Positions 1-64,000 of a stretch of DNA of 64,000 bases are shown one piece after another. This DNA comes from Oceanimonas sp. GK1 (lineage in GTDB: Bacteria > Pseudomonadota > Gammaproteobacteria > Enterobacterales > Aeromonadaceae): contig NC_016745.1 of NCBI RefSeq assembly GCF_000243075.1, positions 2,125,001 to 2,189,000 on the forward strand, read 5' to 3'. Position 1 is the stretch's first letter; each line of letters starts with the position of its first letter. The notes below the pieces were generated by a model. That model made no database searches, was not told the DNA's origin, and saw nothing but the letters and a program-made list of their open reading frames with translations. Both the position numbers and the translations under genes were made by a program.

Positions 1-907
1 GCCAGTCTTCCAGCTTCGGCGGAGTCAGCTCGGCGGGGCCGGTGCCGTCCAGGTGAAAGTGCACGTGGCGGGTGGCGGCGCAGTTGGGGATCATCACCAC
101 CGGCTTGGAGGCGGCATGGGTGGGGGCGGTTTTGATTTTCACGTCCACCACCGTGGTCAGGCCACCCAGGCCCTGGGCACCAATGCCCAGCTTGTTGGCC
201 TTTTCAAACAGCTCCAGGCGCAGTTTTTCCTCGGTGGTTTCGGCGCCGCGCTCGATCAGCTCGTGAATATCCACCGGATCCATCAGGGATTCCTTGGCCA
301 GCACAGCGGCCTTTTCGGCGGTGCCGCCGATGCCGATGCCCAGCATGCCAGGAGGGCACCAGCCGGCACCCATGGTAGGCAGGGTTTTCAGCACCCACTC
401 CACCACGTCGTCGGACGGGTTCAGCATTACCATCTTGGACTTGTTCTCGGAGCCGCCGCCCTTGGCGGCAATGGCCACTTCCACGTGGTCGCCGGGCACC
501 ATGTCGATATGCACCACGGCGGGAGCGTTGTCCTTGGTGTTTGTACGGGCCCCGGCCGGGTCGGCCACGATGCTGGCGCGCAGCGGGTTGTCGGGGTTGG
601 AATAGGCGCGGCGTACGCCTTCATCCACCATTTCCTGCACCGTCATGTCGGTGTCCCACTGTACCTGCATGCCGATTTTCACAAAGCAGGTCACAATGCC
701 GGTGTCCTGGCACAGGGGGCGGTGACCCTCGGCAGACATGCGGGAGTTGATCAGAATTTGCGCGATGGCGTCTTTGGCGGCCTGGCTCTGCTCTTTTTCG
801 TAGGCCTTTTCCAGCGCTTTCACGAAATCCAGCGGGTGGTAGTAGGAGATATATTGAAGGGCGTCAGCAACGGAGTCGATAAAGTCCTGCTTTTTGATAA
901 TGCTCAT
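1..907 (-). CDS. Fumarate hydratase class I, N-terminal part (gene runs off the left edge)
   Basis: This is an iron-sulfur (class I) fumarase, which interconverts fumarate and malate in the TCA cycle in the cytoplasm. The first 302 codons are visible, starting MSIIKKQDFIDS; the C-terminal part lies outside the window. PLCQDTG (Cys66) and PNCAATRH match the conserved cysteine segments that hold the 4Fe-4S cluster in the FumA/FumB family. The start is placed so that the protein begins close to the catalytic domain, as in the roughly 500-residue class I enzymes rather than the longer E. coli FumA. It is divergent from pabB. The family call is firm; which paralogue it is (fumA or fumB) cannot be told. 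Confidence 0.93.
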   Translation of the reverse strand, partial: MSIIKKQDFIDSVADALQYISYYHPLDFVKALEKAYEKEQSQAAKDAIAQILINSRMSAEGHRPLCQDTGIVTCFVKIGMQVQWDTDMTVQEMVDEGVRRAYSNPDNPLRASIVADPAGARTNTKDNAPAVVHIDMVPGDHVEVAIAAKGGGSENKSKMVMLNPSDDVVEWVLKTLPTMGAGWCPPGMLGIGIGGTAEKAAVLAKESLMDPVDIHELIERGAETTEEKLRLELFEKANKLGIGAQGLGGLTTVVDVKIKTAPTHAASKPVVMIPNCAATRHVHFHLDGTGPAELTPPKLEDW

Positions 908-940
908 GGCTTCCTCATGGGTTATCGGCTGGCTCTGTAT

Positions 941-949
941 TGTTATAAT
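941..949 (+). promoter_or_regulatory. Putative pabB promoter, extended -10
   Basis: TATAAT at 944-949 is preceded by TG one base upstream, giving an extended -10 box. There is no convincing -35 hexamer. It lies in the 125-bp divergent gap between the fumarase and pabB and would leave a leader of about 75 nt before pabB. Confidence 0.5.
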
Positions 950-1032
950 CGGCGCCATGATACGCTTCACCGCCCCCGGCTGACCAGTCTGGGCCCGGGC
1001 GGAATGCCAAAACTGTCGAGTGGATTACATAA

Positions 1033-2409
1033 ATGAGACTGCCTTTGCACATACACAGCGAGCCCTTTGCCGGCCCGGTGCGCGACTTCTTTTCTCCCCT
1101 GGCCAATACCCCCTGGTCGGTGCTGCTGGAGTCGGCGTCGCCGCGGGCTGAAGATAGCCGGTTTCATATCCTCAGCGCCCATCCGCGGGCGACCCTGGTG
1201 ACCCGCGGCACCGACACCGTGATCACCCACGCCGGTGGCCGTGAGCACAGCAGCGACAGTCCTTTTGCCCTGCTGAAGACCTGGCAGCAACGGCTGCTGG
1301 GGGAGGTGAGCCTGCCCGAGGACTACGCCCACCTGCCTTTTGCCGGTGGGGCGCTGGGGCTGTTTGGCTATGATCTGGGCCGGCGGTTGGAGCGCATTCC
1401 CGAGCAGGCGGTGAACGAGCTCGCCACCCCCGACATGGCGGTAGGCATTTACGACTGGGCCTGGGTCATTGACCGGCAACGCGAACAGGCTCATTTGCTG
1501 GTGCTGGGCGATGAGGCCGCACTGCAACAAAAGCTGGCCTGGTGGCAGGAGCTGACCGCCGCGCCCGGGGCGGCCTTGCGCCTGACCGGGCCCTGGCAGG
1601 CCAACCAGAGCCGCGAGCAGTACGGCGCCAACTTTGACCGGGTTCAGGAGTATCTGGCCGCCGGCGATTGTTACCAAATCAACCTCACGGTGCGGTTTAG
1701 CGCGCCCTTTGATGGGGATCCCTGGGCCGCCTATTGCCGCCTGAGCGAGCACAACCGGGCGCCCTTTTCCGCCTTTATGCCGCTGCCTCAAAGCACGGTG
1801 CTTAGCCTGTCGCCGGAGCGCTTTATCGCCCTCGACGGCCGCCGGGTGGAAACCAAACCCATCAAGGGTACCCGGCCCAGAGGCAGGAGCGAACAGCAGG
1901 ACCGGCAACTGGCCGAAGCGCTGGCCGCCGCGCCCAAAGACAGATCCGAGAACCTGATGATCGTGGACCTGCTGCGCAACGACATTGGCCGGGTCTGTGT
2001 GCCGGGCACGGTCAAGGTGCCGTCGTTGTTTGCCATTGAGTCGTTCCCGGCGGTGCATCATCTGGTGTCCACCATCACCGGCGAACTGAAGGAAGGGCTT
2101 GATGGTACCGATCTGCTGGCGGCCACCTTTCCCGGCGGCTCCATTACCGGCGCGCCCAAGGTGCGGGCCATGGAAATCATCGAGGAGCTGGAGCCCCACC
2201 GGCGCCATGGCTATTGCGGCAGCATGGGCTACCTCAGCGCCCATGGTCGCATGGACACCAGCATTACCATTCGTACCCTGCTGGCGGAGCAGGGGCGGCT
2301 TTATTGCTGGGCCGGCGGCGGCGTGGTGGCGGACTCCGAGCAGGGTGCCGAGTATCAGGAGCTGTTCGACAAACTGGGCCGTATTTTGCCGGTGCTTGAA
2401 AGCCTATGA
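1033..2409 (+). CDS. pabB: Aminodeoxychorismate synthase component I
   Basis: PabB converts chorismate and glutamine-derived ammonia into 4-amino-4-deoxychorismate, the first dedicated step to p-aminobenzoate and folate. The 458-residue protein has the N-terminal anthranilate-synthase-I fold and the C-terminal chorismate-binding domain, with PGGSITGAPK near residue 370. PIKGTRPRG near residue 276 carries the lysine (about 278) that marks PabB-type enzymes; TrpE has alanine there. The partner amidotransferase PabA is not in the window, but pabC, the next enzyme, lies at 27520. The stop overlaps the start of the Nudix gene by 4 nt, so the two are probably co-translated. Confidence 0.95.
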   Translation: MRLPLHIHSEPFAGPVRDFFSPLANTPWSVLLESASPRAEDSRFHILSAHPRATLVTRGTDTVITHAGGREHSSDSPFALLKTWQQRLLGEVSLPEDYAHLPFAGGALGLFGYDLGRRLERIPEQAVNELATPDMAVGIYDWAWVIDRQREQAHLLVLGDEAALQQKLAWWQELTAAPGAALRLTGPWQANQSREQYGANFDRVQEYLAAGDCYQINLTVRFSAPFDGDPWAAYCRLSEHNRAPFSAFMPLPQSTVLSLSPERFIALDGRRVETKPIKGTRPRGRSEQQDRQLAEALAAAPKDRSENLMIVDLLRNDIGRVCVPGTVKVPSLFAIESFPAVHHLVSTITGELKEGLDGTDLLAATFPGGSITGAPKVRAMEIIEELEPHRRHGYCGSMGYLSAHGRMDTSITIRTLLAEQGRLYCWAGGGVVADSEQGAEYQELFDKLGRILPVLESL

Positions 2410-2969
2410 CCCTGGATGAGCTGATCACCCGTCTCAACCTGCTGCCGCCACCACCGGACGACGGCTGGCCGGCCCATGCCCGGCCGGCAGCGGTGCTGAT
2501 GCCGGTGCTGGAAGGGGCCCAGGGGCTGGAGCTGGTGCTGACCCGGCGCAGCCGGCACCTGCGGCAGCATCCGGGGCAGATCAGCTTTCCCGGCGGCCGG
2601 GTGGACGACGCCGATCCCAGCCTGTGGCACACGGCACTCAGGGAAAGCGAAGAGGAAATCGGCCTGCCGCCGGACCGCTGCCGGCTGCTGGCGCGGCTTC
2701 GGGCGCAATACACCATCTCCGGCTTTGCCCTTACGCCCTTTGTGGGGCTGGTGCAGGGCCAGCCCCAGTTTGTGCTGAATCCCGACGAGGTGGACGAGCT
2801 TTACCGGGTGCCGCTCGATTACCTGCTGGACCTGCGCCACCACCATGTGCTGAGCCAGCCCCGCCGGGGCAAACTGCACCGGGTGGTGTTTATCCGCTGG
2901 CAGGGCCTGTGGGTGTGGGGCATCACCGCCGCCGTTATTCATCAGTTCGCCCGCCAGGTGGCGCGTTGA
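2406..2969 (+). CDS. nudL: Nudix hydrolase, CoA pyrophosphatase (NudL/YeaB type)
   Basis: This 187-residue Nudix enzyme belongs to the family that hydrolyses the pyrophosphate bond of coenzyme A and its derivatives to phosphopantetheine and 3',5'-ADP. The Nudix box is seen as GGRVDDAD, then TALRESEEEIGL, around residues 60-85. The paired arrangement GGxxDxxD plus TALRExxEEIGL is characteristic of the CoA branch. It overlaps the pabB stop by 4 nt (ATGA), the same pabB-nudL pairing as in E. coli. The activity is inferred from the family; other nucleotide substrates cannot be excluded. Confidence 0.9.
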   Translation: MTLDELITRLNLLPPPPDDGWPAHARPAAVLMPVLEGAQGLELVLTRRSRHLRQHPGQISFPGGRVDDADPSLWHTALRESEEEIGLPPDRCRLLARLRAQYTISGFALTPFVGLVQGQPQFVLNPDEVDELYRVPLDYLLDLRHHHVLSQPRRGKLHRVVFIRWQGLWVWGITAAVIHQFARQVAR

Positions 2970-3023
2970 GCGGCGATCCTTATCACAAATCCTGTTTTCT
3001 TTTTTGTACTTGTTAAAATGTTG

Positions 3024-3052
3024 TTGGGTTAAAGCTCAAATAAATCTACAAT
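3024..3052 (+). promoter_or_regulatory. Possible promoter of the serine dehydratase gene
   Basis: TTGGGT (3024-3029) and TACAAT (3047-3052) are 17 bp apart. They lie in an AT-rich 150-bp gap, about 70 nt before the sdaA start. The -35 match is weak, so this is a candidate only. Confidence 0.35.
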
Positions 3053-3122
3053 CGTTCAATAATAGTTGAGCGATTGCCTGTGCGCGTCGCTGTTCCTAAG
3101 CGAGTAGTGTTTGGAGTTTGCC

Positions 3123-4505
<1,383 letters not shown>

Positions 4506-4544
4506 TGCCTGCCCGTGAGGGGTGAGGTGTAAGGCGTAAAGAGA

Positions 4545-4568
4545 AGCCCGGCGATTGCCGGGCTTTTT
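4545..4568 (+). terminator. Rho-independent terminator after sdaA
   Basis: An 8-bp stem AGCCCGGC / GCCGGGCT with a GATT loop is followed directly by five T. Confidence 0.9.
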
Positions 4569-4583
4569 GTATGGGGTTGGAGC

Positions 4584-4669
4584 GCAGGCGGCTCGCCTGC
4601 ATTAGCGCCCGGAAGGGCGCTCATTTGCCGCAATGCGACAATATATGCGGGCAGGCTGCCCGCGCTCCA
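4584..4669. repeat. Composite palindromic repeat (REP-like module copy 1)
   Basis: Between the convergent sdaA and metG are four adjacent short inverted repeats: GCAGGCG/CGCCTGC (4584-4600), AGCGCCC/GGGCGCT (4604-4621), a degenerate TTGCCGC/GCGACAA (4625-4641) and GCGGGCA/TGCCCGC (4647-4663), ending in GCTCCA. The last two plus GCTCCA are the same module that occurs three times at 50366-50696. Confidence 0.75.
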
Positions 4670-4675
4670 TGGAAT

Positions 4676-6709
4676 TTACTTGATGCGCATCCCCGGCTGG
4701 GCGCCGGCGTGGGGTTCGAGGATCCACAGATCCTGGCCGCCGGGGCCGGCGGCCAGCACCATGCCTTCGCTCATGCCGAAGCGCATTTTGCGCGGTGCCA
4801 GGTTGGCCACCATGACGGTGAGCTTGCCTTCCAGATCTTCCGGCTGGTAGGCAGACTTGATGCCGGCGAACACCTGGCGGGTTTCGCCGCCCAGATCGAG
4901 CTGCAGCTTGAGCAGCTTGTCCGCTTGTGGCACCGCTTCCGCCTTCTTGATCAGCGCCACCCGCAGATCTACCTTGGCGAAGTCGTCAAAGCTGATGGTG
5001 TCGCCGATGGGGTCGTCCGCTAGCGGGCCGGTGGGGGCAACCTTGGCCTGCTCAGCGGCCAGATCTTCCTTTGACGCTTCCACCATGGCGGCCACCTTGT
5101 CGGCCTCGATGCGGCTGAACAGCGCCTTGAACTTGTTGACGGTGTGGCCGGTCAGCGGCGTGGCCAGGGTGTTCCAGGCCAGCTCGGCGTTGAGGAAGGC
5201 CTCGGCGCGCTCGGCCAGCATCGGCATCACCGGCTTGAGGTAGGTCATCAGCACGCGGAACAGGTTGATACCCACCGAGCAGATGGCCTGCAGCTCAGCG
5301 TCCTTGCCCTCTTCCTTGGCCACCACCCAGGGCGCCTTGTCGTCCACATAGCGGTTGGCCTTGTCGGCCAGGGCCATGATTTCCCGAATGGCGCGGCCGA
5401 ATTCCCGCTGCTCGTAGGCTTGACCGATACGCTCGGCGGCGCCGGCAAACTCGGCATAGAGTTCGGGCTCGGCGCACTCGGCGGCCAGCTGGCCGTCAAA
5501 GCGCTTGGCAATAAAGCCGGCGTTGCGGGAAGCCAGGTTGACCAGCTTGTTGACCACGTCGGCGTTGACCCGGGCCACGAAGTCGTCCAGGTTCAGGTCG
5601 AGATCGTCGATGCGGCTGGACAGTTTGGCGGCGTAGTAATAACGCAGGCACTCGGGATCCAGGTGGTTGAGGTAGGTGTCGGCCTTGATGAAGGTACCCT
5701 TGGACTTGGACATCTTGGCGCCGTTCACGGTCACATAGCCGTGCACGAAGATGTTGCTGGGCTTGCGGAAGCCGCTGCCGTCGAGCATGGCCGGCCAGAA
5801 CAGGCTGTGGAAATAGACGATGTCCTTGCCGATAAAGTGGTACAGCTCGGCGCTGCTGTCCTTGTTCCAGTATTCGTCAAAGCTGAGATCGCCGCGCCGG
5901 TTGCAGTAGTTCTTGAACGAGCCCATGTAGCCGATGGGGGCGTCAAGCCAGACGTAGAAATATTTGCCCGGGGCGCCGGGAATTTCAAAGCCGAAATAGG
6001 GGGCGTCGCGGGTGATGTCCCACTGCTGCAGGCCGGACTCGAACCACTCTTCCAGCTTGTTGGCCATTTCTTCCTGCAGGGCGCCGGAGCGGGTCCAGGC
6101 CTTGAGCATGCCGTCGAACTGGGGCAGGTCAAAGAAGAAGTGCTCGGTGTCCTTCATCACCGGGGTGGCGCCGGATACCGCGGAGCGCGGGTTGATCAGC
6201 TCCGCCGGCGTATAGGTGGCGCCGCAGGACTCACAGTTGTCGCCGTACTGATCTTCGGCCTTGCAGCTGGGGCAGGTGCCCTTGACAAAGCGGTCCGGCA
6301 GGAACATGTTCTGCTCGGGATCGTAGAGCTGGGAAATGGTGCGGCTCTGAATAAAGCCGTTGCTCTTCAGCCGGCCATAGATCAGCTCGGCGAATTCCCG
6401 GTTTTCGTCGCTGTGGGTGCTGTGGTAGTTGTCGAAACCGATGTGAAAGCGCGTGAAGTCGTGCTGGTGTTCTTTCTGTACCTCGGCAATCATCTGCTCG
6501 GGGCTCACGCCCAGCTGCTGGGCCTTGAGCATGATGGGGGTGCCGTGGGCGTCGTCGGCGCAGATGAAATGGACCTGATGGCCACGCATTCGCTGGTAGC
6601 GAACCCAGATATCGGCCTGAATGTGCTCCAGCATATGACCAAGGTGGATTGAACCGTTGGCATAGGGCAGGGCGCAGGTAACGAGAATCTTACGTGGATC
6701 GGTAGCCAT
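4676..6709 (-). CDS. metG: Methionyl-tRNA synthetase
   Basis: This class I aminoacyl-tRNA synthetase charges tRNA-Met and initiator tRNA. Visible features are the HIGH-type motif HLGH (residues 22-25), a zinc-binding knuckle CPSC...CESC near residues 145-160, the KMSKS signature ([10 protein letters not shown], about 330) and a C-terminal tRNA-binding domain from about residue 570 ([10 protein letters not shown]), so this is the long dimeric form. The start is set at 6709 ([12 protein letters not shown]), which aligns with the E. coli N terminus; an in-frame ATG at 6718 would add three residues. It is divergent from the Mrp/ApbC gene, an arrangement also found in E. coli. Confidence 0.97.
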
Positions 6710-6809
6710 AATTTCCATTTTTAATGAGTGTGTTTGACGGGACCCTGCATGTTACCCGAGTTTTTTCTCATATACACTCTTCAACGGCGTTTTCCCCCCC
6801 TTGTGCTTT

Positions 6810-6818
6810 TGCTAAAGT
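6810..6818 (+). promoter_or_regulatory. Putative extended -10 promoter for the Mrp/ApbC gene
   Basis: TGCTAAAGT gives a TG-n-TAAAGT extended -10 element about 30 nt before the start codon, in the 139-bp divergent gap with metG. No clear -35 was found. Confidence 0.4.
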
Positions 6819-6848
6819 GCAGACATTCCCCCACGTGGACGCAAGTGA

Positions 6849-7922
6849 ATGAATATTGAACCAATTCGGCAGTATCTGGGCCGTTTCAGACCCGCTCACT
6901 GGCCCCAGGATCTGGGGTCTGCCGGCGTTGTGCGCAACATCGAGCTGCGCGAGGACGGGCTTCATGTCTCGTTGGTGCTGCCCTTTGTACAGCATGGCCT
7001 CACGGCGGAGCTGCATGCCCTCAATGCCGAGCTCTGTGCGCTGGCGGGCACCCAGGCGGTGCACTGGCAACTGCAAACCGAGGTGGCCACCCTGGCCCAT
7101 ACCAATGAGGCCCCGGCGGTGGCCGGGGTGCGTAATATCATCGCGGTATCATCGGGCAAGGGCGGGGTGGGCAAGTCCACCACCGCGGTCAACCTGGCGC
7201 TGGCGCTGAGCCGGCTGGGTGCCCGGGTGGGCATATTGGATGCCGACGTCTATGGCCCTTCCATTCCACTGATGCTGGGGGTCCCGGAGGCACGCCCTGC
7301 CAGTGACGACGGCAACACCATGACGCCGGTGCAGGCGCATGGCATCAAGGCCAACAGCATCGGCTTTCTGGTGAGTGCCGATGACGCCACCGTCTGGCGT
7401 GGCCCCATGGCCAGCAAGGCGCTGTCCCAGATATTGCGGGAAACCCGCTGGGGTGAGCTGGACTACCTGGTGGTGGACCTGCCGCCGGGCACCGGCGACA
7501 TTCAGCTGACCATTGCCCAGCAGGTGCCGACCACGGCAGCGGTGGTGGTGACCACGCCCCAGAACGTGGCCCTGGCCGATGCGGTCAAGGGTATCAACAT
7601 GTTCGGCAAGGTGGGCATTCCGGTGCTGGGGGTGATTGAAAACATGAGCTATCACCAGTGCAGCCAATGCGGTCACCAGGACAGGCTGTTTGGCGAGGGC
7701 GGTGGCGAGCGCCTGCGCGACGAGCAGGGCGTACCGCTGCTGGGCCAGCTGCCGCTCAGTGCCACCCTGTGCCGGCAAATGGATGCCGGCACACCGGTGG
7801 TGGCGGCCGAGCCGGACAGCGACATGGCCGGCCTTTATCTGGCGCTGGCCGCCCGCCTGGCCGCCGCGCTCTATTTTTCCGGCAAGGCGGTGCCCACCAC
7901 CCTGTATACCCGGCAGGTATAA
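6849..7922 (+). CDS. apbC: Iron-sulfur cluster carrier ATPase, Mrp/NBP35 family
   Basis: This is a cytoplasmic P-loop ATPase that binds and transfers 4Fe-4S clusters to apoproteins. The 357 residues comprise an N-terminal MIP18/DUF59-like region (about 1-80) and a ParA/MinD-like ATPase domain with the deviant Walker A GKGGVGKST (about 103-111). A CxxC motif (CSQC, about 271-274) is where the bridging cluster sits between two subunits in this family. It is divergent from metG and closed by its own terminator, so it is probably a single-gene transcript. E. coli calls the homologue mrp. Confidence 0.93.
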   Translation: MNIEPIRQYLGRFRPAHWPQDLGSAGVVRNIELREDGLHVSLVLPFVQHGLTAELHALNAELCALAGTQAVHWQLQTEVATLAHTNEAPAVAGVRNIIAVSSGKGGVGKSTTAVNLALALSRLGARVGILDADVYGPSIPLMLGVPEARPASDDGNTMTPVQAHGIKANSIGFLVSADDATVWRGPMASKALSQILRETRWGELDYLVVDLPPGTGDIQLTIAQQVPTTAAVVVTTPQNVALADAVKGINMFGKVGIPVLGVIENMSYHQCSQCGHQDRLFGEGGGERLRDEQGVPLLGQLPLSATLCRQMDAGTPVVAAEPDSDMAGLYLALAARLAAALYFSGKAVPTTLYTRQV

Positions 7923-7939
7923 TCATCCTGGTCTGTTCG

Positions 7940-7968
7940 CGGTGCCGGCCGGTCCGGCGCCGTTTTTT
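7940..7968 (+). terminator. Rho-independent terminator after the Mrp/ApbC gene
   Basis: A 9-bp stem CGGTGCCGG / CCGGCGCCG (one G-U pair) with a CCGGT loop is followed by TTTTTT. It separates this gene from dcd. Confidence 0.85.
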
Positions 7969-8024
7969 CTTTCGGCTCTGCGTATGGTTTTACGTCCAGG
8001 GCCTGTTCGGTTTAAGGAGTTTTC

Positions 8025-8606
8025 ATGCGTCTTTGCGATCGGGACATCAAGCAGTATCTGGCCGATGGCCGCATTCAGATTGTGCCCGAGCCGCCGGCAG
8101 AGCGGATCAGCGGCGTGACCGTGGATGTGCTGCTTGGCAACGAATTTCGAGTATTTCAGGATCACACCGCGCCCTTTATTGATCTCAGCGGCCCCAAGGG
8201 CCAGGTGCAGGAGCAGATCAACCGGGTGATGAGCGACGAGATCCTGATTGAAGACGGCCAGGCCTTTTTCCTGCATCCGGGTGAGCTGGCCTTGGCGGTA
8301 ACGCACGAGTCCGTTACCCTGCCTGATGACATTGTTGGCTGGCTCGACGGCCGCTCTTCCCTGGCACGCCTCGGGCTGATGGTGCACGTGACCGCGCACC
8401 GCATCGATCCGGGCTGGAGCGGGCGCATCGTGCTGGAGTTTTACAACAGCGGCAAGCTGCCGCTGGCGCTGCGCCCCAAAATGGTGATTGGCGCGCTCAA
8501 CTTTGAAACCATGTCCGGCCCGGCGGAGCGGCCCTACATGAGCCGCGCCAGTGCCAAGTACAAGGCCCAGAAAGGCGCCGACGCCAGCCGTATCAATCAG
8601 GACTGA
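8025..8606 (+). CDS. dcd: dCTP deaminase
   Basis: Dcd deaminates dCTP to dUTP, the main source of dUMP for thymidylate synthesis in enteric-type bacteria. The 193-residue length and the segments [10 protein letters not shown] and [11 protein letters not shown] are those of the trimeric Dcd/dUTPase-fold family. The start has an AAGGAG ribosome site 6-7 nt upstream. The AsmA-family gene begins 26 nt after the stop, as in E. coli where dcd and asmA are neighbours. Confidence 0.96.
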
Positions 8607-8632
8607 CACACGCACAGAACGGGACAACAAGA

Positions 8633-10579
8633 ATGAAAAAATGGCTATACGGGCTGGCGGCGCTGGCGCTGCTGGTGTTGCTGGGGATCTTTGCCCTGAC
8701 CCGGCTGGTGGACACCGACAGGGTCAAACGCCTGCTGGTGGAGCAGACCCGGGAAAAAACCGGTCGCACCCTGGTGATTGACGGTGAGCTGAGCTGGCGC
8801 TTTTTTCCTTCCCTCGGTTTTACCCTGGGCAAAACCGCCCTGCTGAACCCGGCCGGCTTTGAGCAGGGGGCCACCCTGTCGGTGGGCGAGGTCAGCCTGG
8901 ACGTGGCGCTAAAGCCGCTGCTCGACAACCGCCTGGAGGTGGGGGAAGCGGTGCTGAGTAATGCCCGTCTGCACCTGATCACCCGCCAGGACGGCACTAC
9001 CAACCTGGATGATCTGCGCAACCTGGGCAAAGAGCAGGCGCCGGCCGCGGACGCCAGCGCCGCCAGCACTCCCGATGCCGCCTCCGAGCCAAAGCGCGAG
9101 CTGCAATTCGTCAGCCTGGCCGGCGTGCGAGTGGTGGATGCCGAAGTGCTGCTGCAGGATGAACGCAACGACAGCCTGACCCGCCTCAACCGGGTGAACC
9201 TCAGCCTCGACCGTTTTGCGCCGGGCGAGGAAGTACCGCTCAGCCTTTCCGGCAACCTGTTTTCCGACGAGCTCCAGGCCAGCCTTCAGGCCGATGGCCG
9301 ATTGTGGCTGGCACCGGAATTTGACCGGTTACGGCTGGACGGACTGGCGTTCGAGGCCGGAGCCACCGGTCGTGCCGTGCCCGGCAACAAGGCGCTGACC
9401 CTGAAGGGGGATTTGGCCTACAGCCTGACGCAAAAACAGGCCGACTTCCGTAACCTGGCGTTGTCCGTGGGCTCGCTCAGCCTGGATGGCGAGCTCAGCG
9501 TCAACCATGCAGCCGAAGTGCCGAAAATCCGCTTTGAGCTGCATACCCCGCTGCTTGATCTGGAACAACTGAGTACCGAATGGAGCAGCGAGCAGGGCGG
9601 CACCACCAGCGCGGCCAGCGCCACCGAGAACCCGGAAACGCCGGCAAAGCGGGCCACACTGCCGCCGTCGGTGGCGTCGAGTGACCCCGATTTGTCCATC
9701 CTTAAACACCTGGACGTCAAGGGCAGCCTGGCCGCAGACCAGCTCAAGGTACAGGGCATGGACATGGAAGGACTCAGGCTCGACATTCGTGTGCTGGAGG
9801 GCAAGGCGTCTGCCGAGCAGATCGGTGCCCGGCTTTACGACGGCACGCTGAAGGGCAATGCCCGCCTTGATGCCAACCCGTCGCCGGCCCGCTTTGCCCT
9901 GCAAACCGAGCTGAACAATGTTGATGGCTATCAATTGCTCAACGCCGCCGCCGGCATGGACGCGCTGGAAGGCCGCGCGACCGTGCAACTGGATGTCACC
10001 GGCCGTGGCCTGTCGTCCCGGGAGATCAAGGAAAGCCTGAGCGGCACCAGCCGGGTGGAGTTTGCCGACGGCGCCCTGCGCGGGGTCAATATCGCCGCCA
10101 TGATCCGCCGAGGCTACGCCCAGGTAAAGGGGCAGCCGTTGCCCAATGACGATGAGCCCCAGAAGACCGATTTCAGCGCCCTGACCGCCGACTTTGCCAT
10201 CGGCAAGGGCAAGGTGGCGACCGACAACCTGCGCCTGGCCTCACCCCTGCTGCGGGTACAGGGGGAGGGGGAAACCAGCCTGCTGGACGAGTCCCTCAAT
10301 GTACTGCTCAACACCTCGGTTGTCGGCACCCTCAAGGGCCAGGATGGCGAGTCGCTGGATGAACTGAAAAACATCACGGTGCCGGTACGCATCAGCGGCA
10401 GTTATCAGGATCCCCGCTATACCCTGGACATGCAGCGGGTGTTTGATCTCTACCTGAAGGAGAAAGCCGGCAAGGAAGCGGAGCGCCTGCAGCGCAAGCT
10501 GGATGAAAAGCTGGGCGGCGAGCTGGGTGACAAACTCAATCAAAAACTGCCCGGTCTGCTGGACAAACTGGGGCTGTAA
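8633..10579 (+). CDS. asmA: AsmA family protein
   Basis: This 648-residue inner-membrane-anchored protein has one N-terminal transmembrane segment (about residues 4-24) and a long periplasmic beta-rich region. AsmA-like proteins are thought to help carry phospholipid between membranes or to affect outer-membrane biogenesis. The N-terminal AsmA domain (after the anchor, with SWRFFPSLGFTLG) and the C-terminal AsmA_2 region (about 400-590) are recognisable. A low-complexity linker rich in A, S, T and P lies near 130-150 and 320-345. It directly follows dcd and ends in a strong terminator. The symbol rests on context and domain type, not on a measured match. Confidence 0.85.
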   Translation: MKKWLYGLAALALLVLLGIFALTRLVDTDRVKRLLVEQTREKTGRTLVIDGELSWRFFPSLGFTLGKTALLNPAGFEQGATLSVGEVSLDVALKPLLDNRLEVGEAVLSNARLHLITRQDGTTNLDDLRNLGKEQAPAADASAASTPDAASEPKRELQFVSLAGVRVVDAEVLLQDERNDSLTRLNRVNLSLDRFAPGEEVPLSLSGNLFSDELQASLQADGRLWLAPEFDRLRLDGLAFEAGATGRAVPGNKALTLKGDLAYSLTQKQADFRNLALSVGSLSLDGELSVNHAAEVPKIRFELHTPLLDLEQLSTEWSSEQGGTTSAASATENPETPAKRATLPPSVASSDPDLSILKHLDVKGSLAADQLKVQGMDMEGLRLDIRVLEGKASAEQIGARLYDGTLKGNARLDANPSPARFALQTELNNVDGYQLLNAAAGMDALEGRATVQLDVTGRGLSSREIKESLSGTSRVEFADGALRGVNIAAMIRRGYAQVKGQPLPNDDEPQKTDFSALTADFAIGKGKVATDNLRLASPLLRVQGEGETSLLDESLNVLLNTSVVGTLKGQDGESLDELKNITVPVRISGSYQDPRYTLDMQRVFDLYLKEKAGKEAERLQRKLDEKLGGELGDKLNQKLPGLLDKLGL

Positions 10580-10606
10580 CGACCTCGCTTACGCTGTTCA
10601 ATAACA

Positions 10607-10632
10607 AGAGGCGGTGGTGACCGCCTCTTTTT
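10607..10632. terminator. Terminator between convergent asmA and yghU
   Basis: An 8-bp stem GAGGCGGT / ACCGCCTC with a GGTG loop is followed by five T on the plus strand. It ends asmA and may also stop readthrough from yghU. Confidence 0.88.
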
Positions 10633-10648
10633 CTAGTCCAGATCCTGT

Positions 10649-11485
10649 TCAGTCCAGATCCGCCGCGCTGTGTCGCTCTTCCAGTTGTTCCGCTTCATCA
10701 CCCCAGACCCGGTTCACCCGGCGGCCGCGTTGTACGGCGGGGCGGGCGTCGATGGCGCGGGCCCAGCGCTGCACATTGGGATAATCGGACACCGACAGAA
10801 ACTCCGCCGCATCGTACAGCCTGCCCAGCACCAGGGCGCCATACCAGGGCCAGATGGCAATGTCGGCAATGCTGTAGTGCTCACCGGCAATAAAGGGCCG
10901 TTCGGCCAGCTGGCGCTCCAGCACATCGAGCTGGCGCTTGGCTTCCATGGCAAAGCGGTTGATGGGGTATTCCAGCTTTTCCGGCGCATAGGCATAAAAA
11001 TGGCCAAAGCCACCGCCCAGGTAGGGGGCCGAGCCCATCTGCCAGAACAGCCAGTTCATGACCTCGGTTTTGGCCGCGACATCGGTGGGCAGCATGGCGC
11101 CGAATTTTTCCGCCAGATACAGCAGGATGGAGCCGGACTCAAACACCCGCACCGGTGGTTCGCTGCTGTTATCCAGCAGCGCCGGTATCTTGGAGTTGGG
11201 GTTTACCTGCACAAAGCCGGATGAGAACTGATCGCCCTCGCCGATGCGGATCAGCCAGGCGTCATATTCGGCACCGCTGTGGCCCAGGGCCAGCAGCTCT
11301 TCCAGCATGATGGTGACTTTTACGCCATTGGGGGTGGCCAGGGAATAGAGCTGCAGCGGGTGCTTGCCCACGGGGAGCGCCTTGTCATGGGTGGGGCCAG
11401 CGACCGGCCGGTTGATATTGGCAAACTCGCCGCCATTGGTTTTGTCCCAGGTCCAGACGTTCGGGGGGGTGTACGAAACGGTCAT
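10649..11485 (-). CDS. yghU: Glutathione S-transferase, YghU type disulfide-bond oxidoreductase
   Basis: This cytoplasmic GST-fold protein is very like E. coli YghU, which binds two glutathiones and shows disulfide-bond reductase activity. It has the long N-terminal stretch typical of the Nu class (VWTWDK...GGEFANINRPVAG), a thioredoxin-like domain with TPNGVKVTIMLEELLAL, and an alpha-helical domain. The ATG at 11485 is chosen because AGGAG (11494-11498) is 8 nt upstream of it; the ATG at 11491 would leave only 2 nt. That gives 278 residues. It is divergent from the MetR-like regulator and shares a 137-bp gap containing a MetR-type box. Confidence 0.92.
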   Translation of the reverse strand: MTVSYTPPNVWTWDKTNGGEFANINRPVAGPTHDKALPVGKHPLQLYSLATPNGVKVTIMLEELLALGHSGAEYDAWLIRIGEGDQFSSGFVQVNPNSKIPALLDNSSEPPVRVFESGSILLYLAEKFGAMLPTDVAAKTEVMNWLFWQMGSAPYLGGGFGHFYAYAPEKLEYPINRFAMEAKRQLDVLERQLAERPFIAGEHYSIADIAIWPWYGALVLGRLYDAAEFLSVSDYPNVQRWARAIDARPAVQRGRRVNRVWGDEAEQLEERHSAADLD

Positions 11486-11576
11486 GTTCATGGCTCCTTT
11501 ATCGTTAATGACAAGAAAGGTAGAGGGAAGTGGTGACTTTTAACAATGAAAATAATGTTATATTACGCAAAATTTA

Positions 11577-11589
11577 TGAATTATTTTCA
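11577..11589. promoter_or_regulatory. MetR-type operator upstream of metR
   Basis: TGAA-TTATT-TTCA matches the MetR consensus TGAANNWNNTTCA exactly. It lies 33 bp before the metR start in the metR/yghU divergent gap, where autoregulation is expected for a LysR-type regulator. Confidence 0.65.
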
Positions 11590-11622
11590 TAAAAATAAAG
11601 CGCTAAACACCGGAGTCAGGCA

Positions 11623-12507
11623 ATGTTGGAGCGGTTTCACCTTGAAGTACTGGCAGCCATCAAAGAGCAGGGGACCTTAACCCAGGCGGCCGAATCGTTG
11701 AATTTATCCCAGTCGGCATTGAGTCACAGCATCAAAAAACTGGAAGGTCAGATCAACACGCCGGTCTGGCAAAAAGAAGGCCGAAGCTTGCGTCTGACCC
11801 ATGCCGGTGAGCAAATTTTAACCCTGGCCAACCGGGTGTTGCCGCAGTTTAAGCACACCGAACACCTGCTGCGCCAGATAGCCACCGGCGAAATGGGCTC
11901 ACTGCGCATTGGCATGGAGTGCCACCCTTGCTATCAGTGGCTGTTAAAAGTCATTGAGCCCTATCTGGAAAAGTGGCCAAACGTGGATATTGACGTCAAG
12001 CAGGAATTTCAGTTTGGTGGACTGGGGGCGCTGCACAGCTACGAGATAGATATTCTGGTCACACCGGATCCCCTCTATAAGCCCCAGCTGACTTTTATAC
12101 CGGTGTTTGACTACGAACACCGGCTCGTCGTTTCCTCTTCTCACCCCCTTGCCACGCAACGCTCGGTTCTACCCGAACAGCTCGCTGAAGAGGTGTTGTT
12201 CAGTTATCCGGTAGAGCCTGAGCGGCTCGACATCTACAGCCAGTTTCTGAACCCGGCCAAATGCACGGTCAAAAAACACAAAACCATTGAAACCACGGAA
12301 ATCATGTTGCAGATGGTGGCCGCTGGCCGGGGCGTTTGTGCACTGCCGGGCTGGCTGGTGGATGAGTTTGCCCAAAAACTGGCCATTAAAAGTCTCAGGT
12401 TTGGTCAGGCTGGCATCAAAAAACAAATCTTTCTGGGGGTGCGAAAGGGCGAAGAACACATCGGCTACCTGAGCGACTTTATTGCGCTGGCGCAGCACAT
12501 TCGCTAA
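11623..12507 (+). CDS. metR: LysR-type transcriptional regulator, MetR-like
   Basis: This 294-residue LysR-family regulator has an N-terminal winged helix-turn-helix (residues 3-60, TLTQAAESLNLSQSALSHSIKKLE) and a C-terminal effector-binding domain. The body (IGMECHPCYQWL, FGGLGALHSYEIDILVTPDP) resembles MetR, which activates methionine synthesis genes with homocysteine as co-effector. Exact MetR-type boxes lie just upstream of this gene and upstream of mesX, which supports the call. It stands directly before the mesX-mesD pair and probably activates it. The symbol depends on this context as well as on resemblance. Confidence 0.87.
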   Translation: MLERFHLEVLAAIKEQGTLTQAAESLNLSQSALSHSIKKLEGQINTPVWQKEGRSLRLTHAGEQILTLANRVLPQFKHTEHLLRQIATGEMGSLRIGMECHPCYQWLLKVIEPYLEKWPNVDIDVKQEFQFGGLGALHSYEIDILVTPDPLYKPQLTFIPVFDYEHRLVVSSSHPLATQRSVLPEQLAEEVLFSYPVEPERLDIYSQFLNPAKCTVKKHKTIETTEIMLQMVAAGRGVCALPGWLVDEFAQKLAIKSLRFGQAGIKKQIFLGVRKGEEHIGYLSDFIALAQHIR

Positions 12508-12577
12508 CCACTCAGCGCTCAGGGCCTGCACACCTTGCCTCCGCTTGCCGGAGTGCGCCTTCTTATATCAAAAACCA

Positions 12578-12590
12578 TGAAAATTGTTCA
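12578..12590. promoter_or_regulatory. MetR-type operator upstream of mesX
   Basis: TGAA-AATTG-TTCA matches TGAANNWNNTTCA exactly. It is centred about 55 bp upstream of a possible -10 box (TATAAC, 12636-12641), a normal position for a LysR-type activator site. Confidence 0.68.
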
Positions 12591-12731
12591 TCTATCGATG
12601 AGGTAAAATCATTTTTTTTCATGAGAACGACCCTGTATAACTTACTTAACGCTTAGCTCTAGATGTCTGGACTTCCAGAAGAGCGAGGGACAGGTTCAGG
12701 TTTTATCTCAAAAAAATGGATGGACAACAGG

Positions 12732-13712
12732 ATGAGTAACGACTTCACATTCGCGGTAAACCGCATTGCATTCGATGAACATTATCAGCCCGCAGACAGC
12801 ACCCGTGCCACCACCAATTTTGCCAACCTGGCCCGGGGAGAGCGTCGTCAGGAAAACCTGCGTAATGCCTTAACGATGATTAATAATCGTTTCAATGCCA
12901 CTGCGAATTGGGATAATCCCAAGGGAGAGCGTTACTCCGTTGAGCTTGAAATTATTTCCGTTGATATGGACATTGACAGTGAAGGCAAGGCGCACACCTT
13001 TCCCATCATTGAAATACTGAAAACCGTTATTGTTGATCACAAGACCAAAAAACGTATTGAAGGCATTGTGGGGAATAACTTCTCCTCTTATGTGCGGGAT
13101 TATGACTTCAGTGTTTTGTTGCTGGAGCACAACAAGGGCAAGCCCGGGTTCAGCATTCCGGAAAACTTTGGGGATCTCCATGGCAAGCTGTTCAAAAGCT
13201 TTGTCAATTCCAATACCTACAAGCAGCATTTTGCCAAGCAGCCGGTGATCTGCCTGAGTGTGTCCGATAACAAGACTTATCATCAGACGGAAAACCGCCA
13301 TCCCATATTGGGGGTGGAATACCTGCCCAATGAATCTTCGTTAACGGAGCAGTATTTCAAGAAGATGGGCCTGAAGGTGCGCTACTTTATGCCGCCGCAC
13401 AGCGTGGCGCCCCTGGCTTTTTACTTCTTTGGCGACTTGCTGAATGATTATACGAACCTGGAGCTGATCAGCACCATCAGCACCATGGAAGCGTTCCAGA
13501 AGATTTACCGGCCTGAAATTTATAATGCCAATGCCGTGGCTGGAAAGAGCTATAAGCCTGATCTGAATAACCCGGATCATTCGGTCACTCACATTGTGTA
13601 TGACCGGGAAGAGCGCAGCCAGCTGGCCATCAAACAGGGCAAACTTGCCGAAGAGAGCTTCATCAAGCCCTATAAGGCCATTCTTGAGCAGTGGTCTGCC
13701 AATTACGCCTGA
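12732..13712 (+). CDS. mesX: MesX (DUF1852), partner of the MesD methionine synthase
   Basis: This 326-residue protein of the DUF1852 family begins MSNDFTFAVNRIAFDEHYQP. Members are found next to mesD, and genetic work on folate-independent methionine synthases reported that MesX is needed for MesD to work; its biochemical role is not established. The start at 12732 is set by family resemblance; in-frame ATGs at 12720 and 12663 would add 4 or 23 residues. A MetR-type box lies 142 bp upstream and mesD follows after 59 bp, so the two form an operon under MetR control (inferred). No catalytic motif was recognised. Confidence 0.88.
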   Translation: MSNDFTFAVNRIAFDEHYQPADSTRATTNFANLARGERRQENLRNALTMINNRFNATANWDNPKGERYSVELEIISVDMDIDSEGKAHTFPIIEILKTVIVDHKTKKRIEGIVGNNFSSYVRDYDFSVLLLEHNKGKPGFSIPENFGDLHGKLFKSFVNSNTYKQHFAKQPVICLSVSDNKTYHQTENRHPILGVEYLPNESSLTEQYFKKMGLKVRYFMPPHSVAPLAFYFFGDLLNDYTNLELISTISTMEAFQKIYRPEIYNANAVAGKSYKPDLNNPDHSVTHIVYDREERSQLAIKQGKLAEESFIKPYKAILEQWSANYA

Positions 13713-13771
13713 AAGCATGACGCCTGAAAAACGGCGCCTGAACATTAACGAGAGCAGAAACGGAATTTATC

Positions 13772-14800
13772 ATGACAACCTTATTACCCACGTCTACCGC
13801 GGGCAGCCTGCCCAAACCCTCCTGGCTGGCCCAGCCCGAGACCCTCTGGTCCCCCTGGAAGCTGGAAGGGGAAGAGCTGATTGACGGCAAACGCGACGCA
13901 TTGCGTGTCTCGTTACAGGAGCAGCAGCATGCCGGTATTGATATTGTCAGCGACGGTGAGCAAACCCGTCAGCATTTTGTGACCACCTTTATCGAGCACC
14001 TCGACGGTGTGGATTTTGCACAGCGCAAGACCGTTAAAATCCGCAATCGTTACGAGGCCAGTGTGCCCTCGGTGGTGGGGGCGGTCAGCCGTCAGAAGCC
14101 GGTGTTTGTGGAAGATGCCAAATTCCTGCGCCGGCAAACCAGCCAGCCCATTAAATGGGCGCTGCCCGGCCCCATGACCATGATCGACACCCTGTATGAT
14201 GGGCATTATAAAAGTCGTGAAAAACTGGCCTGGGAATTTGCCAAAATCCTCAATCAGGAGGCCAGAGAGCTGGAAGCCGCCGGGGTTGATATTATCCAGT
14301 TTGATGAGCCGGCCTTTAACGTCTTCTTTGATGAGGTCAACGACTGGGGTATTGCGGCGCTGGAGCGGGCCATTGAAGGCCTCAAGTGTGAAACCGCCGT
14401 GCACATCTGCTATGGCTATGGCATCAAGGCCAATACCGACTGGAAAAAGACCCTGGGCTCCGAATGGCGGCAATATGAAGAGGTCTTTCCCAGACTGCAA
14501 AAGTCCAATATCGACATTGTGTCACTGGAATGCCAGAACTCCCATGTGCCCATGGAGCTGATTGAGCTGATTCGCGGCAAAAAGGTGATGGTGGGTGCCA
14601 TTGATGTGGCCACCAACCGCATTGAAACCCCGGAAGAAGTGGCAAATACCCTGCGCAAGGCCCTGCAGTTTGTGGATGCCGACAAGCTCTACCCCTGCAC
14701 CAACTGCGGCATGGCGCCCCTGGCCCGTGACGTGGCCAGGGGCAAACTGAATGCCCTGAGCGCCGGGGCTACCATAGTGCGCAGAGAGTTGCTGGCTTAA
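13772..14800 (+). CDS. mesD: Methionine synthase, core-MetE type (MesD family)
   Basis: This 342-residue protein corresponds only to the C-terminal catalytic barrel of cobalamin-independent methionine synthase MetE (about 750 residues); the N-terminal folate-binding half is absent. Zinc and homocysteine ligands are seen: His211 and Cys213 in VHICYGYG, a glutamate in SLECQNSH, and Cys309/Cys312 in CTNCG. Pairing with mesX (DUF1852) assigns it to the MesD class, which makes methionine from homocysteine with a methyl donor other than the usual folate; the natural donor is unsettled. It follows mesX by 59 bp and ends at a strong terminator. Confidence 0.9.
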   Translation: MTTLLPTSTAGSLPKPSWLAQPETLWSPWKLEGEELIDGKRDALRVSLQEQQHAGIDIVSDGEQTRQHFVTTFIEHLDGVDFAQRKTVKIRNRYEASVPSVVGAVSRQKPVFVEDAKFLRRQTSQPIKWALPGPMTMIDTLYDGHYKSREKLAWEFAKILNQEARELEAAGVDIIQFDEPAFNVFFDEVNDWGIAALERAIEGLKCETAVHICYGYGIKANTDWKKTLGSEWRQYEEVFPRLQKSNIDIVSLECQNSHVPMELIELIRGKKVMVGAIDVATNRIETPEEVANTLRKALQFVDADKLYPCTNCGMAPLARDVARGKLNALSAGATIVRRELLA

Positions 14801-14870
14801 GACACTGTTCTCGGGCCGGTGACGTGGATCCCCGTCGGGCTCGGGAACGGAGTTCATTAAATACACCGAG

Positions 14871-14903
14871 CAGGAGCCCGCCATGGCAGGCTCCTGTTTT
14901 TTT
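14871..14903 (+). terminator. Rho-independent terminator after mesD
   Basis: An 8-bp stem CAGGAGCC / GGCTCCTG with a 10-nt loop is followed by seven T. Confidence 0.9.
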
Positions 14904-14993
14904 GTGTCGGTAAAATCATTTTCATCATGATCTGCAGGCCGTTGCAGTACAGAATATTATTGTCAACCATAGCAACCGAGAACAGGCAGAATA

Positions 14994-15479
14994 ATGACGG
15001 ATAACCATCAGGGAAATAAAAACAGCTACCGTGTGCTCACTGTGTGCATGGGCAATATATGCCGCTCGCCCACTGCTGAGGCGGTGCTGCGCCACAAGGC
15101 GGCGCGGGCCGGGCTGGATGTGGAGGTTGATTCGGCGGGCACCATTGGCTATCACGCCGGTGCCGGGCCGGATGCGCGAGCCAGAGCGGCGGGCGAGGCG
15201 AGGGGGTATGACTTTTCCGGTATGCGCGCCCGTCAGGTCACCGTGAGTGATTTTGAGCGTTTTGATCTGGTGCTGGCGGCCGACAAGGAAAACCTGCGGG
15301 ATCTGCAGCGCTTGTGTCCGCCGGCACATGTCCACAAGGTGAAGCTGTTGCTGAGTTTTGCCGAAGGCCCCGAGCAGGAAGTGCCGGATCCCTATTATGG
15401 CGGTGAGCAGGGTTTTGAACGGGTACTGGATATGGTGGAAGCGGCCTGCGAGGGAGTGCTGAAACACCTCAAGGGTTAA
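14994..15479 (+). CDS. Low-molecular-weight protein tyrosine phosphatase
   Basis: This is a small cytoplasmic phosphatase of 161 residues with the signature CX5R(S/T): Cys18 to Arg24 in CMGNICRS, the nucleophile and phosphate-binding loop. The general acid loop is VPDPYYGG near residue 130. It could act on phosphotyrosine proteins or small phosphoesters. Low-MW phosphatases of the Wzb/Etp type sit with tyrosine kinases in capsule operons; none is here, so the gene is a stand-alone housekeeping type. Its substrate cannot be told. Confidence 0.93.
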   Translation: MTDNHQGNKNSYRVLTVCMGNICRSPTAEAVLRHKAARAGLDVEVDSAGTIGYHAGAGPDARARAAGEARGYDFSGMRARQVTVSDFERFDLVLAADKENLRDLQRLCPPAHVHKVKLLLSFAEGPEQEVPDPYYGGEQGFERVLDMVEAACEGVLKHLKG

Positions 15480-15508
15480 CCCGGGGTTTGAAGCCCTGCG
15501 TTTTGTAG

Positions 15509-15588
15509 CTGCCGATTTAGCTGGCAGAGCCTGTGCAACAGGCTTTAGATGCACAGTTGCTTTGAATTTGCGCCGGCTGAAGCGGCGC
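15509..15588. repeat. Cluster of three short inverted repeats
   Basis: The gap between the phosphatase and rne (207 bp) holds CTGCC/GGCAG (15509-15527), AGCCTG/CAGGCT (15528-15544) and GCGCCG/CGGCGC (15570-15588). The last, with the sequence CTGAAG in its loop, resembles REP-type elements of gammaproteobacteria. Apart from these and the terminator nothing else was seen in the gap. Confidence 0.55.
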
Positions 15589-15647
15589 CTACCGCGCTTA
15601 TACAAGATATTGGGTCAAGCCCGGTATGACGATAGAACAAGGTAATA

Positions 15648-15673
15648 AAAAAGGCTCCCGAAGGAGCCTTTTT
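15648..15673. terminator. Bidirectional terminator between the phosphatase and rne
   Basis: An 11-bp perfect stem AAAAAGGCTCC / GGAGCCTTTTT with a CGAA loop gives a T-run on both strands. It ends rne (minus) and may stop the phosphatase transcript (plus). Confidence 0.9.
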
Positions 15674-15686
15674 AGATCACTGCTTA

Positions 15687-18656
15687 TCAGGGCTTGGCCA
15701 TGGGGGCCGAGGCCCGGTTACGGGCACCGGTAGTGCCTCCCTGGCGGCCGCTGGTGGCAACGGGCTGACGCACCAGGGGCGGGTAGTCCGGCTTGACGTA
15801 AGGGGCGGCTTCCACCACCGGCGGCTTGGCCATGGGGGCGGATGCCTTGCGAGCACTGGCAAAACGGCCGGCAGTCACCTTGGGCTGAGTAACCGGGGCT
15901 TCCACCTTCGGCTCGGGCTTGGCTTCGGCAACCGGGGCTTCTTCCACCTTCGGCTCGGGCTTGGCTTCGATGACCGGGGCTTCTTCCACCTTTGGCTCGG
16001 GCTTGGCTTCGGTGACCGGGGCTTCTTCCACCTTCGGCTCGGGCTTGGCTTCGGCAACCGGAGCTTCTTCCACCTTTGGCTCGGGCTTGGCTTCGGCAAC
16101 CGGGGCTTCTTCCACCTTCGGCTCGGGCTTGGCTTCGGTGACCGGGGCTTCTTCCACCTTCGGCTCGGGCTTGGCTTCGGCGACCGGGGCTTCTTCCACC
16201 TTCGGCTCGGGCTTGGCTTCGGCGACCGCGGCTTCCACTTTCGGCTCGGGCTTGGTTTCGACGACCGGAGCTTCCACTTTCGGCTTTGCCTGGGCTTCAA
16301 CCACCGGAGCCTCAGCCTGCTCTTCACTGGCGACCCATTTCTCTTCACCCTGTTCGGCGATCAGGGCCGCAATGCTTTCCTCACGGCGCTGGCGACGGCT
16401 GTCCTCATTGATGCGCTTGCGCTTGGGAGCGCGCTTGTGCGGCTGAGGTTGCTCGGTACGGGCCTGGGCTTCGGGCTGCTGAGCCGGCTCGGCGGCAGGC
16501 TGGGAAGCCTGAGGGCGACCTTCGCTGTCCAGGCGCACCTTTTTACGCAGTTGGCGACGCTGACGACGCTCGGCTACCGCCTGCTCTTTGGCCTGCTCGG
16601 GCTGAGCAGCAGGCGCAGCAGTGACCTCGGCGGCACAAACAGGCTCGGCTTCCCGGGCCGGTTGCTGCTCCTGTTGCGGACGGGCGGTACGCTCGGGCTG
16701 TTGTTCGCGGCGGGGCTTGCGGCGTTCACGACGCGGGCGCTCCGGTTTTTGCTCGCTACTTTCCTGAGCGGCGGCCGGCGCGGCGGGCTTCTGGCTGCGC
16801 TCTTCGTCGCGAGGCTTGCGGTTGCGGTTGCTGCCGCGGCGGTCGCCCCGATCCCGGCGATCCCGACGGTCGTTGTCGCGGTTGCCGCGCTGGCTGCGCT
16901 CGGTACTGGCCGGGGCCGGCTCGGCCACGGCGGTTTTAGCCTGTTCGGCTCCCTTGAACCAGCCGGCAATGGCGCAGAACAGCCTGCTCAGCAGGCCGGG
17001 CTGACGAGCCTGGGGGGCTTGTTGCTGCGGCTCGGGGCGGCTAGTTGCTACCGGTGCCGGGGCCGGGGCGGAAAAGCCCTGCAGCGCCGGCTGTTCGGTT
17101 TTCTGGGCCACCTGATGCTGACGTGGCTGGTAAACTGGCTGCTCGACTTCGGTTTTCAGCTCAAAGCTGGTGACGTCTTCCACGTCGCTGCTGCGTACCC
17201 GGGTCACGTCGAAGTGGGGGGTTTCCAGCTGCTCGTTGGGAATGATGTAGATGTCGACCTTGTAGCGGTTTTCCAGGCTGGCGATGGACTTGCGCTTTTC
17301 GTTGAGCAGGTAGGCGGCCACGTCCACCGGTACCTGAGCGTGGATCTGGCCGGTGTTGTCTTTCAGCGCTTCTTCCTCGATCAGGCGCAGAATGGCCAGG
17401 GCGAGGGATTCGTTGTCGCGAATGGTGCCCTGACCCAGACAGCGGGGGCACACATGGGTGCTGGACTCGCCGAGGGAAGGACGCAGCCGCTGGCGGGACA
17501 TTTCCAGCAGACCGAAGCGGGAGATGCGACCCAGCTGAATGCGGGCGCGATCCTGGCGCACGGCGTCGCGCAGGCGGTTTTCCACTTCGCGCTGGTGGCG
17601 TACCGGGGTCATGTCGATAAAGTCGATCACCACCAGGCCACCCAGGTCGCGCAAACGCAGCTGGCGGGCGATCTCTTCCGCCGCTTCCAGGTTGGTCTGC
17701 AGGGCGGTTTCTTCAATGTCGCCGCCCTTGGTGGCGCGGGCGGAGTTGATGTCGATGGAGGTCAGTGCTTCGGTGGGGTCGATGACGATGCTGCCGCCGG
17801 AAGGCAGGCGCACTTCCCGCTGAAAGGCCGACTCGATCTGGCTTTCAATCTGGTAGTGGCTGAACATGGGCACTTCGCCCTCGTACAGCTTGATCCGGTT
17901 GACGAAGTCGGGACGCACCAGCTGAATGTGCTGCTTGGCCCGTTCAAACACCACGGGGTTGTCGATCAGGATCTCACCGATGTCCCGGCGCAGGTAATCC
18001 CGAATGGCACGCACGATGACGTTGCTTTCCTGGTGGATCAGGAAGGGGGCAGTGCGGCTTTCGGCGGCTTCCTGAATGGCGGTCCAGTGGGTCTTGAGTA
18101 CATTCAGATCCCACTCCAGCTCTTCACCGGATTTGCCCACCCCGGCGGTGCGCACAATCAGGCCCATGCCATCGGGCAGCTTGAGGCGGGACAGAGCCTC
18201 TTTCAACTCGGTGCGCTCGTCACCCTCAATGCGCCGGGAAATGCCGCCGGCGCGGGGGTTGTTGGGCATCAGTACCAGGTAGGAGCCGGCCAGACTGATA
18301 AAGGTGGTAAGGGCCGCGCCCTTGTTGCCACGCTCTTCCTTGTCGATCTGGACGATGACTTCCTGACCTTCCTTGACCACTTCCTTGATGTTGGGGCGGC
18401 CCTGGTAGGTATAACCGGCGGGGAAGTAGTTGCGGGCAATTTCCTTCAGCGGCAAAAAGCCGTGGCGCTCGGCGCCGTAGTCGACAAAGGCGGCTTCCAG
18501 ACTGGGTTCAACCCGGGTGATTTTGCCTTTGTAGATGTTGGCTTTTTTCTGCTCGTGGCCGGGGCTTTCAATATCGAGATCATACAACCTTTGCCCGTCC
18601 ACCAGGGCAACGCGCAACTCCTCTTCCTGGGTTGCGTTAATTAGCATTCTTTTCAT
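15687..18656 (-). CDS. rne: Ribonuclease E
   Basis: This is the endoribonuclease scaffold of the RNA degradosome, 989 residues. The N-terminal half has the S1 domain (about 35-125), a 5'-sensor/RNase H-like region, the catalytic aspartates in SIDINSA and [10 protein letters not shown] (about 303 and 346) and the zinc-link CPRCLGQG (about 404-411). [15 protein letters not shown] near residue 560 matches the amphipathic membrane-targeting helix. The disordered tail is basic, then carries nine KPEPKVE-containing repeats (15889-16262 on the DNA), and ends with a conserved-looking segment in which ASAPMAKP occurs twice. Partners that bind the tail cannot be read from it. The 335-bp leader probably mediates autoregulation, as in E. 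coli. Confidence 0.97.
15889..16262. repeat. 42-bp tandem repeat inside rne
   Basis: Nine near-identical units encode the 14-residue motif [14 protein letters not shown], where x is A, T or I; the first and last units are variant. Units differ mainly by third-base changes and by A/T/I at one position, which suggests expansion by slippage or unequal recombination. Confidence 0.93.
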
Positions 18657-18991
18657 TGAGTACTCTTTTTATATGTTTTTACTGTTTTTTACAGTGTTCG
18701 TGTTACCCGGAATGGCCATTTGGCTCCGACCGACACCGGCCTCGAGTCTGTCAGCGTAGTCATTACAGCCTCCCGGCTGGCTACGCATGAGGCGCATTTT
18801 TCAGGTGTGTATCACGTCAAAGGGAGGAAAGCCCAAAGGTCGCGAACCAAACGGTGTTTCCGGGGTTTGGGTGTGTGTCTCCCCAGCCGGGAAGACACGA
18901 AAATCTCATGCATTATCACACTTTACCCACAGCCTTAGCAAGGCACCATTTTTGCAGCAAAAACACCGGCTTCGGTGGTAGAATCCCGCCC
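18657..18991. other. rne/rluC divergent regulatory gap
   Basis: This 335-bp non-coding gap separates divergent rne and rluC. On the rne side it is the expected place for a long 5' leader; in E. coli that leader folds into hairpins through which RNase E controls its own mRNA. I did not derive a reliable fold here. On the rluC side an extended -10 box abuts the rluC start (see 18976-18984). Confidence 0.5.
18976..18984 (+). promoter_or_regulatory. Extended -10 promoter immediately before rluC
   Basis: TGGTAGAAT gives a TG-n-TAGAAT-like element whose -10 hexamer is 18979-18984. Transcription would start near 18991, at or next to the rluC ATG (18992), so the mRNA would be leaderless or nearly so. 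No Shine-Dalgarno sequence precedes the ATG. Confidence 0.5.
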
Positions 18992-19942
18992 ATGAAACAA
19001 GACCATCAAAGCGTGCGGCTGCTCACCATAGAGGCTGAGCATGAAGGGCAGCGCATCGACAACTTTTTACGGACTCAGCTCAAAGGCGTTCCCAAAAGCC
19101 TGATTTATCGTATTTTGCGCAAGGGTGAGGTTAGGGTTAACAAAAAGCGCATCAAGCCCGAATACAAGCTGCTGGCCGGCGATGTCATTCGCGTGCCGCC
19201 GGTGCGGGTGGCCGAACGGGAAGACGTCTTGCCGTCGGCGAAACTCGACAGCGTACAGGGCCTGGAAACGGCCATTGTGTACGAAGACGATGCCCTGCTG
19301 GTGCTGAACAAGCCCTCGGGCATGGCGGTGCATGGCGGCAGTGGCCTCAGCTTCGGGGTGATTGAAGGGCTGCGTGCCCTGCGGCCCCAGGCCCGTTTTC
19401 TGGAGCTGGTGCACCGGCTGGACCGGGACACCTCCGGCATTTTGCTGGTGGCCAAAAAGCGCAGCATGCTGCGCAGCCTGCACGAGCAGCTGCGGGAAAA
19501 AACCATGGACAAGCACTACCTGGCCCTGGTGCGTGGCCAGTGGCAGTCGCACCAGAAGGTGGTGAAGGCGCCGCTGAAGAAAAACGAGCTGGCCTCGGGC
19601 GAGCGCGTGGTGCGGGTTGATAAAGAAGGCAAGCCGTCGGAAACCCGTTTTCGCATTGTGCAGAAGTTTACCGGGGCCACCCTGGTGGAATGCAGCCCGG
19701 TCACCGGCCGTACCCATCAAATTCGCGTGCATACCCTGCACGCGGGGCACCCCATTGCCGGCGACGACAAGTACGGCGATCGTCAGTTTGATGAAAAAAT
19801 GCGGGCGCAAGGGCTGGGGCGGCTGTTTTTGCACGCCTGCCGCATTCGCTTTTATCACCCGGGTAAGGAAGAAACCATGGTGCTGGAAGCGCCCCTGGAA
19901 CCGGCCCTGAAAAAACTACTGACGCGCATGGCCGCCTCATGA
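18992..19942 (+). CDS. rluC: 23S rRNA pseudouridine 955/2504/2580 synthase
   Basis: RluC makes three pseudouridines in 23S rRNA. The 316-residue protein has an N-terminal S4 RNA-binding domain (about 15-75, with [20 protein letters not shown]) and a catalytic domain with the active-site aspartate in HRLDRDTSG (about 148). The start at 18992 ([16 protein letters not shown]) matches the E. coli N terminus. The ORF is open further upstream to 18854, but that part has no homology and would span the promoter. The HAD gene overlaps its stop by 4 nt. Confidence 0.96.
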
Positions 19943-20580
19943 AATATGAACTGGTGATCTTTGACTGGGACGGCACCCTGATGGACTCGGTGGCGCGCAT
20001 TGTGTCCTGCATGCAGGCCGCAGCCAGCGACTGTGGTCAGCGGGTGCCCACCCCTGAGGCGGTGCGGCATATTATCGGGCTCAGCCTGTACAGGGCCTTC
20101 CCGGTGCTGTTCGGCGACTTGTCGCCCGCGGAAAGCGATGGTCTGTTGCAGGCTTATCGGCGTCATTATCTGGAGCTGAACACCACACCGTCGCCGCTGT
20201 TTGCCGGCGCTGCCGACACCCTGGCCGGGTTGCACCGGGGCGGGTACCGGCTGGCGGTGGCCACCGGCAAGGCGAGAGAGGGGCTGGATTCGGTACTGGC
20301 CGATACCGGCCTCGGGCATCTGTTTCACGCCCTGCGCGGCGCCGACCAGGCCCGCTCCAAGCCGGATCCGCTGATGCTGGCGCAGATCCTCGAAGAACTG
20401 CGGTTGGCGCCGTCGCAGGCGGTGATGGTGGGGGACTCCAGTTACGACTTGGCCATGGCCGAAGCCATCGGCATGGACCGTATCGGCGTTACCTACGGCG
20501 TGCACAGTCGCGATCAGCTCGGTGTGCACGGGCCGGTGGCGCTGATCGACGATATTCGCCATCTGCCCCAGTGGCTTTGA
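19939..20580 (+). CDS. HAD superfamily phosphatase (phosphoglycolate phosphatase-like)
   Basis: This is a 213-residue cytoplasmic HAD hydrolase of subfamily IA. Motif I is DWDGTLMDS (nucleophile and acid/base aspartates near the N terminus), motif II is the threonine in VATGKA, motif III the lysine in ARSKPDP, and motif IV is [12 protein letters not shown]. It overlaps rluC by 4 nt and is probably translated with it; the same neighbour pair is common in Vibrio and Aeromonas. The substrate is not predictable from sequence; phosphoglycolate or a nucleotide are possibilities. Confidence 0.9.
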
Positions 20581-20593
20581 CTGCGTGAGGGGA

Positions 20594-20638
20594 GAGACGT
20601 TGGACGTGAAACGTAAGACGTCCAACGTTCAACGTCTC
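20594..20638. repeat. Nested inverted repeat between convergent genes
   Basis: ACGTTGGACGT (20597-20607) pairs perfectly with ACGTCCAACGT (20618-20628), and an outer GAGACGTT (20594-20601) pairs with AACGTCTC (20631-20638). The two pairings compete. There is no T-run, so termination would be atypical. Confidence 0.7.
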
Positions 20639-21215
20639 ACGGCACTTCCACCCCGAATTCTGTCAGCAGGTCGACCAGGGCGATCAGCGGCAGCCCCACC
20701 AGGCTGTTGGGATCTCGGCCGTCCATTCGTTCAAACAGGCTGATGCCGAGGCCTTCGCACTTAAAGGCGCCGGCACAGTCCAGGGCCGGTTCGCGGTCGA
20801 GATAGCGGTCAATTTGCGCGAGGGTCAGTGGGCGAAAGTCCACGTGAAAGGGCTCGACCAGGGACGCCCGCCGGCCCGAGGCAATGTCGTGCACGCACAG
20901 GCCGGTATAAAAGGAGACCCGTTTGCCGGCGGCGGCCTGCAATTGCCGGCGGGCGTTTTCCCGCGTGCCGGGTTTGCCCAGCAACTGATTGCCGTTTACG
21001 CACACCTGATCCGAGCCGATCACCAGCCCTTCCCGGTATTCCGCGGCCACCGCCGCCGCCTTGTGTTCGGCCAGTCGCAGGGCCAGCTGCTCACCGCTTT
21101 CGCCGGGACGGGGCCTTTCATCAATGTGCGGGCTGTGGCAGGCAAAGTCGAGCCCAAGGCGGGCCAGCAGGGCACGGCGGTAGGGAGACGAGGAGGCAAG
21201 AATCAGGGAAGGCAT
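20637..21215 (-). CDS. yceF: Maf-family nucleotide pyrophosphatase YceF (7-methyl-GTP type)
   Basis: Maf proteins hydrolyse non-canonical nucleoside triphosphates to the monophosphate. The YceF subgroup prefers 7-methyl-GTP. The 192 residues start MPSLILASSSPYRRALL, the conserved phosphate-binding loop, and include IGSDQVC (catalytic aspartate region) and AGAFKCEGLG. The subgroup call rests on sequence resemblance and on its position beside yceD-rpmF-plsX, as in E. coli. It is divergent from yceD and convergent with the HAD gene. Confidence 0.93.
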   Translation of the reverse strand: MPSLILASSSPYRRALLARLGLDFACHSPHIDERPRPGESGEQLALRLAEHKAAAVAAEYREGLVIGSDQVCVNGNQLLGKPGTRENARRQLQAAAGKRVSFYTGLCVHDIASGRRASLVEPFHVDFRPLTLAQIDRYLDREPALDCAGAFKCEGLGISLFERMDGRDPNSLVGLPLIALVDLLTEFGVEVP

Positions 21216-21311
21216 GAAGTGACCCGGTTAAAAGCATGTCTGGGGGCGATTCTAGCGCCGTGCCCGGCTGCTGACAAACGGCGGCGGGGCGCCGGTGGCG
21301 CCATTTTCCCT

Positions 21312-21338
21312 TTGACTCCGGTGAAGTGGCGCTATAAT
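21312..21338 (+). promoter_or_regulatory. Promoter of the yceD-rpmF-plsX-fab operon
   Basis: TTGACT (21312-21317) and a consensus TATAAT (21333-21338) are 15 bp apart. The expected start point, about 21345, is only about 5 nt before the yceD ATG at 21350, so the leader is extremely short. Confidence 0.7.
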
Positions 21339-21349
21339 ATGCGCGCCTT

Positions 21350-21871
21350 ATGGAAAAGGTAAAGTTGCCCATCAAGGTTGACCCCGTTCGCTGCGCCAAT
21401 AAACGCCTGGATTATCAGGGTGTTTTTGATGCAGCACTGATGCCCAGACTGGCGGAGTCAACCCAAGGTATCCATGGTGATATCGACGTCTCTCTGAGCT
21501 TTGGTACCGATGCCCAGGGGTTACGCCTGATGTCGGGTCATGCCCGTGCACAGGTCACCCTTCAGTGCCAGCGCTGTAATGAGCCGTTCGACACAACCAT
21601 AGAGTCCGAGTTTACGTACACGCCTTTGCGTGAAAATGCCGAGGCGCCGGAGCTGCCGGAAGCGTACGAGACGTTTGAGGCGGATGAATTCGGGGAAATC
21701 AATCTGGCTGAGACCATTGAGGATGAACTCATCCTTGCTTTGCCCCTGGTGCCTGCCCATGAAAATGAGCACTGTGCCGAAGGCAAGTACGATCTGAGCT
21801 ATGGCGACATTCCCGAAGCCGAAGAGCGTCCGAATCCTTTCGCGATTCTGGAAGAGCTGAAACGAAAGTAA
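21350..21871 (+). CDS. yceD: 23S rRNA accumulation protein YceD (DUF177)
   Basis: This small 173-residue protein (DUF177) is almost always encoded before rpmF and is reported to help accumulation of 23S rRNA. The N terminus MEKVKLPIKVDPVRCANKRL aligns with E. coli YceD, fixing the start at 21350. A CxxC (LQCQRCNEPF, about residues 74-77) and a later conserved cysteine near AHENEHC are visible. There is no ribosome-binding site between the promoter and the ATG. rpmF starts 21 nt after the stop. Confidence 0.94.
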   Translation: MEKVKLPIKVDPVRCANKRLDYQGVFDAALMPRLAESTQGIHGDIDVSLSFGTDAQGLRLMSGHARAQVTLQCQRCNEPFDTTIESEFTYTPLRENAEAPELPEAYETFEADEFGEINLAETIEDELILALPLVPAHENEHCAEGKYDLSYGDIPEAEERPNPFAILEELKRK

Positions 21872-21892
21872 CTGATTTAGGAGTTAGGTCAA

Positions 21893-22063
21893 ATGGCCGT
21901 ACAACAGAACCGTAAAACCCGTTCCAAGCGTGGTATGCGTCGTTCACACGATGCCCTGAGCACTGCCAACCTGTCTGTGGACCAGACCACCGGTGAAACT
22001 CATCGTCGTCACCACGTGACTGCCGATGGCTTCTACCGTGGCCAAAAGGTAATCGCCAAGTAA
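21893..22063 (+). CDS. rpmF: 50S ribosomal protein L32
   Basis: A 56-residue ribosomal protein, [14 protein letters not shown] at the N terminus and [10 protein letters not shown] at the C terminus. It is the small L32 of the large subunit. It lacks the zinc-binding cysteines of the C+ form, as is usual in gammaproteobacteria. A GGAG site lies about 10 nt upstream. It sits between yceD and plsX, the conserved link between ribosome and membrane-lipid genes. Confidence 0.98.
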
Positions 22064-22073
22064 GGGTTGCCCT

Positions 22074-23084
22074 TTGCCGCAGCTGACCGTTGCGCTTGAT
22101 ATGATGGGGGGCGACTTTGGCCCTCCGGTTACAGTGCCTGCCGCCGCGCAGGCACTGTCGCTTTTACCCGATCTCAACCTGCATTTGTTCGGGTCCCGCG
22201 CGGCGCTGTCCCCCTGGCTTGATCGCTGTAACCTGAACGCTCATGAGCGGGTTCGGGTGCATTACTGTACCCAACAGGTGACCAACGAGCACAAGGCCGG
22301 CTTCGCCCTGCGCCACCTGACCGATTCCTCCATGCGCCAGGCCCTCGATGCCCTGGCTCGGGGCGAGGCCCAGGCCTGCGTCAGCGGCGGCAATACCGGC
22401 GCGCTGATGGCGCTGGCGGTGAAAGTGGTGCATACCCTGCCGGGGGTGGACCGGCCGGCCCTGATCACCCGTTTGCCGCAGACCGATGGCAGCCATGCCC
22501 TGTTGCTGGACGTGGGCGCCAATGTCTGTTGCGATGCCGGCCAGCTGACGCAGTTTGCCCTGATGGGGGATGCGGTGGCACGTCATGTGCTGGCGCAGCC
22601 AAACCCCAGAGTGGCGTTGCTGAACGTGGGCGCCGAAGCCAACAAGGGCAACGAGGCCGTGCGCCAGGCGGCCCGCCGCCTGAAAGCGCAGCCAGCGCTG
22701 AATTTTACCGGCTACATAGAAGGCAATGATCTTTTTTCCGGTACCGCCGACGTCATTGTCTGTGACGGTTTTGTCGGCAATGTGGCGCTGAAAACCAGTG
22801 AAGGGGTTGCCCGGTTGTTGCTGGGTGCGGGTAAAAAGCGGGGGTTCTGGTGGAAGCTGCTGGGTATCTGGCTGAAGCGGCGGCTTTCTCATCTGAACCC
22901 AGACCAGTATAATGGGGCCAGTCTGATAGGATTACGTTCCAGTGTGGTAAAAAGCCACGGGAGCGCAGGATCACCCGCCTTCTTGAATGCGATTCTGCAG
23001 GCCGTCGCCGAAACCGAGCATCAGCTGCCTGCGAAAATCGCGCATCTTTTTGATACTGCCCCTCAGGACAGTCACGCAAGATAA
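22074..23084 (+). CDS. plsX: Phosphate acyltransferase PlsX
   Basis: PlsX converts acyl-ACP and phosphate to acyl-phosphate for phospholipid synthesis, working at the cytoplasmic membrane surface. The 336-residue protein has the family N terminus [14 protein letters not shown] and a phosphotransacetylase-like fold. The start is read as TTG at 22074, 8 nt after an AAGG overlapping the rpmF stop; this puts the initiator where E. coli PlsX begins, and the only nearby in-frame ATGs fall inside the conserved DMMGGD motif. It lies 10 nt after rpmF and 5 nt before fabH. Confidence 0.95.
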
Positions 23085-23089
23085 CGCCT

Positions 23090-24049
23090 ATGAACAGTAA
23101 AATTTTGGGAACCGGCAGCTACCTGCCTCAGGATGTGCGTACCAACGCCGACCTGGAAAGAATGGTAGAAACCAGTGATCAGTGGATCGTGGAGCGTACC
23201 GGTATCCGCGAGCGCCGCATTGCCGGTGCCGAAGAAACCGTGGCCACCATGTCTTACGGCGCCGCCCTGCGGGCCCTGGATGCCGCCGGCATTGAAGCGC
23301 AGCAGCTCGACATGATAGTGCTGGCCACCACCAGTGGCGACAATGCCTTTCCGGCCGCCGCCTGTGAAGTGCAGGCCCTGCTCAAGGTCCCCGGCATTCC
23401 GGCCTTTGACATCGCCGCCGCCTGCGCCGGCTTCAGCTACGCCCTGAGCGTGGCCGATCAGTTTATCAAGAGCGGCCAGGCCCGCCACGTGCTGGTGATC
23501 GGCGCCGACGCCCTGTCGCGTATGTGCGACCCGGAAGACCGCTCCACCATTATTCTCTTTGGGGATGGTGCCGGTGCCGTGGTGCTGGGTGCCAGCGAAG
23601 AGCCGGGCATTCTGTCCACCCATCTGCATGCCGACGGCGCCTATGGCGAGCTGCTCAAGCTGCCCCATCGCCAGCGCGGTGTAACGGGCACCGAAATGGA
23701 TGCCTACATGCACATGAAGGGCAACGAAGTGTTCAAGGTGGCCGTAAGCCGCCTGAGCGACATCGTGACCCAGACCCTGGAGGCCAACGGCATCGACAAG
23801 TCGGAGCTCGACTGGCTGGTGCCCCACCAGGCCAACTACCGCATTATCAACGCCACCGCCCGCAAGCTGAACATGCCCATCGAGCGGGTCATTCTGACCC
23901 TCGACAAGCACGGCAATACCTCGGCGGCCAGTGTGCCCATCGCCCTGGACGAAGGGGTGCGTGACGGCCGCATTCAGCGTGGCCATCTGGTGCTGCTGGA
24001 AGCCTTTGGCGGCGGCTTTGCCTGGGGCTCGGCCCTGGTACGTTTTTAA
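23090..24049 (+). CDS. fabH: 3-oxoacyl-ACP synthase III
   Basis: FabH starts fatty-acid chains by condensing acetyl-CoA with malonyl-ACP. The 319 residues hold the catalytic triad in family motifs: cysteine in [11 protein letters not shown] (about 112), histidine in [10 protein letters not shown] (about 246) and asparagine in [10 protein letters not shown] (about 276). It begins 5 nt after plsX and is 11 nt ahead of fabD, so it is part of one operon. Confidence 0.97.
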
Positions 24050-24060
24050 GAGGAACTTCA

Positions 24061-24999
24061 ATGTCTTTTGCCATTACTTTTCCCGGACAGGGATCCCAGG
24101 CGGTGGGCATGCTCGCGGGCGTGCTGGCCGACCACGACATCGTGAAACAGACCTTTGCCGAGGCGTCAGACGCCCTGGGCTACGATCTGGCCGCCCTGGT
24201 GCTGAACGGCCCGGCGGAAGAGCTGAACCAAACCTGGCGCACCCAGCCGGCGCTGCTGACGGCCTCCGTCGCCCTGTACCGCCTGTGGCAACAGCAGGGT
24301 GGGGCAGTGCCTGCGGTCATGGCCGGACACAGCCTGGGTGAATACTCCGCCCTGGTGTGTGCCGGTGTGCTGAGCCTGGCCGACGGCGTTAAGCTGGTGG
24401 AGCTGCGCGGCAAGCTGATGCAGGAAGCCGTGCCCGAAGGCACCGGCGCCATGTCCGCCATTATTGGCCTCGACAACGACACCATTATTGCCAACTGCGA
24501 AAAGGCCGCCGAAGGTGAGGTGGTGTCGGCGGTGAATTTCAACTCGCCGGGTCAGGTGGTGATCGCCGGCAACAAGGCCGCCGTGGAGCGCGCCAACGCC
24601 CTGATGAAGGAAAGCGGCGCCAAGCGCGCATTGCCCCTGCCGGTGAGCGTGCCTTCCCACTGCGCGCTGATGAAGCCCGCCGCCGATCGACTGGCCGAAA
24701 CCCTGAACACCATGAGCTTCAACGCGCCGGTCGTGCCCGTGCTCAATAACGTGGACGTGGCGGCCGAAACCAGCCCGGCCGCCATCAAGGACGCCCTGGT
24801 ACGCCAGCTTTACAGCCCGGTGCGCTGGACCGACACCGTGGAAACCATGGCGGAGCAGGGCGTGACCCTGGCACTGGAAGTGGGCCCGGGCAAGGTACTG
24901 ACCGGCCTGGCCAAGCGTATCGACAAGCGGGTAGAAGGCCTGGCGGTAAACGACGACGCCAGCCTGCAAGCGGCCCTGGCTGCCGTTAACGGTCTGTAA
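24061..24999 (+). CDS. fabD: Malonyl-CoA:ACP transacylase
   Basis: FabD loads malonate from CoA onto acyl carrier protein. The 312-residue protein has FPGQGSQAVGM at the N terminus and the nucleophile serine in AGHSLGEYSAL (about 92); the catalytic histidine lies in SVPSHCALM (about 200). A GAGG ribosome site precedes the ATG. It lies in order between fabH and fabG. Confidence 0.97.
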   Translation: MSFAITFPGQGSQAVGMLAGVLADHDIVKQTFAEASDALGYDLAALVLNGPAEELNQTWRTQPALLTASVALYRLWQQQGGAVPAVMAGHSLGEYSALVCAGVLSLADGVKLVELRGKLMQEAVPEGTGAMSAIIGLDNDTIIANCEKAAEGEVVSAVNFNSPGQVVIAGNKAAVERANALMKESGAKRALPLPVSVPSHCALMKPAADRLAETLNTMSFNAPVVPVLNNVDVAAETSPAAIKDALVRQLYSPVRWTDTVETMAEQGVTLALEVGPGKVLTGLAKRIDKRVEGLAVNDDASLQAALAAVNGL

Positions 25000-25020
25000 T
25001 TTCCGAGTAAAGGAGTGAAT

Positions 25021-25755
25021 ATGAGCTTTTCCGGTAAAGTAGTGCTGGTCACCGGGGCCAGCCGTGGCATCGGCCGGGCCACCGCCGAACTGTTTGCCGA
25101 GCGTGGCGCCACCGTCATCGGTACCGCCACCAGCGACAAGGGCGCCGAGGCGATCAGCGCCTACCTGGGCGACAAGGGCACCGGCCTGGTATTGAACGTG
25201 ACCGACGCCGCGTCCCTGGAAGCGACCCTGGCCACCATCAAGGAGCGGTTCGGCGACATCGACGTACTGGTCAACAACGCCGGCATCACCCGCGACAACC
25301 TGATGATGCGCATGAAGGACGAGGAGTGGCAGGACATTATCGACACCAACCTTACCTCCGTGTTCCGTTTGTCCAAGGCGGTACTGCGCTCCATGATGAA
25401 AAAGCGCTTTGGCCGCATTGTGACCATCGGCTCCGTGGTGGGCACCATGGGCAACGCCGGCCAGGCCAACTACGCGGCCGCCAAGGCGGGCCTGATCGGC
25501 TTCAGCAAGTCCCTGGGCCGGGAAGTGGCGTCCCGCGGCATTACCGTGAACGTGGTGGCCCCCGGTTTTATTGAAACCGACATGACGCGCGCATTGAATG
25601 ACGAGCAGCGAGCCGGTATCTTGTCACAGGTTCCGGCCCAGCGTCTGGGCGATCCCAAAGAGATTGCATCCGCCGTGGCCTTTTTGGCGTCGGATGAAGC
25701 CGGCTACATTACCGGCGAAACGCTGCACGTTAACGGCGGCATGTACATGGTGTGA
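25021..25755 (+). CDS. fabG: 3-oxoacyl-ACP reductase
   Basis: FabG reduces 3-oxoacyl-ACP with NADPH in fatty-acid elongation. The 244-residue short-chain dehydrogenase has the cofactor motif TGASRGIG (about 12-19), NNAG, the catalytic Ser in IGSVVG, and YAAAK (Tyr and Lys, about 151/155). The ATG at 25021 is preferred over a GTG at 25015 because AAGGAG (25010-25015) lies 5 nt before it. acpP follows after 158 bp with its own promoter. Confidence 0.97.
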   Translation: MSFSGKVVLVTGASRGIGRATAELFAERGATVIGTATSDKGAEAISAYLGDKGTGLVLNVTDAASLEATLATIKERFGDIDVLVNNAGITRDNLMMRMKDEEWQDIIDTNLTSVFRLSKAVLRSMMKKRFGRIVTIGSVVGTMGNAGQANYAAAKAGLIGFSKSLGREVASRGITVNVVAPGFIETDMTRALNDEQRAGILSQVPAQRLGDPKEIASAVAFLASDEAGYITGETLHVNGGMYMV

Positions 25756-25839
25756 TGAAAATCACCACAGTTGGCACCTGTTTGGCGGAAAATGCGGCAC
25801 TTTTCGTATGAATTCTGGTTAGACCAGCCCCAAACAGGC

Positions 25840-25867
25840 TTGCAAACGACGGTTATTTTTATACACT
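25840..25867 (+). promoter_or_regulatory. acpP promoter
   Basis: TTGCAA (25840-25845) and TACACT (25862-25867) are separated by 16 bp, about 46 bp before the acpP start. A separate strong promoter for acpP fits the high demand for acyl carrier protein. Confidence 0.6.
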
Positions 25868-25913
25868 ACCGCAACGACACGCACTTGCGTATTTCTAAAG
25901 GAAAATACTGGTC

Positions 25914-26150
25914 ATGAGCAACATCGAAGAACGCGTAAAGAAAATCATCGTAGAGCAACTGGGCGTTAAGGAAGAAGAAGTTAAATCCGAAGCTTCCTTC
26001 GTTGATGATCTGGGCGCGGATTCCCTGGACACCGTTGAACTGGTAATGGCTCTGGAAGAAGAGTTCGATACCGAGATTCCTGACGAAGAAGCGGAAAAAA
26101 TCACCACCGTTCAAGCCGCGATCGACTACATCAACGCTAACCAGGAATAA
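25914..26150 (+). CDS. acpP: Acyl carrier protein
   Basis: This 78-residue acidic four-helix protein carries growing acyl chains on a phosphopantetheine arm. The arm attaches to the serine in [11 protein letters not shown] (Ser37). The sequence [18 protein letters not shown] is the canonical enteric-type ACP N terminus. It has an AAAGGAAA ribosome site. A terminator lies between it and fabF, so most transcripts should end after acpP. Confidence 0.99.
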
Positions 26151-26160
26151 CAAACCTGTA

Positions 26161-26191
26161 CCGGAGTGGCGCCCGCCACTTCGGTTTTTTT
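26161..26191 (+). terminator. Terminator/attenuator between acpP and fabF
   Basis: An 11-bp stem CCGGAGTGGCG / CGCCACTTCGG (one G-U pair) with a 2-nt loop is followed by seven T. It probably limits readthrough so that acpP mRNA exceeds fabF mRNA. Confidence 0.88.
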
Positions 26192-26221
26192 CTTGTTTAA
26201 ATCCCATTCGGAGGCGCTCCT

Positions 26222-27463
26222 GTGTCAAAACGCAGAGTCGTGGTGACTGGCCTCGGTATGCTATCTCCTGTCGGAAACTCGGTCGATGCCAGCTGGCAGG
26301 CCCTGCTGGCAGGTCAAAGTGGCATTACCAACATCGATCATTTTGATACTACCGATTACCCCACCAAGTTTGCCGGCCTGGTCAAGGATTTTGACCCGGA
26401 AGCGCATGGCATTGCCAAGAAAGAAGCCCGCAAGATGGATCTGTTTATTCAGTACGGCATTGCCGCTGGCCTGCAGGCCTTTGCGGACGCCGGACTGGAG
26501 ATCACGGAAGCCAATGCGGACCGGATTGGCGTGTCCATCGGCTCCGGCATTGGCGGACTCGGTCTGATCGAGCAGAACCATACCAGCCTGATGAACAGCG
26601 GCCCGCGCAAGCTGAGCCCGTTCTTCGTGCCGTCCACCATCATCAACATGGTGTCCGGCCATCTGTCGATCATGAAAGGCCTGCGCGGCCCCAACATCGC
26701 CGCCACCACTGCCTGTACCACCGGTACCCACAGCATTGGTCTGGCCGCGCGCATGATCGCCTACGGCGACGCCGACGCCATGCTGGCCGGCGGCACCGAA
26801 AAAGCCTCCACGCCCATGGGCATGGGGGGCTTTGCCGCCGCCCGCGCCCTGTCTACCCGCAACGACGCGCCGCAACAGGCCAGTCGCCCCTGGGACAAGG
26901 AGCGCGACGGCTTTGTACTGGGTGACGGCGCCGGTGTGGTGATGCTGGAAGAATACGAGCACGCCCTGGCCCGTGGCGCCACCATCTATGCGGAGCTGGT
27001 CGGCTTTGGCATGAGCGGCGACGCCCATCACATGACGGCGCCGCCCGACGACGGCAGCGGTGCCGCCGCCGCCATGGTCAACGCCCTGCGCGACGCCAAA
27101 CTGGATCCGGCCCTGGTGGGTTACATCAATGCCCACGGCACGTCCACGCCGCTGGGGGATGTGGCCGAGCTGAAGGCGGTGAAGAAGGTCTTTGGCGATC
27201 ATGCCGGCAAGCTGCTGGTGAGCTCCACCAAATCGATGACCGGTCACCTGCTCGGTGCCGCCGGTGCGGTGGAAGCCATCATTACCGTGCTGGCCCTGCG
27301 TGATCAAATTGCCCCGCCCACCATCAACCTGGACAACCCGGATGATGAGTGCGATCTGGATCTGGTACCGCACCAGGCCCGCAAGGCGGAGTTTGAGTAT
27401 GCCCTGTCCAACTCCTTCGGGTTTGGCGGCACCAATGGCTCATTGATCTTCAAACGCATATAA
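26222..27463 (+). CDS. fabF: 3-oxoacyl-ACP synthase II
   Basis: FabF elongates acyl-ACP by condensation with malonyl-ACP and is needed for temperature control of unsaturated fatty acids in E. coli. The 413 residues show the thiolase fold with catalytic Cys in [12 protein letters not shown] (about 163), His in [12 protein letters not shown] (about 304) and His in [12 protein letters not shown] (about 341). The start is GTG at 26222, with GGAGG about 9 nt upstream. A terminator separates it from pabC. Confidence 0.97.
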
Positions 27464-27482
27464 TGGCCCTTCGGCCAGAAAC

Positions 27483-27509
27483 AGCCCGGCCATGTGCCGG
27501 GCTTTTTTT
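27483..27509 (+). terminator. Terminator between fabF and pabC
   Basis: An 8-bp stem AGCCCGGC / GCCGGGCT with a CATGT loop is followed by a run of T. It ends 10 bp before the pabC start, so pabC depends on readthrough or on a promoter I did not identify. Confidence 0.85.
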
Positions 27510-27519
27510 ATCGGAACCC

Positions 27520-28311
27520 ATGCAGAACATACTTTATTCACAGGAGCCGGCACTGACCCGGGGCTGGCAACTGGGCGACGGCCATTTCACCACCATGCAC
27601 GCCCGGCGCGGCCGGGTACGGCTGTGGCCGCTGCACCGGGCCCGGCTGGTGGACGCCTGCCGCCGGCTGCACATGGCCGAGCCCGACTGGACGGCCATCG
27701 ACGCCGAACTGGCGGCGCTGCCGGACGAGGACGATCGCGTGGTGCGCCTGACGTTGTTGCGCGGCCCCGGTGGCCGGGGTTACGGTATTGCCGGCTGCGG
27801 CGATACCACGGTGGCGCTGAACCTGGCGCCCTTTCCCGCCCATTATGTGCACTGGCGTGAGCAGGGCATTGAACTTGGCCTGTGTGAAGGCCGCCTGGGC
27901 AGCTCACCCTTGCTGGCGGGGCTGAAGACCATCAACCGGCTGGAGCAGGTGCTGCTGAAGGCCGAACTTGAAAGCCGGAGCCTTGCCGAAGGCGTGGTAC
28001 TGAACGAGCAGGGCCGAGTGATGGAGGCGGTGACCGCCAACCTGTTCTGGCGCCAGGGCGAGACGGTCTTTACCCCGGTGCTTGCCACCGGCGGCGTGCA
28101 CGGCACCCTGCGGGCCTGGGTGATGCACGAGCTGGGTGCGCGGGTGCAGCAGGTCGGTGCTGAGCCCGAGGCCCTTTATCGCGCCGATGAAATCTGGCTG
28201 ACCAACGCCCTGATGGGCCTGGTGCCGGTGCACACCTTTGCCGGACGGCCACTGCCCGGGGACTATTCCATGACGAGAGCACTACAACACCGCTATGAGC
28301 AAATTGATTAA
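27520..28311 (+). CDS. pabC: 4-amino-4-deoxychorismate lyase
   Basis: PabC is a PLP enzyme that splits aminodeoxychorismate into p-aminobenzoate and pyruvate, completing the pathway started by PabB. The 263-residue fold-type IV aminotransferase-like protein has the PLP lysine in LKTINRLEQ (about 142) and EAVTANLFW near 175. The ATG at 27520 is used; the frame stays open back to 27463 but that part spans the terminator hairpin. It overlaps mltG by 17 nt, the usual pabC-mltG-tmk-holB order. Confidence 0.93.
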   Translation: MQNILYSQEPALTRGWQLGDGHFTTMHARRGRVRLWPLHRARLVDACRRLHMAEPDWTAIDAELAALPDEDDRVVRLTLLRGPGGRGYGIAGCGDTTVALNLAPFPAHYVHWREQGIELGLCEGRLGSSPLLAGLKTINRLEQVLLKAELESRSLAEGVVLNEQGRVMEAVTANLFWRQGETVFTPVLATGGVHGTLRAWVMHELGARVQQVGAEPEALYRADEIWLTNALMGLVPVHTFAGRPLPGDYSMTRALQHRYEQID

Positions 28312-29299
28312 GGGGCTGAAGGGCGCCGTGCTGGCGGCCACCCTGGCGGGCCTGGGGCTGGTCGGTTACGGCTACCACCAGTGGCAGAAGCTGGAAAACA
28401 TGACCATCACGCCCGGAGAGCACCCGCTGTTTGTGGTGCACCGAGGTGAAACCGCCCTGCAACTGACTGGCCGGCTCAGCCCCGGGCTGCCGGCCCTGCA
28501 CCGCAAGCTGTGGCTGAAACTGCACCCGGAGCTGGCGGCGGTGCGCCAGGGCACCTACAAGCTGGATGACAATACCTCCCTGCGTGAGGCCCTCACCAAA
28601 TTCGTGAACGGCGATATCTACCGGCTGAACGTGACCCTGGTGGAAGGCCTGCGCCTGTCCGACTGGCAGGCACGGCTGGCCGGTGCCGAATATCTGGAAC
28701 ATACCCTGGAGGGTGTCAGCGAAGCGGAGCTGGCCGAGCGGCTGGGGGTGGAGCACGACAAGCTGGAAGGCCTGTTCCTGCCCGAGACCTACAACTACAC
28801 TCCCGGTGACAGCGATCTGGATGTGCTGGCGCGGGCCTATGCCCATATGCAGGATTTTCTCAACGAGGCCTGGGAAGCGCGAGCCCCCAACCTGCCCATC
28901 AAGACCCCTTACGAGGCGCTGATTTTGGCGTCCATCATCGAAAAGGAAACCGGCATTGCCGAAGAGCGGCCGATGATCGCGTCCGTGTTTGTGAACCGGC
29001 TGCGCCGGGGCATGCGGCTGCAGACCGATCCCACCGTGATCTACGGCATGGGCGAGGACTATGACGGCAACATTCGCAAGCGGGATCTGCAGACCCACAC
29101 GCCCTACAACACCTATGTGATCGACGGTCTGCCGCCCACACCCATTGCCATGCCCAGCCAGGAGGCCATTCGCGCCGCCCTGAACCCGGCCGAGAGCAAG
29201 TATTACTATTTTGTGGCCATGGGCGAGGGACGCCATTACTTCTCCAAAAATCTGCGCGAGCACAACAACGCGGTGCGCCGCTACATTCTGAACAGGTAA
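28295..29299 (+). CDS. mltG: Endolytic murein transglycosylase MltG
   Basis: MltG cuts nascent peptidoglycan strands at the inner membrane and sets glycan length. The 334-residue protein has one N-terminal membrane segment (about 10-27), a LysM-like subdomain and the YceG catalytic domain. The catalytic glutamate lies in ASIIEKETG (about residue 218), with TDPTVIYG and the C-terminal YFVAMGEGRHYFS also typical. It overlaps pabC by 17 nt and ends 3 nt before tmk, which implies tight translational coupling. Confidence 0.95.
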   Translation: MSKLIKGLKGAVLAATLAGLGLVGYGYHQWQKLENMTITPGEHPLFVVHRGETALQLTGRLSPGLPALHRKLWLKLHPELAAVRQGTYKLDDNTSLREALTKFVNGDIYRLNVTLVEGLRLSDWQARLAGAEYLEHTLEGVSEAELAERLGVEHDKLEGLFLPETYNYTPGDSDLDVLARAYAHMQDFLNEAWEARAPNLPIKTPYEALILASIIEKETGIAEERPMIASVFVNRLRRGMRLQTDPTVIYGMGEDYDGNIRKRDLQTHTPYNTYVIDGLPPTPIAMPSQEAIRAALNPAESKYYYFVAMGEGRHYFSKNLREHNNAVRRYILNR

Positions 29300-29302
29300 G
29301 CC

Positions 29303-29926
29303 ATGAGCCGTTTTATTGTGATTGAAGGCCTGGAAGGCGCCGGCAAAAGCACGGTGCAGGCCCATGTGGTGCACTGGCTTGAAGCCCAGGGCCACAGGGT
29401 GATCACCACCCGGGAGCCCGGTGGCACGCCGCTGGCGGAAAAAATGCGCGCCCTGGTGAAGGAGGTGCACGAAGAACAACTCACCGTGGAAGCCGAGCTG
29501 CTGCTGATGTACGCCGCCCGGGTGCAACTGGTGAAAAACCGCATTCAGCCGGCCCTGCGGGACGGCATCTGGGTGGTGGGCGACCGCCACGATCTCTCCT
29601 CCCAGGCCTATCAGGGCGGTGGCCGGGGCATAGATGCGGGCCTGATTCGTCAGATCAAGCAGGCGGTGCTGGGGGACTTTAAACCGGATCTGACCCTGTA
29701 CCTCGACATTGACCCGGCTCAGGGACTGGCCCGGGCCCGTGGCCGGGGCGAGCTGGACCGCATTGAGCTGGAAAATATCGACTTTTTCGAGCGCACCCGG
29801 GCCCGTTATCTGGAGCTGGTGCAGGCCGACCCCAATTGCGAGCTGATCGATGCGTCCGGCAACGAGCAGGAAGTGAAAGCGCGGGTGCTGGCCTGCCTGG
29901 AGCGACGACTGTGTACGGCTGGCTGA
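29303..29926 (+). CDS. tmk: Thymidylate kinase
   Basis: Tmk phosphorylates dTMP to dTDP. The 207 residues show the P-loop [10 protein letters not shown] (about 7-16), the DR motif in [19 protein letters not shown] and an arginine-rich lid [12 protein letters not shown], as in the E. coli-type enzyme. It begins 3 nt after mltG and overlaps holB by 16 nt. Confidence 0.97.
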
Positions 29927-30870
29927 CGCCGGTGTGGCAGCCGCTGCTGCAGGGGGTGCGTGAACGCCGCCTGGGCCACGGCCTGCTGCTCAAGGGCATG
30001 GCGGGCCTGGGCAAGCGCGAGCTGGCCGGCAAGCTGGCCACCGCCTTATTATGCCAACATACAAGTAATGCCCCTTGCGGCATGTGCCATGCCTGCGAAC
30101 TCAATGCCGCCGGCAGCCATTCCGACTTGCAGGTGGTGGGCCGGGAAGGGCGGAGCATCGGCATCGACGCCATTCGCGAACTCAGCCGCATCATGAGCGA
30201 GAGCGCCCGCCTGGGGCACGGCAAGGTGGCCATTATCGAGCGGGCCGAGCTGATGACAGAAGCCGCCGCCAATGCCCTGCTGAAAACCCTGGAAGAGCCG
30301 GCGGGCGAGGCCACGCTGATCCTGGTGTCGTCGCAACCGGAGCGGCTGCTGCCGACGCTCATCAGTCGCTGCCAGCAGTGGCTGGTGCCGTTGCCGGATA
30401 CTCAGCTGGCACTGGCCTGGCTGAAGGAGCAGGGGGTGGCCGCCACGGCGGCGGCGCTCAGCGTCAACCAGGGCTCGCCGCTGCAGACCCTGGACTACCT
30501 GAACACGGGCGCCGACGACAAACGGCTGCAGTTGCTCACGGCGCTGGTGAGCCTGGGGGAAGCGCCCACTCAGCTGCCGATGGTACAGGCGGGACTGCTG
30601 GAGCAGCCGGTGCACCTGGTGTGGGTGCAGTTATTGCTGCAGGATGCGCTGCAAACCGCCCTGGGGGTGCGTGCGTCCCTGAAACTCGACGACTGTCGCC
30701 GCCTAAGCGCACGATTGGCGCGGCTGGGCTTCATGACGTTGCATGAGCTTAATAACGAACTGCTGGCGCTGCGTCGCCGGTTGCAGCCGGGGCAGGGCAG
30801 GCCCATGAATGCCGGCCTGCAGCTGAGCCAGTGGCTGCGCCGGCTGCAACAGACACTGACCCATGAATAA
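29911..30870 (+). CDS. holB: DNA polymerase III subunit delta'
   Basis: Delta' is the stator of the clamp loader that places the sliding clamp on DNA. The 319-residue AAA+ protein has a degenerate P-loop ([12 protein letters not shown]), a four-cysteine zinc module of which CGMCHAC is visible, and LLKTLEEP (sensor region). The start is read as GTG at 29911 ([11 protein letters not shown]), with GGAG 8 nt upstream and a 16-nt overlap with tmk; an in-frame ATG-less extension to 29836 has no homology. It is followed by a TatD-family gene; the PilZ gene often found between them in related bacteria is absent. Confidence 0.94.
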
Positions 30871-30890
30871 CCGATTTACTGGAGCCGATT

Positions 30891-31676
30891 TTGCTGGTTG
30901 ATTCCCATTGCCACCTCGACAAACTCGATTACGGCAAAAAACACAAATCCATGGACGAGGCCATTGCCAAGGCCGCCCAACGCGGCGTAAACCACATGCT
31001 GTGCATTGGCGTGGGGCTGTCGTCCTTTCCCGACATGCTGAAGGCGATTGCGCCTTACCCCCAGGTGTTTGCATCCTGCGGCGTGCACCCGCTGCACCAG
31101 CATGATGAACAAAACGATCCGGCGCTGCTGCGCCGGCTGGCGGATCATCCTGCGGTGGTGGCCATTGGTGAAACCGGGCTGGATTATTTCTACGCGCCGG
31201 AGACCGCCGACCTGCAAAAACGCTCCTTTGAGCAGCATGTGGACGTGGCGGTTGAGCTGAACAAGCCGCTGATCATTCACACCCGCAATGCCCAGCAAGA
31301 CACCCTGGAGATTTTGCGCCAGGGCAATGCCGACAAGGTGGGCGGTGTGCTGCACTGCTTTACCGAATCGTTGGAGATGGCCGAAGCGGCCATGGAGCTG
31401 GGTTTTTACATTTCCATTTCCGGCATTGTCACCTTTCGCAGCGCCGATGCCCTGCGCGAAGTGGTCAAGGCCCTGCCGCTGGAGCGGCTGCTGGTGGAAA
31501 CCGACTCCCCCTGGCTGGCCCCGGTGCCGTTCCGGGGTGAGGAAAACGAGCCCGCCTACACCCGCACCGTGGCCGAGTATGTGGCCCAGCTCAAGGGCGT
31601 GCCCTATGAGCAGGTGGCCGAGCAAACCACGGCCAACTTCTTTGAGCTGTTTAAACTGGCCAAACCGGTGATGTGA
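30891..31676 (+). CDS. TatD-family metal-dependent hydrolase (YcfH)
   Basis: This 261-residue TIM-barrel hydrolase belongs to the TatD/YcfH group, which includes metal-dependent DNases. Metal ligands are in VDSHCHLD near the N terminus, IGETGLDY (about 92), HTRNA and HCFTE (about 127 and 152), and [10 protein letters not shown] (about 203). The start is TTG at 30891 ([10 protein letters not shown]), 6 nt after GGAG (30881-30884). It is the homologue of E. coli ycfH, which also follows holB. The exact substrate is uncertain. Confidence 0.93.
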
Positions 31677-31704
31677 GGGGTAAGGCGCAGACATTTTCTT
31701 TCTT

Positions 31705-31727
31705 GTTCCCATGCTCAGCGTGGGAAC
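31705..31727. repeat. Palindromic repeat, TTCCCACGC family copy 1
   Basis: GTTCCCATGC (31705-31714) pairs with GCGTGGGAAC (31718-31727), one G-U pair, loop TCA. The same palindrome recurs at 50623-50643. Confidence 0.75.
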
Positions 31728-31731
31728 GCAT

Positions 31732-31827
31732 AATCCCCAATCCCCAATCCCCAATCCCCAATCCCCAATCCCCAATCCCCAATCCCCAATCCCCAATTCC
31801 CAATCCCCAATCCCCAATCCCCAATCC
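31732..31827. repeat. 7-bp tandem repeat (AATCCCC)n
   Basis: About 13.7 copies of AATCCCC lie between the TatD gene and nfeD; one copy is altered to AATTCCC. All strands are open but the translations are simple PNPQSPI-type repeats with no sign of selection. Confidence 0.97.
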
Positions 31828-31895
31828 CGCGCTTCCAGCTTCACTTCTGCTCCTCTATAGTAATCACTGTTCCATTTGCATCTGAGGTGAAACAC

Positions 31896-32318
31896 GTGCT
31901 TGCCTGGCATCTCTGGCTGATTGCCGCCCTGGTGTTATTGCTGGCCGAACTGCTCGGCACCGGCTTTTTTGCCTTTGCCATGGGGCTGGCGGCCCTGGGC
32001 GCCATGGCCGCGGCGCTGCTCGGGGCGGGGGCCACCGGTCAGTGGTTTACCTTTGCCATTGCCACCGCTGTGCTGGCGCCGCTGCTGAAAAAGGCCTTTC
32101 GTCAGTATGCGCCTTCCCGCCGCAAAAGCGGCCTGGCCGGCGAAAGCCGTCATCAAACCGGAAAACTGGTACGCCATCATAGCGGTGAGCTGCGGCTGAG
32201 GCTTGAGGGGGATCTGTTTATGGTGCGGGCCCAGCCCGGCACCGAGCTGAAGGAAGGTGACGAAGTGGAAATCGTCCGTTTCGACGGCATTACCGCTATT
32301 GTTAAACAACCCGACTAA
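31896..32318 (+). CDS. NfeD-like membrane protein
   Basis: This is a short NfeD family protein (140 residues) with two or three N-terminal transmembrane segments (about 5-60) and a C-terminal OB-fold domain (about 80-140; GKLVRHHSGELRLRLEG). NfeD proteins pair with SPFH/stomatin proteins, and a qmcA-type gene follows after 53 bp, matching E. coli ybbJ-qmcA. The GTG at 31896 is preferred because GAGG (31884-31887) is 8 nt before it; the GTG at 31887 would overlap that site. The pair's role in membrane quality control or microdomains is inferred from the families. Confidence 0.86.
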   Translation: MLAWHLWLIAALVLLLAELLGTGFFAFAMGLAALGAMAAALLGAGATGQWFTFAIATAVLAPLLKKAFRQYAPSRRKSGLAGESRHQTGKLVRHHSGELRLRLEGDLFMVRAQPGTELKEGDEVEIVRFDGITAIVKQPD

Positions 32319-32371
32319 TTCCAACGAGATAACACAAACCGCCGAATGTCAAAAAACAAGGGGATTTTGTC

Positions 32372-33325
32372 ATGGACGTGATGTTGATTATTGCCCTGGT
32401 GTTTACCGTACTGGTGCTGGCACTGGTGATTAAGGGGCTGATGATAGTGCAGCAGTCGGAAGCCGTGGTGATCGAGCGCCTGGGCAGCTACCAGAAAACC
32501 CTGAGCCCGGGCATCAACTGGATTATTCCCTTTGTCGACAAGCCCCGCTCCATCAAGGTGCGCCGCTACCAGGCCATCGGCGGCGAGAACGTACCCGTGG
32601 TGCAGGAAGAAACCCGTATCGACCGGCGGGAAACCGTGCTCGACTTTCCCGGCCAGTCGGTGATCACCGCCGACAACGTCAGCGTGACCGTTAACGGTGC
32701 CCTGTATTTTCAGGTGATCGATCCCGAGCGGGCCGTCTACCAGGCCGAGAACCTTATTCAGGCCATCGAAATCCTGGCCAAGACCTCGCTGCGCTCCGAA
32801 GTGGGCAAAATGGAGCTCGACAAGCTGTTTGAATCCCGGCAGGAAATCAATGACAAGCTGCAAATCGTGATGGACGAAGCCGGCAACAAATGGGGCGTAA
32901 AAGTCACCCGGGTGGAAATACAGGACATCAATATTCCCGCCGAAGTGGAGGACGCCATGCGCAAGCAAATGGCCGCCGAGCGGGAGCGCCGGGCCCTGGT
33001 GCTGCAGGCCAGCGGCGAGCGGGAAGCCGCCATTGCCCGGGCCGAGGGGGAAAAACGCTCCAACATTCTGGTGGCCGAAGGGGAGCGGGAAGCCGCCATC
33101 CTCATGGCCGACGGCCAGCGCCAGGCCATTGACAAAGTGCTGTCTGCCGGCAGTGACCGGCTGGATCCGCAACTGGTGATCGGTTATCTGCTGGGGCTGG
33201 AGTACCTGAAAACCCTGCCCGAAATTGGCAAGGACGGCGACCGCATCTTCCTGCCCTATGAAGCCAGCAGCGTGCTCGGTGCCGTGGGCAGCATAGAGGC
33301 CTTGTTGAAGGGAAAGGTGCAGTAA
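32372..33325 (+). CDS. qmcA: SPFH/Band 7 (stomatin-like) membrane protein QmcA
   Basis: This 317-residue protein has one N-terminal transmembrane segment (about 4-25), a Band 7/SPFH domain (about 25-190) and a charged coiled-coil region rich in AERERRA and GEREAAI-type repeats (about 195-250). E. coli QmcA forms oligomers in the inner membrane and is linked to FtsH protease control. It follows an NfeD-like gene, as expected for this partnership. AAGGGG lies about 10 nt before the ATG. Confidence 0.92.
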   Translation: MDVMLIIALVFTVLVLALVIKGLMIVQQSEAVVIERLGSYQKTLSPGINWIIPFVDKPRSIKVRRYQAIGGENVPVVQEETRIDRRETVLDFPGQSVITADNVSVTVNGALYFQVIDPERAVYQAENLIQAIEILAKTSLRSEVGKMELDKLFESRQEINDKLQIVMDEAGNKWGVKVTRVEIQDINIPAEVEDAMRKQMAAERERRALVLQASGEREAAIARAEGEKRSNILVAEGEREAAILMADGQRQAIDKVLSAGSDRLDPQLVIGYLLGLEYLKTLPEIGKDGDRIFLPYEASSVLGAVGSIEALLKGKVQ

Positions 33326-33340
33326 CCCCTCTTTTTTGTC

Positions 33341-33415
33341 GCTCCCGCGAAGGCGGGAGCCCATGGCCGACAACGCCGGTATCTGTGATACGGATTCCGG
33401 CGCGAAGGCCGGAAT
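33341..33415. repeat. Tandem CGAAGG-loop palindromes
   Basis: Two perfect 8-bp hairpins occur 45 bp apart: GCTCCCGC/GCGGGAGC (33341-33360, loop GAAG) and ATTCCGGC/GCCGGAAT (33394-33415, loop GCGAAG). Both resemble the CCCGCGAAGGCGGG-type intergenic repeats of gammaproteobacteria. The first, just after qmcA, may also act in termination. Nothing else was seen in the rest of this 283-bp gap except the prp control region. Confidence 0.7.
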
Positions 33416-33531
33416 GACCAGACGCTGACCTGACGACCGTACGCCACTCGCAATGAGCCGGCACACGTCCAATCACCATTCCCAAATCCCCCCGTCCCCA
33501 CCTTTGCCTCCGACCAAAGTCTAATCCACAT

Positions 33532-33539
33532 TGTCAACA
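33532..33539. promoter_or_regulatory. Candidate GntR operator 1 of the prp operon
   Basis: TGTCAACA fits a TGTnnACA dyad. An inverted copy, TGTTGACA, lies 63 bp downstream at 33595-33602, and the two flank the predicted promoter. Confidence 0.5.
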
Positions 33540-33546
33540 CATCACC

Positions 33547-33573
33547 TTGAAAGCCCCCGTTCTAGGTGATAAT
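33547..33573 (+). promoter_or_regulatory. Candidate promoter of the prp operon
   Basis: TTGAAA (33547-33552) and GATAAT (33568-33573) are 15 bp apart, about 36 bp before the regulator's start codon. The spacing is short, so confidence is moderate. Confidence 0.45.
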
Positions 33574-33594
33574 TTTGTTTCATGTTCGTTAAAT

Positions 33595-33602
33595 TGTTGA
33601 CA
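33595..33602. promoter_or_regulatory. Candidate GntR operator 2 of the prp operon
   Basis: TGTTGACA, an exact inverted copy of operator 1, ends 6 bp before the regulator's start codon and would block transcription elongation or initiation when bound. Confidence 0.5.
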
Positions 33603-33608
33603 GTTTGA

Positions 33609-34328
33609 ATGGCTGAGCACGCAGTAGTACACCCAAACACCGATTTGTCGTTTACCGAGGCACGGGAGCTGACCAAGTCGGAAAACCTGACCGAGCAGTT
33701 GGTGGATCTCATCGTCAAAGGGCACTTTGCCGCCGGCAGCAAGATCTCCGAGCCGGAGCTGGCGCGCCGCTTTGGCGTGAGCCGCGGCCCCCTGCGGGAA
33801 GCCATGATGCGGGTGGAGGCCCTGGGGCTCATTGAGCGGGTACCCCATGTGGGAGCCAGGGTCATTGCGCTGAGCCGGGCCAGGCTGGTGGAAATTTATG
33901 CGGTGCGCGAAGCGCTGGAAGGCATGGCGGTGCGTCTGGCCTGCCGGCACATTACCGAGGAAGAGCTGGATGCCCTGCAGCAACTCTTGAATACCCACCA
34001 GGCCCATATCGAGGAAGTGGAGGGGGCCTCTTATTTCCACCAGCAGGGGGATTTCGACTTTCACTACCGCCTGATCCAGGCCAGCCGCAACCACACCCTC
34101 ATCCACCTGCTGTGCGACGAGCTGTACCACCTGCTGCGCATGTACCGGCACCAGTCCCAGCGCGCCTATTCCCGGCCGCAACAGGCGCTGACCGAGCATT
34201 TCCATCTGCTGGCGGCCCTGCGGGAGCGGGACGAAGAGCTGGCCGAGCTGCTGATGCGCCGTCATATCATGCGCAGCCGGCTGTTGATTGAACAACAACT
34301 CACCGAAGACAAGGAGAAAACGTCATGA
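33609..34328 (+). CDS. GntR-family regulator of the 2-methylcitrate operon (PrpR-like)
   Basis: This 239-residue transcription factor of the FadR subfamily has a GntR winged helix (about 20-90, with [21 protein letters not shown]) and an FCD ligand domain (about 100-230). It is the first gene of the prp operon and overlaps prpB by 4 nt. It probably represses the operon and responds to a pathway intermediate such as 2-methylcitrate, as known for GntR-type prp regulators. E. coli instead uses an unrelated sigma-54 activator called PrpR. Confidence 0.9.
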
Positions 34329-35203
34329 GTCCAGGGAAACGATTCCGCCAGGCGGTGGCAAACCACCGGCCGCTGCAGGTGGTGGGCACCATTAATGCCT
34401 ACTGCGCCATGATGGCGGAGCAGGTGGGCCATCAGGCCATTTATCTGTCCGGCGGTGGCATTGCCAATGCTTCCTATGGCCTGCCGGATCTGGGCATCAC
34501 CACCTTGAACGACGTGCTGGAAGACGTGCGCCGGGTCACGGCGGCCTCCGGCCTGCCGCTGCTGGTGGACATCGACACCGGCTTTGGCGGGGCCTTTAAC
34601 ATTGCCCGCACCATCAAGGAGATGGAGCGCGCCGGCGCCGCCGCCGTGCACCTGGAAGATCAGGTGGCGCAAAAGCGCTGCGGCCACCGGCCCAACAAGG
34701 CCATTGTCAGCCAGGGCGAAATGGTGGACCGGGTGAAGGCGGCGGTGGACGCCCGCACCGACGATAACTTTGTGATCATGGCCCGCACCGATGCGCTGGC
34801 GGTAGAAGGCATGGATGCCGCCATCGCGCGCGCTATCGCCTGTGTGGAGGCGGGAGCCGACATGATCTTCCCCGAGGCCATCAACACCCTGGAGCAATAC
34901 CGCCAGTTTGCGGACGCGGTAAAGGTGCCGATCCTCGCCAACATCACCGAGTTTGGCCAGACCCCGCTGTTCAGCACCGACGAGCTGGCCGAGTGCGGCG
35001 TGAGCATGGTGCTGTATCCGCTGTCGGCCTTTCGGGCCATGAACCAGGCGGCGCTCAATGTGTACCAGCACCTGCTGCAAGACGGCCATCAGCGCCAGGT
35101 GGTGGACAGCATGCAGACCCGCGAGCAGCTCTACCACTACCTGGGTTACCACGATTACGAGAACAAGCTCGACCGACTGTTTAACGAGCAAAAAGGCGAC
35201 TGA
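34325..35203 (+). CDS. prpB: Methylisocitrate lyase
   Basis: PrpB cleaves 2-methylisocitrate to pyruvate and succinate, the last step of propionate breakdown. The 292-residue PEP mutase/isocitrate lyase-fold protein has the active-site loop [10 protein letters not shown] (Cys about 119), metal-binding [10 protein letters not shown], and [12 protein letters not shown]. It overlaps the regulator gene by 4 nt and is followed 35 nt later by prpC. Confidence 0.96.
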
Positions 35204-35238
35204 CCCCTCATCGACCAAAACATAACAAGGAGAGTGCC

Positions 35239-36399
35239 ATGACTGCGATCGCCGTAGCCGACAAGCAAAAGGATGACAAACCACTGGCAGGCGCCGGCCT
35301 GCGAGGCCAAAGTGCCGGCACCACGGCCCTGTGCACCGTGGGCAAGAGCGGTACCGGGCTGACCTACCGGGGCTATGACATTACCGACCTGGCCCACCAT
35401 GCCGAATTTGAGGAGGTGGCGTATTTGTTGCTGAAGGGCAAGCTGCCTACCCAGGCCGAGCTGAATGACTACAAACACAGCCTCAAGGCCCGCCGTGGGC
35501 TGCCGCCGGCGCTGTGCCGGGTGCTGGAAGAAATTCCTGCCGACGCCCACCCCATGGATGTGATGCGCACCGGCTGCTCCATGCTGGGCAATCTGGATCA
35601 GGAGCGGGACTTTGCCGAGCAGGGCGACAAAACCGACACCCTGCTGGCCATGCTGCCGGCCATCATCTGCTACTGGTATTGCTACAGCCACGACGGCGTG
35701 CGCATCGACACCACCTGCCCGGAGCAGGACAGCATCGGCGGCTATTTTTTGGAAATGCTCACCGGCAAGGCGCCAAGCGAGCTGCATAAAAAGGTGATGC
35801 ACTGCTCCCTGGTGCTCTATGCCGAACACGAGTTCAACGCCTCCACCTTCACCGCCCGGGTGTGCGCCTCCACGCTCTCCGACCTGCACTCCTGTATTAC
35901 CGCCGCCATTGGCAGCCTGCGCGGCCCGCTGCACGGCGGCGCCAACGAGGCGGCGATGGAAATGATTGAACGCTGGCAGACCCCCGACGAGGCCGAAGCC
36001 GGCATACTGCAAATGCTGGCCAACAAGGAAAAGATCATGGGCTTTGGCCACGCCATTTACCGCGAGTCCGACCCGCGCAACGCCCTGATCAAGGAATGGG
36101 CGAAGCGGCTATCCGAGGACGTGGGCGACACTCATCTCTATGCGGTGTCGGAGCGGGTAGAAGCGGTGATGAAGCGGGAGAAAAACCTGTTTTGCAACGC
36201 CGACTTCTTTCACGCCTCCGCCTATCACTTTATGGGCATCCCCACCAAGCTGTTTACCCCCATCTTTGTGATGAGCCGGGTCACCGGCTGGGCCGCCCAT
36301 GTGTTTGAGCAGCGCGCCAACAACCGCATCATTCGCCCCAGCGCCGACTACATCGGCCCCGAGCCGCAAGCCTGGCTGCCCATCAATGAGCGCCAGTGA
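35239..36399 (+). CDS. prpC: 2-methylcitrate synthase
   Basis: PrpC condenses propionyl-CoA with oxaloacetate. The 386-residue citrate-synthase-fold enzyme shows GKSGTGLTYRGYDI near the N terminus, and the catalytic histidines and aspartate in GPLHGGANE (about 230-238), GFGHAIYR (about 270-278) and a later aspartate. It is closer to the short methylcitrate synthases than to the housekeeping citrate synthase, and its place in the prp operon settles the call. AAGGAGAG precedes the ATG. Confidence 0.96.
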   Translation: MTAIAVADKQKDDKPLAGAGLRGQSAGTTALCTVGKSGTGLTYRGYDITDLAHHAEFEEVAYLLLKGKLPTQAELNDYKHSLKARRGLPPALCRVLEEIPADAHPMDVMRTGCSMLGNLDQERDFAEQGDKTDTLLAMLPAIICYWYCYSHDGVRIDTTCPEQDSIGGYFLEMLTGKAPSELHKKVMHCSLVLYAEHEFNASTFTARVCASTLSDLHSCITAAIGSLRGPLHGGANEAAMEMIERWQTPDEAEAGILQMLANKEKIMGFGHAIYRESDPRNALIKEWAKRLSEDVGDTHLYAVSERVEAVMKREKNLFCNADFFHASAYHFMGIPTKLFTPIFVMSRVTGWAAHVFEQRANNRIIRPSADYIGPEPQAWLPINERQ

Positions 36400-36407
36400 G
36401 GAGTGCC

Positions 36408-38987
36408 ATGAATAGCCAATACCGCAAGCCGCTGCCCGGCACGGACCTTGAATTTTTTGATGCGCGGGAAGCGGTCAACGCCATCGCCCCCGGTGCCTAT
36501 GCACGGCTGCCCTATGCTTCACGGGTGCTGGCGGAGCAGCTGGTGCGCCGCTGCGAGCCCGAGCATCTCACCGACAGCCTCAAGCAGCTGATTGAGCGCA
36601 GGCGGGATCTCGACTTTCCCTGGTATCCGGCCCGGGTGGTGTGCCACGACATTCTGGGCCAAACCGCACTGGTGGACCTGGCCGGCCTGCGGGACGCCAT
36701 TGCCGCTCAAGGTGGGGATCCGGCCCGGGTCAACCCGGTGGTGCAAACCCAGCTCATAGTGGACCACTCGCTGGCGGTGGAGCACGCCGGTTTTGAGCCG
36801 GATGCCTTTGACAAAAACCGCGCCATTGAAGACAGGCGCAACCAAGACCGCTTTCACTTTATTGAATGGTGCAAAACCGCCTTTGAGAATGTGAGTGTGA
36901 TCCCTGCCGGCAACGGCATCATGCACCAGATAAACCTCGAGAAAATGTCGCCGGTGGTGCAGGTACAACAGGGCGTGGCCTTTCCCGACACCTGTGTGGG
37001 CACCGACAGCCACACCCCCCATGTGGATGCGCTGGGGGTGATTGCCATTGGCGTGGGCGGGCTGGAAGCCGAAACCGTGATGCTGGGCCGGCCTTCCATG
37101 ATGCGCCTGCCCGACATCGTCGGCGTCAAGCTCACCGGTCGCCGCCGGCCCGGTATTACCGCCACCGACATTGTGCTGGCGCTCACCGAGTTTTTGCGGG
37201 AGCAGCGGGTAGTGTCGGCCTGGCTGGAATTCTTTGGGGAAGGCACTCAACACCTCACCATTGGCGATAGGGCCACCATTTCCAACATGACCCCGGAATA
37301 CGGCGCCACCGCCGGCCTGTTTTACATCGATGAGCAGACCATCAACTACCTGAAACTCACTGGCCGCGACGACGAGCAGGTAAAACTGGTGGAAGCCTAC
37401 GCCCGCCACACCGGGCTGTGGGCGGATGACCTGCGCGCCGCCGAGTATGAACGGGTGCTGGAGTTTGATATTGGCGCGGTAACCCGCAACATGGCGGGGC
37501 CGTCGAACCCGCACCGGCGGCTGCCTACCTCGGCACTTACTGAGCGCGGCATTGCCGGCCCCTGGCAGCAAGAGCCGGGCAAGCTGCCGGACGGGGCCGT
37601 GATCATCGCCGCCATTACCTCCTGCACCAACACCAGCAACCCCCGCAACGTGGTGGCGGCGGGGCTGCTGGCCAAAAAGGCCAATGCATTGGGGTTAACG
37701 CGCCGGCCCTGGGTGAAAACCTCCTTCGCCCCCGGCTCCAAGGTGGCAAAATTGTATCTGGAGGAAGCCGGCCTGCTGGCGGAGCTGGAGCAACTGGGTT
37801 TTGGTATTGTGGGTTATGCCTGCACCACCTGTAACGGCATGAGTGGGGCGCTCGACCCCAGCATTCAGCAAGAGATCATCGAGCGCGACCTCTACACCAC
37901 GGCGGTGCTCTCGGGTAACCGCAACTTCGACGGCCGCATTCACCCTTATGCCCGGCAGGCGTTTCTGGCCTCGCCGCCGCTGGTGGTGGCCTATGCCCTG
38001 GCAGGCTCCATTCGCTTTGACATCGAGCGCGACGCGCTTGGAGCAGACGCCAGCGGCAAGCCGATTTACCTGAAGGATCTCTGGCCCAGCGACGAAGAAA
38101 TCGATGCGGTGGTGGCGCAATACGTCAAGCCCGAGCAGTTCAAGGAAGTGTACATTCAAATGTTCAAACTGAATGACGCCGCCCAAAGCCCCCGGCCGCT
38201 GTATGACTGGCGGCCAAACAGCACCTACATTCGCCGCCCGCCCTACTGGGAAGGGGCCCTGGCCGGAAAGTGCAGCCTCACCGGCATGCGGCCGCTGGCC
38301 ATTCTGGGGGACAACATCACCACCGATCATTTGTCGCCGTCCAATGCCATTTTGCGTTCAAGCGCGGCGGGGGAATACCTGGCCCGCATGGGGGTGCCGG
38401 AGGAAGACTTTAACTCCTACGCCACCCATCGCGGCGATCACCTCACCGCCCAGCGGGCAACCCTGGCCAACCCCAAGCTGTTTAACGAAATGGTGCGGGA
38501 CAACGGCGAGGTGGTGCAGGGATCGCTGGCGCGCATTGAGCCGGACGGCAAGGTCACCCGCATGTGGGAGGCGATAGAAACCTACATGAACCGTAAGCAG
38601 CCGCTGATCATCATTGCCGGGGCGGACTACGGCCAGGGCTCGTCCCGGGACTGGGCCGCCAAGGGGGTGCGCCTGGCGGGGGTGGAAGCCATTGTCGCCG
38701 AAGGCTTTGAGCGCATTCACCGCACCAACCTGGTGGGCATGGGGGTGCTGCCGCTGGAATTTATGGCCGGCACCAACCGCCACAGCCTGGATCTTGACGG
38801 CACCGAGCTTTATGACGTGCAGGGCCACATTCAGCCCGGTGCCGAATTGACGCTGGTCATCACCCGCACCAATGGCGAGCAGCAGCAAGTGCCCGTGCGC
38901 TGCCGGCTGGACACCGCCGACGAGCTGAATGTGTACAGCGCCGGCGGCGTGCTGCAGCGCTTCGCCCAGGATTTTCTGGCCGGTTAA
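36408..38987 (+). CDS. acnD: 2-methylcitrate dehydratase, Fe-S dependent (AcnD)
   Basis: AcnD dehydrates 2-methylcitrate to 2-methylaconitate. The 859-residue aconitase-family protein has GTDSHTPHVDALGV, the iron-sulfur cysteines in TSCTNTSNP (about 408) and CTTCNG (about 475), and the C-terminal swivel domain with YGQGSSRDWAAKG (about 743). Presence of prpF next door marks it as AcnD rather than a PrpD-type system, since the AcnD product must be isomerised by PrpF. The ATG at 36408 follows an AGGAG site; the frame is open to 36396. Confidence 0.95.
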   Translation: MNSQYRKPLPGTDLEFFDAREAVNAIAPGAYARLPYASRVLAEQLVRRCEPEHLTDSLKQLIERRRDLDFPWYPARVVCHDILGQTALVDLAGLRDAIAAQGGDPARVNPVVQTQLIVDHSLAVEHAGFEPDAFDKNRAIEDRRNQDRFHFIEWCKTAFENVSVIPAGNGIMHQINLEKMSPVVQVQQGVAFPDTCVGTDSHTPHVDALGVIAIGVGGLEAETVMLGRPSMMRLPDIVGVKLTGRRRPGITATDIVLALTEFLREQRVVSAWLEFFGEGTQHLTIGDRATISNMTPEYGATAGLFYIDEQTINYLKLTGRDDEQVKLVEAYARHTGLWADDLRAAEYERVLEFDIGAVTRNMAGPSNPHRRLPTSALTERGIAGPWQQEPGKLPDGAVIIAAITSCTNTSNPRNVVAAGLLAKKANALGLTRRPWVKTSFAPGSKVAKLYLEEAGLLAELEQLGFGIVGYACTTCNGMSGALDPSIQQEIIERDLYTTAVLSGNRNFDGRIHPYARQAFLASPPLVVAYALAGSIRFDIERDALGADASGKPIYLKDLWPSDEEIDAVVAQYVKPEQFKEVYIQMFKLNDAAQSPRPLYDWRPNSTYIRRPPYWEGALAGKCSLTGMRPLAILGDNITTDHLSPSNAILRSSAAGEYLARMGVPEEDFNSYATHRGDHLTAQRATLANPKLFNEMVRDNGEVVQGSLARIEPDGKVTRMWEAIETYMNRKQPLIIIAGADYGQGSSRDWAAKGVRLAGVEAIVAEGFERIHRTNLVGMGVLPLEFMAGTNRHSLDLDGTELYDVQGHIQPGAELTLVITRTNGEQQQVPVRCRLDTADELNVYSAGGVLQRFAQDFLAG

Positions 38988-38999
38988 AAGGAACAAACC

Positions 39000-40175
39000 A
39001 TGGCAACCAATGATTTCCCGCCCCAGCTGAAAATACCCGCCACCTACATGCGTGGCGGCACCAGCAAGGGGGTGTTTTTCAACCTGGCCGATCTGCCGCC
39101 GGCGGCGCAAGTGCCCGGTGAGGCCAGAGACAAGTTATTGCTGCGGGTGATCGGCAGCCCGGATCCTTACGGCAAGCACACCGACGGCATGGGCGGGGCC
39201 ACCTCCAGCACCAGCAAGGCGGTGGTTGTCTCCCAAAGCCAACAGCCCGATCACGATGTGGACTACCTGTTCGGCCAGGTGTCCATTGACCAGCCCTTGG
39301 TGGACTGGAGCGGCAACTGCGGCAACCTGTCCGCCGCCGTTGGTCCCTTTGCCATTCATGCCGGCTTGATTCCGCCCGAGCGCATGCCCCACAACGGGGT
39401 GGTGGCGGTGCGGGTATGGCAGGCCAACATTGGCAAAACCCTGGTGGTGCATGTGCCGATACGCAACGGCGAAGTGCAGGAAACCGGCGACTTTGAACTG
39501 GACGGCGTGACCTTTCCCGCCGCCGAAATTCGAGTGGATTTTATGGCACCGGGCGAGGGGGCCATGTTCCCCACCGGTAACCTGATTGACCGGCTGGAAG
39601 TGCCCGGCCTCGGCGTGCTGGAAGCCACACTCATCAACGCCGGCATTCCTACCATTTTTATCAACGCACAAGCCATTGGCTTTACCGGCACCGAGCTGCA
39701 GGGCGACATTAACGGCAATGCCGACACCCTGGCCCTGTTTGAGCGCATTCGCGCCCATGGCGCGGTAACCATGGGCTTGATTAAGTCACCGGAAGAGGCA
39801 GCCAGCCGCCAGCACACGCCCAAGGTGGCCTTTGTGGCGGGGCCGGCGGCCTATGTGGCCTCCAGCGGCAAAACCGTGGAGCAAACCGACATTGATGTGC
39901 TGGTGCGGGCGCTTTCCATGGGCAAGCTGCACCACGCCATGATGGGTACCGCCGCCGTGGCCATTGCCGCCGCCGCCTGTGTGCCCGGCACTCTGGTCAA
40001 CCTGGCCGCCGGCGGTGGCGAAAAAACCTCGGTCACTTTTGGTCATCCGTCCGGCACGCTGAAAGTGGGAGCTGAAGCCCGCCACACCGAGCAGGGCTGG
40101 GAAGTGGAAAAGGTCACCATGAGCCGCAGCGCGCGCATTTTAATGGAAGGAGCCGTGCGCGTGCCGTTTGCATAA
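39000..40175 (+). CDS. prpF: 2-methylaconitate cis-trans isomerase
   Basis: PrpF converts the 2-methylaconitate isomer made by AcnD into the one that aconitase B can hydrate. The 391-residue protein has a diaminopimelate-epimerase-like double fold, with RGGTSKGVFF near the N terminus, and SGNCGNLSAAVGPFA (about 104-118). It starts 12 nt after acnD. This pair replaces PrpD. The family call is firm. Confidence 0.95.
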   Translation: MATNDFPPQLKIPATYMRGGTSKGVFFNLADLPPAAQVPGEARDKLLLRVIGSPDPYGKHTDGMGGATSSTSKAVVVSQSQQPDHDVDYLFGQVSIDQPLVDWSGNCGNLSAAVGPFAIHAGLIPPERMPHNGVVAVRVWQANIGKTLVVHVPIRNGEVQETGDFELDGVTFPAAEIRVDFMAPGEGAMFPTGNLIDRLEVPGLGVLEATLINAGIPTIFINAQAIGFTGTELQGDINGNADTLALFERIRAHGAVTMGLIKSPEEAASRQHTPKVAFVAGPAAYVASSGKTVEQTDIDVLVRALSMGKLHHAMMGTAAVAIAAAACVPGTLVNLAAGGGEKTSVTFGHPSGTLKVGAEARHTEQGWEVEKVTMSRSARILMEGAVRVPFA

Positions 40176-40227
40176 CCCCCCATGCGCCCGCGGCGCTTAA
40201 GGACAAGCAATGTCAGGAGCAAACACC

Positions 40228-42102
40228 ATGTTTACCTATCAGCAGGCATTTGATTTGGCGGCCAGCTCGCCGGAAACCTTCTGGAAGCAGCAGGCCGAAC
40301 AGCTGGACTGGTTTACCTTTCCGCAAACCATATTAAGCACGGACGAACACGGCATTGAACGCTGGTTTGCCGACGGCGAGCTGAACACCGCCCATCTGGC
40401 GCTGGATTACCATGTGGAGCAGGGCAGGGGGGACCAGACTGCCCTGATCTACGACTCGCCGGTGACCGGCAAAAAGGCCCGCTATACCTACCGGGTGCTG
40501 CGGGATCAGGTGGCCAAGGTGGCCGGCATGCTGGCCGGGCTCGGCGTGCAAAAGGGCGACCGGGTGGTGATTTACATGCCCATGATCCCCCAGGCCGCCA
40601 TGGCCATGCTGGCCTGCGCCCGCCTGGGGGCCATTCATTCCGTGGTGTTTGGCGGTTTTGCGCCCCACGAGCTGGCGGTGCGCATTGAGGATGCCGAGCC
40701 CAAAGTGCTGCTCACCGCCAGCTGCGGGGTGGAAGTGAACAAGGTGATCCCCTACAAGCCGCTGGTGGACAAGGCGGTGATGGACAGCCGCTGGAAGCCG
40801 GAGCACGTGGTGGTGTTTCAGCGCCGGGAATGCCCGGCGGAGCTGCCCTTTGAGCGGGACAAGGACTGGGCGGTGCTGATGCAAAACGCCGAGCCTCACC
40901 CCTGCGTGCCGGTAAAGGCGACCGATCCGCTCTACATTCTGTATACCTCTGGCACCACCGGCAAACCCAAGGGGGTGGTGCGCGACAACGGCGGCCATGC
41001 GGTGGCCCTGCACTACAGCATGAACACCATTTACAACGTAAAGCCCGGCGATGTGTTCTGGGCCGCGTCCGACGTGGGCTGGGTGGTGGGCCACTCCTAC
41101 ATAGTGTATGCGCCGTTGATGTACGGCTGCACCACCATCATGTATGAGGGCAAACCGGTGAAAACCCCGGATCCCGGTGCCTTCTGGCGGGTGTGCGACG
41201 AATACGGCGTAAAGGCGTTGTTCTCCGCTCCCACGGCGTTCCGCGCCATTAAAAAGGAAGACCCTAACGGCGAGCAGCTTAAGCATTACCCCATGGAACA
41301 GCTCACCACCATCTTTATGGCCGGCGAGCGGCTGGATCCGCCCACCCTGGAGTGGGTGCAGAGCCACACCGGCCGCCCGGTGGTGGATCACTGGTGGCAG
41401 ACCGAAACCGGCTGGGCCATTGCCGCCAACCCCCTGGGGCTGGAGCGCTTTGCCACCAAACCCGGCTCCGCCACCAAGCCCGTTCCCGGCTACAAGGTAA
41501 CCGTGCTGAACGAGCTGGGGGAAGAGCAAGCCCCCAGCGAGCAGGGCTACATTGCCATTGCGCGGCCGCTGCCCCCGGGCTGTTTGCCCACGGTGTGGCG
41601 CAACCACGACCGCTTTGAATCCGGCTATCTGAGCCAGTTTCCGGGCTTTTATGTGTCCGGCGACGGCGGCTATATGGATGAAGAGGGCTACCTGTTCGTG
41701 ATGGGGCGCATGGATGACGTGATCAACGTGGCCGGCCACCGGCTTTCCACCGGCGAAATGGAAGAAATTGTGGGCAGCCACGAGGCGGTGGCCGAATGCG
41801 CCGTGGTGGGCGTGCACGACGAGCTGAAAGGCCAGCTGCCCCTGGGGCTGGTGGTGCTGAAAGACGGCTATGCCTCGCACAACGGCAACATAGAGCAAGC
41901 CCTGCTGCAACTGGTGCGCGACCAGGTGGGCGCCGTGGCCTGTTTCAAACAGGCGATTATCGTGGACCGGCTGCCCAAAACACGCTCCGGCAAAATACTG
42001 CGACGGGTGATCCGCCAGATCGCCGACGGCGAGCAGTATGTGGTGCCATCCACCATCGACGACCCAACCTCTCTGGAAGAGCTGGCGCGGGTGCTGGAGT
42101 AA
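40228..42102 (+). CDS. prpE: Propionyl-CoA synthetase
   Basis: PrpE activates propionate to propionyl-CoA through a propionyl-AMP intermediate. The 624-residue AMP-forming enzyme has SGTTGKPKGV (about 240), WQTETGW (about 395), and the C-terminal acylation-sensitive lysine in KTRSGKILRR (about 590). The ATG at 40228 has AGGAG (40215-40219) 8 nt upstream and matches the usual N terminus; an ATG at 40210 with AAGGA before it would add six residues. Acetyl-CoA synthetase is a possible alternative activity but the operon argues for propionate. Confidence 0.94.
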   Translation: MFTYQQAFDLAASSPETFWKQQAEQLDWFTFPQTILSTDEHGIERWFADGELNTAHLALDYHVEQGRGDQTALIYDSPVTGKKARYTYRVLRDQVAKVAGMLAGLGVQKGDRVVIYMPMIPQAAMAMLACARLGAIHSVVFGGFAPHELAVRIEDAEPKVLLTASCGVEVNKVIPYKPLVDKAVMDSRWKPEHVVVFQRRECPAELPFERDKDWAVLMQNAEPHPCVPVKATDPLYILYTSGTTGKPKGVVRDNGGHAVALHYSMNTIYNVKPGDVFWAASDVGWVVGHSYIVYAPLMYGCTTIMYEGKPVKTPDPGAFWRVCDEYGVKALFSAPTAFRAIKKEDPNGEQLKHYPMEQLTTIFMAGERLDPPTLEWVQSHTGRPVVDHWWQTETGWAIAANPLGLERFATKPGSATKPVPGYKVTVLNELGEEQAPSEQGYIAIARPLPPGCLPTVWRNHDRFESGYLSQFPGFYVSGDGGYMDEEGYLFVMGRMDDVINVAGHRLSTGEMEEIVGSHEAVAECAVVGVHDELKGQLPLGLVVLKDGYASHNGNIEQALLQLVRDQVGAVACFKQAIIVDRLPKTRSGKILRRVIRQIADGEQYVVPSTIDDPTSLEELARVLE

Positions 42103-42110
42103 CTTCCCTG

Positions 42111-42174
42111 TGAGCCGATTAATTGCCATAATCGGCTCATATTTTGATTCGATTAGGGTGGTTATTCGGCTCAT
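42111..42174. promoter_or_regulatory. Operator-like repeats before the Fic gene
   Basis: A perfect 11-bp inverted repeat TGAGCCGATTA / TAATCGGCTCA (42111-42139) is followed 34 bp on by a third half-site, TATTCGGCTCAT (42163-42174), which runs into the ATG at 42173. Three copies of one half-site ending at a start codon look like a repressor operator. No T-run follows the hairpin, so it is not a standard prpE terminator. Confidence 0.6.
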
Positions 42175-43276
42175 GTACATCTGGCAACATAAGGACTGGC
42201 CTCATTTCCGTTGGGATGAAGCAACGCTTAAGCCCAGGCTTGACGAGATCCGCTGGCTGCAGGGGAGGCTGTTGGGCCGCACTGAGGTGGCCCCTGCGCA
42301 AACCGACTCCGCCGTGGAAATGGACGCCCTGATCCAGAATGCCATCCGCACAAGCGAAATTGAGGGTGAGCACCTGGATGTGGGATCGGTTCGCTCGTCG
42401 GTGGCCCGTCAGCTTGGGCTTGAGCAGGCCGGTATGGCCGGCAGACCTACTCCCGAGTCCGACTCTCTGGTAGCCCTTTTACTGGAAGCCACCCATCAGC
42501 CCGAACAGCCATTGTCTTGTGAGCAGCTATGTCGTTGGCAGGCACGGCTGTTTCCTCGTGAGAGCATTCTTTCCCGAATTTTGATTGGTGAGCTGCGGGG
42601 TGAACACCCTATGCAGGTGATATCCGGCCGAATGGATAACCCCACAGTTCATTTTGAAGCACCGCCCAGGCAGGGGCTGGAACAGCAACTGAACGCCTTT
42701 ATTGAATGGTTCAATCATCCGCCGGAACAGCTGGATTCTATTCTCAGAGCCGGTATTGCTCATTTATGGCTGATCACCCTGCATCCTTTTGATGATGGTA
42801 ACGGGCGGGTAACCAGAGCGGTTACCGACAGGGCGCTGGCCCAGGCCGAGGCCCGCTCCGTGCGTTTTTATTCTCTGAGTGCGGCCATTATGGCCCGGCG
42901 TAATGGCTATTATGACCACCTCGAACAAACCCAGAAGGGTAATCTGGACATCACCATCTGGCTGGCCTGGTTTCTGGACACTTTGCAAGAGGCACTGCAG
43001 CAGGCGCTGGCACGGGTTGATCGGGTACTGGAAAAGGCTCATTTCTGGCAGCGACATGCAAAAACGCCCCTGAGTGAACGGCAGATAAAGGTACTTAACC
43101 GGCTGCTTGATAACGCGGGAGAAGAGTTTGAAAGCGGCATTAACGCTCGTAAATATCAGGCACTGGCCAAGGTGAGCAAGGCCACGGCCACACGTGATCT
43201 GGCAGATCTGGTAGAAAAAGAATGTTTGCACAGCCTGCCGGGCGGTGGGCGCAGCACTCGGTATGGGCTGCTCTAA
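42173..43276 (+). CDS. Fic-domain protein (DUF4172-Fic type) with C-terminal helix-turn-helix
   Basis: Fic enzymes usually transfer AMP to target proteins. The 367 residues begin MYIWQHKDWPHFRWD (DUF4172-like). An inhibitory-type motif TSEIEG (60-65, pattern S/TxxxEG) identifies class II, self-inhibited Fic. The active-site loop HPFDDGNGRVTR begins at His204 and is intact. The C-terminal region (about 295-365) reads as a winged helix. The upstream repeats ending at the start codon suggest autoregulation. The reading frame is open to 42038 inside prpE, but homology starts at 42173. The target is unknown. Confidence 0.9.
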   Translation: MYIWQHKDWPHFRWDEATLKPRLDEIRWLQGRLLGRTEVAPAQTDSAVEMDALIQNAIRTSEIEGEHLDVGSVRSSVARQLGLEQAGMAGRPTPESDSLVALLLEATHQPEQPLSCEQLCRWQARLFPRESILSRILIGELRGEHPMQVISGRMDNPTVHFEAPPRQGLEQQLNAFIEWFNHPPEQLDSILRAGIAHLWLITLHPFDDGNGRVTRAVTDRALAQAEARSVRFYSLSAAIMARRNGYYDHLEQTQKGNLDITIWLAWFLDTLQEALQQALARVDRVLEKAHFWQRHAKTPLSERQIKVLNRLLDNAGEEFESGINARKYQALAKVSKATATRDLADLVEKECLHSLPGGGRSTRYGLL

Positions 43277-43376
43277 GCAAGTATTTTCACTCTGGTCTCC
43301 ATGGTCCGGCAAAGGGAAGGGAGCGTGAAACACTATCCTTGTCTGGCCCTGTAACTCCGCCAGCAAGGAGGACAAC

Positions 43377-43658
43377 ATGCATATCGCTATGCTGACCATC
43401 ACCTTTTCTCTGCCGGGATGTGGCTCGTTAAAGGAAAAACGCCAGCGCATGGGTGGCATGCATGAACGGTTCGGGCGCAACCCGTCGGTCGCCGTGTGCG
43501 AGAGTGGCGAGCACAATAGTCACGATGCCAGCGAATGGTCCTTTGTGGTGGTGGCGGCCTCGCGACGGGAGGTGGAATCGCTGTGCAGCCGCATTGAAGA
43601 CAAGATACAGAGCACCGTAGACGCACGCATCATCAGCGTTACCCGCGAATTCCTGTAG
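43377..43658 (+). CDS. DUF503 family small protein
   Basis: This 93-residue protein begins MHIAMLTITFSLPGCGSLKEKRQRM, which fits the DUF503 (YlxP-like) pattern of a hydrophobic strand followed by SLKEKR. The C terminus, RIISVTREFL, also fits. Structures of the family show a ferredoxin-like fold; function is unknown, though YlxP of Firmicutes lies near ribosome-maturation genes. Here it is 8 nt before a DsbA-like gene, so the two are probably co-transcribed. A GGAGGA site precedes the ATG. Confidence 0.82.
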   Translation: MHIAMLTITFSLPGCGSLKEKRQRMGGMHERFGRNPSVAVCESGEHNSHDASEWSFVVVAASRREVESLCSRIEDKIQSTVDARIISVTREFL

Positions 43659-43665
43659 GAGTGTT

Positions 43666-44313
43666 ATGAAAAAGATACACATAGATATCGTTTCCGATAT
43701 TGCCTGCCCCTGGTGTGCCATTGGCTATGCCCGGCTGGCGCAGGCCATGGAGCGGCTGGCGCCCGACCATGAATTCAGCGTGCAGTGGAAGGCATTTGAG
43801 CTGAACCCGGATCACAGCGGGCAAGGTGAACCCATTCTGCCTGCCCTGGCCAGAAAATACGGGCGGAGCGAGCAGGAGATGCGGGAAAACCAGCAGCGCA
43901 TGAAGACCATTGCCACCGGGCTTGGCCTTAACTTTGAGAAAATACAGGAGCGGTTAACCTGCAATACCTTTGATGCCCACCGGCTGGTGAAGTGGGCAGG
44001 GGAGCAGGGCCGGCAAACCGCCATGAAACAGGCCTTATTCGAGGTGTATTTTGGCAAGGCGATGGATGTGTCTGATCACGCTGTGCTGCTGAGTTGCGTT
44101 CAGGCCCTGGGGCTGGACCCGGCAAAAGCCAGGCAGGTGCTGGACTCGGATCAATACGCCGATCTGGTGCGGGAAGAGGCAGCGACGTACCAGCAGGCCG
44201 GAGTCAGTTCTGTACCCGCCTTTATTATCAACAACCAGTACCTGATTGCCGGCGCCCAGGAGCCCGATGCCCTGGTGCAGGCCCTGCAAGAGATTGGCGT
44301 CGAGTCTGCCTGA
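43666..44313 (+). CDS. DsbA-family thiol oxidoreductase (FrnE-like)
   Basis: This 215-residue cytoplasmic thioredoxin-fold protein has the redox motif CPWC at Cys14-Cys17 and a cis-proline loop in SSVPAFIINNQYLIAGAQ (about 183). The inserted helical domain lies between. There is no signal peptide. FrnE-type proteins act as disulfide isomerases or in polyketide handling; 2-hydroxychromene-2-carboxylate isomerases are related. It ends in a strong terminator, and the AT-rich accessory block begins just after it. Confidence 0.9.
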   Translation: MKKIHIDIVSDIACPWCAIGYARLAQAMERLAPDHEFSVQWKAFELNPDHSGQGEPILPALARKYGRSEQEMRENQQRMKTIATGLGLNFEKIQERLTCNTFDAHRLVKWAGEQGRQTAMKQALFEVYFGKAMDVSDHAVLLSCVQALGLDPAKARQVLDSDQYADLVREEAATYQQAGVSSVPAFIINNQYLIAGAQEPDALVQALQEIGVESA

Positions 44314-44331
44314 AGGCTCACCTTATAGCCA

Positions 44332-44356
44332 ACGGCCCGCACTGCGGGCCGTTTTT
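44332..44356 (+). terminator. Terminator after the DsbA-like gene
   Basis: A perfect 9-bp stem ACGGCCCGC / GCGGGCCGT with an ACT loop is followed by T residues. It marks the left side of the AT-rich block. Confidence 0.9.
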
Positions 44357-44816
44357 GTTGGTTTCATTTGAATTCTTTCTCGGCTGCGGCAAAATACGAT
44401 GCACAATCAAAGCCTCACCAGGCCGGGTCGCCAGTAAGATCGGGGCGGTAGCGTGGCTTTTGCCCGTATGCATTAGTGTTCTGAGGGTGAGTCACACGAA
44501 CCTCTAACTTGTATACATATACAGTTATATTGAGTCTCGTAGCTGGTTTGCGCTTTGTTTCACTCATCGGAGTTCTCGAATGCCAGCAAGTGACCTACCA
44601 ATATGGTCATAAATCATGGCGTTATGACTGGTCCATGAAAGCATTCAAGACTTGATTGCGGAGTTATTGAGCAGTCTCAATTTCACGCACTGTAGAAGCG
44701 CCCGAGAGCTAATTTTATCTATTTAAATCAAATGGTTAGCTTGGGTTTGATAGAGGGCTCGGTTTGTTTTTATTTAGCTGGGTCAATATACAAATGTTAA
44801 ATCCTAAAGGGACTGT
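44357..44816. other. Non-coding left flank of the AT-rich block
   Basis: This 460-bp stretch has no supported gene. Base composition changes from G+C-rich to AT-rich near 44500. A 7-bp inverted repeat GTCATAA / TTATGAC (44606-44628) encloses a GGCGTTATG sequence that resembles the right end of an integron attC site, but no matching left half was found. The end of the stretch holds the AAAGG ribosome site (44806-44810) of the next gene. Confidence 0.5.
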
Positions 44817-45512
44817 ATGACACTGATTGAGCTTGAAGCTCTAGCATCTGAAAAACTCTCGATAAACAACGAAGAAAGCAGAACGAGCTTTCTTCGATTG
44901 TTAAATACAGGCTTGCTTGTAAATGTCATTGACAACTTGTTAGGTAATGAAAGAGAGCTTAATGAAGTAGCAAGCAGATCCTATTACCACAACAACGGAT
45001 TTTTAAAGGTTGTGTTGATAGAAAAGCGACCTAAATATTCTGTTAGGTTTCACATTTGGCCTGAAGAGTCATTTCAAGCTCCTGATGTCCATAATCATCC
45101 TTGGGACATGACTGGATTAGTTTTGAATGGTTCATATGAGTGGCCAATATATTCTCTTGACCAAACTTCGGAAGGCAGTGAAAGTTTTGATTTATTTGAA
45201 TGCCGGTATTTGGAAGACTACTCAGGGCATTCGTTCCATGATCTTGATAAGGTTATTTTAAATCAGGTAGATAAACTAAGTTTTCAGCAAGGTGATATTT
45301 TTCAATTTCCTCAGACACAGTACCATAGTGTAAGAAAAGAGAATTCCCAACCCGCAGAATCAATAGTCATAACTGGTGACTCAGTAGGGTTAAGTGCAAA
45401 TGTGATTACAAACCGGAAAATCATGTGTAGCTCTATATCTAAAAACTCCTCTGTCGAGAGTTCTTTCTTACAAGGTAAATTGTCTTCATTTCTAGAGCGG
45501 AGGTTGCCTTGA
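44817..45512 (+). CDS. Unrecognised protein, possible cupin fold
   Basis: This 231-residue protein was not recognised. Central strands with DVHNHPWDMTGLVLNGSYEW (His92, His94) and a later QGDIFQFPQTQYHSV (His170) resemble the two metal-binding motifs of cupins, so a small-molecule or amino-acid-type dioxygenase or sensor is conceivable. No signal peptide or membrane segment was seen. AAAGG lies 6 nt before the ATG. Its stop overlaps the TTG start of the next gene, so the pair is translationally coupled. Codon use is AT-rich and unlike the host genes, which suggests transfer. Confidence 0.72.
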   Translation: MTLIELEALASEKLSINNEESRTSFLRLLNTGLLVNVIDNLLGNERELNEVASRSYYHNNGFLKVVLIEKRPKYSVRFHIWPEESFQAPDVHNHPWDMTGLVLNGSYEWPIYSLDQTSEGSESFDLFECRYLEDYSGHSFHDLDKVILNQVDKLSFQQGDIFQFPQTQYHSVRKENSQPAESIVITGDSVGLSANVITNRKIMCSSISKNSSVESSFLQGKLSSFLERRLP

Positions 45513-46411
45513 TTGTTAAAGATATAATAAAAAGTCCTTATAAATTAAGGGTTTACTTTGTTAGTCTAGTAATGTTTTTAGTATTCATGATAGTTGCTAA
45601 TTATTACTTGTTACCTAAAGCATTTATTTACTTTGGAAGCAATTATGAAGGTGCGATCCCTTCATTTATTAATAATTTAATAGCGCTACTTGGTTCAAGC
45701 TTGATTGCTTCCGGCTTTATATGGTTTGTAACACCCAGTGGTTTAAATAGTAATGATGTGAATGTGATTTCCTCACATGATATTAAAGATTTTCTTAATT
45801 CCATGCTAAATAGAACCGAACGCTTTTCCTACTATGGTCATACGGCTAGGTGGAACAGAGCAGTCACATTTCCAAAAATTCTAGAGCAGGCTAAAGATTT
45901 AAGAGTTACTAAGCATATTGATTTGATAATAATCGACCCAGATGATGCAAGTGCTTGTAACCTCTATGCTTCATTCGGGCATGGCGAAAGAAAAAAAGGT
46001 AGAAAAATTCAGTCAGCAACAGATGTAAGAATTGAACTACTTACAACTTTTTTGTGTTGCATAGAAATCAATAAATCACCATTTATCGAAATCGGTTTAT
46101 ATGTAACAGATAAGGTTTCAATATCTAGGTTTGATATTTCCGATAATGCATTGATGTTGACTAAACCATATCAAGGTGATCCTGCTCTTTATTTTCCCAA
46201 AAACACATTCTTTTACTCTTCGTATAAAGAGGAATTTAATGTCGCCAAGCAGCAATGTAAAAGGATAAATTTGGACATTTCAGAAAAAGACATCAAAGAA
46301 TCGAATCTAAAGAAGGCACTTTGTGAGGCTGGTTTTCAGGCAGACTATGTTGATAGCGAATTTGGAAAAGAACTATTGGAAACATTTGGCAAAGTAGAAA
46401 AGCCATATTGA
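45509..46411 (+). CDS. Unrecognised two-helix membrane protein with cytoplasmic domain
   Basis: This 300-residue protein has two transmembrane segments (about 15-36 and 52-72) followed by a soluble domain. Motifs YYGHTARWNRAV (about 108) and HIDLIIIDPDD (about 142) and a later FFYSSYKEEF pattern recall the PLD-like phosphodiesterase layout, but no HKD motif is present, so activity is not claimed. The start is TTG at 45509 with GGAGG 5 nt upstream, overlapping the previous stop by 3 nt. It is AT-rich. An attC-like hairpin follows its stop at once. Membrane-anchored effector with a coupled cupin partner is one reading, offered as inference only. Confidence 0.72.
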   Translation: MIVKDIIKSPYKLRVYFVSLVMFLVFMIVANYYLLPKAFIYFGSNYEGAIPSFINNLIALLGSSLIASGFIWFVTPSGLNSNDVNVISSHDIKDFLNSMLNRTERFSYYGHTARWNRAVTFPKILEQAKDLRVTKHIDLIIIDPDDASACNLYASFGHGERKKGRKIQSATDVRIELLTTFLCCIEINKSPFIEIGLYVTDKVSISRFDISDNALMLTKPYQGDPALYFPKNTFFYSSYKEEFNVAKQQCKRINLDISEKDIKESNLKKALCEAGFQADYVDSEFGKELLETFGKVEKPY

Positions 46412-46480
46412 TTTAACAAGCGCATGTTGTCGGACTGTTTTTCCGCTGCGCTCCAAACCAGCCGCAAATGCGAGCGTTAT
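46411..46480. other. attC-like recombination site A
   Basis: Left end ATTTAAC fits RYYYAAC exactly; right end is GCGTTAT. Reading inward, AAC pairs with GTT, a 3-nt unpaired spacer follows (AAG against GCT), then CGCAT-TTG-CGG-CTG blocks pair across the arms with extra single bases on one side. This is the paired R/L box plus extrahelical-base layout of integron attC sites. It is about 70 bp long, a usual size. Confidence 0.65.
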
Positions 46481-46531
46481 AGCGCAATAGAGAACTATGC
46501 GTAATTTGTTCAATGTCATAACTCAGAAAAA

Positions 46532-46891
46532 ATGGGCTTTTCTGCTTCTGGACTGTCTGAGCCTAAGAAACACACTGATAAAAGTGTAAGAAATATATCA
46601 TCAAATAGGGTGTGGACTATTAGTGGCGAAGGTTCATCACCAAAGACGACCTATCTGGCAGGGGTATTTACAGTTTCCCGAGTATCATCAGACACATTTG
46701 ACCATCCAGACTTTAAAAAATCAGCATGTGGTTCCGGCTATATAATTGGTAAAAAGGTAGCTTTAAATGGTCTAGGTTGGTTCGAGGTGTTCAAGTCTGA
46801 TATGAATAATTTCATTAATAGCCTCTCAGAAATAACTAATAGGGCACTTATTGAAGGATTAGAAAGCGCATCGGTACCATATACGCTATAA
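46532..46891 (+). CDS. Unrecognised small protein in a cassette-like unit
   Basis: This 119-residue protein was not recognised. It starts MGFSASGLSEPKKHTDKS and has no signal peptide or membrane segment; the middle is serine- and threonine-rich (TTYLAGVFTVSRVSSDTF). The start is about 54 nt after attC-like site A, and the stop codon lies inside the left end of attC-like site B, so the unit has gene-cassette proportions. The ribosome site is weak. It could be a fragment of a longer family, but I see no frameshift evidence. Confidence 0.55.
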   Translation: MGFSASGLSEPKKHTDKSVRNISSNRVWTISGEGSSPKTTYLAGVFTVSRVSSDTFDHPDFKKSACGSGYIIGKKVALNGLGWFEVFKSDMNNFINSLSEITNRALIEGLESASVPYTL

Positions 46892-47018
46892 CAAGGTGGT
46901 CAAGTTCACTCTGGATCTCACTACGCTTGGCATTTTTTGATTGGGTCTAGTTTAGTGATTGCGAAGTTCAAATTGAGCTGTGTGGTAGTATAGTTCACAC
47001 CTTAATTGGACGTTACCT
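46886..47018. other. attC-like recombination site B (lower confidence)
   Basis: The ends CTATAACAAGGTGG and GGACGTTACC resemble attC left and right ends, and the stop codon of the preceding gene is embedded in the left box. The 130-bp length is within the VCR-type range. Internal arm pairing is poor by eye, so this may be degenerate or fortuitous. Confidence 0.4.
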
Positions 47019-47043
47019 GAATTGTATTGGAACGTATCTAAAA

Positions 47044-47943
47044 ATGATTGAGCTAGGGATTTATATATTTATAATTACATTTTTTTCTGTTTTGGCAGGA
47101 ATTATTGAACATAACAAAGATCTTGGTAAGATTAGAAGGATTGCAAAAAAAACTAGAGCTTTGGGTGTAAGAGAATGTTTGGCGTTACTAGTTTGGTTGT
47201 GCATTATTGCGATGTATTTTATTGTGTTTTTTCTGAATTTAGGTGTCAGCGTTAGCCAGTGTTTTATTATTGGTGTTTTTCTGTTTGCTTCATTGTCTGC
47301 TTTGCTTCTTGTAATAATAGATTATAAGTTGGCGCAGTTGGCTGAAATGTACCCAAAAGTAACTTCCACAATCTTTGGGTCATCTGTTCTTATTGTTACT
47401 CTGCTGACTAATGTATATGTGGACTATGAGATCTCTAAATTGACAAGCTTGAGTGCCAGTCTGTTTCCGAATGCGCAGAAACTGATATTAATACTTTGGG
47501 CGCCTATATTTTGGATCTTTGTAATCATATTGCTCTCATTCATTTTTTATGTGTTCCATGGCTTGATCACATGTATTCGCATGGCTAGGGAAATATCTTA
47601 TGTTAATAGCCTTTACAATGTCTTATGTTTGTTTTTGGGGGTAAAACGTAATCATCGCGGCTTTAATGTTTACATGGATTTGGCAATTTCTTTGGGGCTG
47701 CTTATTGTATTAGTAACATTTCCGAAAATTATAAGTGGCTATACTAATAGTGATTATTTTAAAGAATCAGTAAGCAGCCTGTTGGTTTTTTCGTCGTATC
47801 GAGAGGCGGAAAGAAGTTGTGCCAATATTGATGACCCTAAATTGGCAATATCTTTTCTAAAGGGTAATGATATATCCATAGCTAAGTTTCAAGAAAATGT
47901 TGGCTATAGATTTTCAGTTGGTGAGTGTATTCGCTCAAGATAA
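47044..47943 (+). CDS. Unrecognised polytopic membrane protein
   Basis: This 299-residue protein was not recognised. About six hydrophobic segments are visible (near 3-20, 44-66, 72-93, 108-125, 146-170 and 210-230) followed by a soluble C-terminal tail of about 65 residues. No transporter motif was seen. It begins about 30 nt after attC-like site B, in the same direction as the other genes of the block, and is AT-rich. No attC was found after it. Gene prediction is based on length and hydrophobic pattern. Confidence 0.65.
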   Translation: MIELGIYIFIITFFSVLAGIIEHNKDLGKIRRIAKKTRALGVRECLALLVWLCIIAMYFIVFFLNLGVSVSQCFIIGVFLFASLSALLLVIIDYKLAQLAEMYPKVTSTIFGSSVLIVTLLTNVYVDYEISKLTSLSASLFPNAQKLILILWAPIFWIFVIILLSFIFYVFHGLITCIRMAREISYVNSLYNVLCLFLGVKRNHRGFNVYMDLAISLGLLIVLVTFPKIISGYTNSDYFKESVSSLLVFSSYREAERSCANIDDPKLAISFLKGNDISIAKFQENVGYRFSVGECIRSR

Positions 47944-48039
47944 AAGATCAAAGCACATGAACTTGGAGAAGTCGTTAGTTTTTACAAGAAAAAGTAGCTA
48001 GCCTTACCAAGCCAGTGTTTGAGGTGTTAAGGAATAGTG

Positions 48040-48426
48040 ATGATCATAATCTATGGAATAAAAGAAAACCTCAACCCGATAAAAGCTGAATTGTCGAATG
48101 TAATCCATGGCTGTATGCAAAGTGTACTGGGCATGCCGGAAGATAAACGAGCGCATCGTATTGTGCCCCTGGATAAAGATGACTTTTATTATCCTGGCGG
48201 CAGGAGCGATGCGTATACGGTTATCGAGATCAATATGATGGCTGGTCGCAAGCCCGAGACCCAGAGAGAGCTGATTAAAACCCTGTTTCGTGAAATAGAG
48301 TCTCAGATCGGGCTGAGTCCTGTTGATGTGGAAATCACCATCAAGGAGCAACAACCCTATCAGTGGGGATTCAGGGGAATGACGGGTGATGAAGCGAGGG
48401 ATCTCAGCTATAAGGTCAATGTGTGA
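48040..48426 (+). CDS. Tautomerase-like protein without an N-terminal proline
   Basis: This 128-residue protein resembles the second tautomerase family (beta-alpha-beta repeats, trimer-forming; SDAYTVIEINMMAGRKPETQRELIKTLFREIE). In tautomerases Pro1 is the catalytic base. Here the N terminus is MIIIYGIKE, with no proline after the initiator, so the usual chemistry may be lost. The ATG at 48040 lies 6 nt after AAGGA; the GTG at 48037 is too close. G+C content returns towards the host level. Confidence 0.75.
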   Translation: MIIIYGIKENLNPIKAELSNVIHGCMQSVLGMPEDKRAHRIVPLDKDDFYYPGGRSDAYTVIEINMMAGRKPETQRELIKTLFREIESQIGLSPVDVEITIKEQQPYQWGFRGMTGDEARDLSYKVNV

Positions 48427-48474
48427 ATCTCGGGCTGTTACACTGTCACCCGCATGATTTTTCGGAGAAATAAC

Positions 48475-49386
48475 ATGAGCACCTATCCCATAGGTACGCC
48501 CGGCAAGCCCTGGGGCGAGGCGGAGCGCACCGAATGGCTGGCCCGGCAGCGCCGCCAGCGCAGTTATGAAGCAGACGCACTCAGTGCAATCGAGCGCCTG
48601 GCTTCGCGCTTTGATGTGCAGCAGTACGGTGAGCTGAATGTTGGCGATGAGCGTTTTCCGCTGATGGCCATTCGCAGCCGCGACTGGCGGGAGGAGCTGC
48701 CGGTGGTGCTGGTAACCGGGGGCGTGCACGGTTATGAAACCAGCGGTGTGCACGGGGCGCTGCAGTTTGTGGAGCAGCATGGCGAGCGTTACGCCGGCCG
48801 GGTGAATTGGCTGGTGGCGCCCTGCGTCAGCCCCTGGGCTTATGAGCGCATTCAGCGTTGGAATGCCAATGCGGTAGATCCTAACCGTTCATTTACAGCA
48901 AACAGCCCGGCGGCCGAATCGGCGGCACTCATGCAACTGGTGGCACCGGTGCGTGAGCGGGTGTTGCTGCACATCGATCTGCACGAAACCACGGATACCG
49001 ATGAAAGCGAGTTTCGCCCGGCGCTGGCCGCGCGGGATGGCAAGCCTTTTACGCCTTGCGGCATTCCCGATGGCTTTTATCTGGTGGACGACAGCGAGTA
49101 TCCGCAGCCTGCCTTTCAGCAGGCGGTCATCGCCGCAGTGGAAAAAGTCACTCACATTGCACCGGCGGATGAAAATGGCGAGATCATCGGCTCTCCGGTG
49201 GTGGCCAGAGGGGTGATTGAATATCCGCTGACCCGGCTTGGGCTGTGCGCCGGCATGACCAACGCCCATTACAAGACCACCACGGAAGTGTACCCCAACA
49301 GCCCCCGCGCCACGCCTGAGCAGTACAATGCCGCCCAGGTGGCGGCGGTGTGTGGGGCCATCGACTATGCACTGGCGCAACCTTAA
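48475..49386 (+). CDS. M14-family zinc metallopeptidase / succinylglutamate desuccinylase-like
   Basis: This 303-residue cytoplasmic hydrolase has the zinc ligands of the M14 family: His85 and Glu88 in VHGYE, then His166 or His170 in HIDLHE. NAVDPNRSF is the substrate-carboxylate-binding NPNR motif, and the catalytic glutamate is Glu271 in TTTEVYPN. It is shorter than secreted carboxypeptidases and lacks a signal peptide, so an amino-acyl or small-peptide substrate is likely. GGAG lies upstream of the ATG at 48475. The two GNAT genes follow 39 nt later. Confidence 0.86.
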   Translation: MSTYPIGTPGKPWGEAERTEWLARQRRQRSYEADALSAIERLASRFDVQQYGELNVGDERFPLMAIRSRDWREELPVVLVTGGVHGYETSGVHGALQFVEQHGERYAGRVNWLVAPCVSPWAYERIQRWNANAVDPNRSFTANSPAAESAALMQLVAPVRERVLLHIDLHETTDTDESEFRPALAARDGKPFTPCGIPDGFYLVDDSEYPQPAFQQAVIAAVEKVTHIAPADENGEIIGSPVVARGVIEYPLTRLGLCAGMTNAHYKTTTEVYPNSPRATPEQYNAAQVAAVCGAIDYALAQP

Positions 49387-49425
49387 CCTCAGCCTCAACC
49401 ACGGAAATAAATAAGGGGAAGCAAC

Positions 49426-49917
49426 ATGATCACGCCCATTACCCGGCCAGAGTTCGAGGCCTTCTGGCCTGTGTTCTCCCGGGTTATTCAGGCCCAGGAA
49501 ACTTATGCCTTTGCACCGGACATGACCCTGGAGCAGGCGTATCAGCTTTGGTGCCAGTTGCCGCTGAAAACCTTTGTGTATGTGGAGCAGGGCCAGGTGC
49601 TGGGCTCTTATTACCTCAAGGCCAATGCCGCCGGGCCGGGCGACCATGTGTGTAACTGCGGTTATATGGTGTCCGAAAAAGCCAGGGGCAAGGGCATTGC
49701 CCGGGCGCTGTGTGAGCACTCCCAGCAGCAGGCGGTGGAGTTAGGCTTTAAGGCGATGCAGTTTAACAGCGTGGTCTCCACCAACGAGGTGGCGGTGGCG
49801 CTCTGGCAAAAGCTCGGCTTTGAGATTGTTGGGTGTGTGCCAAAGGCGTACCGGCATGCCCGGCTGGGGTATGTGGATACCTTTGTGATGTACAAATGGC
49901 TGGCGAATGAAGGTTGA
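49426..49917 (+). CDS. GNAT-family N-acetyltransferase
   Basis: This 163-residue acetyltransferase has the acetyl-CoA binding motif SEKARGKGIARALCEHSQ (V/I-x-x-x-x-R/Q-x-x-G-x-A/G pattern, about 84-100) and the C-terminal LWQKLGFEIVG. The substrate is unknown; an amino acid or amine is possible. AGGGGAAG precedes the start. Its 3' end overlaps the next GNAT gene by 11 nt, so both are made from one transcript. Confidence 0.88.
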   Translation: MITPITRPEFEAFWPVFSRVIQAQETYAFAPDMTLEQAYQLWCQLPLKTFVYVEQGQVLGSYYLKANAAGPGDHVCNCGYMVSEKARGKGIARALCEHSQQQAVELGFKAMQFNSVVSTNEVAVALWQKLGFEIVGCVPKAYRHARLGYVDTFVMYKWLANEG

Positions 49918-50311
49918 AGCCTTAACCGTTGACGAGGTGCTGCCGGTGCGCCATGCGGTGCTCTGGCCGAACGAGCCGGTGGCGTTTTCCAGAGTGGCGG
50001 AAGACGAGGCCGGCGAGCATTTTGGCGTGCGCCAGAACGGAGAGGTGATTTGTGTGGCCTCGGTGTTCTTTGAGAGCGATGCCGCCAGGCTGCGCAAGTT
50101 TGCCACCAAGGTTGAGTGTCAGGGGCAGGGGACCGGCTCTGTGGTGCTTGAGTTTTTGATTGCGCATTTGCGTGAGCGGGGTGTGCGGCGGTTCTGGTTT
50201 GATGCCCGGGCGTCGGCCACTGCGTTTTATGAGCGGTTTGGCTTTGTGGTGGAAGGTGAGCGGTTTTACAAGCACGGGGTGGCGTATTACCGCATGAGCC
50301 TTGTTTTGTAA
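49907..50311 (+). CDS. Second GNAT-family N-acetyltransferase
   Basis: This 134-residue acetyltransferase resembles the YitI/ElaA-like small GNAT group. CQGQGTGSVVLEFLIAHL (about 65-82) is the CoA motif and FYERFGFVVEGERFYKHGV the C-terminal region. It starts 11 nt inside the preceding gene. The substrate is unknown. It is followed by the REP-like repeat cluster, not by a standard terminator. Confidence 0.88.
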   Translation: MKVEALTVDEVLPVRHAVLWPNEPVAFSRVAEDEAGEHFGVRQNGEVICVASVFFESDAARLRKFATKVECQGQGTGSVVLEFLIAHLRERGVRRFWFDARASATAFYERFGFVVEGERFYKHGVAYYRMSLVL

Positions 50312-50365
50312 GATTTTTGAGTTTGTATTTTACATAAGGTTGAATGTAGCGAAGTTGATGGCAGG

Positions 50366-50408
50366 TTGCCGCGTTGCGGCAATTTGCGGGCTGGCAGCCC
50401 GCGCTCCA
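50366..50408. repeat. REP-like double hairpin module copy 2
   Basis: TTGCCGC-GTT-GCGGCAA, then TTT, then GCGGGCT-GGC-AGCCCGC, then GCTCCA. Both stems are perfect 7-bp. Confidence 0.9.
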
Positions 50409-50547
50409 GTGATGTATCTGAGCTCGTTTATTACTTTACAGGTGGCGCATGACCTGAAGTAGTGCCCCGTGGCCGACGATGTGGCACGGCGTTGCAGCTC
50501 ATCATCAGCAGGCTTTCGAGCAACGGGGAGTGTGGAGCAAAGACGGA

Positions 50548-50590
50548 TTGCCGCGTTGCGGCAAGTTGCGGGCGGGCCGCCCGCGCTCCA
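50548..50590. repeat. REP-like double hairpin module copy 3
   Basis: TTGCCGC-GTT-GCGGCAA, then GTT, then GCGGGCG-GGC-CGCCCGC, then GCTCCA. The second stem differs from copy 2 by a compensatory pair change. Confidence 0.9.
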
Positions 50591-50622
50591 GTAATTGGCG
50601 TTACTTTTATGGCTGATATGCA

Positions 50623-50643
50623 TTCCCACGCGGAGCGTGGGAA
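50623..50643. repeat. Palindromic repeat, TTCCCACGC family copy 2
   Basis: TTCCCACGC (50623-50631) pairs perfectly with GCGTGGGAA (50635-50643), loop GGA. It matches the copy at 31705. Confidence 0.8.
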
Positions 50644-50653
50644 CGAGAGGAGG

Positions 50654-50696
50654 TTGCCGCGTTGCGGCAATATGCGGGCTGGCAGCCCGCGCTCCA
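50654..50696. repeat. REP-like double hairpin module copy 4
   Basis: TTGCCGC-GTT-GCGGCAA, then TAT, then GCGGGCT-GGC-AGCCCGC, then GCTCCA. It starts 8 bp beyond the hisI stop and may protect or end the his transcript. Confidence 0.9.
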
Positions 50697-50703
50697 AACT
50701 GGC

Positions 50704-51304
50704 TTATTTGCTGTGGCGTTCTTTGAGTTTGGCCATCACGTCGGCCAGCTCCAAGCCTTCCTGCTGCAGCAGCACGGTGAGGTGGTAGAGCAGGTCGGCG
50801 GATTCGTTCACCAGCTCGTCGTGATCGTGCACTGTGGCGGCCAGGGCCGTTTCCACGCCTTCTTCACCCACCTTTTGCGCAATGCGCTTGGTGCCCTTGG
50901 CATAGAGGCTGGCGGTGTAGCTGGAGGCCGGATCTGCGCCCTTGCGGCTGGCGATCACCTGTTCCAGCTCGGCGAAAAAGGTCAGCGCCGGGGCCTGTTG
51001 CTCGTTAAAGCAGGACACGGTGCCCAAATGGCAGGTGGGGCCCACCGGCTCGGCCATCACCAGCAGGGTGTCGTTATCGCAGTCGGTGCTGATGTCCTTC
51101 AGCTTCAGCACGTGGCCCGAGCTTTCGCCCTTGGTCCACAGCCGGTTTTTGGTGCGGCTGAAGAAGGTGACCTGGCCGGTTTCCTGGGTTTTGGCAAGGG
51201 CGTCACGGTTCATGTAGCCCAGCATCAGCACGGTGCCGCTTACGGCATGCTGAACAACGGCCGGCATCAGGCCATCGACCTTGTCCCAGTCCAGTTTGGC
51301 GGCA

Positions 51305-51312
<8 letters not shown>
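50704..51312 (-). CDS. hisI: Bifunctional phosphoribosyl-AMP cyclohydrolase / phosphoribosyl-ATP pyrophosphatase
   Basis: This two-domain histidine enzyme carries out steps 2 and 3 of the pathway. The 202 residues hold the cyclohydrolase domain first (about 1-110, with [12 protein letters not shown] and DCDNDTLL metal-binding segments) and the pyrophosphohydrolase domain last (about 115-200, with [11 protein letters not shown] and [10 protein letters not shown]). It is also called hisIE. It is the last gene of the his operon and overlaps hisF by 8 nt. Confidence 0.96.
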
Positions 51313-53383
<2,071 letters not shown>

Positions 53384-53387
<4 letters not shown>

Positions 53388-54454
53388 AATACCCCCTTGC
53401 TCGACGGCAGCTCATTGCCTTCCACCCGCACGGCCTGACGCAGGGCGCGGCCAAAGCTCTTGAACACGCTTTCCACCATGTGGTGGGTGTTGTCGCCGGT
53501 CACCTTGAGGTGAATGTTGGCGGCCAGGCTGTCGCTTAAGCTGCGGAAGAAGTGGGGCACCATTTCCACGGTAAGGTCGCCGGCCTTGGGCTGTTTGAAC
53601 TCGCCTTCAAACTTCATGTAGGGCCGGCCGGACAAGTCGAGGGTCACCGCCGCTTCGCATTCGTCCATGGGCAGCACAAAGCCAAAGCGGCCAATGCCGC
53701 GCTTGTTGCCGAGTGCCTTGCGCAATGCCTCGCCCAGGGCCAGGGCGGTGTCTTCCACGGTGTGGTGATCGTCAATGTGCAGATCGCCGTCCACCTTTAC
53801 GGTCAGGCGAAAACCGCCGTGAGTGGCGATTTGATCCAGCATGTGGTCGAAGAAGTGCAGGCCGGTGCTGATCTGGCTGCCGCCGGTCTGATCCAGGTCC
53901 ACACTCACGCGAATGTCGGTTTCCCTGGTGGTGCGGGTCACCTCGGCGGTGCGGCCACGGCTGGTGAGCCGGGCCACGATCTCGGTCCAGCCCAGCTCGT
54001 TATGGCCGTAGTGCAGGCCGGGCAACCCCATGTTTTCCGCCAGCTGCATGTCGGTGTGGCGGTCGCCAATCACCCAGGAGTCGGTAAAGTCGATTTTGCC
54101 CTGCTGCAGGTAGTCTTTTACCAGGCCGAGACGCGGCTTGCGGCAGGCGCAGTCGTCATGCTGAAAGTGGGGGCAGATCAGCACGTCGTCAAAGCGCACG
54201 CCCTGGGAGGTGAGGATCTGCATCATCAGGTTGTGGGGGGCATCGAAGTCTTCCTGAGGGAAGCTGTCGGTGCCCAGACCATCCTGGTTGGTGACCATCA
54301 CCAGCCGGTAGCCGGCGTTTTGCAGGGTCAGCAGGGCGGGAATGACATTGGGCAAAAACGCCAGCTTGTCGAGCCGATCCAGCTGCTTGTCCACCGGCGG
54401 CTCTTCCACCATGGTGCCGTCACGGTCAATAAAAAGAATGCGTTCCTTAGACAC
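53384..54454 (-). CDS. hisB: Bifunctional histidinol-phosphatase / imidazoleglycerol-phosphate dehydratase
   Basis: The 356-residue fusion enzyme joins the HAD-type histidinol-phosphate phosphatase (about 1-165, motif [12 protein letters not shown]) to imidazoleglycerol-phosphate dehydratase (about 170-356). The dehydratase part shows the metal-binding histidine motifs [13 protein letters not shown] and DDHHTVED. This fusion is typical of enterobacteria and related gammaproteobacteria and agrees with the rest of the operon. Confidence 0.97.
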
Positions 54455-55513
54455 TTATTGCTCCTTCTGCAGTACGTCGCGTACCGCGTCCATTTCGGCA
54501 CGGCTGCCGATAGTGATGCGAATGCAGTCGGCCAGTCCCGGCCGGTTTGCGAAGTCGCGCAATATGATACCGGCCCGGCTCATGCGGGCAAACATGTCGC
54601 TGCCCGGGGCAAAGCGCACCAGCAGGTAGTTGCCGTTAGGGGCGAACACGTCACGCACCTGGGCGTTTTGCGCCAGTTCTTCGGCGAGCTCCGCCTTGAG
54701 CTGGTTGATTTCATTTACCCGATTGCGCATCAGCACCAGGCCCTGATCGCTCAGCGCCTGGGCGGCGATCTGGGCTACCGGATCCGGCACCGGGTAGGGG
54801 GCGATGACCTTGAGCAGCAGGCCGATCACCTCGGGTGAAGCCAGGGTAAAGCCGCAGCGAATGCCCGCCAGGCCAAAGGCCTTGGACAGGGTGCGCACGA
54901 TCACCAAGCCCGGGTAGTCGTTCAGCAGCGGCGCCTGGCTGTGCTCGGGGCAGAATTCGATGTAGGCCTCGTCCACCACCACCAGGGCGCGGCCCTCGGC
55001 GGCGTCCAGCAGGCGTAGCAGGCCGTCGCGGTCCACCAAATCCCCGGTGGGGTTGTTGGGCGAGCACAGGAACACCACCTTCACTCGGTCGAGCTGGGCA
55101 ATGATGCCGTCAAAGTCCGGCTGGCGGGAGGCGCTCAGGGGCACGTCCACCACCTCCACGCCGTTGGTCTCGGCGCTGATGGCGTACATGCCGTAGGTGG
55201 GGGTGGTGATCAGAATGCGGTCCTGACCCGGCTCGCAGAAGGTGCGGATCAGCAGCTCGATGCTCTCGTCACCGCCTCGGCTGACCAGCACCTGCTCCGG
55301 CGCCACGCTGGCATAGGCGGCGTAGGCATTGATCACCGTCGGCGGCTGGCACTCGGGGTAGCGGTTCAGGCGGGCACAGTCCAAGTTGAACTGGCCGCTG
55401 TCGGCGGCCTCGTTCGCATTCAGCCAGATGTGGCCGTTGCCGCCGATACGGCGGGCGGACTGATAGGGGGTCAGTGCCTGAACCCGGGCGCGGGCCAGTT
55501 GGGTAAGGCTCAT
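54455..55513 (-). CDS. hisC: Histidinol-phosphate aminotransferase
   Basis: HisC transfers an amino group from glutamate to imidazole acetol phosphate using PLP. The 352-residue fold-type I enzyme has the PLP lysine in RTLSKAFGLAGIRCG (about 210) and CSPNNPTGD near 150. It abuts hisB and overlaps hisD by 4 nt. Confidence 0.97.
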   Translation of the reverse strand: MSLTQLARARVQALTPYQSARRIGGNGHIWLNANEAADSGQFNLDCARLNRYPECQPPTVINAYAAYASVAPEQVLVSRGGDESIELLIRTFCEPGQDRILITTPTYGMYAISAETNGVEVVDVPLSASRQPDFDGIIAQLDRVKVVFLCSPNNPTGDLVDRDGLLRLLDAAEGRALVVVDEAYIEFCPEHSQAPLLNDYPGLVIVRTLSKAFGLAGIRCGFTLASPEVIGLLLKVIAPYPVPDPVAQIAAQALSDQGLVLMRNRVNEINQLKAELAEELAQNAQVRDVFAPNGNYLLVRFAPGSDMFARMSRAGIILRDFANRPGLADCIRITIGSRAEMDAVRDVLQKEQ

Positions 55514-56802
55514 GCGTGTTTCTCCAGTTTGGCGAGCCTCAGGCTCACCGCGTTTTTGTGGGCATCCAGGGTTTCGGTGGCGGCCAGCAGCTCCACCGCC
55601 GGGCCAATGGCGCGTAGGCCTTCGGGGCTCAGCTCCTGCACCGTGTAGCGGCGCTGGTAGTCGGCCAGCCCCAGGCTGGAATAGGTACGCGCATAGCCGT
55701 AGGTGGGCAGGGTGTGGTTGGTGCCGCTGGCGTAATCGCCGACCGATTCCGGGGTCCAGGCGCCCAAAAAGATGGAGCCGGCGTTTTTCAGGCGCGGCAG
55801 CAGGGCGCGCGGGTGTTCGGTCTGCACAATCAAGTGCTCGGGGGCATAGGCATTGGAAATGGCGGCGGCCTGCTCCAGATCCCGGCAGATAAAGGTGCGG
55901 CTCTCGGCCAGGGCCTGGCGGGCAATGTCGGCCCGGGACAGCTCAGCCAGCTGGCGCGCCAGCGCCTCGTCCACCTTGCCGGCAAAATCCCGGCTCGGGG
56001 TCACCAGAATGACCTGGGAGTCGGGGCCGTGCTCGGCCTGAGACAGCAGATCGGCGGCAATAAAGTCGGCGTCGGCAAACTCGTCGGCAATCACCAGCAC
56101 TTCCGAGGGCCCGGCGGGCATGTCGATGGCGGCACCGTCGACGTCACTCGATACCTGCTGCTTGGCCTCGGTCACCCAGGCGTTGCCCGGGCCGAAGATC
56201 TTGTCCACCTTGGTCACGGTCTCGCTGCCGTAGGCCATGGCGGCAATGGCCTGGGCGCCCCCAAGAGTGTAAATGGCGTCCACGCCGCAACGCTTGGCGG
56301 TGTAGACAATGGCGTCGTTAATCGGGGGCGGTGAGCACAGCACCACCCGGGCGCAACCGGCCAGGCGCGCCGGAATGGCCAGCATCATCACGGTCGACAC
56401 CAGGGGCGCACTGCCGCCGGGCACGTATAGGCCCACTTTTTCAATGGGCTGAAAGTGCAGCTCGCAGCGCACGCCGGGGCTGGTGTCCTGGATCACGGCC
56501 TCGGGCAGCTGGGCCTGGTGAAAGGCCTCGATGTTGCCGATGGCCAGTTCAATGGCGGCTTTCAGCTGGGGGCTCACCCGCTCAGCGGCGGCGGTAATCT
56601 CGGCGTCGGTCAGTTGCAGGCTGTCGCGCTCGGCGCGGTCCAGGGTACGGGTGAGATCCAGCAGGGCGGCGTCGCCGCCATCGCGCACACGAGCGATAAT
56701 ATCGGCCACCTGGGCCTCGCGGCCGCTTTGCGCAAGGGCCGGGCGGCGCAGGGCGGCTGCCTGCTCGGCGGCGCTTAGTTGGTTCCAGTCCAGGGTGTTC
56801 AT
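55510..56802 (-). CDS. hisD: Histidinol dehydrogenase
   Basis: HisD oxidises histidinol to histidine in two NAD-dependent steps. The 430-residue zinc enzyme shows the family segments GLYVPGGSAPLVSTVMM, IFGPGNAWV and PAGPSEVLV, and the catalytic region QAEHGPDSQ; zinc ligands are in SQAEHG and near the C terminus. It lies 3 nt after hisG and overlaps hisC. Confidence 0.97.
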   Translation of the reverse strand: MNTLDWNQLSAAEQAAALRRPALAQSGREAQVADIIARVRDGGDAALLDLTRTLDRAERDSLQLTDAEITAAAERVSPQLKAAIELAIGNIEAFHQAQLPEAVIQDTSPGVRCELHFQPIEKVGLYVPGGSAPLVSTVMMLAIPARLAGCARVVLCSPPPINDAIVYTAKRCGVDAIYTLGGAQAIAAMAYGSETVTKVDKIFGPGNAWVTEAKQQVSSDVDGAAIDMPAGPSEVLVIADEFADADFIAADLLSQAEHGPDSQVILVTPSRDFAGKVDEALARQLAELSRADIARQALAESRTFICRDLEQAAAISNAYAPEHLIVQTEHPRALLPRLKNAGSIFLGAWTPESVGDYASGTNHTLPTYGYARTYSSLGLADYQRRYTVQELSPEGLRAIGPAVELLAATETLDAHKNAVSLRLAKLEKHA

Positions 56803-56805
56803 GGC

Positions 56806-57708
56806 TTACTCCATCATCTTCTCAATGGGCAGCACCAGAATGGATGACGCGCCCAGGCTCTTCAGGCCTTCCATGGTTTCCCAGAACATGTCTTCGCTGC
56901 TCACCATGTGAATGGCTACCTGATTGGTGTCGCCGGCCAGCTGCATGATGGTGGGGCGCTCGGCGCCGGGCAGCAGGTCAATCACGTCTTCCAGCTTGTC
57001 TTTGGGGGCGTGCAGCATGATGTATTTGCTTTCCCGCGCCTGTTGCAGGCCCTGAATGCGGGGCAGCAGTTTGTCGACGATTTGCTGCTTGCCGGCGGGC
57101 AGGGGGTTGCCGCTTTGAATGAGCACCGCCTTGGAGCGGAAAATCACGTCGGTTTCCACCAGGCCGTTGGCTTCCAGGGTGGCGCCGGTGGAGACCAGAT
57201 CACAAATGGCGTCGGCCACGCCGGCGCGGGGGGCCACTTCCACCGAGCCGTTCAGCATCACGCTTTTGAACTTGACGCCCTGGTTGTCCATGTAGCGCTT
57301 CAGCAGCCAGGGGTAGGAGGTGGCGATGCGCTTTCCTTCCAGGCTTTGCGGGCCCTGGTAGTCGAAGTCGTCGGCCACCGCCAGCGACAGCCGGCAGCCG
57401 CCGAAGTCCAGGCGCTTGAGCACGCTGTAGTCGGCGGCCTCGCCCTGGGCCTGGCGGTCCATCAGGGTTTCTTCCAGCACGTTTTCGCCCACCACACCCA
57501 GGTCGACCACGCCGTCCATCACCAGGCCGGGAATGTCGTCGTCCCGCACCAGCAGCAGATCGATGGGCATGTTTTCAGCGTGGGCAATCAGCCGTTGCTC
57601 GCGCAGGTTGAGCTTGACGCCGCAGCCTTTGAGCAGTTGCTGGCATTCCTTGCTCAGCCGGCCGGATTTCTGAATCGCGATGCGAAGACGGGTTTTATCC
57701 AAAGTCAT
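56806..57708 (-). CDS. hisG: ATP phosphoribosyltransferase (long form)
   Basis: HisG is the first, feedback-controlled enzyme of histidine synthesis. At 300 residues this is the long form with a C-terminal ACT-like regulatory domain (about 225-300), so it does not need HisZ. The N terminus is [14 protein letters not shown] and the PRPP-binding loop SGATLEAN-type segment is seen as [11 protein letters not shown] (about 176). It heads the operon, about 130 nt after the leader peptide. Confidence 0.97.
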
Positions 57709-57740
57709 AAGCTGTGTTCCTTGTGGGTGATGTGAGTCCT

Positions 57741-57778
57741 AAAAACGAAAAACCCCCGAAAGCGATGCTTCCGGGGGT
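57741..57778 (-). terminator. his operon attenuator
   Basis: On the minus strand a 12-bp stem ACCCCCGGAAGC / GCTTTCGGGGGT (one G-U pair, ATC loop) is followed by UUUUU. It lies between the leader peptide and hisG. An alternative CTGGAAG / CTTCCAG pairing just upstream (about 57793-57825) could act in antitermination. Confidence 0.88.
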
Positions 57779-57841
57779 CATAATTCTGTCCTGCTGGAAG
57801 CCGCCAAGCGCAAGGTCTTCCAGAAAAAGCATTCTGAAAGA

Positions 57842-57889
57842 CTAGTGTCGATGATGATGGTGATGCTTGGCGTTGTGCAGGAAGTTCAT
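57842..57889 (-). CDS. hisL: his operon leader peptide
   Basis: A 15-codon reading frame encodes MNFLHNAKHHHHHRH, with seven histidines of which five are consecutive. It lies about 35 nt after the predicted start point and before the attenuator. Ribosome stalling at these histidine codons when His-tRNA is scarce would prevent the terminator from forming, as in E. coli. The frame ends in TAG. Confidence 0.93.
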   Translation of the reverse strand: MNFLHNAKHHHHHRH

Positions 57890-57930
57890 GATGCTGTGTT
57901 CGGCTCGTTCAATTCGTTGAAAACGGATTC

Positions 57931-57959
57931 ACCATAACAAGCCGGCGCCGTTTTGCCAA
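57931..57959 (-). promoter_or_regulatory. his operon promoter
   Basis: On the minus strand TTGGCA (57959-57954) and TATGGT (57936-57931) are 17 bp apart. The predicted start, about 57924, leaves a 35-nt leader before hisL. Confidence 0.7.
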
Positions 57960-58321
57960 CCGGCAATTCACGGTTTTGTGGGCCCGGCAACCCGGGGCGG
58001 TGGCCGGCGGTGTCGTCATATCTGTGGCTGAGCATGGAGTCAGCCTGTTATTTGTCTGGTTAATTGGTTTTTCGGTGAGAGGGCATGCTGCCCTGTACCC
58101 GCATGGTTATATTCCTTGCTGATCAGACCACTGCCGGTGACGTGATAAAAAACCGGGGCCGGAGTGCAAACCTTGAGCTGACGCATTTTTGCCTGTTTGA
58201 ATCCGTGTAAAATGCATTGTTCCGGCCAGTTGTTCACAAGGATTGTTGATATTTTGCCCAGTTTGCCCGCCTTGCCGCTCCATCAGAGTAAACAACCCGT
58301 TTGGCTGCGGAGTGCCCGGTA
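57960..58321. other. Non-coding gap between his and the binding-protein gene
   Basis: This 360-bp stretch lies upstream of divergent his and the lipoprotein gene at 58322. Short reading frames on both strands lack features of genes. A TAAAAT sequence near 58208 could be a -10 box for the rightward genes, but no matching -35 was convincing. No repeats of the families listed here were found in it. Confidence 0.5.
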
Positions 58322-59272
58322 ATGGATCGCCGCCGCTTTCTTGCCGCGGTGGCCGGTCTGGCGGCCCTGCCGCTGATCGGGTGCGGTGCCGCCAAGCCGC
58401 TGCGCATCGGTATTCATGCCTGGATTGGTTACGAAACCCTTTATCTGGCCCGCACCCTCAACTGGTTACCCTCTTCCGTGCAGCTGGTATCGGGGAGCAG
58501 TGCCACTGACTCGCTCACCGGCCTGCGCCTGGGCGAGCTGGAGGCGGCCTGCCTGACCCTGGACGAGGTGCTGCTGGCCCGCAGTCAGGGCGTTCCCCTG
58601 ACCATCGCCACCGTATTCAATGTGTCGGCGGGGGCCGACATGCTGGTGGTCCGCCCCGGCATTCAGCGCCTGGAGCAACTGGCGGGCAAGCGTCTGGGGG
58701 TGGAGTCCAGTGCCCTCGGTGCCCTGATGCTGAACCGGATACTGCACCACGCCGGCCTGTCCCGCTCGGCGGTACGGCTGGTGGAATTGGCACCGGATCA
58801 ACAACTGGCGGCCTGGCAGGCGGGGCGGGTAGAGGCCGTGATTACCTATGAGCCCACCGCCGGCCGCTTGCTGGAGCTGGGCGCCGAGCGGCTGTTTGAC
58901 AGCCGCAGCCTGCCCGACACCATTTTTGACGTGCTGGCGGTGCGTGCCGATCTGGCCGGTGCCAGCCCGCTGACGGCCCTGGTGAACCATCATTTCCGGG
59001 CATTGGAGCACATTCGTACCAATCGCCAGGATGCGCTCTACCGCATTGCCGGTCGGCAGCAAATTTCTCCGGCCCGGGTTGAGCAGGCCCTGGCCGGGGT
59101 GGTGATGCCGGGGCTGATGGCCAACCGTCGCTACCTGGAGCAGCCGGACAGTCGCTTGGCCCAGGCCGCCCGGCAACTGCACGATGTGATGCTGGATCAT
59201 GGCCTGCTGCGCCAGCCCGACCGGTTTCAGCAGCTGTTCAGCCCCCGCTGGCTGCCCGAGGAGAGGGGATGA
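58322..59272 (+). CDS. Periplasmic substrate-binding lipoprotein (NitT/TauT/SsuA-like)
   Basis: This 316-residue protein has an N-terminal signal with a twin-arginine-like stretch (DRRRFLAA) and a lipobox ending at Cys21 (PLIGC), so it is probably a lipoprotein on the outer face of the inner membrane. The mature part (IGIHAWIGYETLYLAR, TGLRLGELEAACLTLDEV) is the nitrate/taurine/sulfonate-type binding fold. No ABC permease or ATPase is encoded nearby. Instead the stop overlaps a diguanylate cyclase gene by 4 nt, so it may be a ligand sensor for that enzyme (inference). The ATG at 58322 starts the signal; a TTG at 58301 would add seven residues. Confidence 0.88.
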   Translation: MDRRRFLAAVAGLAALPLIGCGAAKPLRIGIHAWIGYETLYLARTLNWLPSSVQLVSGSSATDSLTGLRLGELEAACLTLDEVLLARSQGVPLTIATVFNVSAGADMLVVRPGIQRLEQLAGKRLGVESSALGALMLNRILHHAGLSRSAVRLVELAPDQQLAAWQAGRVEAVITYEPTAGRLLELGAERLFDSRSLPDTIFDVLAVRADLAGASPLTALVNHHFRALEHIRTNRQDALYRIAGRQQISPARVEQALAGVVMPGLMANRRYLEQPDSRLAQAARQLHDVMLDHGLLRQPDRFQQLFSPRWLPEERG

Positions 59273-61980
59273 AGTTGTATTGCCGTGCCCTGTTTCTGCT
59301 CTGCCTGCTGGCGCTGCCGGCCCGGGCGGAGCACAACCTTACCCTGGGGGTATTTGCCTACCGGCCCAAGCCGGTGATGATGGCGATGTATCAGCCTCTG
59401 GCCGATTACCTGAGTGCGCAATTGCCCGATGGGCGAGTGCAGCTGAGGGTACTGGACCAGGACGAAATGGAAACCGAGCTGTCCCGCAATGGCCTGGATC
59501 TGGTGTTTACCAACCCCAGTCACTACCTGCTGCTGCGCAGCCAAAATGCCTTGACCGGGGTTTTGGCCACCCAAATCAGCCGTGAGCAGGGCCGGGCCAC
59601 CAGCGCACTGGGCGGCGTGATCCTGGTACGCCGGGAGCGTAGCGAGCTGACCACGCTGGACGATCTGCGCCATCGTGATATCGCCATTCCCGGCCGGCAT
59701 TTCCTCGGCGGCTACCAGGCTCAGGCCCTGGAATTGCTGGAGGCCGGTATCATGCCGGGCAGCGACACCCGTCTCACCGCAGTGGGCGGTCACGACGCCG
59801 TGATCGCCGCCTTGCTGAAAGGCCAGGTCGATGCGGGCTTTGTGCGCACCGGCATTCTTGAAAGCCTGCCCGACGCCCAGCGGCGCCGGTTCAGAGTGCT
59901 CAACCCCCAGAGCCTGCCCGGCTTTCCTTATGCGGTCTCGACCCGGCTGTATCCGGAATGGCCCTTCCTGGCCCTGCCACGGGTATCCATGCCGGATATT
60001 CGGCGCATTGCCAGTGCCCTGATGGCGCTGGAGCATGACCACCCCGCCGCTCGGGCCGCGGGCATTGAGGGCTTTGCGCCGCCGGGGGATTACCTGTCGG
60101 TGGAAACCCTGGCCCGGCGTCTGCGCCAGCCTCCCTTTGATGTGGAGGAAGAGCCCAGCCTGCTGGCGCTGTGGCGCTACTACGGACCCTGGCTGGTGTT
60201 TGTGAGTGTGTTGTTGCTGCTGCTCAGCCTCAGCCTGGCGGCCCTGGTGCGCAAGCACTGCCAGGTGCGCCAGAGCCGCCGAGCCTACCGGGAGCAAAGC
60301 CGCAAGCTGGAGGAGGTGATCTGGGGCACCGGCATCGGCACCTGGGAATGGCAGCCGGCTCAGGACCGGCTGTACTGCAGCGCCCAGTGTGCCGCACCGG
60401 CGGGCTATCAGCGGGCCACACCGGGGCCCTTTGGCCGCCAGCAATTGCGCGCCCTCTTTCCTGCCCGCGATGGGGCGGCTCTGGATCAGGCCTGGCAGCG
60501 GGTAGAGCAGGGCGACATGGAGCAACTGGAGCTGGAGCTGCGTCTGCGTCATCGCCGGGGCGGTTATGCCTGGGTGTTGATCAAGGGCCGAGTGGTTGAG
60601 CGGCACCCCTCGGGTGAGGTGGTGCGCATGTCGGGCACCCTGCAGGACATCAGTGCCAGCAAGCGCCAGCAGGCAGAGCTGGGCGAGAACGAAGAGCGGC
60701 TGCGTACCATGATGGCCTTTCTGCCCATGGGCATTGCCCTGACCGACCGCCAGGGGGGGATCGTGCATTGCAATGTGGCCGCCGAACGAATGCTGGGCAT
60801 GCGCCACCGACACCGGCTGGAGGCGGTCTATGCCAACCAGGGCTGGCGCGTGCTGCGCGAAGACGGTAGCCCCATGCCGGTGCAGGAATTCGCCAGCAGC
60901 CGGGCCCTGGCCGAAGGCCGGCCGGTGCAGGGGGTGGTGATGGCGCTGCAGTCTGCGTCCGCGCAGCGCTGGCTGGAGGTGAGTGCCACCCCCCTTGGCC
61001 ACAGCCGTTACAGCCTGGTGGTGGCCTTTAATGACATTACCGCCCAGCGCCGGGCGGATCTGGATCTGCGCCTGGCGGCGAGTGTGTTCAGCCACACGCG
61101 GGAGGCCATCATGATCAGCGATGAGAACGGCACCATTCTTGATGTGAACGAGGCCTTTGAACGTATCACCGGCTTTGCGCGCCACGAGGTGCTGGGCAAA
61201 AATGCCAGCCTGCTGCAGGGCGGGCGGCACTCCGCCGCGTTTTATGCGGAGATCTGGCAGGCCCTGGCCGGCCATGGCTACTGGCAGGGGGAGGTGTGGA
61301 GCCGGCGCAAAAGTGGCGAGCAGTATGCCCAGATGCTGAACGTCAGCCGGGTGCAGGACAGTTGCGGCCGCTCGCAGCATTTTGTCTCCATGTTTTCCGA
61401 CATTACCTCCTTGCTGGATCAGCAGCAGAAACTGGAGCGCATTGCCCATTACGATGCCCTGACCGGCCTGCCCAACCGCCTGTTGCTGGCGGACCGGCTG
61501 CAGCAGGCGCTGGCCGGCTGCCGGCGTCAGGGCGGTGCCGTGGGGCTGGTTTACCTGGATCTGGACGGCTTCAAGGCGGTCAACGACAGTCATGGCCACG
61601 AGGCCGGTGACGAACTGCTCAAGCGCCTGGGCGCCCGCATGCAGGCCTGTCTGCGGGAACATGACACCCTGGCCCGCCTGGGCGGTGACGAGTTTGTGGC
61701 GGTGCTGGCGGGCATGAACGGACCCGATGACGGCGACGAGGTCATGGCGCGGTTGCTGGCCAGCGCCAGTGCGCCGGTTGACCTGGGCGGCGGGCTGAGG
61801 GTACGGGTTTCGGTGAGCCTGGGCCTGGCGGTGTATCCCAGGGACGGCGTGGATGCCGACACCTTGATGCGCCGGGCGGATCTGGCCATGTACGCCGCCA
61901 AGCAGGACGGTAAACACCGCTGGCAGCGCTTTGCGGACATTCGCCAGGAGCAGTTGGAATACGAGCTGGGCGAGGCCTGA
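59269..61980 (+). CDS. Diguanylate cyclase with PhnD-like periplasmic sensor and PAS domains
   Basis: This 903-residue inner-membrane signalling protein makes c-di-GMP. The order is: signal peptide (1-20, ending ARA), PhnD/phosphonate-binding-type periplasmic domain (about 22-280), one transmembrane helix (about 304-327), coiled-coil/PAS regions (about 340-460, 476-590 and 597-720) and a GGDEF domain (about 725-895). The active-site loop GGDEF is intact at about 805, and RxxD (REHD) five residues before it forms a product-inhibition site. There is no EAL domain. It overlaps the binding-protein gene by 4 nt. Confidence 0.92.
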   Translation: MKLYCRALFLLCLLALPARAEHNLTLGVFAYRPKPVMMAMYQPLADYLSAQLPDGRVQLRVLDQDEMETELSRNGLDLVFTNPSHYLLLRSQNALTGVLATQISREQGRATSALGGVILVRRERSELTTLDDLRHRDIAIPGRHFLGGYQAQALELLEAGIMPGSDTRLTAVGGHDAVIAALLKGQVDAGFVRTGILESLPDAQRRRFRVLNPQSLPGFPYAVSTRLYPEWPFLALPRVSMPDIRRIASALMALEHDHPAARAAGIEGFAPPGDYLSVETLARRLRQPPFDVEEEPSLLALWRYYGPWLVFVSVLLLLLSLSLAALVRKHCQVRQSRRAYREQSRKLEEVIWGTGIGTWEWQPAQDRLYCSAQCAAPAGYQRATPGPFGRQQLRALFPARDGAALDQAWQRVEQGDMEQLELELRLRHRRGGYAWVLIKGRVVERHPSGEVVRMSGTLQDISASKRQQAELGENEERLRTMMAFLPMGIALTDRQGGIVHCNVAAERMLGMRHRHRLEAVYANQGWRVLREDGSPMPVQEFASSRALAEGRPVQGVVMALQSASAQRWLEVSATPLGHSRYSLVVAFNDITAQRRADLDLRLAASVFSHTREAIMISDENGTILDVNEAFERITGFARHEVLGKNASLLQGGRHSAAFYAEIWQALAGHGYWQGEVWSRRKSGEQYAQMLNVSRVQDSCGRSQHFVSMFSDITSLLDQQQKLERIAHYDALTGLPNRLLLADRLQQALAGCRRQGGAVGLVYLDLDGFKAVNDSHGHEAGDELLKRLGARMQACLREHDTLARLGGDEFVAVLAGMNGPDDGDEVMARLLASASAPVDLGGGLRVRVSVSLGLAVYPRDGVDADTLMRRADLAMYAAKQDGKHRWQRFADIRQEQLEYELGEA

Positions 61981-62025
61981 GCGCGGTTATCAGCCCATTA
62001 CCATTATCCCGATAAGGAGCGCACC

Positions 62026-62757
62026 ATGACCGACGTTTTGCTGATGATCCTCTTTACCCTGATGGCGGGTCTGGCCATGCCCGCCGGCGCCCTGCTGGCG
62101 CAAATTGAGCGTATTCATCCCCACTGGCTGGAAAACGAGTTCCGTCATTCGGTGGTGGCCTTTGGCGGTGGCGCTCTGTTGTCGGCGGTGGCCCTGGTGC
62201 TGGTGCCGGAAGGTGCGGCGCGGCTTGAAGCCAGCACGGCGGCGCTGTGTTTTACCGGCGGTGGGCTGGCTTTTATGGTGTTGGATGTGCTGCTGGCGCA
62301 GTTTAAAACCCGGGCTGGCCAGCTGGCGGCCATGTTGTCGGATTTTATTCCCGAATCCCTGGCCCTCGGTGCGGCCTTTGCCTATGGCAGCCAGGGCAGT
62401 GCCCTGTTGCTGGCGGGGCTGATGGCACTGCAGAACCTGCCGGAAGGCTTTAATGCCTACCGGGAGCTGTCGGGCAGCGCCCAGCCGGGTAACGGCCGGG
62501 GGCGGGCGGTGAAATGCTTTGTCGCCATGGCGCTGCTGGGGCCGGTGGCGGCCCTGGCGGGGTATTTTTGGCTGGCCGCCAACCCGCCACTGGTGTCGGG
62601 CATCATGCTGTTTGCCGCCGGCGGCATTCTTTATTCGGTGTTTCAGGATATTGCCCCCCAAGCGGTGCTGAAACGCCACTGGGCGCCCCCCATGGGAGCC
62701 GTGTTCGGTTTTCTGCTGGGCATGCTGGGTCATATGATGATCACCCACGGCGCCTGA
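62026..62757 (+). CDS. ZIP-family metal transporter
   Basis: This 243-residue membrane protein has about eight hydrophobic segments and the ZIP-type sequences DFIPESLALGAAF (about 104-116) and ALQNLPEGFNAYREL (about 138-152), where glutamates and prolines of the metal path lie. The canonical histidines of zinc ZIPs are replaced by D/N at these sites, so the metal preference is uncertain. ATAAGGAG precedes the ATG. It lies 45 bp after the cyclase gene. Confidence 0.8.
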   Translation: MTDVLLMILFTLMAGLAMPAGALLAQIERIHPHWLENEFRHSVVAFGGGALLSAVALVLVPEGAARLEASTAALCFTGGGLAFMVLDVLLAQFKTRAGQLAAMLSDFIPESLALGAAFAYGSQGSALLLAGLMALQNLPEGFNAYRELSGSAQPGNGRGRAVKCFVAMALLGPVAALAGYFWLAANPPLVSGIMLFAAGGILYSVFQDIAPQAVLKRHWAPPMGAVFGFLLGMLGHMMITHGA

Positions 62758-62826
62758 GGGAGCGGTTCAGCGCACCGGGCGGCATTGAATAAAACGGAAC
62801 AGTGCCTGCCGTGCCGAAGCCGGTTT

Positions 62827-62835
62827 TGGTATGAT
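62827..62835 (+). promoter_or_regulatory. Extended -10 promoter before the helicase gene
   Basis: TGGTATGAT gives a TG-n-TATGAT element (hexamer 62830-62835), 29 bp before the GTG start. No clear -35 box was found. Confidence 0.45.
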
Positions 62836-62864
62836 TCTTCTTTTTGCCAACGGAACCGCCGCCT

Positions 62865-64000
62865 GTGCAGCCCATCGACAGTACCGCACTCTTCGACCCC
62901 GACGGGCCCCTGGCCCGAGCGATAGACGGGTTCCGCCCCCGCGCCGCCCAGGTGGAAATGTCGGCGGCGGTGGCCCGGGCCATGACCGACCGTATTCCGC
63001 TGGTGGTGGAAGCGGGTACCGGTACCGGCAAGACCTATGCTTACCTGGCGCCGGCGTTGGCTGCCGGCAAAAAGGTGGTGGTGAGCACCGGCTCGCGCAA
63101 CCTGCAGGAGCAGCTCTATCACCGGGACCTGCCCACCCTGATCAAGGCGCTGGATTACCATCATCCGGTGGCCCTGCTCAAGGGCCGCGCCAATTACCTG
63201 TGCATCGAGCGGCTGGGGCGGCTCAACGATGCCGTGCCCGGCCTGTCGGCCGAGGCGCTGACCGATCTGCAGATAGTCAAACGCTTTGCGCCGCTCACCA
63301 CCAGCGGTGACGTGGGGGATATTCCCGGCCTGCCCGAGCGCAGCGAGATACTGCCGCTGGTGACCAGCACCAACGACAACTGTGCCGGCCGAGACTGCGC
63401 CCATTATCAGGACTGTTACCTGGTCAAGGCCCGCAACAAGGCGATGGAAGCCCAGGTGGTGGTGGTGAACCATCATCTGTTTTTTGCCGACATGGCGGTG
63501 CGCGATACCGGCTTTGGTCAGCTTATTCCCGATGCCGAGGTGTGCATTCTTGACGAGGCCCATCAGTTGCCGGAGATCGCCGGCCAGTATTTTGGCCAGA
63601 CTCAGTCCAGCCGGCAGTTTGTGGAGCTGTCACGGGATCTCAGGCTGGCGCAGAAAACCGAAGCCCGGGACATGGCCCAGCTGGGCAAGGCGGCGGATCA
63701 GCTGGAACGCTGTGCCCAGGACTTTCGCCTGGCCTTTGGCTTGGACACCGGCCGTGGCCAGCTGCGTCCGGCCCTGGGCCGGCCCGCGGTGGCGCAGGCC
63801 CTGGCCCGGCTTAACGACAGCCTGGCCTTTACCCACGAGGTGCTGAAACTGGCCCTCGGCCGGGGGGAAGAGCTGGATCAGTGCTTTGAGCGGCTGATTG
63901 GCCTGCGCACCCAGCTGGACGCCCTGACCCGAACCGAAGAGCACGGCTATTCCTTCTGGTATGACTGCAGCCGGCTGCACGTGGCGCTGCACAAAACGCC
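62865..64000 (+). CDS. yoaA: ATP-dependent DNA helicase YoaA (DinG-like), N-terminal part
   Basis: YoaA is a superfamily 2 iron-sulfur helicase of the XPD/DinG type involved in DNA repair. The first 378 codons are visible; the gene runs off the right edge. Seen are Walker A EAGTGTGKTY (about 48-57), four cysteines of the Fe-S domain (YLCIERL, then CAGRDCAHYQDC), and the DEAH box ILDEAHQ. The GTG at 62865 gives an N terminus comparable to E. coli YoaA; no in-frame ATG exists before residue 32. Confidence 0.94.
   Translation, partial: MQPIDSTALFDPDGPLARAIDGFRPRAAQVEMSAAVARAMTDRIPLVVEAGTGTGKTYAYLAPALAAGKKVVVSTGSRNLQEQLYHRDLPTLIKALDYHHPVALLKGRANYLCIERLGRLNDAVPGLSAEALTDLQIVKRFAPLTTSGDVGDIPGLPERSEILPLVTSTNDNCAGRDCAHYQDCYLVKARNKAMEAQVVVVNHHLFFADMAVRDTGFGQLIPDAEVCILDEAHQLPEIAGQYFGQTQSSRQFVELSRDLRLAQKTEARDMAQLGKAADQLERCAQDFRLAFGLDTGRGQLRPALGRPAVAQALARLNDSLAFTHEVLKLALGRGEELDQCFERLIGLRTQLDALTRTEEHGYSFWYDCSRLHVALHKT

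Follow-up and report, generated by a model that had tools for sequence, protein, structure and literature searches.

Integron cassette arrays without an integron integrase (CALINs) are recognised by at least two attCs in the same orientation with no integron integrase nearby. Cury et al., cited in the available part of PMC8618304, propose the loss of the integrase gene, intI, as one of their origins. The available part of PMC12444791 describes chromosomal integrons of Xanthomonas whose ancestral site lies by ilvD and which have lost intI in many lineages while the cassettes remain. RfaH/ops (JUMPstart) operons are another system to be considered; the available text of PMC6391919 gives capsule and toxin targets for RfaH-like factors, and the word integron is absent from it. 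PMC4048246 mentions RfaH, JUMPstart and integron, its available passages being concerned with a capsule locus, and no paper connecting RfaH with integrons was found among the open-access papers listed.

The locus described here belongs to Oceanimonas sp. GK1 (G000 in the comparison) and was analysed within a stretch of 64 kb, called the window below. Like a CALIN, it has three attCs in the same orientation, cassette genes and no intI, but it additionally keeps an attI-like site, a remnant of the intI promoter and an ops leader. It is comparable to the integrons described in the available part of PMC12444791 by its ancestral site beside one chromosomal gene, the loss of intI and the retention of cassettes. 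However, that text, which covers the ilvD site as well as CALINs at other places, mentions no shared leader, whereas here one leader type is found at several arrays per genome. With the RfaH/ops operons, as presented in the available text of PMC6391919, the locus shares an exact ops core, a leader placed before AT-rich foreign units and an RfaH-family gene in the genome; in contrast, its cargo consists of integron cassettes and the leader runs antisense through intI where this gene is present. The locus is best read, with good confidence, as an integron that has lost intI and whose remaining intI promoter region, attI-like site and three cassettes would form an operon controlled by RfaH through the ops leader.

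The block is sharply AT-rich, as originally predicted, its GC content being 0.34-0.37 across the three kilobases 45001-48000 and 0.55-0.56 in flanking kilobases (at 42-44 and 48-49 kb). The four same-strand genes of the prediction were also recovered: ORF1 to ORF4, all on the + strand, make up three cassettes downstream of the attI-like site. The attC-like site proposed at 46411-46480 corresponds to attC1 (46411-46483, + strand), which scores 43.3 bits (E 6e-9, 64-kb window, both strands) with R1, a covariance model of our own used instead of HattCI/IntegronFinder. R1 was built from 29 attCs of relatives' integrons, chosen by motif and arm pairing, none of them from the window; these training sites score 28-65 bits. 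Furthermore, attC1 is 95.9% identical over 74 bp to the Pseudoalteromonas locus L046 and 92.5% identical over 67 bp to an attC of L066. Its right box, GTTATAG, deviates from GTTRRRY. Folded alone as DNA, attC1 has an unremarkable stability (bottom-strand z of -1.3), so that the evidence for this site is the model and homology rather than raw stability.

The original count of at least one attC was right for attC1 and is now corrected to three in total. attC2 (46886-47019, + strand), which is long and decayed and presumably resembles VCR, shows 67% identity over 100 bp to an attC of L019 (4127-4247; E 1.2e-5) and scores just 7.0 bits with R1 (46889-47015). attC3 (47938-48033, + strand), also decayed, overlaps the stop codon of ORF4; R1 gives it 15.9 bits (E 0.07 for the whole window), and its portion 47941-48029 matches an attC of L076 with 75.6% identity over 90 bp (E 9e-12). 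With R1 alone, a single attC of the window passes E 0.01, attC2 and attC3 being recognised by homology. Another candidate, 44593-44628, was rejected: it scores 13.4 bits only with filters off and lies inside the leader aligning with G022. Judged by its sequence, the AT-rich block is an integron cassette array devoid of integron integrase, that is a CALIN, as had been proposed.

Cassette 1 (44796-46475, + strand; ORF1, ORF2 and attC1) behaves as an integron gene cassette, a GTT-bounded unit present in other genomes. In Pseudoalteromonas sp. CO133X (L046), the match (91.9% nucleotide identity, window 44784-46479) ends at most 12 bp from the GTT boundaries (44796 and 46476); in P. distincta it has 88.8% nucleotide identity and covers 44796-46472. 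The cross-genome comparison suggested with the prediction thus places the ends of this cassette near the two GTTs in both Pseudoalteromonas genomes. In addition, the block is not conserved as an operon across the genus, since ORF2 has no match at E 0.001 in 74 other genomes of the family, and the prediction is spared this objection. For cassettes 2 and 3, no second location was found.

ORF1 (44817-45512, + strand) encodes a cupin-like protein of 231 aa that matches phrog_4786, cysteine dioxygenase, at E 1e-8 and Cupin_2 below its cut-off; its histidines H79, H92, H94 and H170 are invariant in five homologues (alignment A4). ORF2 (45509-46411, + strand; 300 aa) starts with TTG and overlaps ORF1 by 4 nt. 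Hydropathy points to two N-terminal TM-like stretches, which are followed by a C-terminal domain without assigned family; homologues are found in Pseudoalteromonas and on plasmids of Methylobacterium and Rhodococcus, and an AlphaFold model made from three sequences has a mean pLDDT of 33.7. Cassette 2 (46476-47011, + strand), delimited by the GTTs of attC1 and attC2, carries ORF3 (46532-46891, + strand; 119 aa), whose product has 30% identity (E 5e-7) to a protein encoded on a Polaromonas plasmid. Cassette 3 (47012-48025, + strand), delimited by the GTTs of attC2 and attC3, carries ORF4 (47044-47943, + strand), a putative membrane protein of 299 aa with several TM-like stretches and no homologue on plasmids or viral contigs. 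Neither viral-contig scans with all four proteins nor PDB sequence searches with alignments A3 and A4 gave anything informative. The guess that the array carries defence genes is unsupported for these four ORFs, as PADLOC matched none of them to a defence family at E 0.1.

The array is flanked on the left by a chromosomal dsbA/FrnE-like gene (43666-44313, + strand; PF01323, E 5e-39), whose strong intrinsic terminator, announced at 44332, lies at 44331-44353 (+ strand; 10-bp GC-rich stem and T run), between dsbA and the array leader. The left end proposed at 44606 does not correspond to an edge of any kind: cassette 1 begins with the GTT at 44796, and the leader extends back to 44356. The right end, placed at 47943, moves to about 48029. 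It is followed by a tautomerase-like gene (48037-48426, + strand; PF14552, E 9e-23), represented in G017 by fragments that separate the array from the peptidase gene, and by a zinc-peptidase-like gene (AstE/M14; 48454-49386, + strand; PF24827), whose orthologue closes the array in G013, G005, G001 and G017. On the other side, orthologues of dsbA adjoin intI at the same site in four relatives, the gene being intact in G013, G020 and G009 and broken in G005. This neighbourhood, between dsbA and the peptidase gene, is an integron site of the genus.

A full-length intI is present in 13 of the 23 genomes of the genus and not in Oceanimonas sp. GK1. In agreement with the original prediction, the window contains no integron integrase gene and so lacks the intact intI of a complete integron, and none was found elsewhere in the genome: the best TIGR02249 score is 80.7 bits, against a cut-off of 265, and the five partial matches are to other tyrosine recombinases. 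One of these, at G000:C1:1904736-1905182, was discarded as an integron integrase, its TIGR02249 match (2.1e-9) being only partial. In place of the relatives' intI (about 1 kb, minus strand), the window has a break of homology, a probable scar, at 44457-44483: its homology to G020 ends at 44456, and homology to the G022 intI leader begins at 44483. Alignment with G022 also locates at 44509-44524 a LexA-box-like sequence, TTGTATACATATACAG, probably a remnant of the intI promoter, whose counterpart in relatives is the LexA box, CTGT-N8-ACAG. The attI-like site (44770-44798, + strand), to which the first cassette is joined at GTT 44796, aligns with the junction of attI and first cassette in G022; this match (81% over 32 bp) has alone an E of 0.64, yet it is in register with the junction. 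The leader platform may nevertheless have been exchanged, rather than intI simply lost, because the window's leader shows only 62-68% identity with that of dsbA-site relatives, against 87-92% for the whole 43500-44456 stretch, and because on the attI side it resembles G022, in which intI sits elsewhere.

The head of the array is occupied by an element (44356-44459, + strand) made of a promoter-like stretch, a hairpin and an ops, which scores 64.8 bits with the covariance model R2 (19 training rows, the window among them). The promoter-like stretch consists of TTGAAT (44368-44373) and CAAAAT (44390-44395) separated by 16 bp; this proposed promoter is not among the predictions of a generic promoter scan. 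The hairpin (44426-44441, + strand), with a stem GGTC/GATC and the 8-nt loop GCCAGTAA, is conserved in 53 aligned copies, where its helix is 96.7% paired and shows two-sided changes at all four pairs. Over the whole leader structure, 45 cells with two-sided changes were counted, against 9.5 in shuffles, and none of 500 shuffles was as high. Moreover, GCC in the loop would be able to pair with GGC of the ops.

The ops core itself, GGGCGGTAGCGTG (44443-44455, + strand), is exact and represents the predicted loading site of RfaH; the ops 12-mer, with 0 or 1 mismatch, occurs as a single copy in the window. Within the JUMPstart consensus of Rfam (RF01707), it aligns with the 3' end. As a JUMPstart RNA, the window remains below gathering (19.2 of 35 bits, E 0.026), as does L043 (23.7 of 35 bits); six loci gave no JUMPstart at the gathering score, and nine other loci of the element gave none up to E 3. 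The host encodes an RfaH (G000:C1:847570-848046; TIGR01955, 157.5 bits for a cut-off of 144.5), and an RfaH-family gene is found with this model in all 23 genomes of the genus, 22 above the curated cut-off and one 0.4 bits below.

Six exact copies of ops were found in Oceanimonas sp. GK1. Each of the four attC loci found there, all without intI, starts with one of them, and the three loci other than that of the window share its leader; the last two copies head surface-polysaccharide operons, the textbook targets of RfaH. The R1 scan of this genome gave seven attC matches, distributed over three loci that all begin with the leader; the attC loci may exceed four, as 150 of 569 candidates were scored and the window's own attC was missed. 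At the scale of the genus, R2 gave at least 94 matches in 22 of the 23 genomes, with 150 candidates scored per genome out of 456-881, and the exact ops 12-mer occurs 109 times, against 22 for the reversed pattern. Of these 94 matches, 55 were examined, namely 53 of the 65 that reach at least 30 bits, plus two from G000 with lower scores; this leaves aside 12 of the 65, several of them at contig edges, and 27 matches of lower score.

The examined copies carry 119 attCs on the strand of the element and none on the opposite strand; this total includes most of the R1 training sites, those at intI-less loci being restricted to the site of L065 (= L022), and the lack of attCs upstream says little because most copies have 500 bp of upstream room. 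One locus, L044, has a single attC at E 0.01 by R1. Sequence of 4 kb or more is available for 38 of the intI-less copies; 26 of these have an attC downstream and 12 have none. The ops at array heads can serve as a sequence tag for finding integrase-less arrays. Outside the genus, the whole element had no match in an order sample of 295 genomes (13 candidates per genome scored with stricter filters). In a class sample of 369 genomes (up to five TIGR02249 matches per genome, exact 13-mer only, positions of intI and ops compared by eye), the matches listed include only one intI with an adjoining exact ops: in G436, from another family, the ops lies 12 bp from the intI match, with the same layout, and no attC was seen, the contig ending just past intI.

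An intI, or a remnant since the criterion was a tblastn piece with at least 35% identity, lies within 2 kb of 16 of the 55 copies, and 39 have none. This raises the possibility that the intI-less arrays never had this gene, a platform of leader and attI having been copied to several sites and filled, now or ancestrally, by an IntI acting in trans. The frequent occurrence of several such loci in genomes with a single intI, and the fact that L043 and L044 can be aligned between ops and attI as if derived from one intI-less ancestor, point in the same direction. However, relatives carry intI in place at the dsbA site, the window retains intI promoter sequence with the LexA-like box and Oceanimonas sp. 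GK1 has no IntI that could act from elsewhere, so that this explanation is the less likely one.

The decay of attC2 and attC3, the genome without intI and the JUMPstart scores under gathering could also be explained by a plain decayed integron, its attCs and cassettes being fossils and the ops-like sequence an incidental neighbour without role in expression. This seems unlikely, since exact ops head all four attC loci found, the remaining two heading polysaccharide operons, 53 copies of the element show conservation with compensatory changes, and the attCs that follow it all have the same orientation (119 to 0). Off-target capture, in which IntI inserts cassettes at a secondary genomic site without any prior integron, is a proposed route to CALINs in the available part of PMC8618304; it is very improbable here, where a leader, an attI-like site and what remains of the intI promoter are all present and relatives carry intI at exactly this site. 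An ordinary AT-rich operon that contains an attC-like sequence by chance, suggested by four genes on the same strand and by the unremarkable folding energy of the attC, is hardly credible given the covariance match of attC1 (E 6e-9), the two additional attCs and, decisively, the cassette ends common to Pseudoalteromonas at GTT.

For the preferred reading, an integron deprived of intI and placed under RfaH, the attCs, their boundaries, cassette 1 in Pseudoalteromonas, the absence of intI, the exact ops and the shared leader are all directly legible in the DNA. From these, we infer that RfaH keeps the cassette arrays transcribed. RNA polymerase would start in the leader at about 44400 and pause at ops, where RfaH would be loaded in place of NusG; it is because of this proposed uptake of RfaH that the AT-rich, Rho-prone cassettes would be transcribed as a single long unit. 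At intI-bearing loci, the leader lies behind the intI stop codon and points antisense through intI into attI and the cassettes. Once intI is lost, the distance from ops to first cassette would shrink to 340 bp and the array would be frozen as an RfaH-controlled operon. It is rather probable, with less assurance than for the window itself, that the arrays of the genus constitute an RfaH regulon in which promoter, hairpin and ops head each array, transcription passes through many AT-rich cassettes by means of RfaH antitermination and not solely from a short-range cassette promoter, running antisense over intI where present, and the leader stands on several intI-less platforms per genome.

To our knowledge, the expression of distal cassettes in chromosomal integrons is an open question, to which an ops at the head of the arrays would offer a specific and testable answer. 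The window appears as an integron without integrase that yet retains its site, a promoter remnant and its cassettes, and the predicted RfaH loading site at array heads would tie integrons to the bacterial machinery that expresses foreign AT-rich DNA.

The island at 44606..47943 of the window, originally predicted to be an AT-rich block of cassette-like genes on one strand, indeed has a GC content of 0.34-0.37 (45-48 kb) against 0.55-0.56 in the flanking kilobases (42-44 and 48-49 kb), and four ORFs lie on its + strand (ORF1, 44817..45512; ORF2, 45509..46411; ORF3, 46532..46891; ORF4, 47044..47943). An attC covariance model (R1) was built from 29 attCs of integrons of relatives, chosen by motif and arm pairing, to which the window contributed none; compensatory changes are found in 8 of the 12 predicted pairs of its training alignment, and its training sites rescore at 28-65 bits. 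This model recovers the attC expected near 46411-46480 as a match at 46411-46483 (43.3 bits, E 6e-9 for the whole window). The second-best match in the window, at 47938-48033, overlaps the stop codon of ORF4 (15.9 bits, E 0.07), and 47941-48029 shares 75.6% identity over 90 bp with an attC of the congener G020 (E 9e-12). The long site at 46889-47015 scores only 7.0 bits with R1 and shares 67% identity over 100 bp with an attC of G001 (E 1.2e-5). These three attCs delimit three cassettes, carrying ORF1 with ORF2, ORF3 and ORF4.

The first cassette has GTTs at 44796 and 46476. It is shared with Pseudoalteromonas sp. CO133X (91.9% identity across 44784-46479) and with P. distincta (88.8% across 44796-46472), so that the homology ends at most 12 bp (left) or 4 bp (right) from these GTTs, precise boundaries being what a comparison between genomes was expected to reveal. 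In CO133X, the cassette lies beside an integrase gene (intI) split over two frames, in a locus with three R1 attCs including the cassette's own, as if it had been inserted off-target; the split intI separates the cassette (5276-6971 of this locus) from the two other attC matches. For P. distincta, the 12.9 kb examined yielded no intI. Nothing matches ORF2 among the 74 other family genomes searched, and Pseudoalteromonas belongs, we infer, to a different family; from sequence comparison, we read this sharing as probable lateral spread.

The absence of an integron integrase extends from the window to the whole genome, where TIGR02249 gives five partial matches, all to other tyrosine recombinases (best 80.7 bits for a cut-off of 265); a full-length intI is found in 13 of 23 genomes of the genus. 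In relatives, an intact (G013, G020, G009) or broken (G005) intI adjoins the orthologue of dsbA and runs on the other strand, and a peptidase orthologue ends the array in G013, G005, G001 and G017. The alignment of the window with G020 spans dsbA up to 44456, stopping 55 bp before the intI match of G020. Furthermore, 44483-44586 aligns with the sequence upstream of the intI of G022 and includes a LexA-box-like sequence whose outer half-sites carry one change; 44770-44801 aligns with the attI junction of G022. In the latter integron, the first cassette past attI is an aadA1-type gene scoring above the NCBIfam cut-off, with an attC behind it (L027, 3177-4040). The conserved leader of the window shares only 62-68% identity with the leaders of relatives at the dsbA site; an exchange of the whole platform is therefore possible beside a simple deletion of intI.

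In relatives, this leader (44356-44459 of the window), a promoter-like stretch followed by a hairpin and an ops core, sits directly behind intI. A sequence model of 19 rows, the window among them (R2), detects it in 22 of the 23 genomes of the genus (94 matches, E 0.01). When 295 genomes sampled across the order were scanned (E 1e-5, 13 candidates scored per genome), all 7 congeners were positive and none of the 288 other genomes was. Of the 94 matches in the genus, 55 were examined for neighbouring intI and attCs: intI or a remnant lies no more than 2 kb away in 16 and is absent at this distance in 39. Among the intI-less copies, 38 have 4 kb or more of sequence; at least one attC lies downstream of 26 of these, and none downstream of the other 12. 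All 119 downstream attCs lie on the same strand as the leader, 0 on the opposite one. Across 53 aligned copies, the 4-bp stem of the hairpin is paired in 96.7% of cells, with both-side changes in 4 of 4 pairs; 45 cells have such changes, compared with 9.5 in shuffles (0 of 500 as high), and the signal collapses in slid controls. The GCC of the loop could pair with the GGC of the adjoining core, a helix that hardly varies and thus lacks covariation support. Partial leader copies also occur at about 1899.8 and 1901.6 kb of the chromosome (L086, 2770-2890 and 4621-4707), some 3-5 kb from a recombinase gene, one having an ops with a one-base difference preceded by an attI-like sequence; G005, G007 and G019 carry partial copies 3-4 kb from similar recombinase matches.

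The exact ops 12-mer is present in 37 of the 53 leader copies and its first nine bases in 49; it occurs 109 times in the genus, the reversed pattern 22 times. The identification of the core also draws on a figure legend of PMC4048246. Rfam JUMPstart matches, at 19.2 bits for the window and 23.7 bits for L043, fall short of the gathering score, and none is listed up to E 3 in nine other leader loci; the claim is therefore limited to the exact ops, not the wider JUMPstart RNA. Four of the six exact ops sites of the genome head attC loci without intI, namely the window, L042, L043 and L044 (1, 3, 4 and 1 R1 attCs), which are all the attC loci (at least four) known from the window and an incomplete scan of this genome. 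The last three, each with an ops leader at its head and no intI, lie at about 1266-1269, 2289-2295 and 3438-3440 kb; L043 contains an IS630 transposase and L044 an AAA/OLD-like ORF with AriA/GajA-type PADLOC matches. The two remaining sites head operons without attC match, one with Wzz, nucleotide-sugar and flippase genes (L102), the other with polysaccharide export and ManC genes and a weak ABC-2 match (L103). An RfaH-family gene is found in 23 of 23 genomes, in 22 above the curated cut-off. Across 369 genomes sampled from the class, one from another family (G436) has, among the intI matches listed, an exact ops 12 bp from intI, downstream of two long + strand frames, a layout as in the genus; R1 finds no attC there, the contig stopping just past intI. 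At this locus (L105, 4505-5482), intI is intact and the ops immediately behind it points through it.

As for the cargo, ORF1 is cupin-like (phrog_4786, E 1e-8), with histidines invariant among five homologues, and ORF2 has two TM-like stretches at its N-terminus and an unknown domain; structure prediction gave no usable model for ORF2. The pair occurs, overlapping and in swapped order, on Methylobacterium and Rhodococcus plasmids, the ORF1 partner being a tblastn match in the former and assigned solely by position and alignment (23% identity) in the latter. A recombinase-family gene follows each plasmid pair by about 400 bp (L048, 4986-6537; L049, 4779-6315). Our best guess, with low confidence, is that the two genes form an accessory or stress system. 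ORF3 has a distant relative on a plasmid, and ORF4 is a membrane protein without relative among the plasmids and viral contigs searched. None of the four ORFs matches a known defence family, which does not bear out the hint of defence genes in the block.

The origin of CALINs by intI loss is already described in sections of PMC8618304 and of PMC12444791. RfaH/ops operons are also known. Since no paper joining RfaH/ops with integrons or with intI-loss CALINs was found in the open-access literature searched, the combination of intI-less cassette arrays with RfaH/ops appears to be new, each part being known separately.

Most likely, transcription would start at the leader, the polymerase would pause at ops and take up RfaH, and RfaH-bearing transcription would continue across attI and the cassettes. 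Where intI is present, the transcript would cross it antisense before reaching attI and the cassettes; where it is absent, ops lies 340 bp from the first cassette. AT-rich cassettes are likely targets of Rho and NusG, and RfaH loading, as deduced from these sequences, would account for their expression at a distance.
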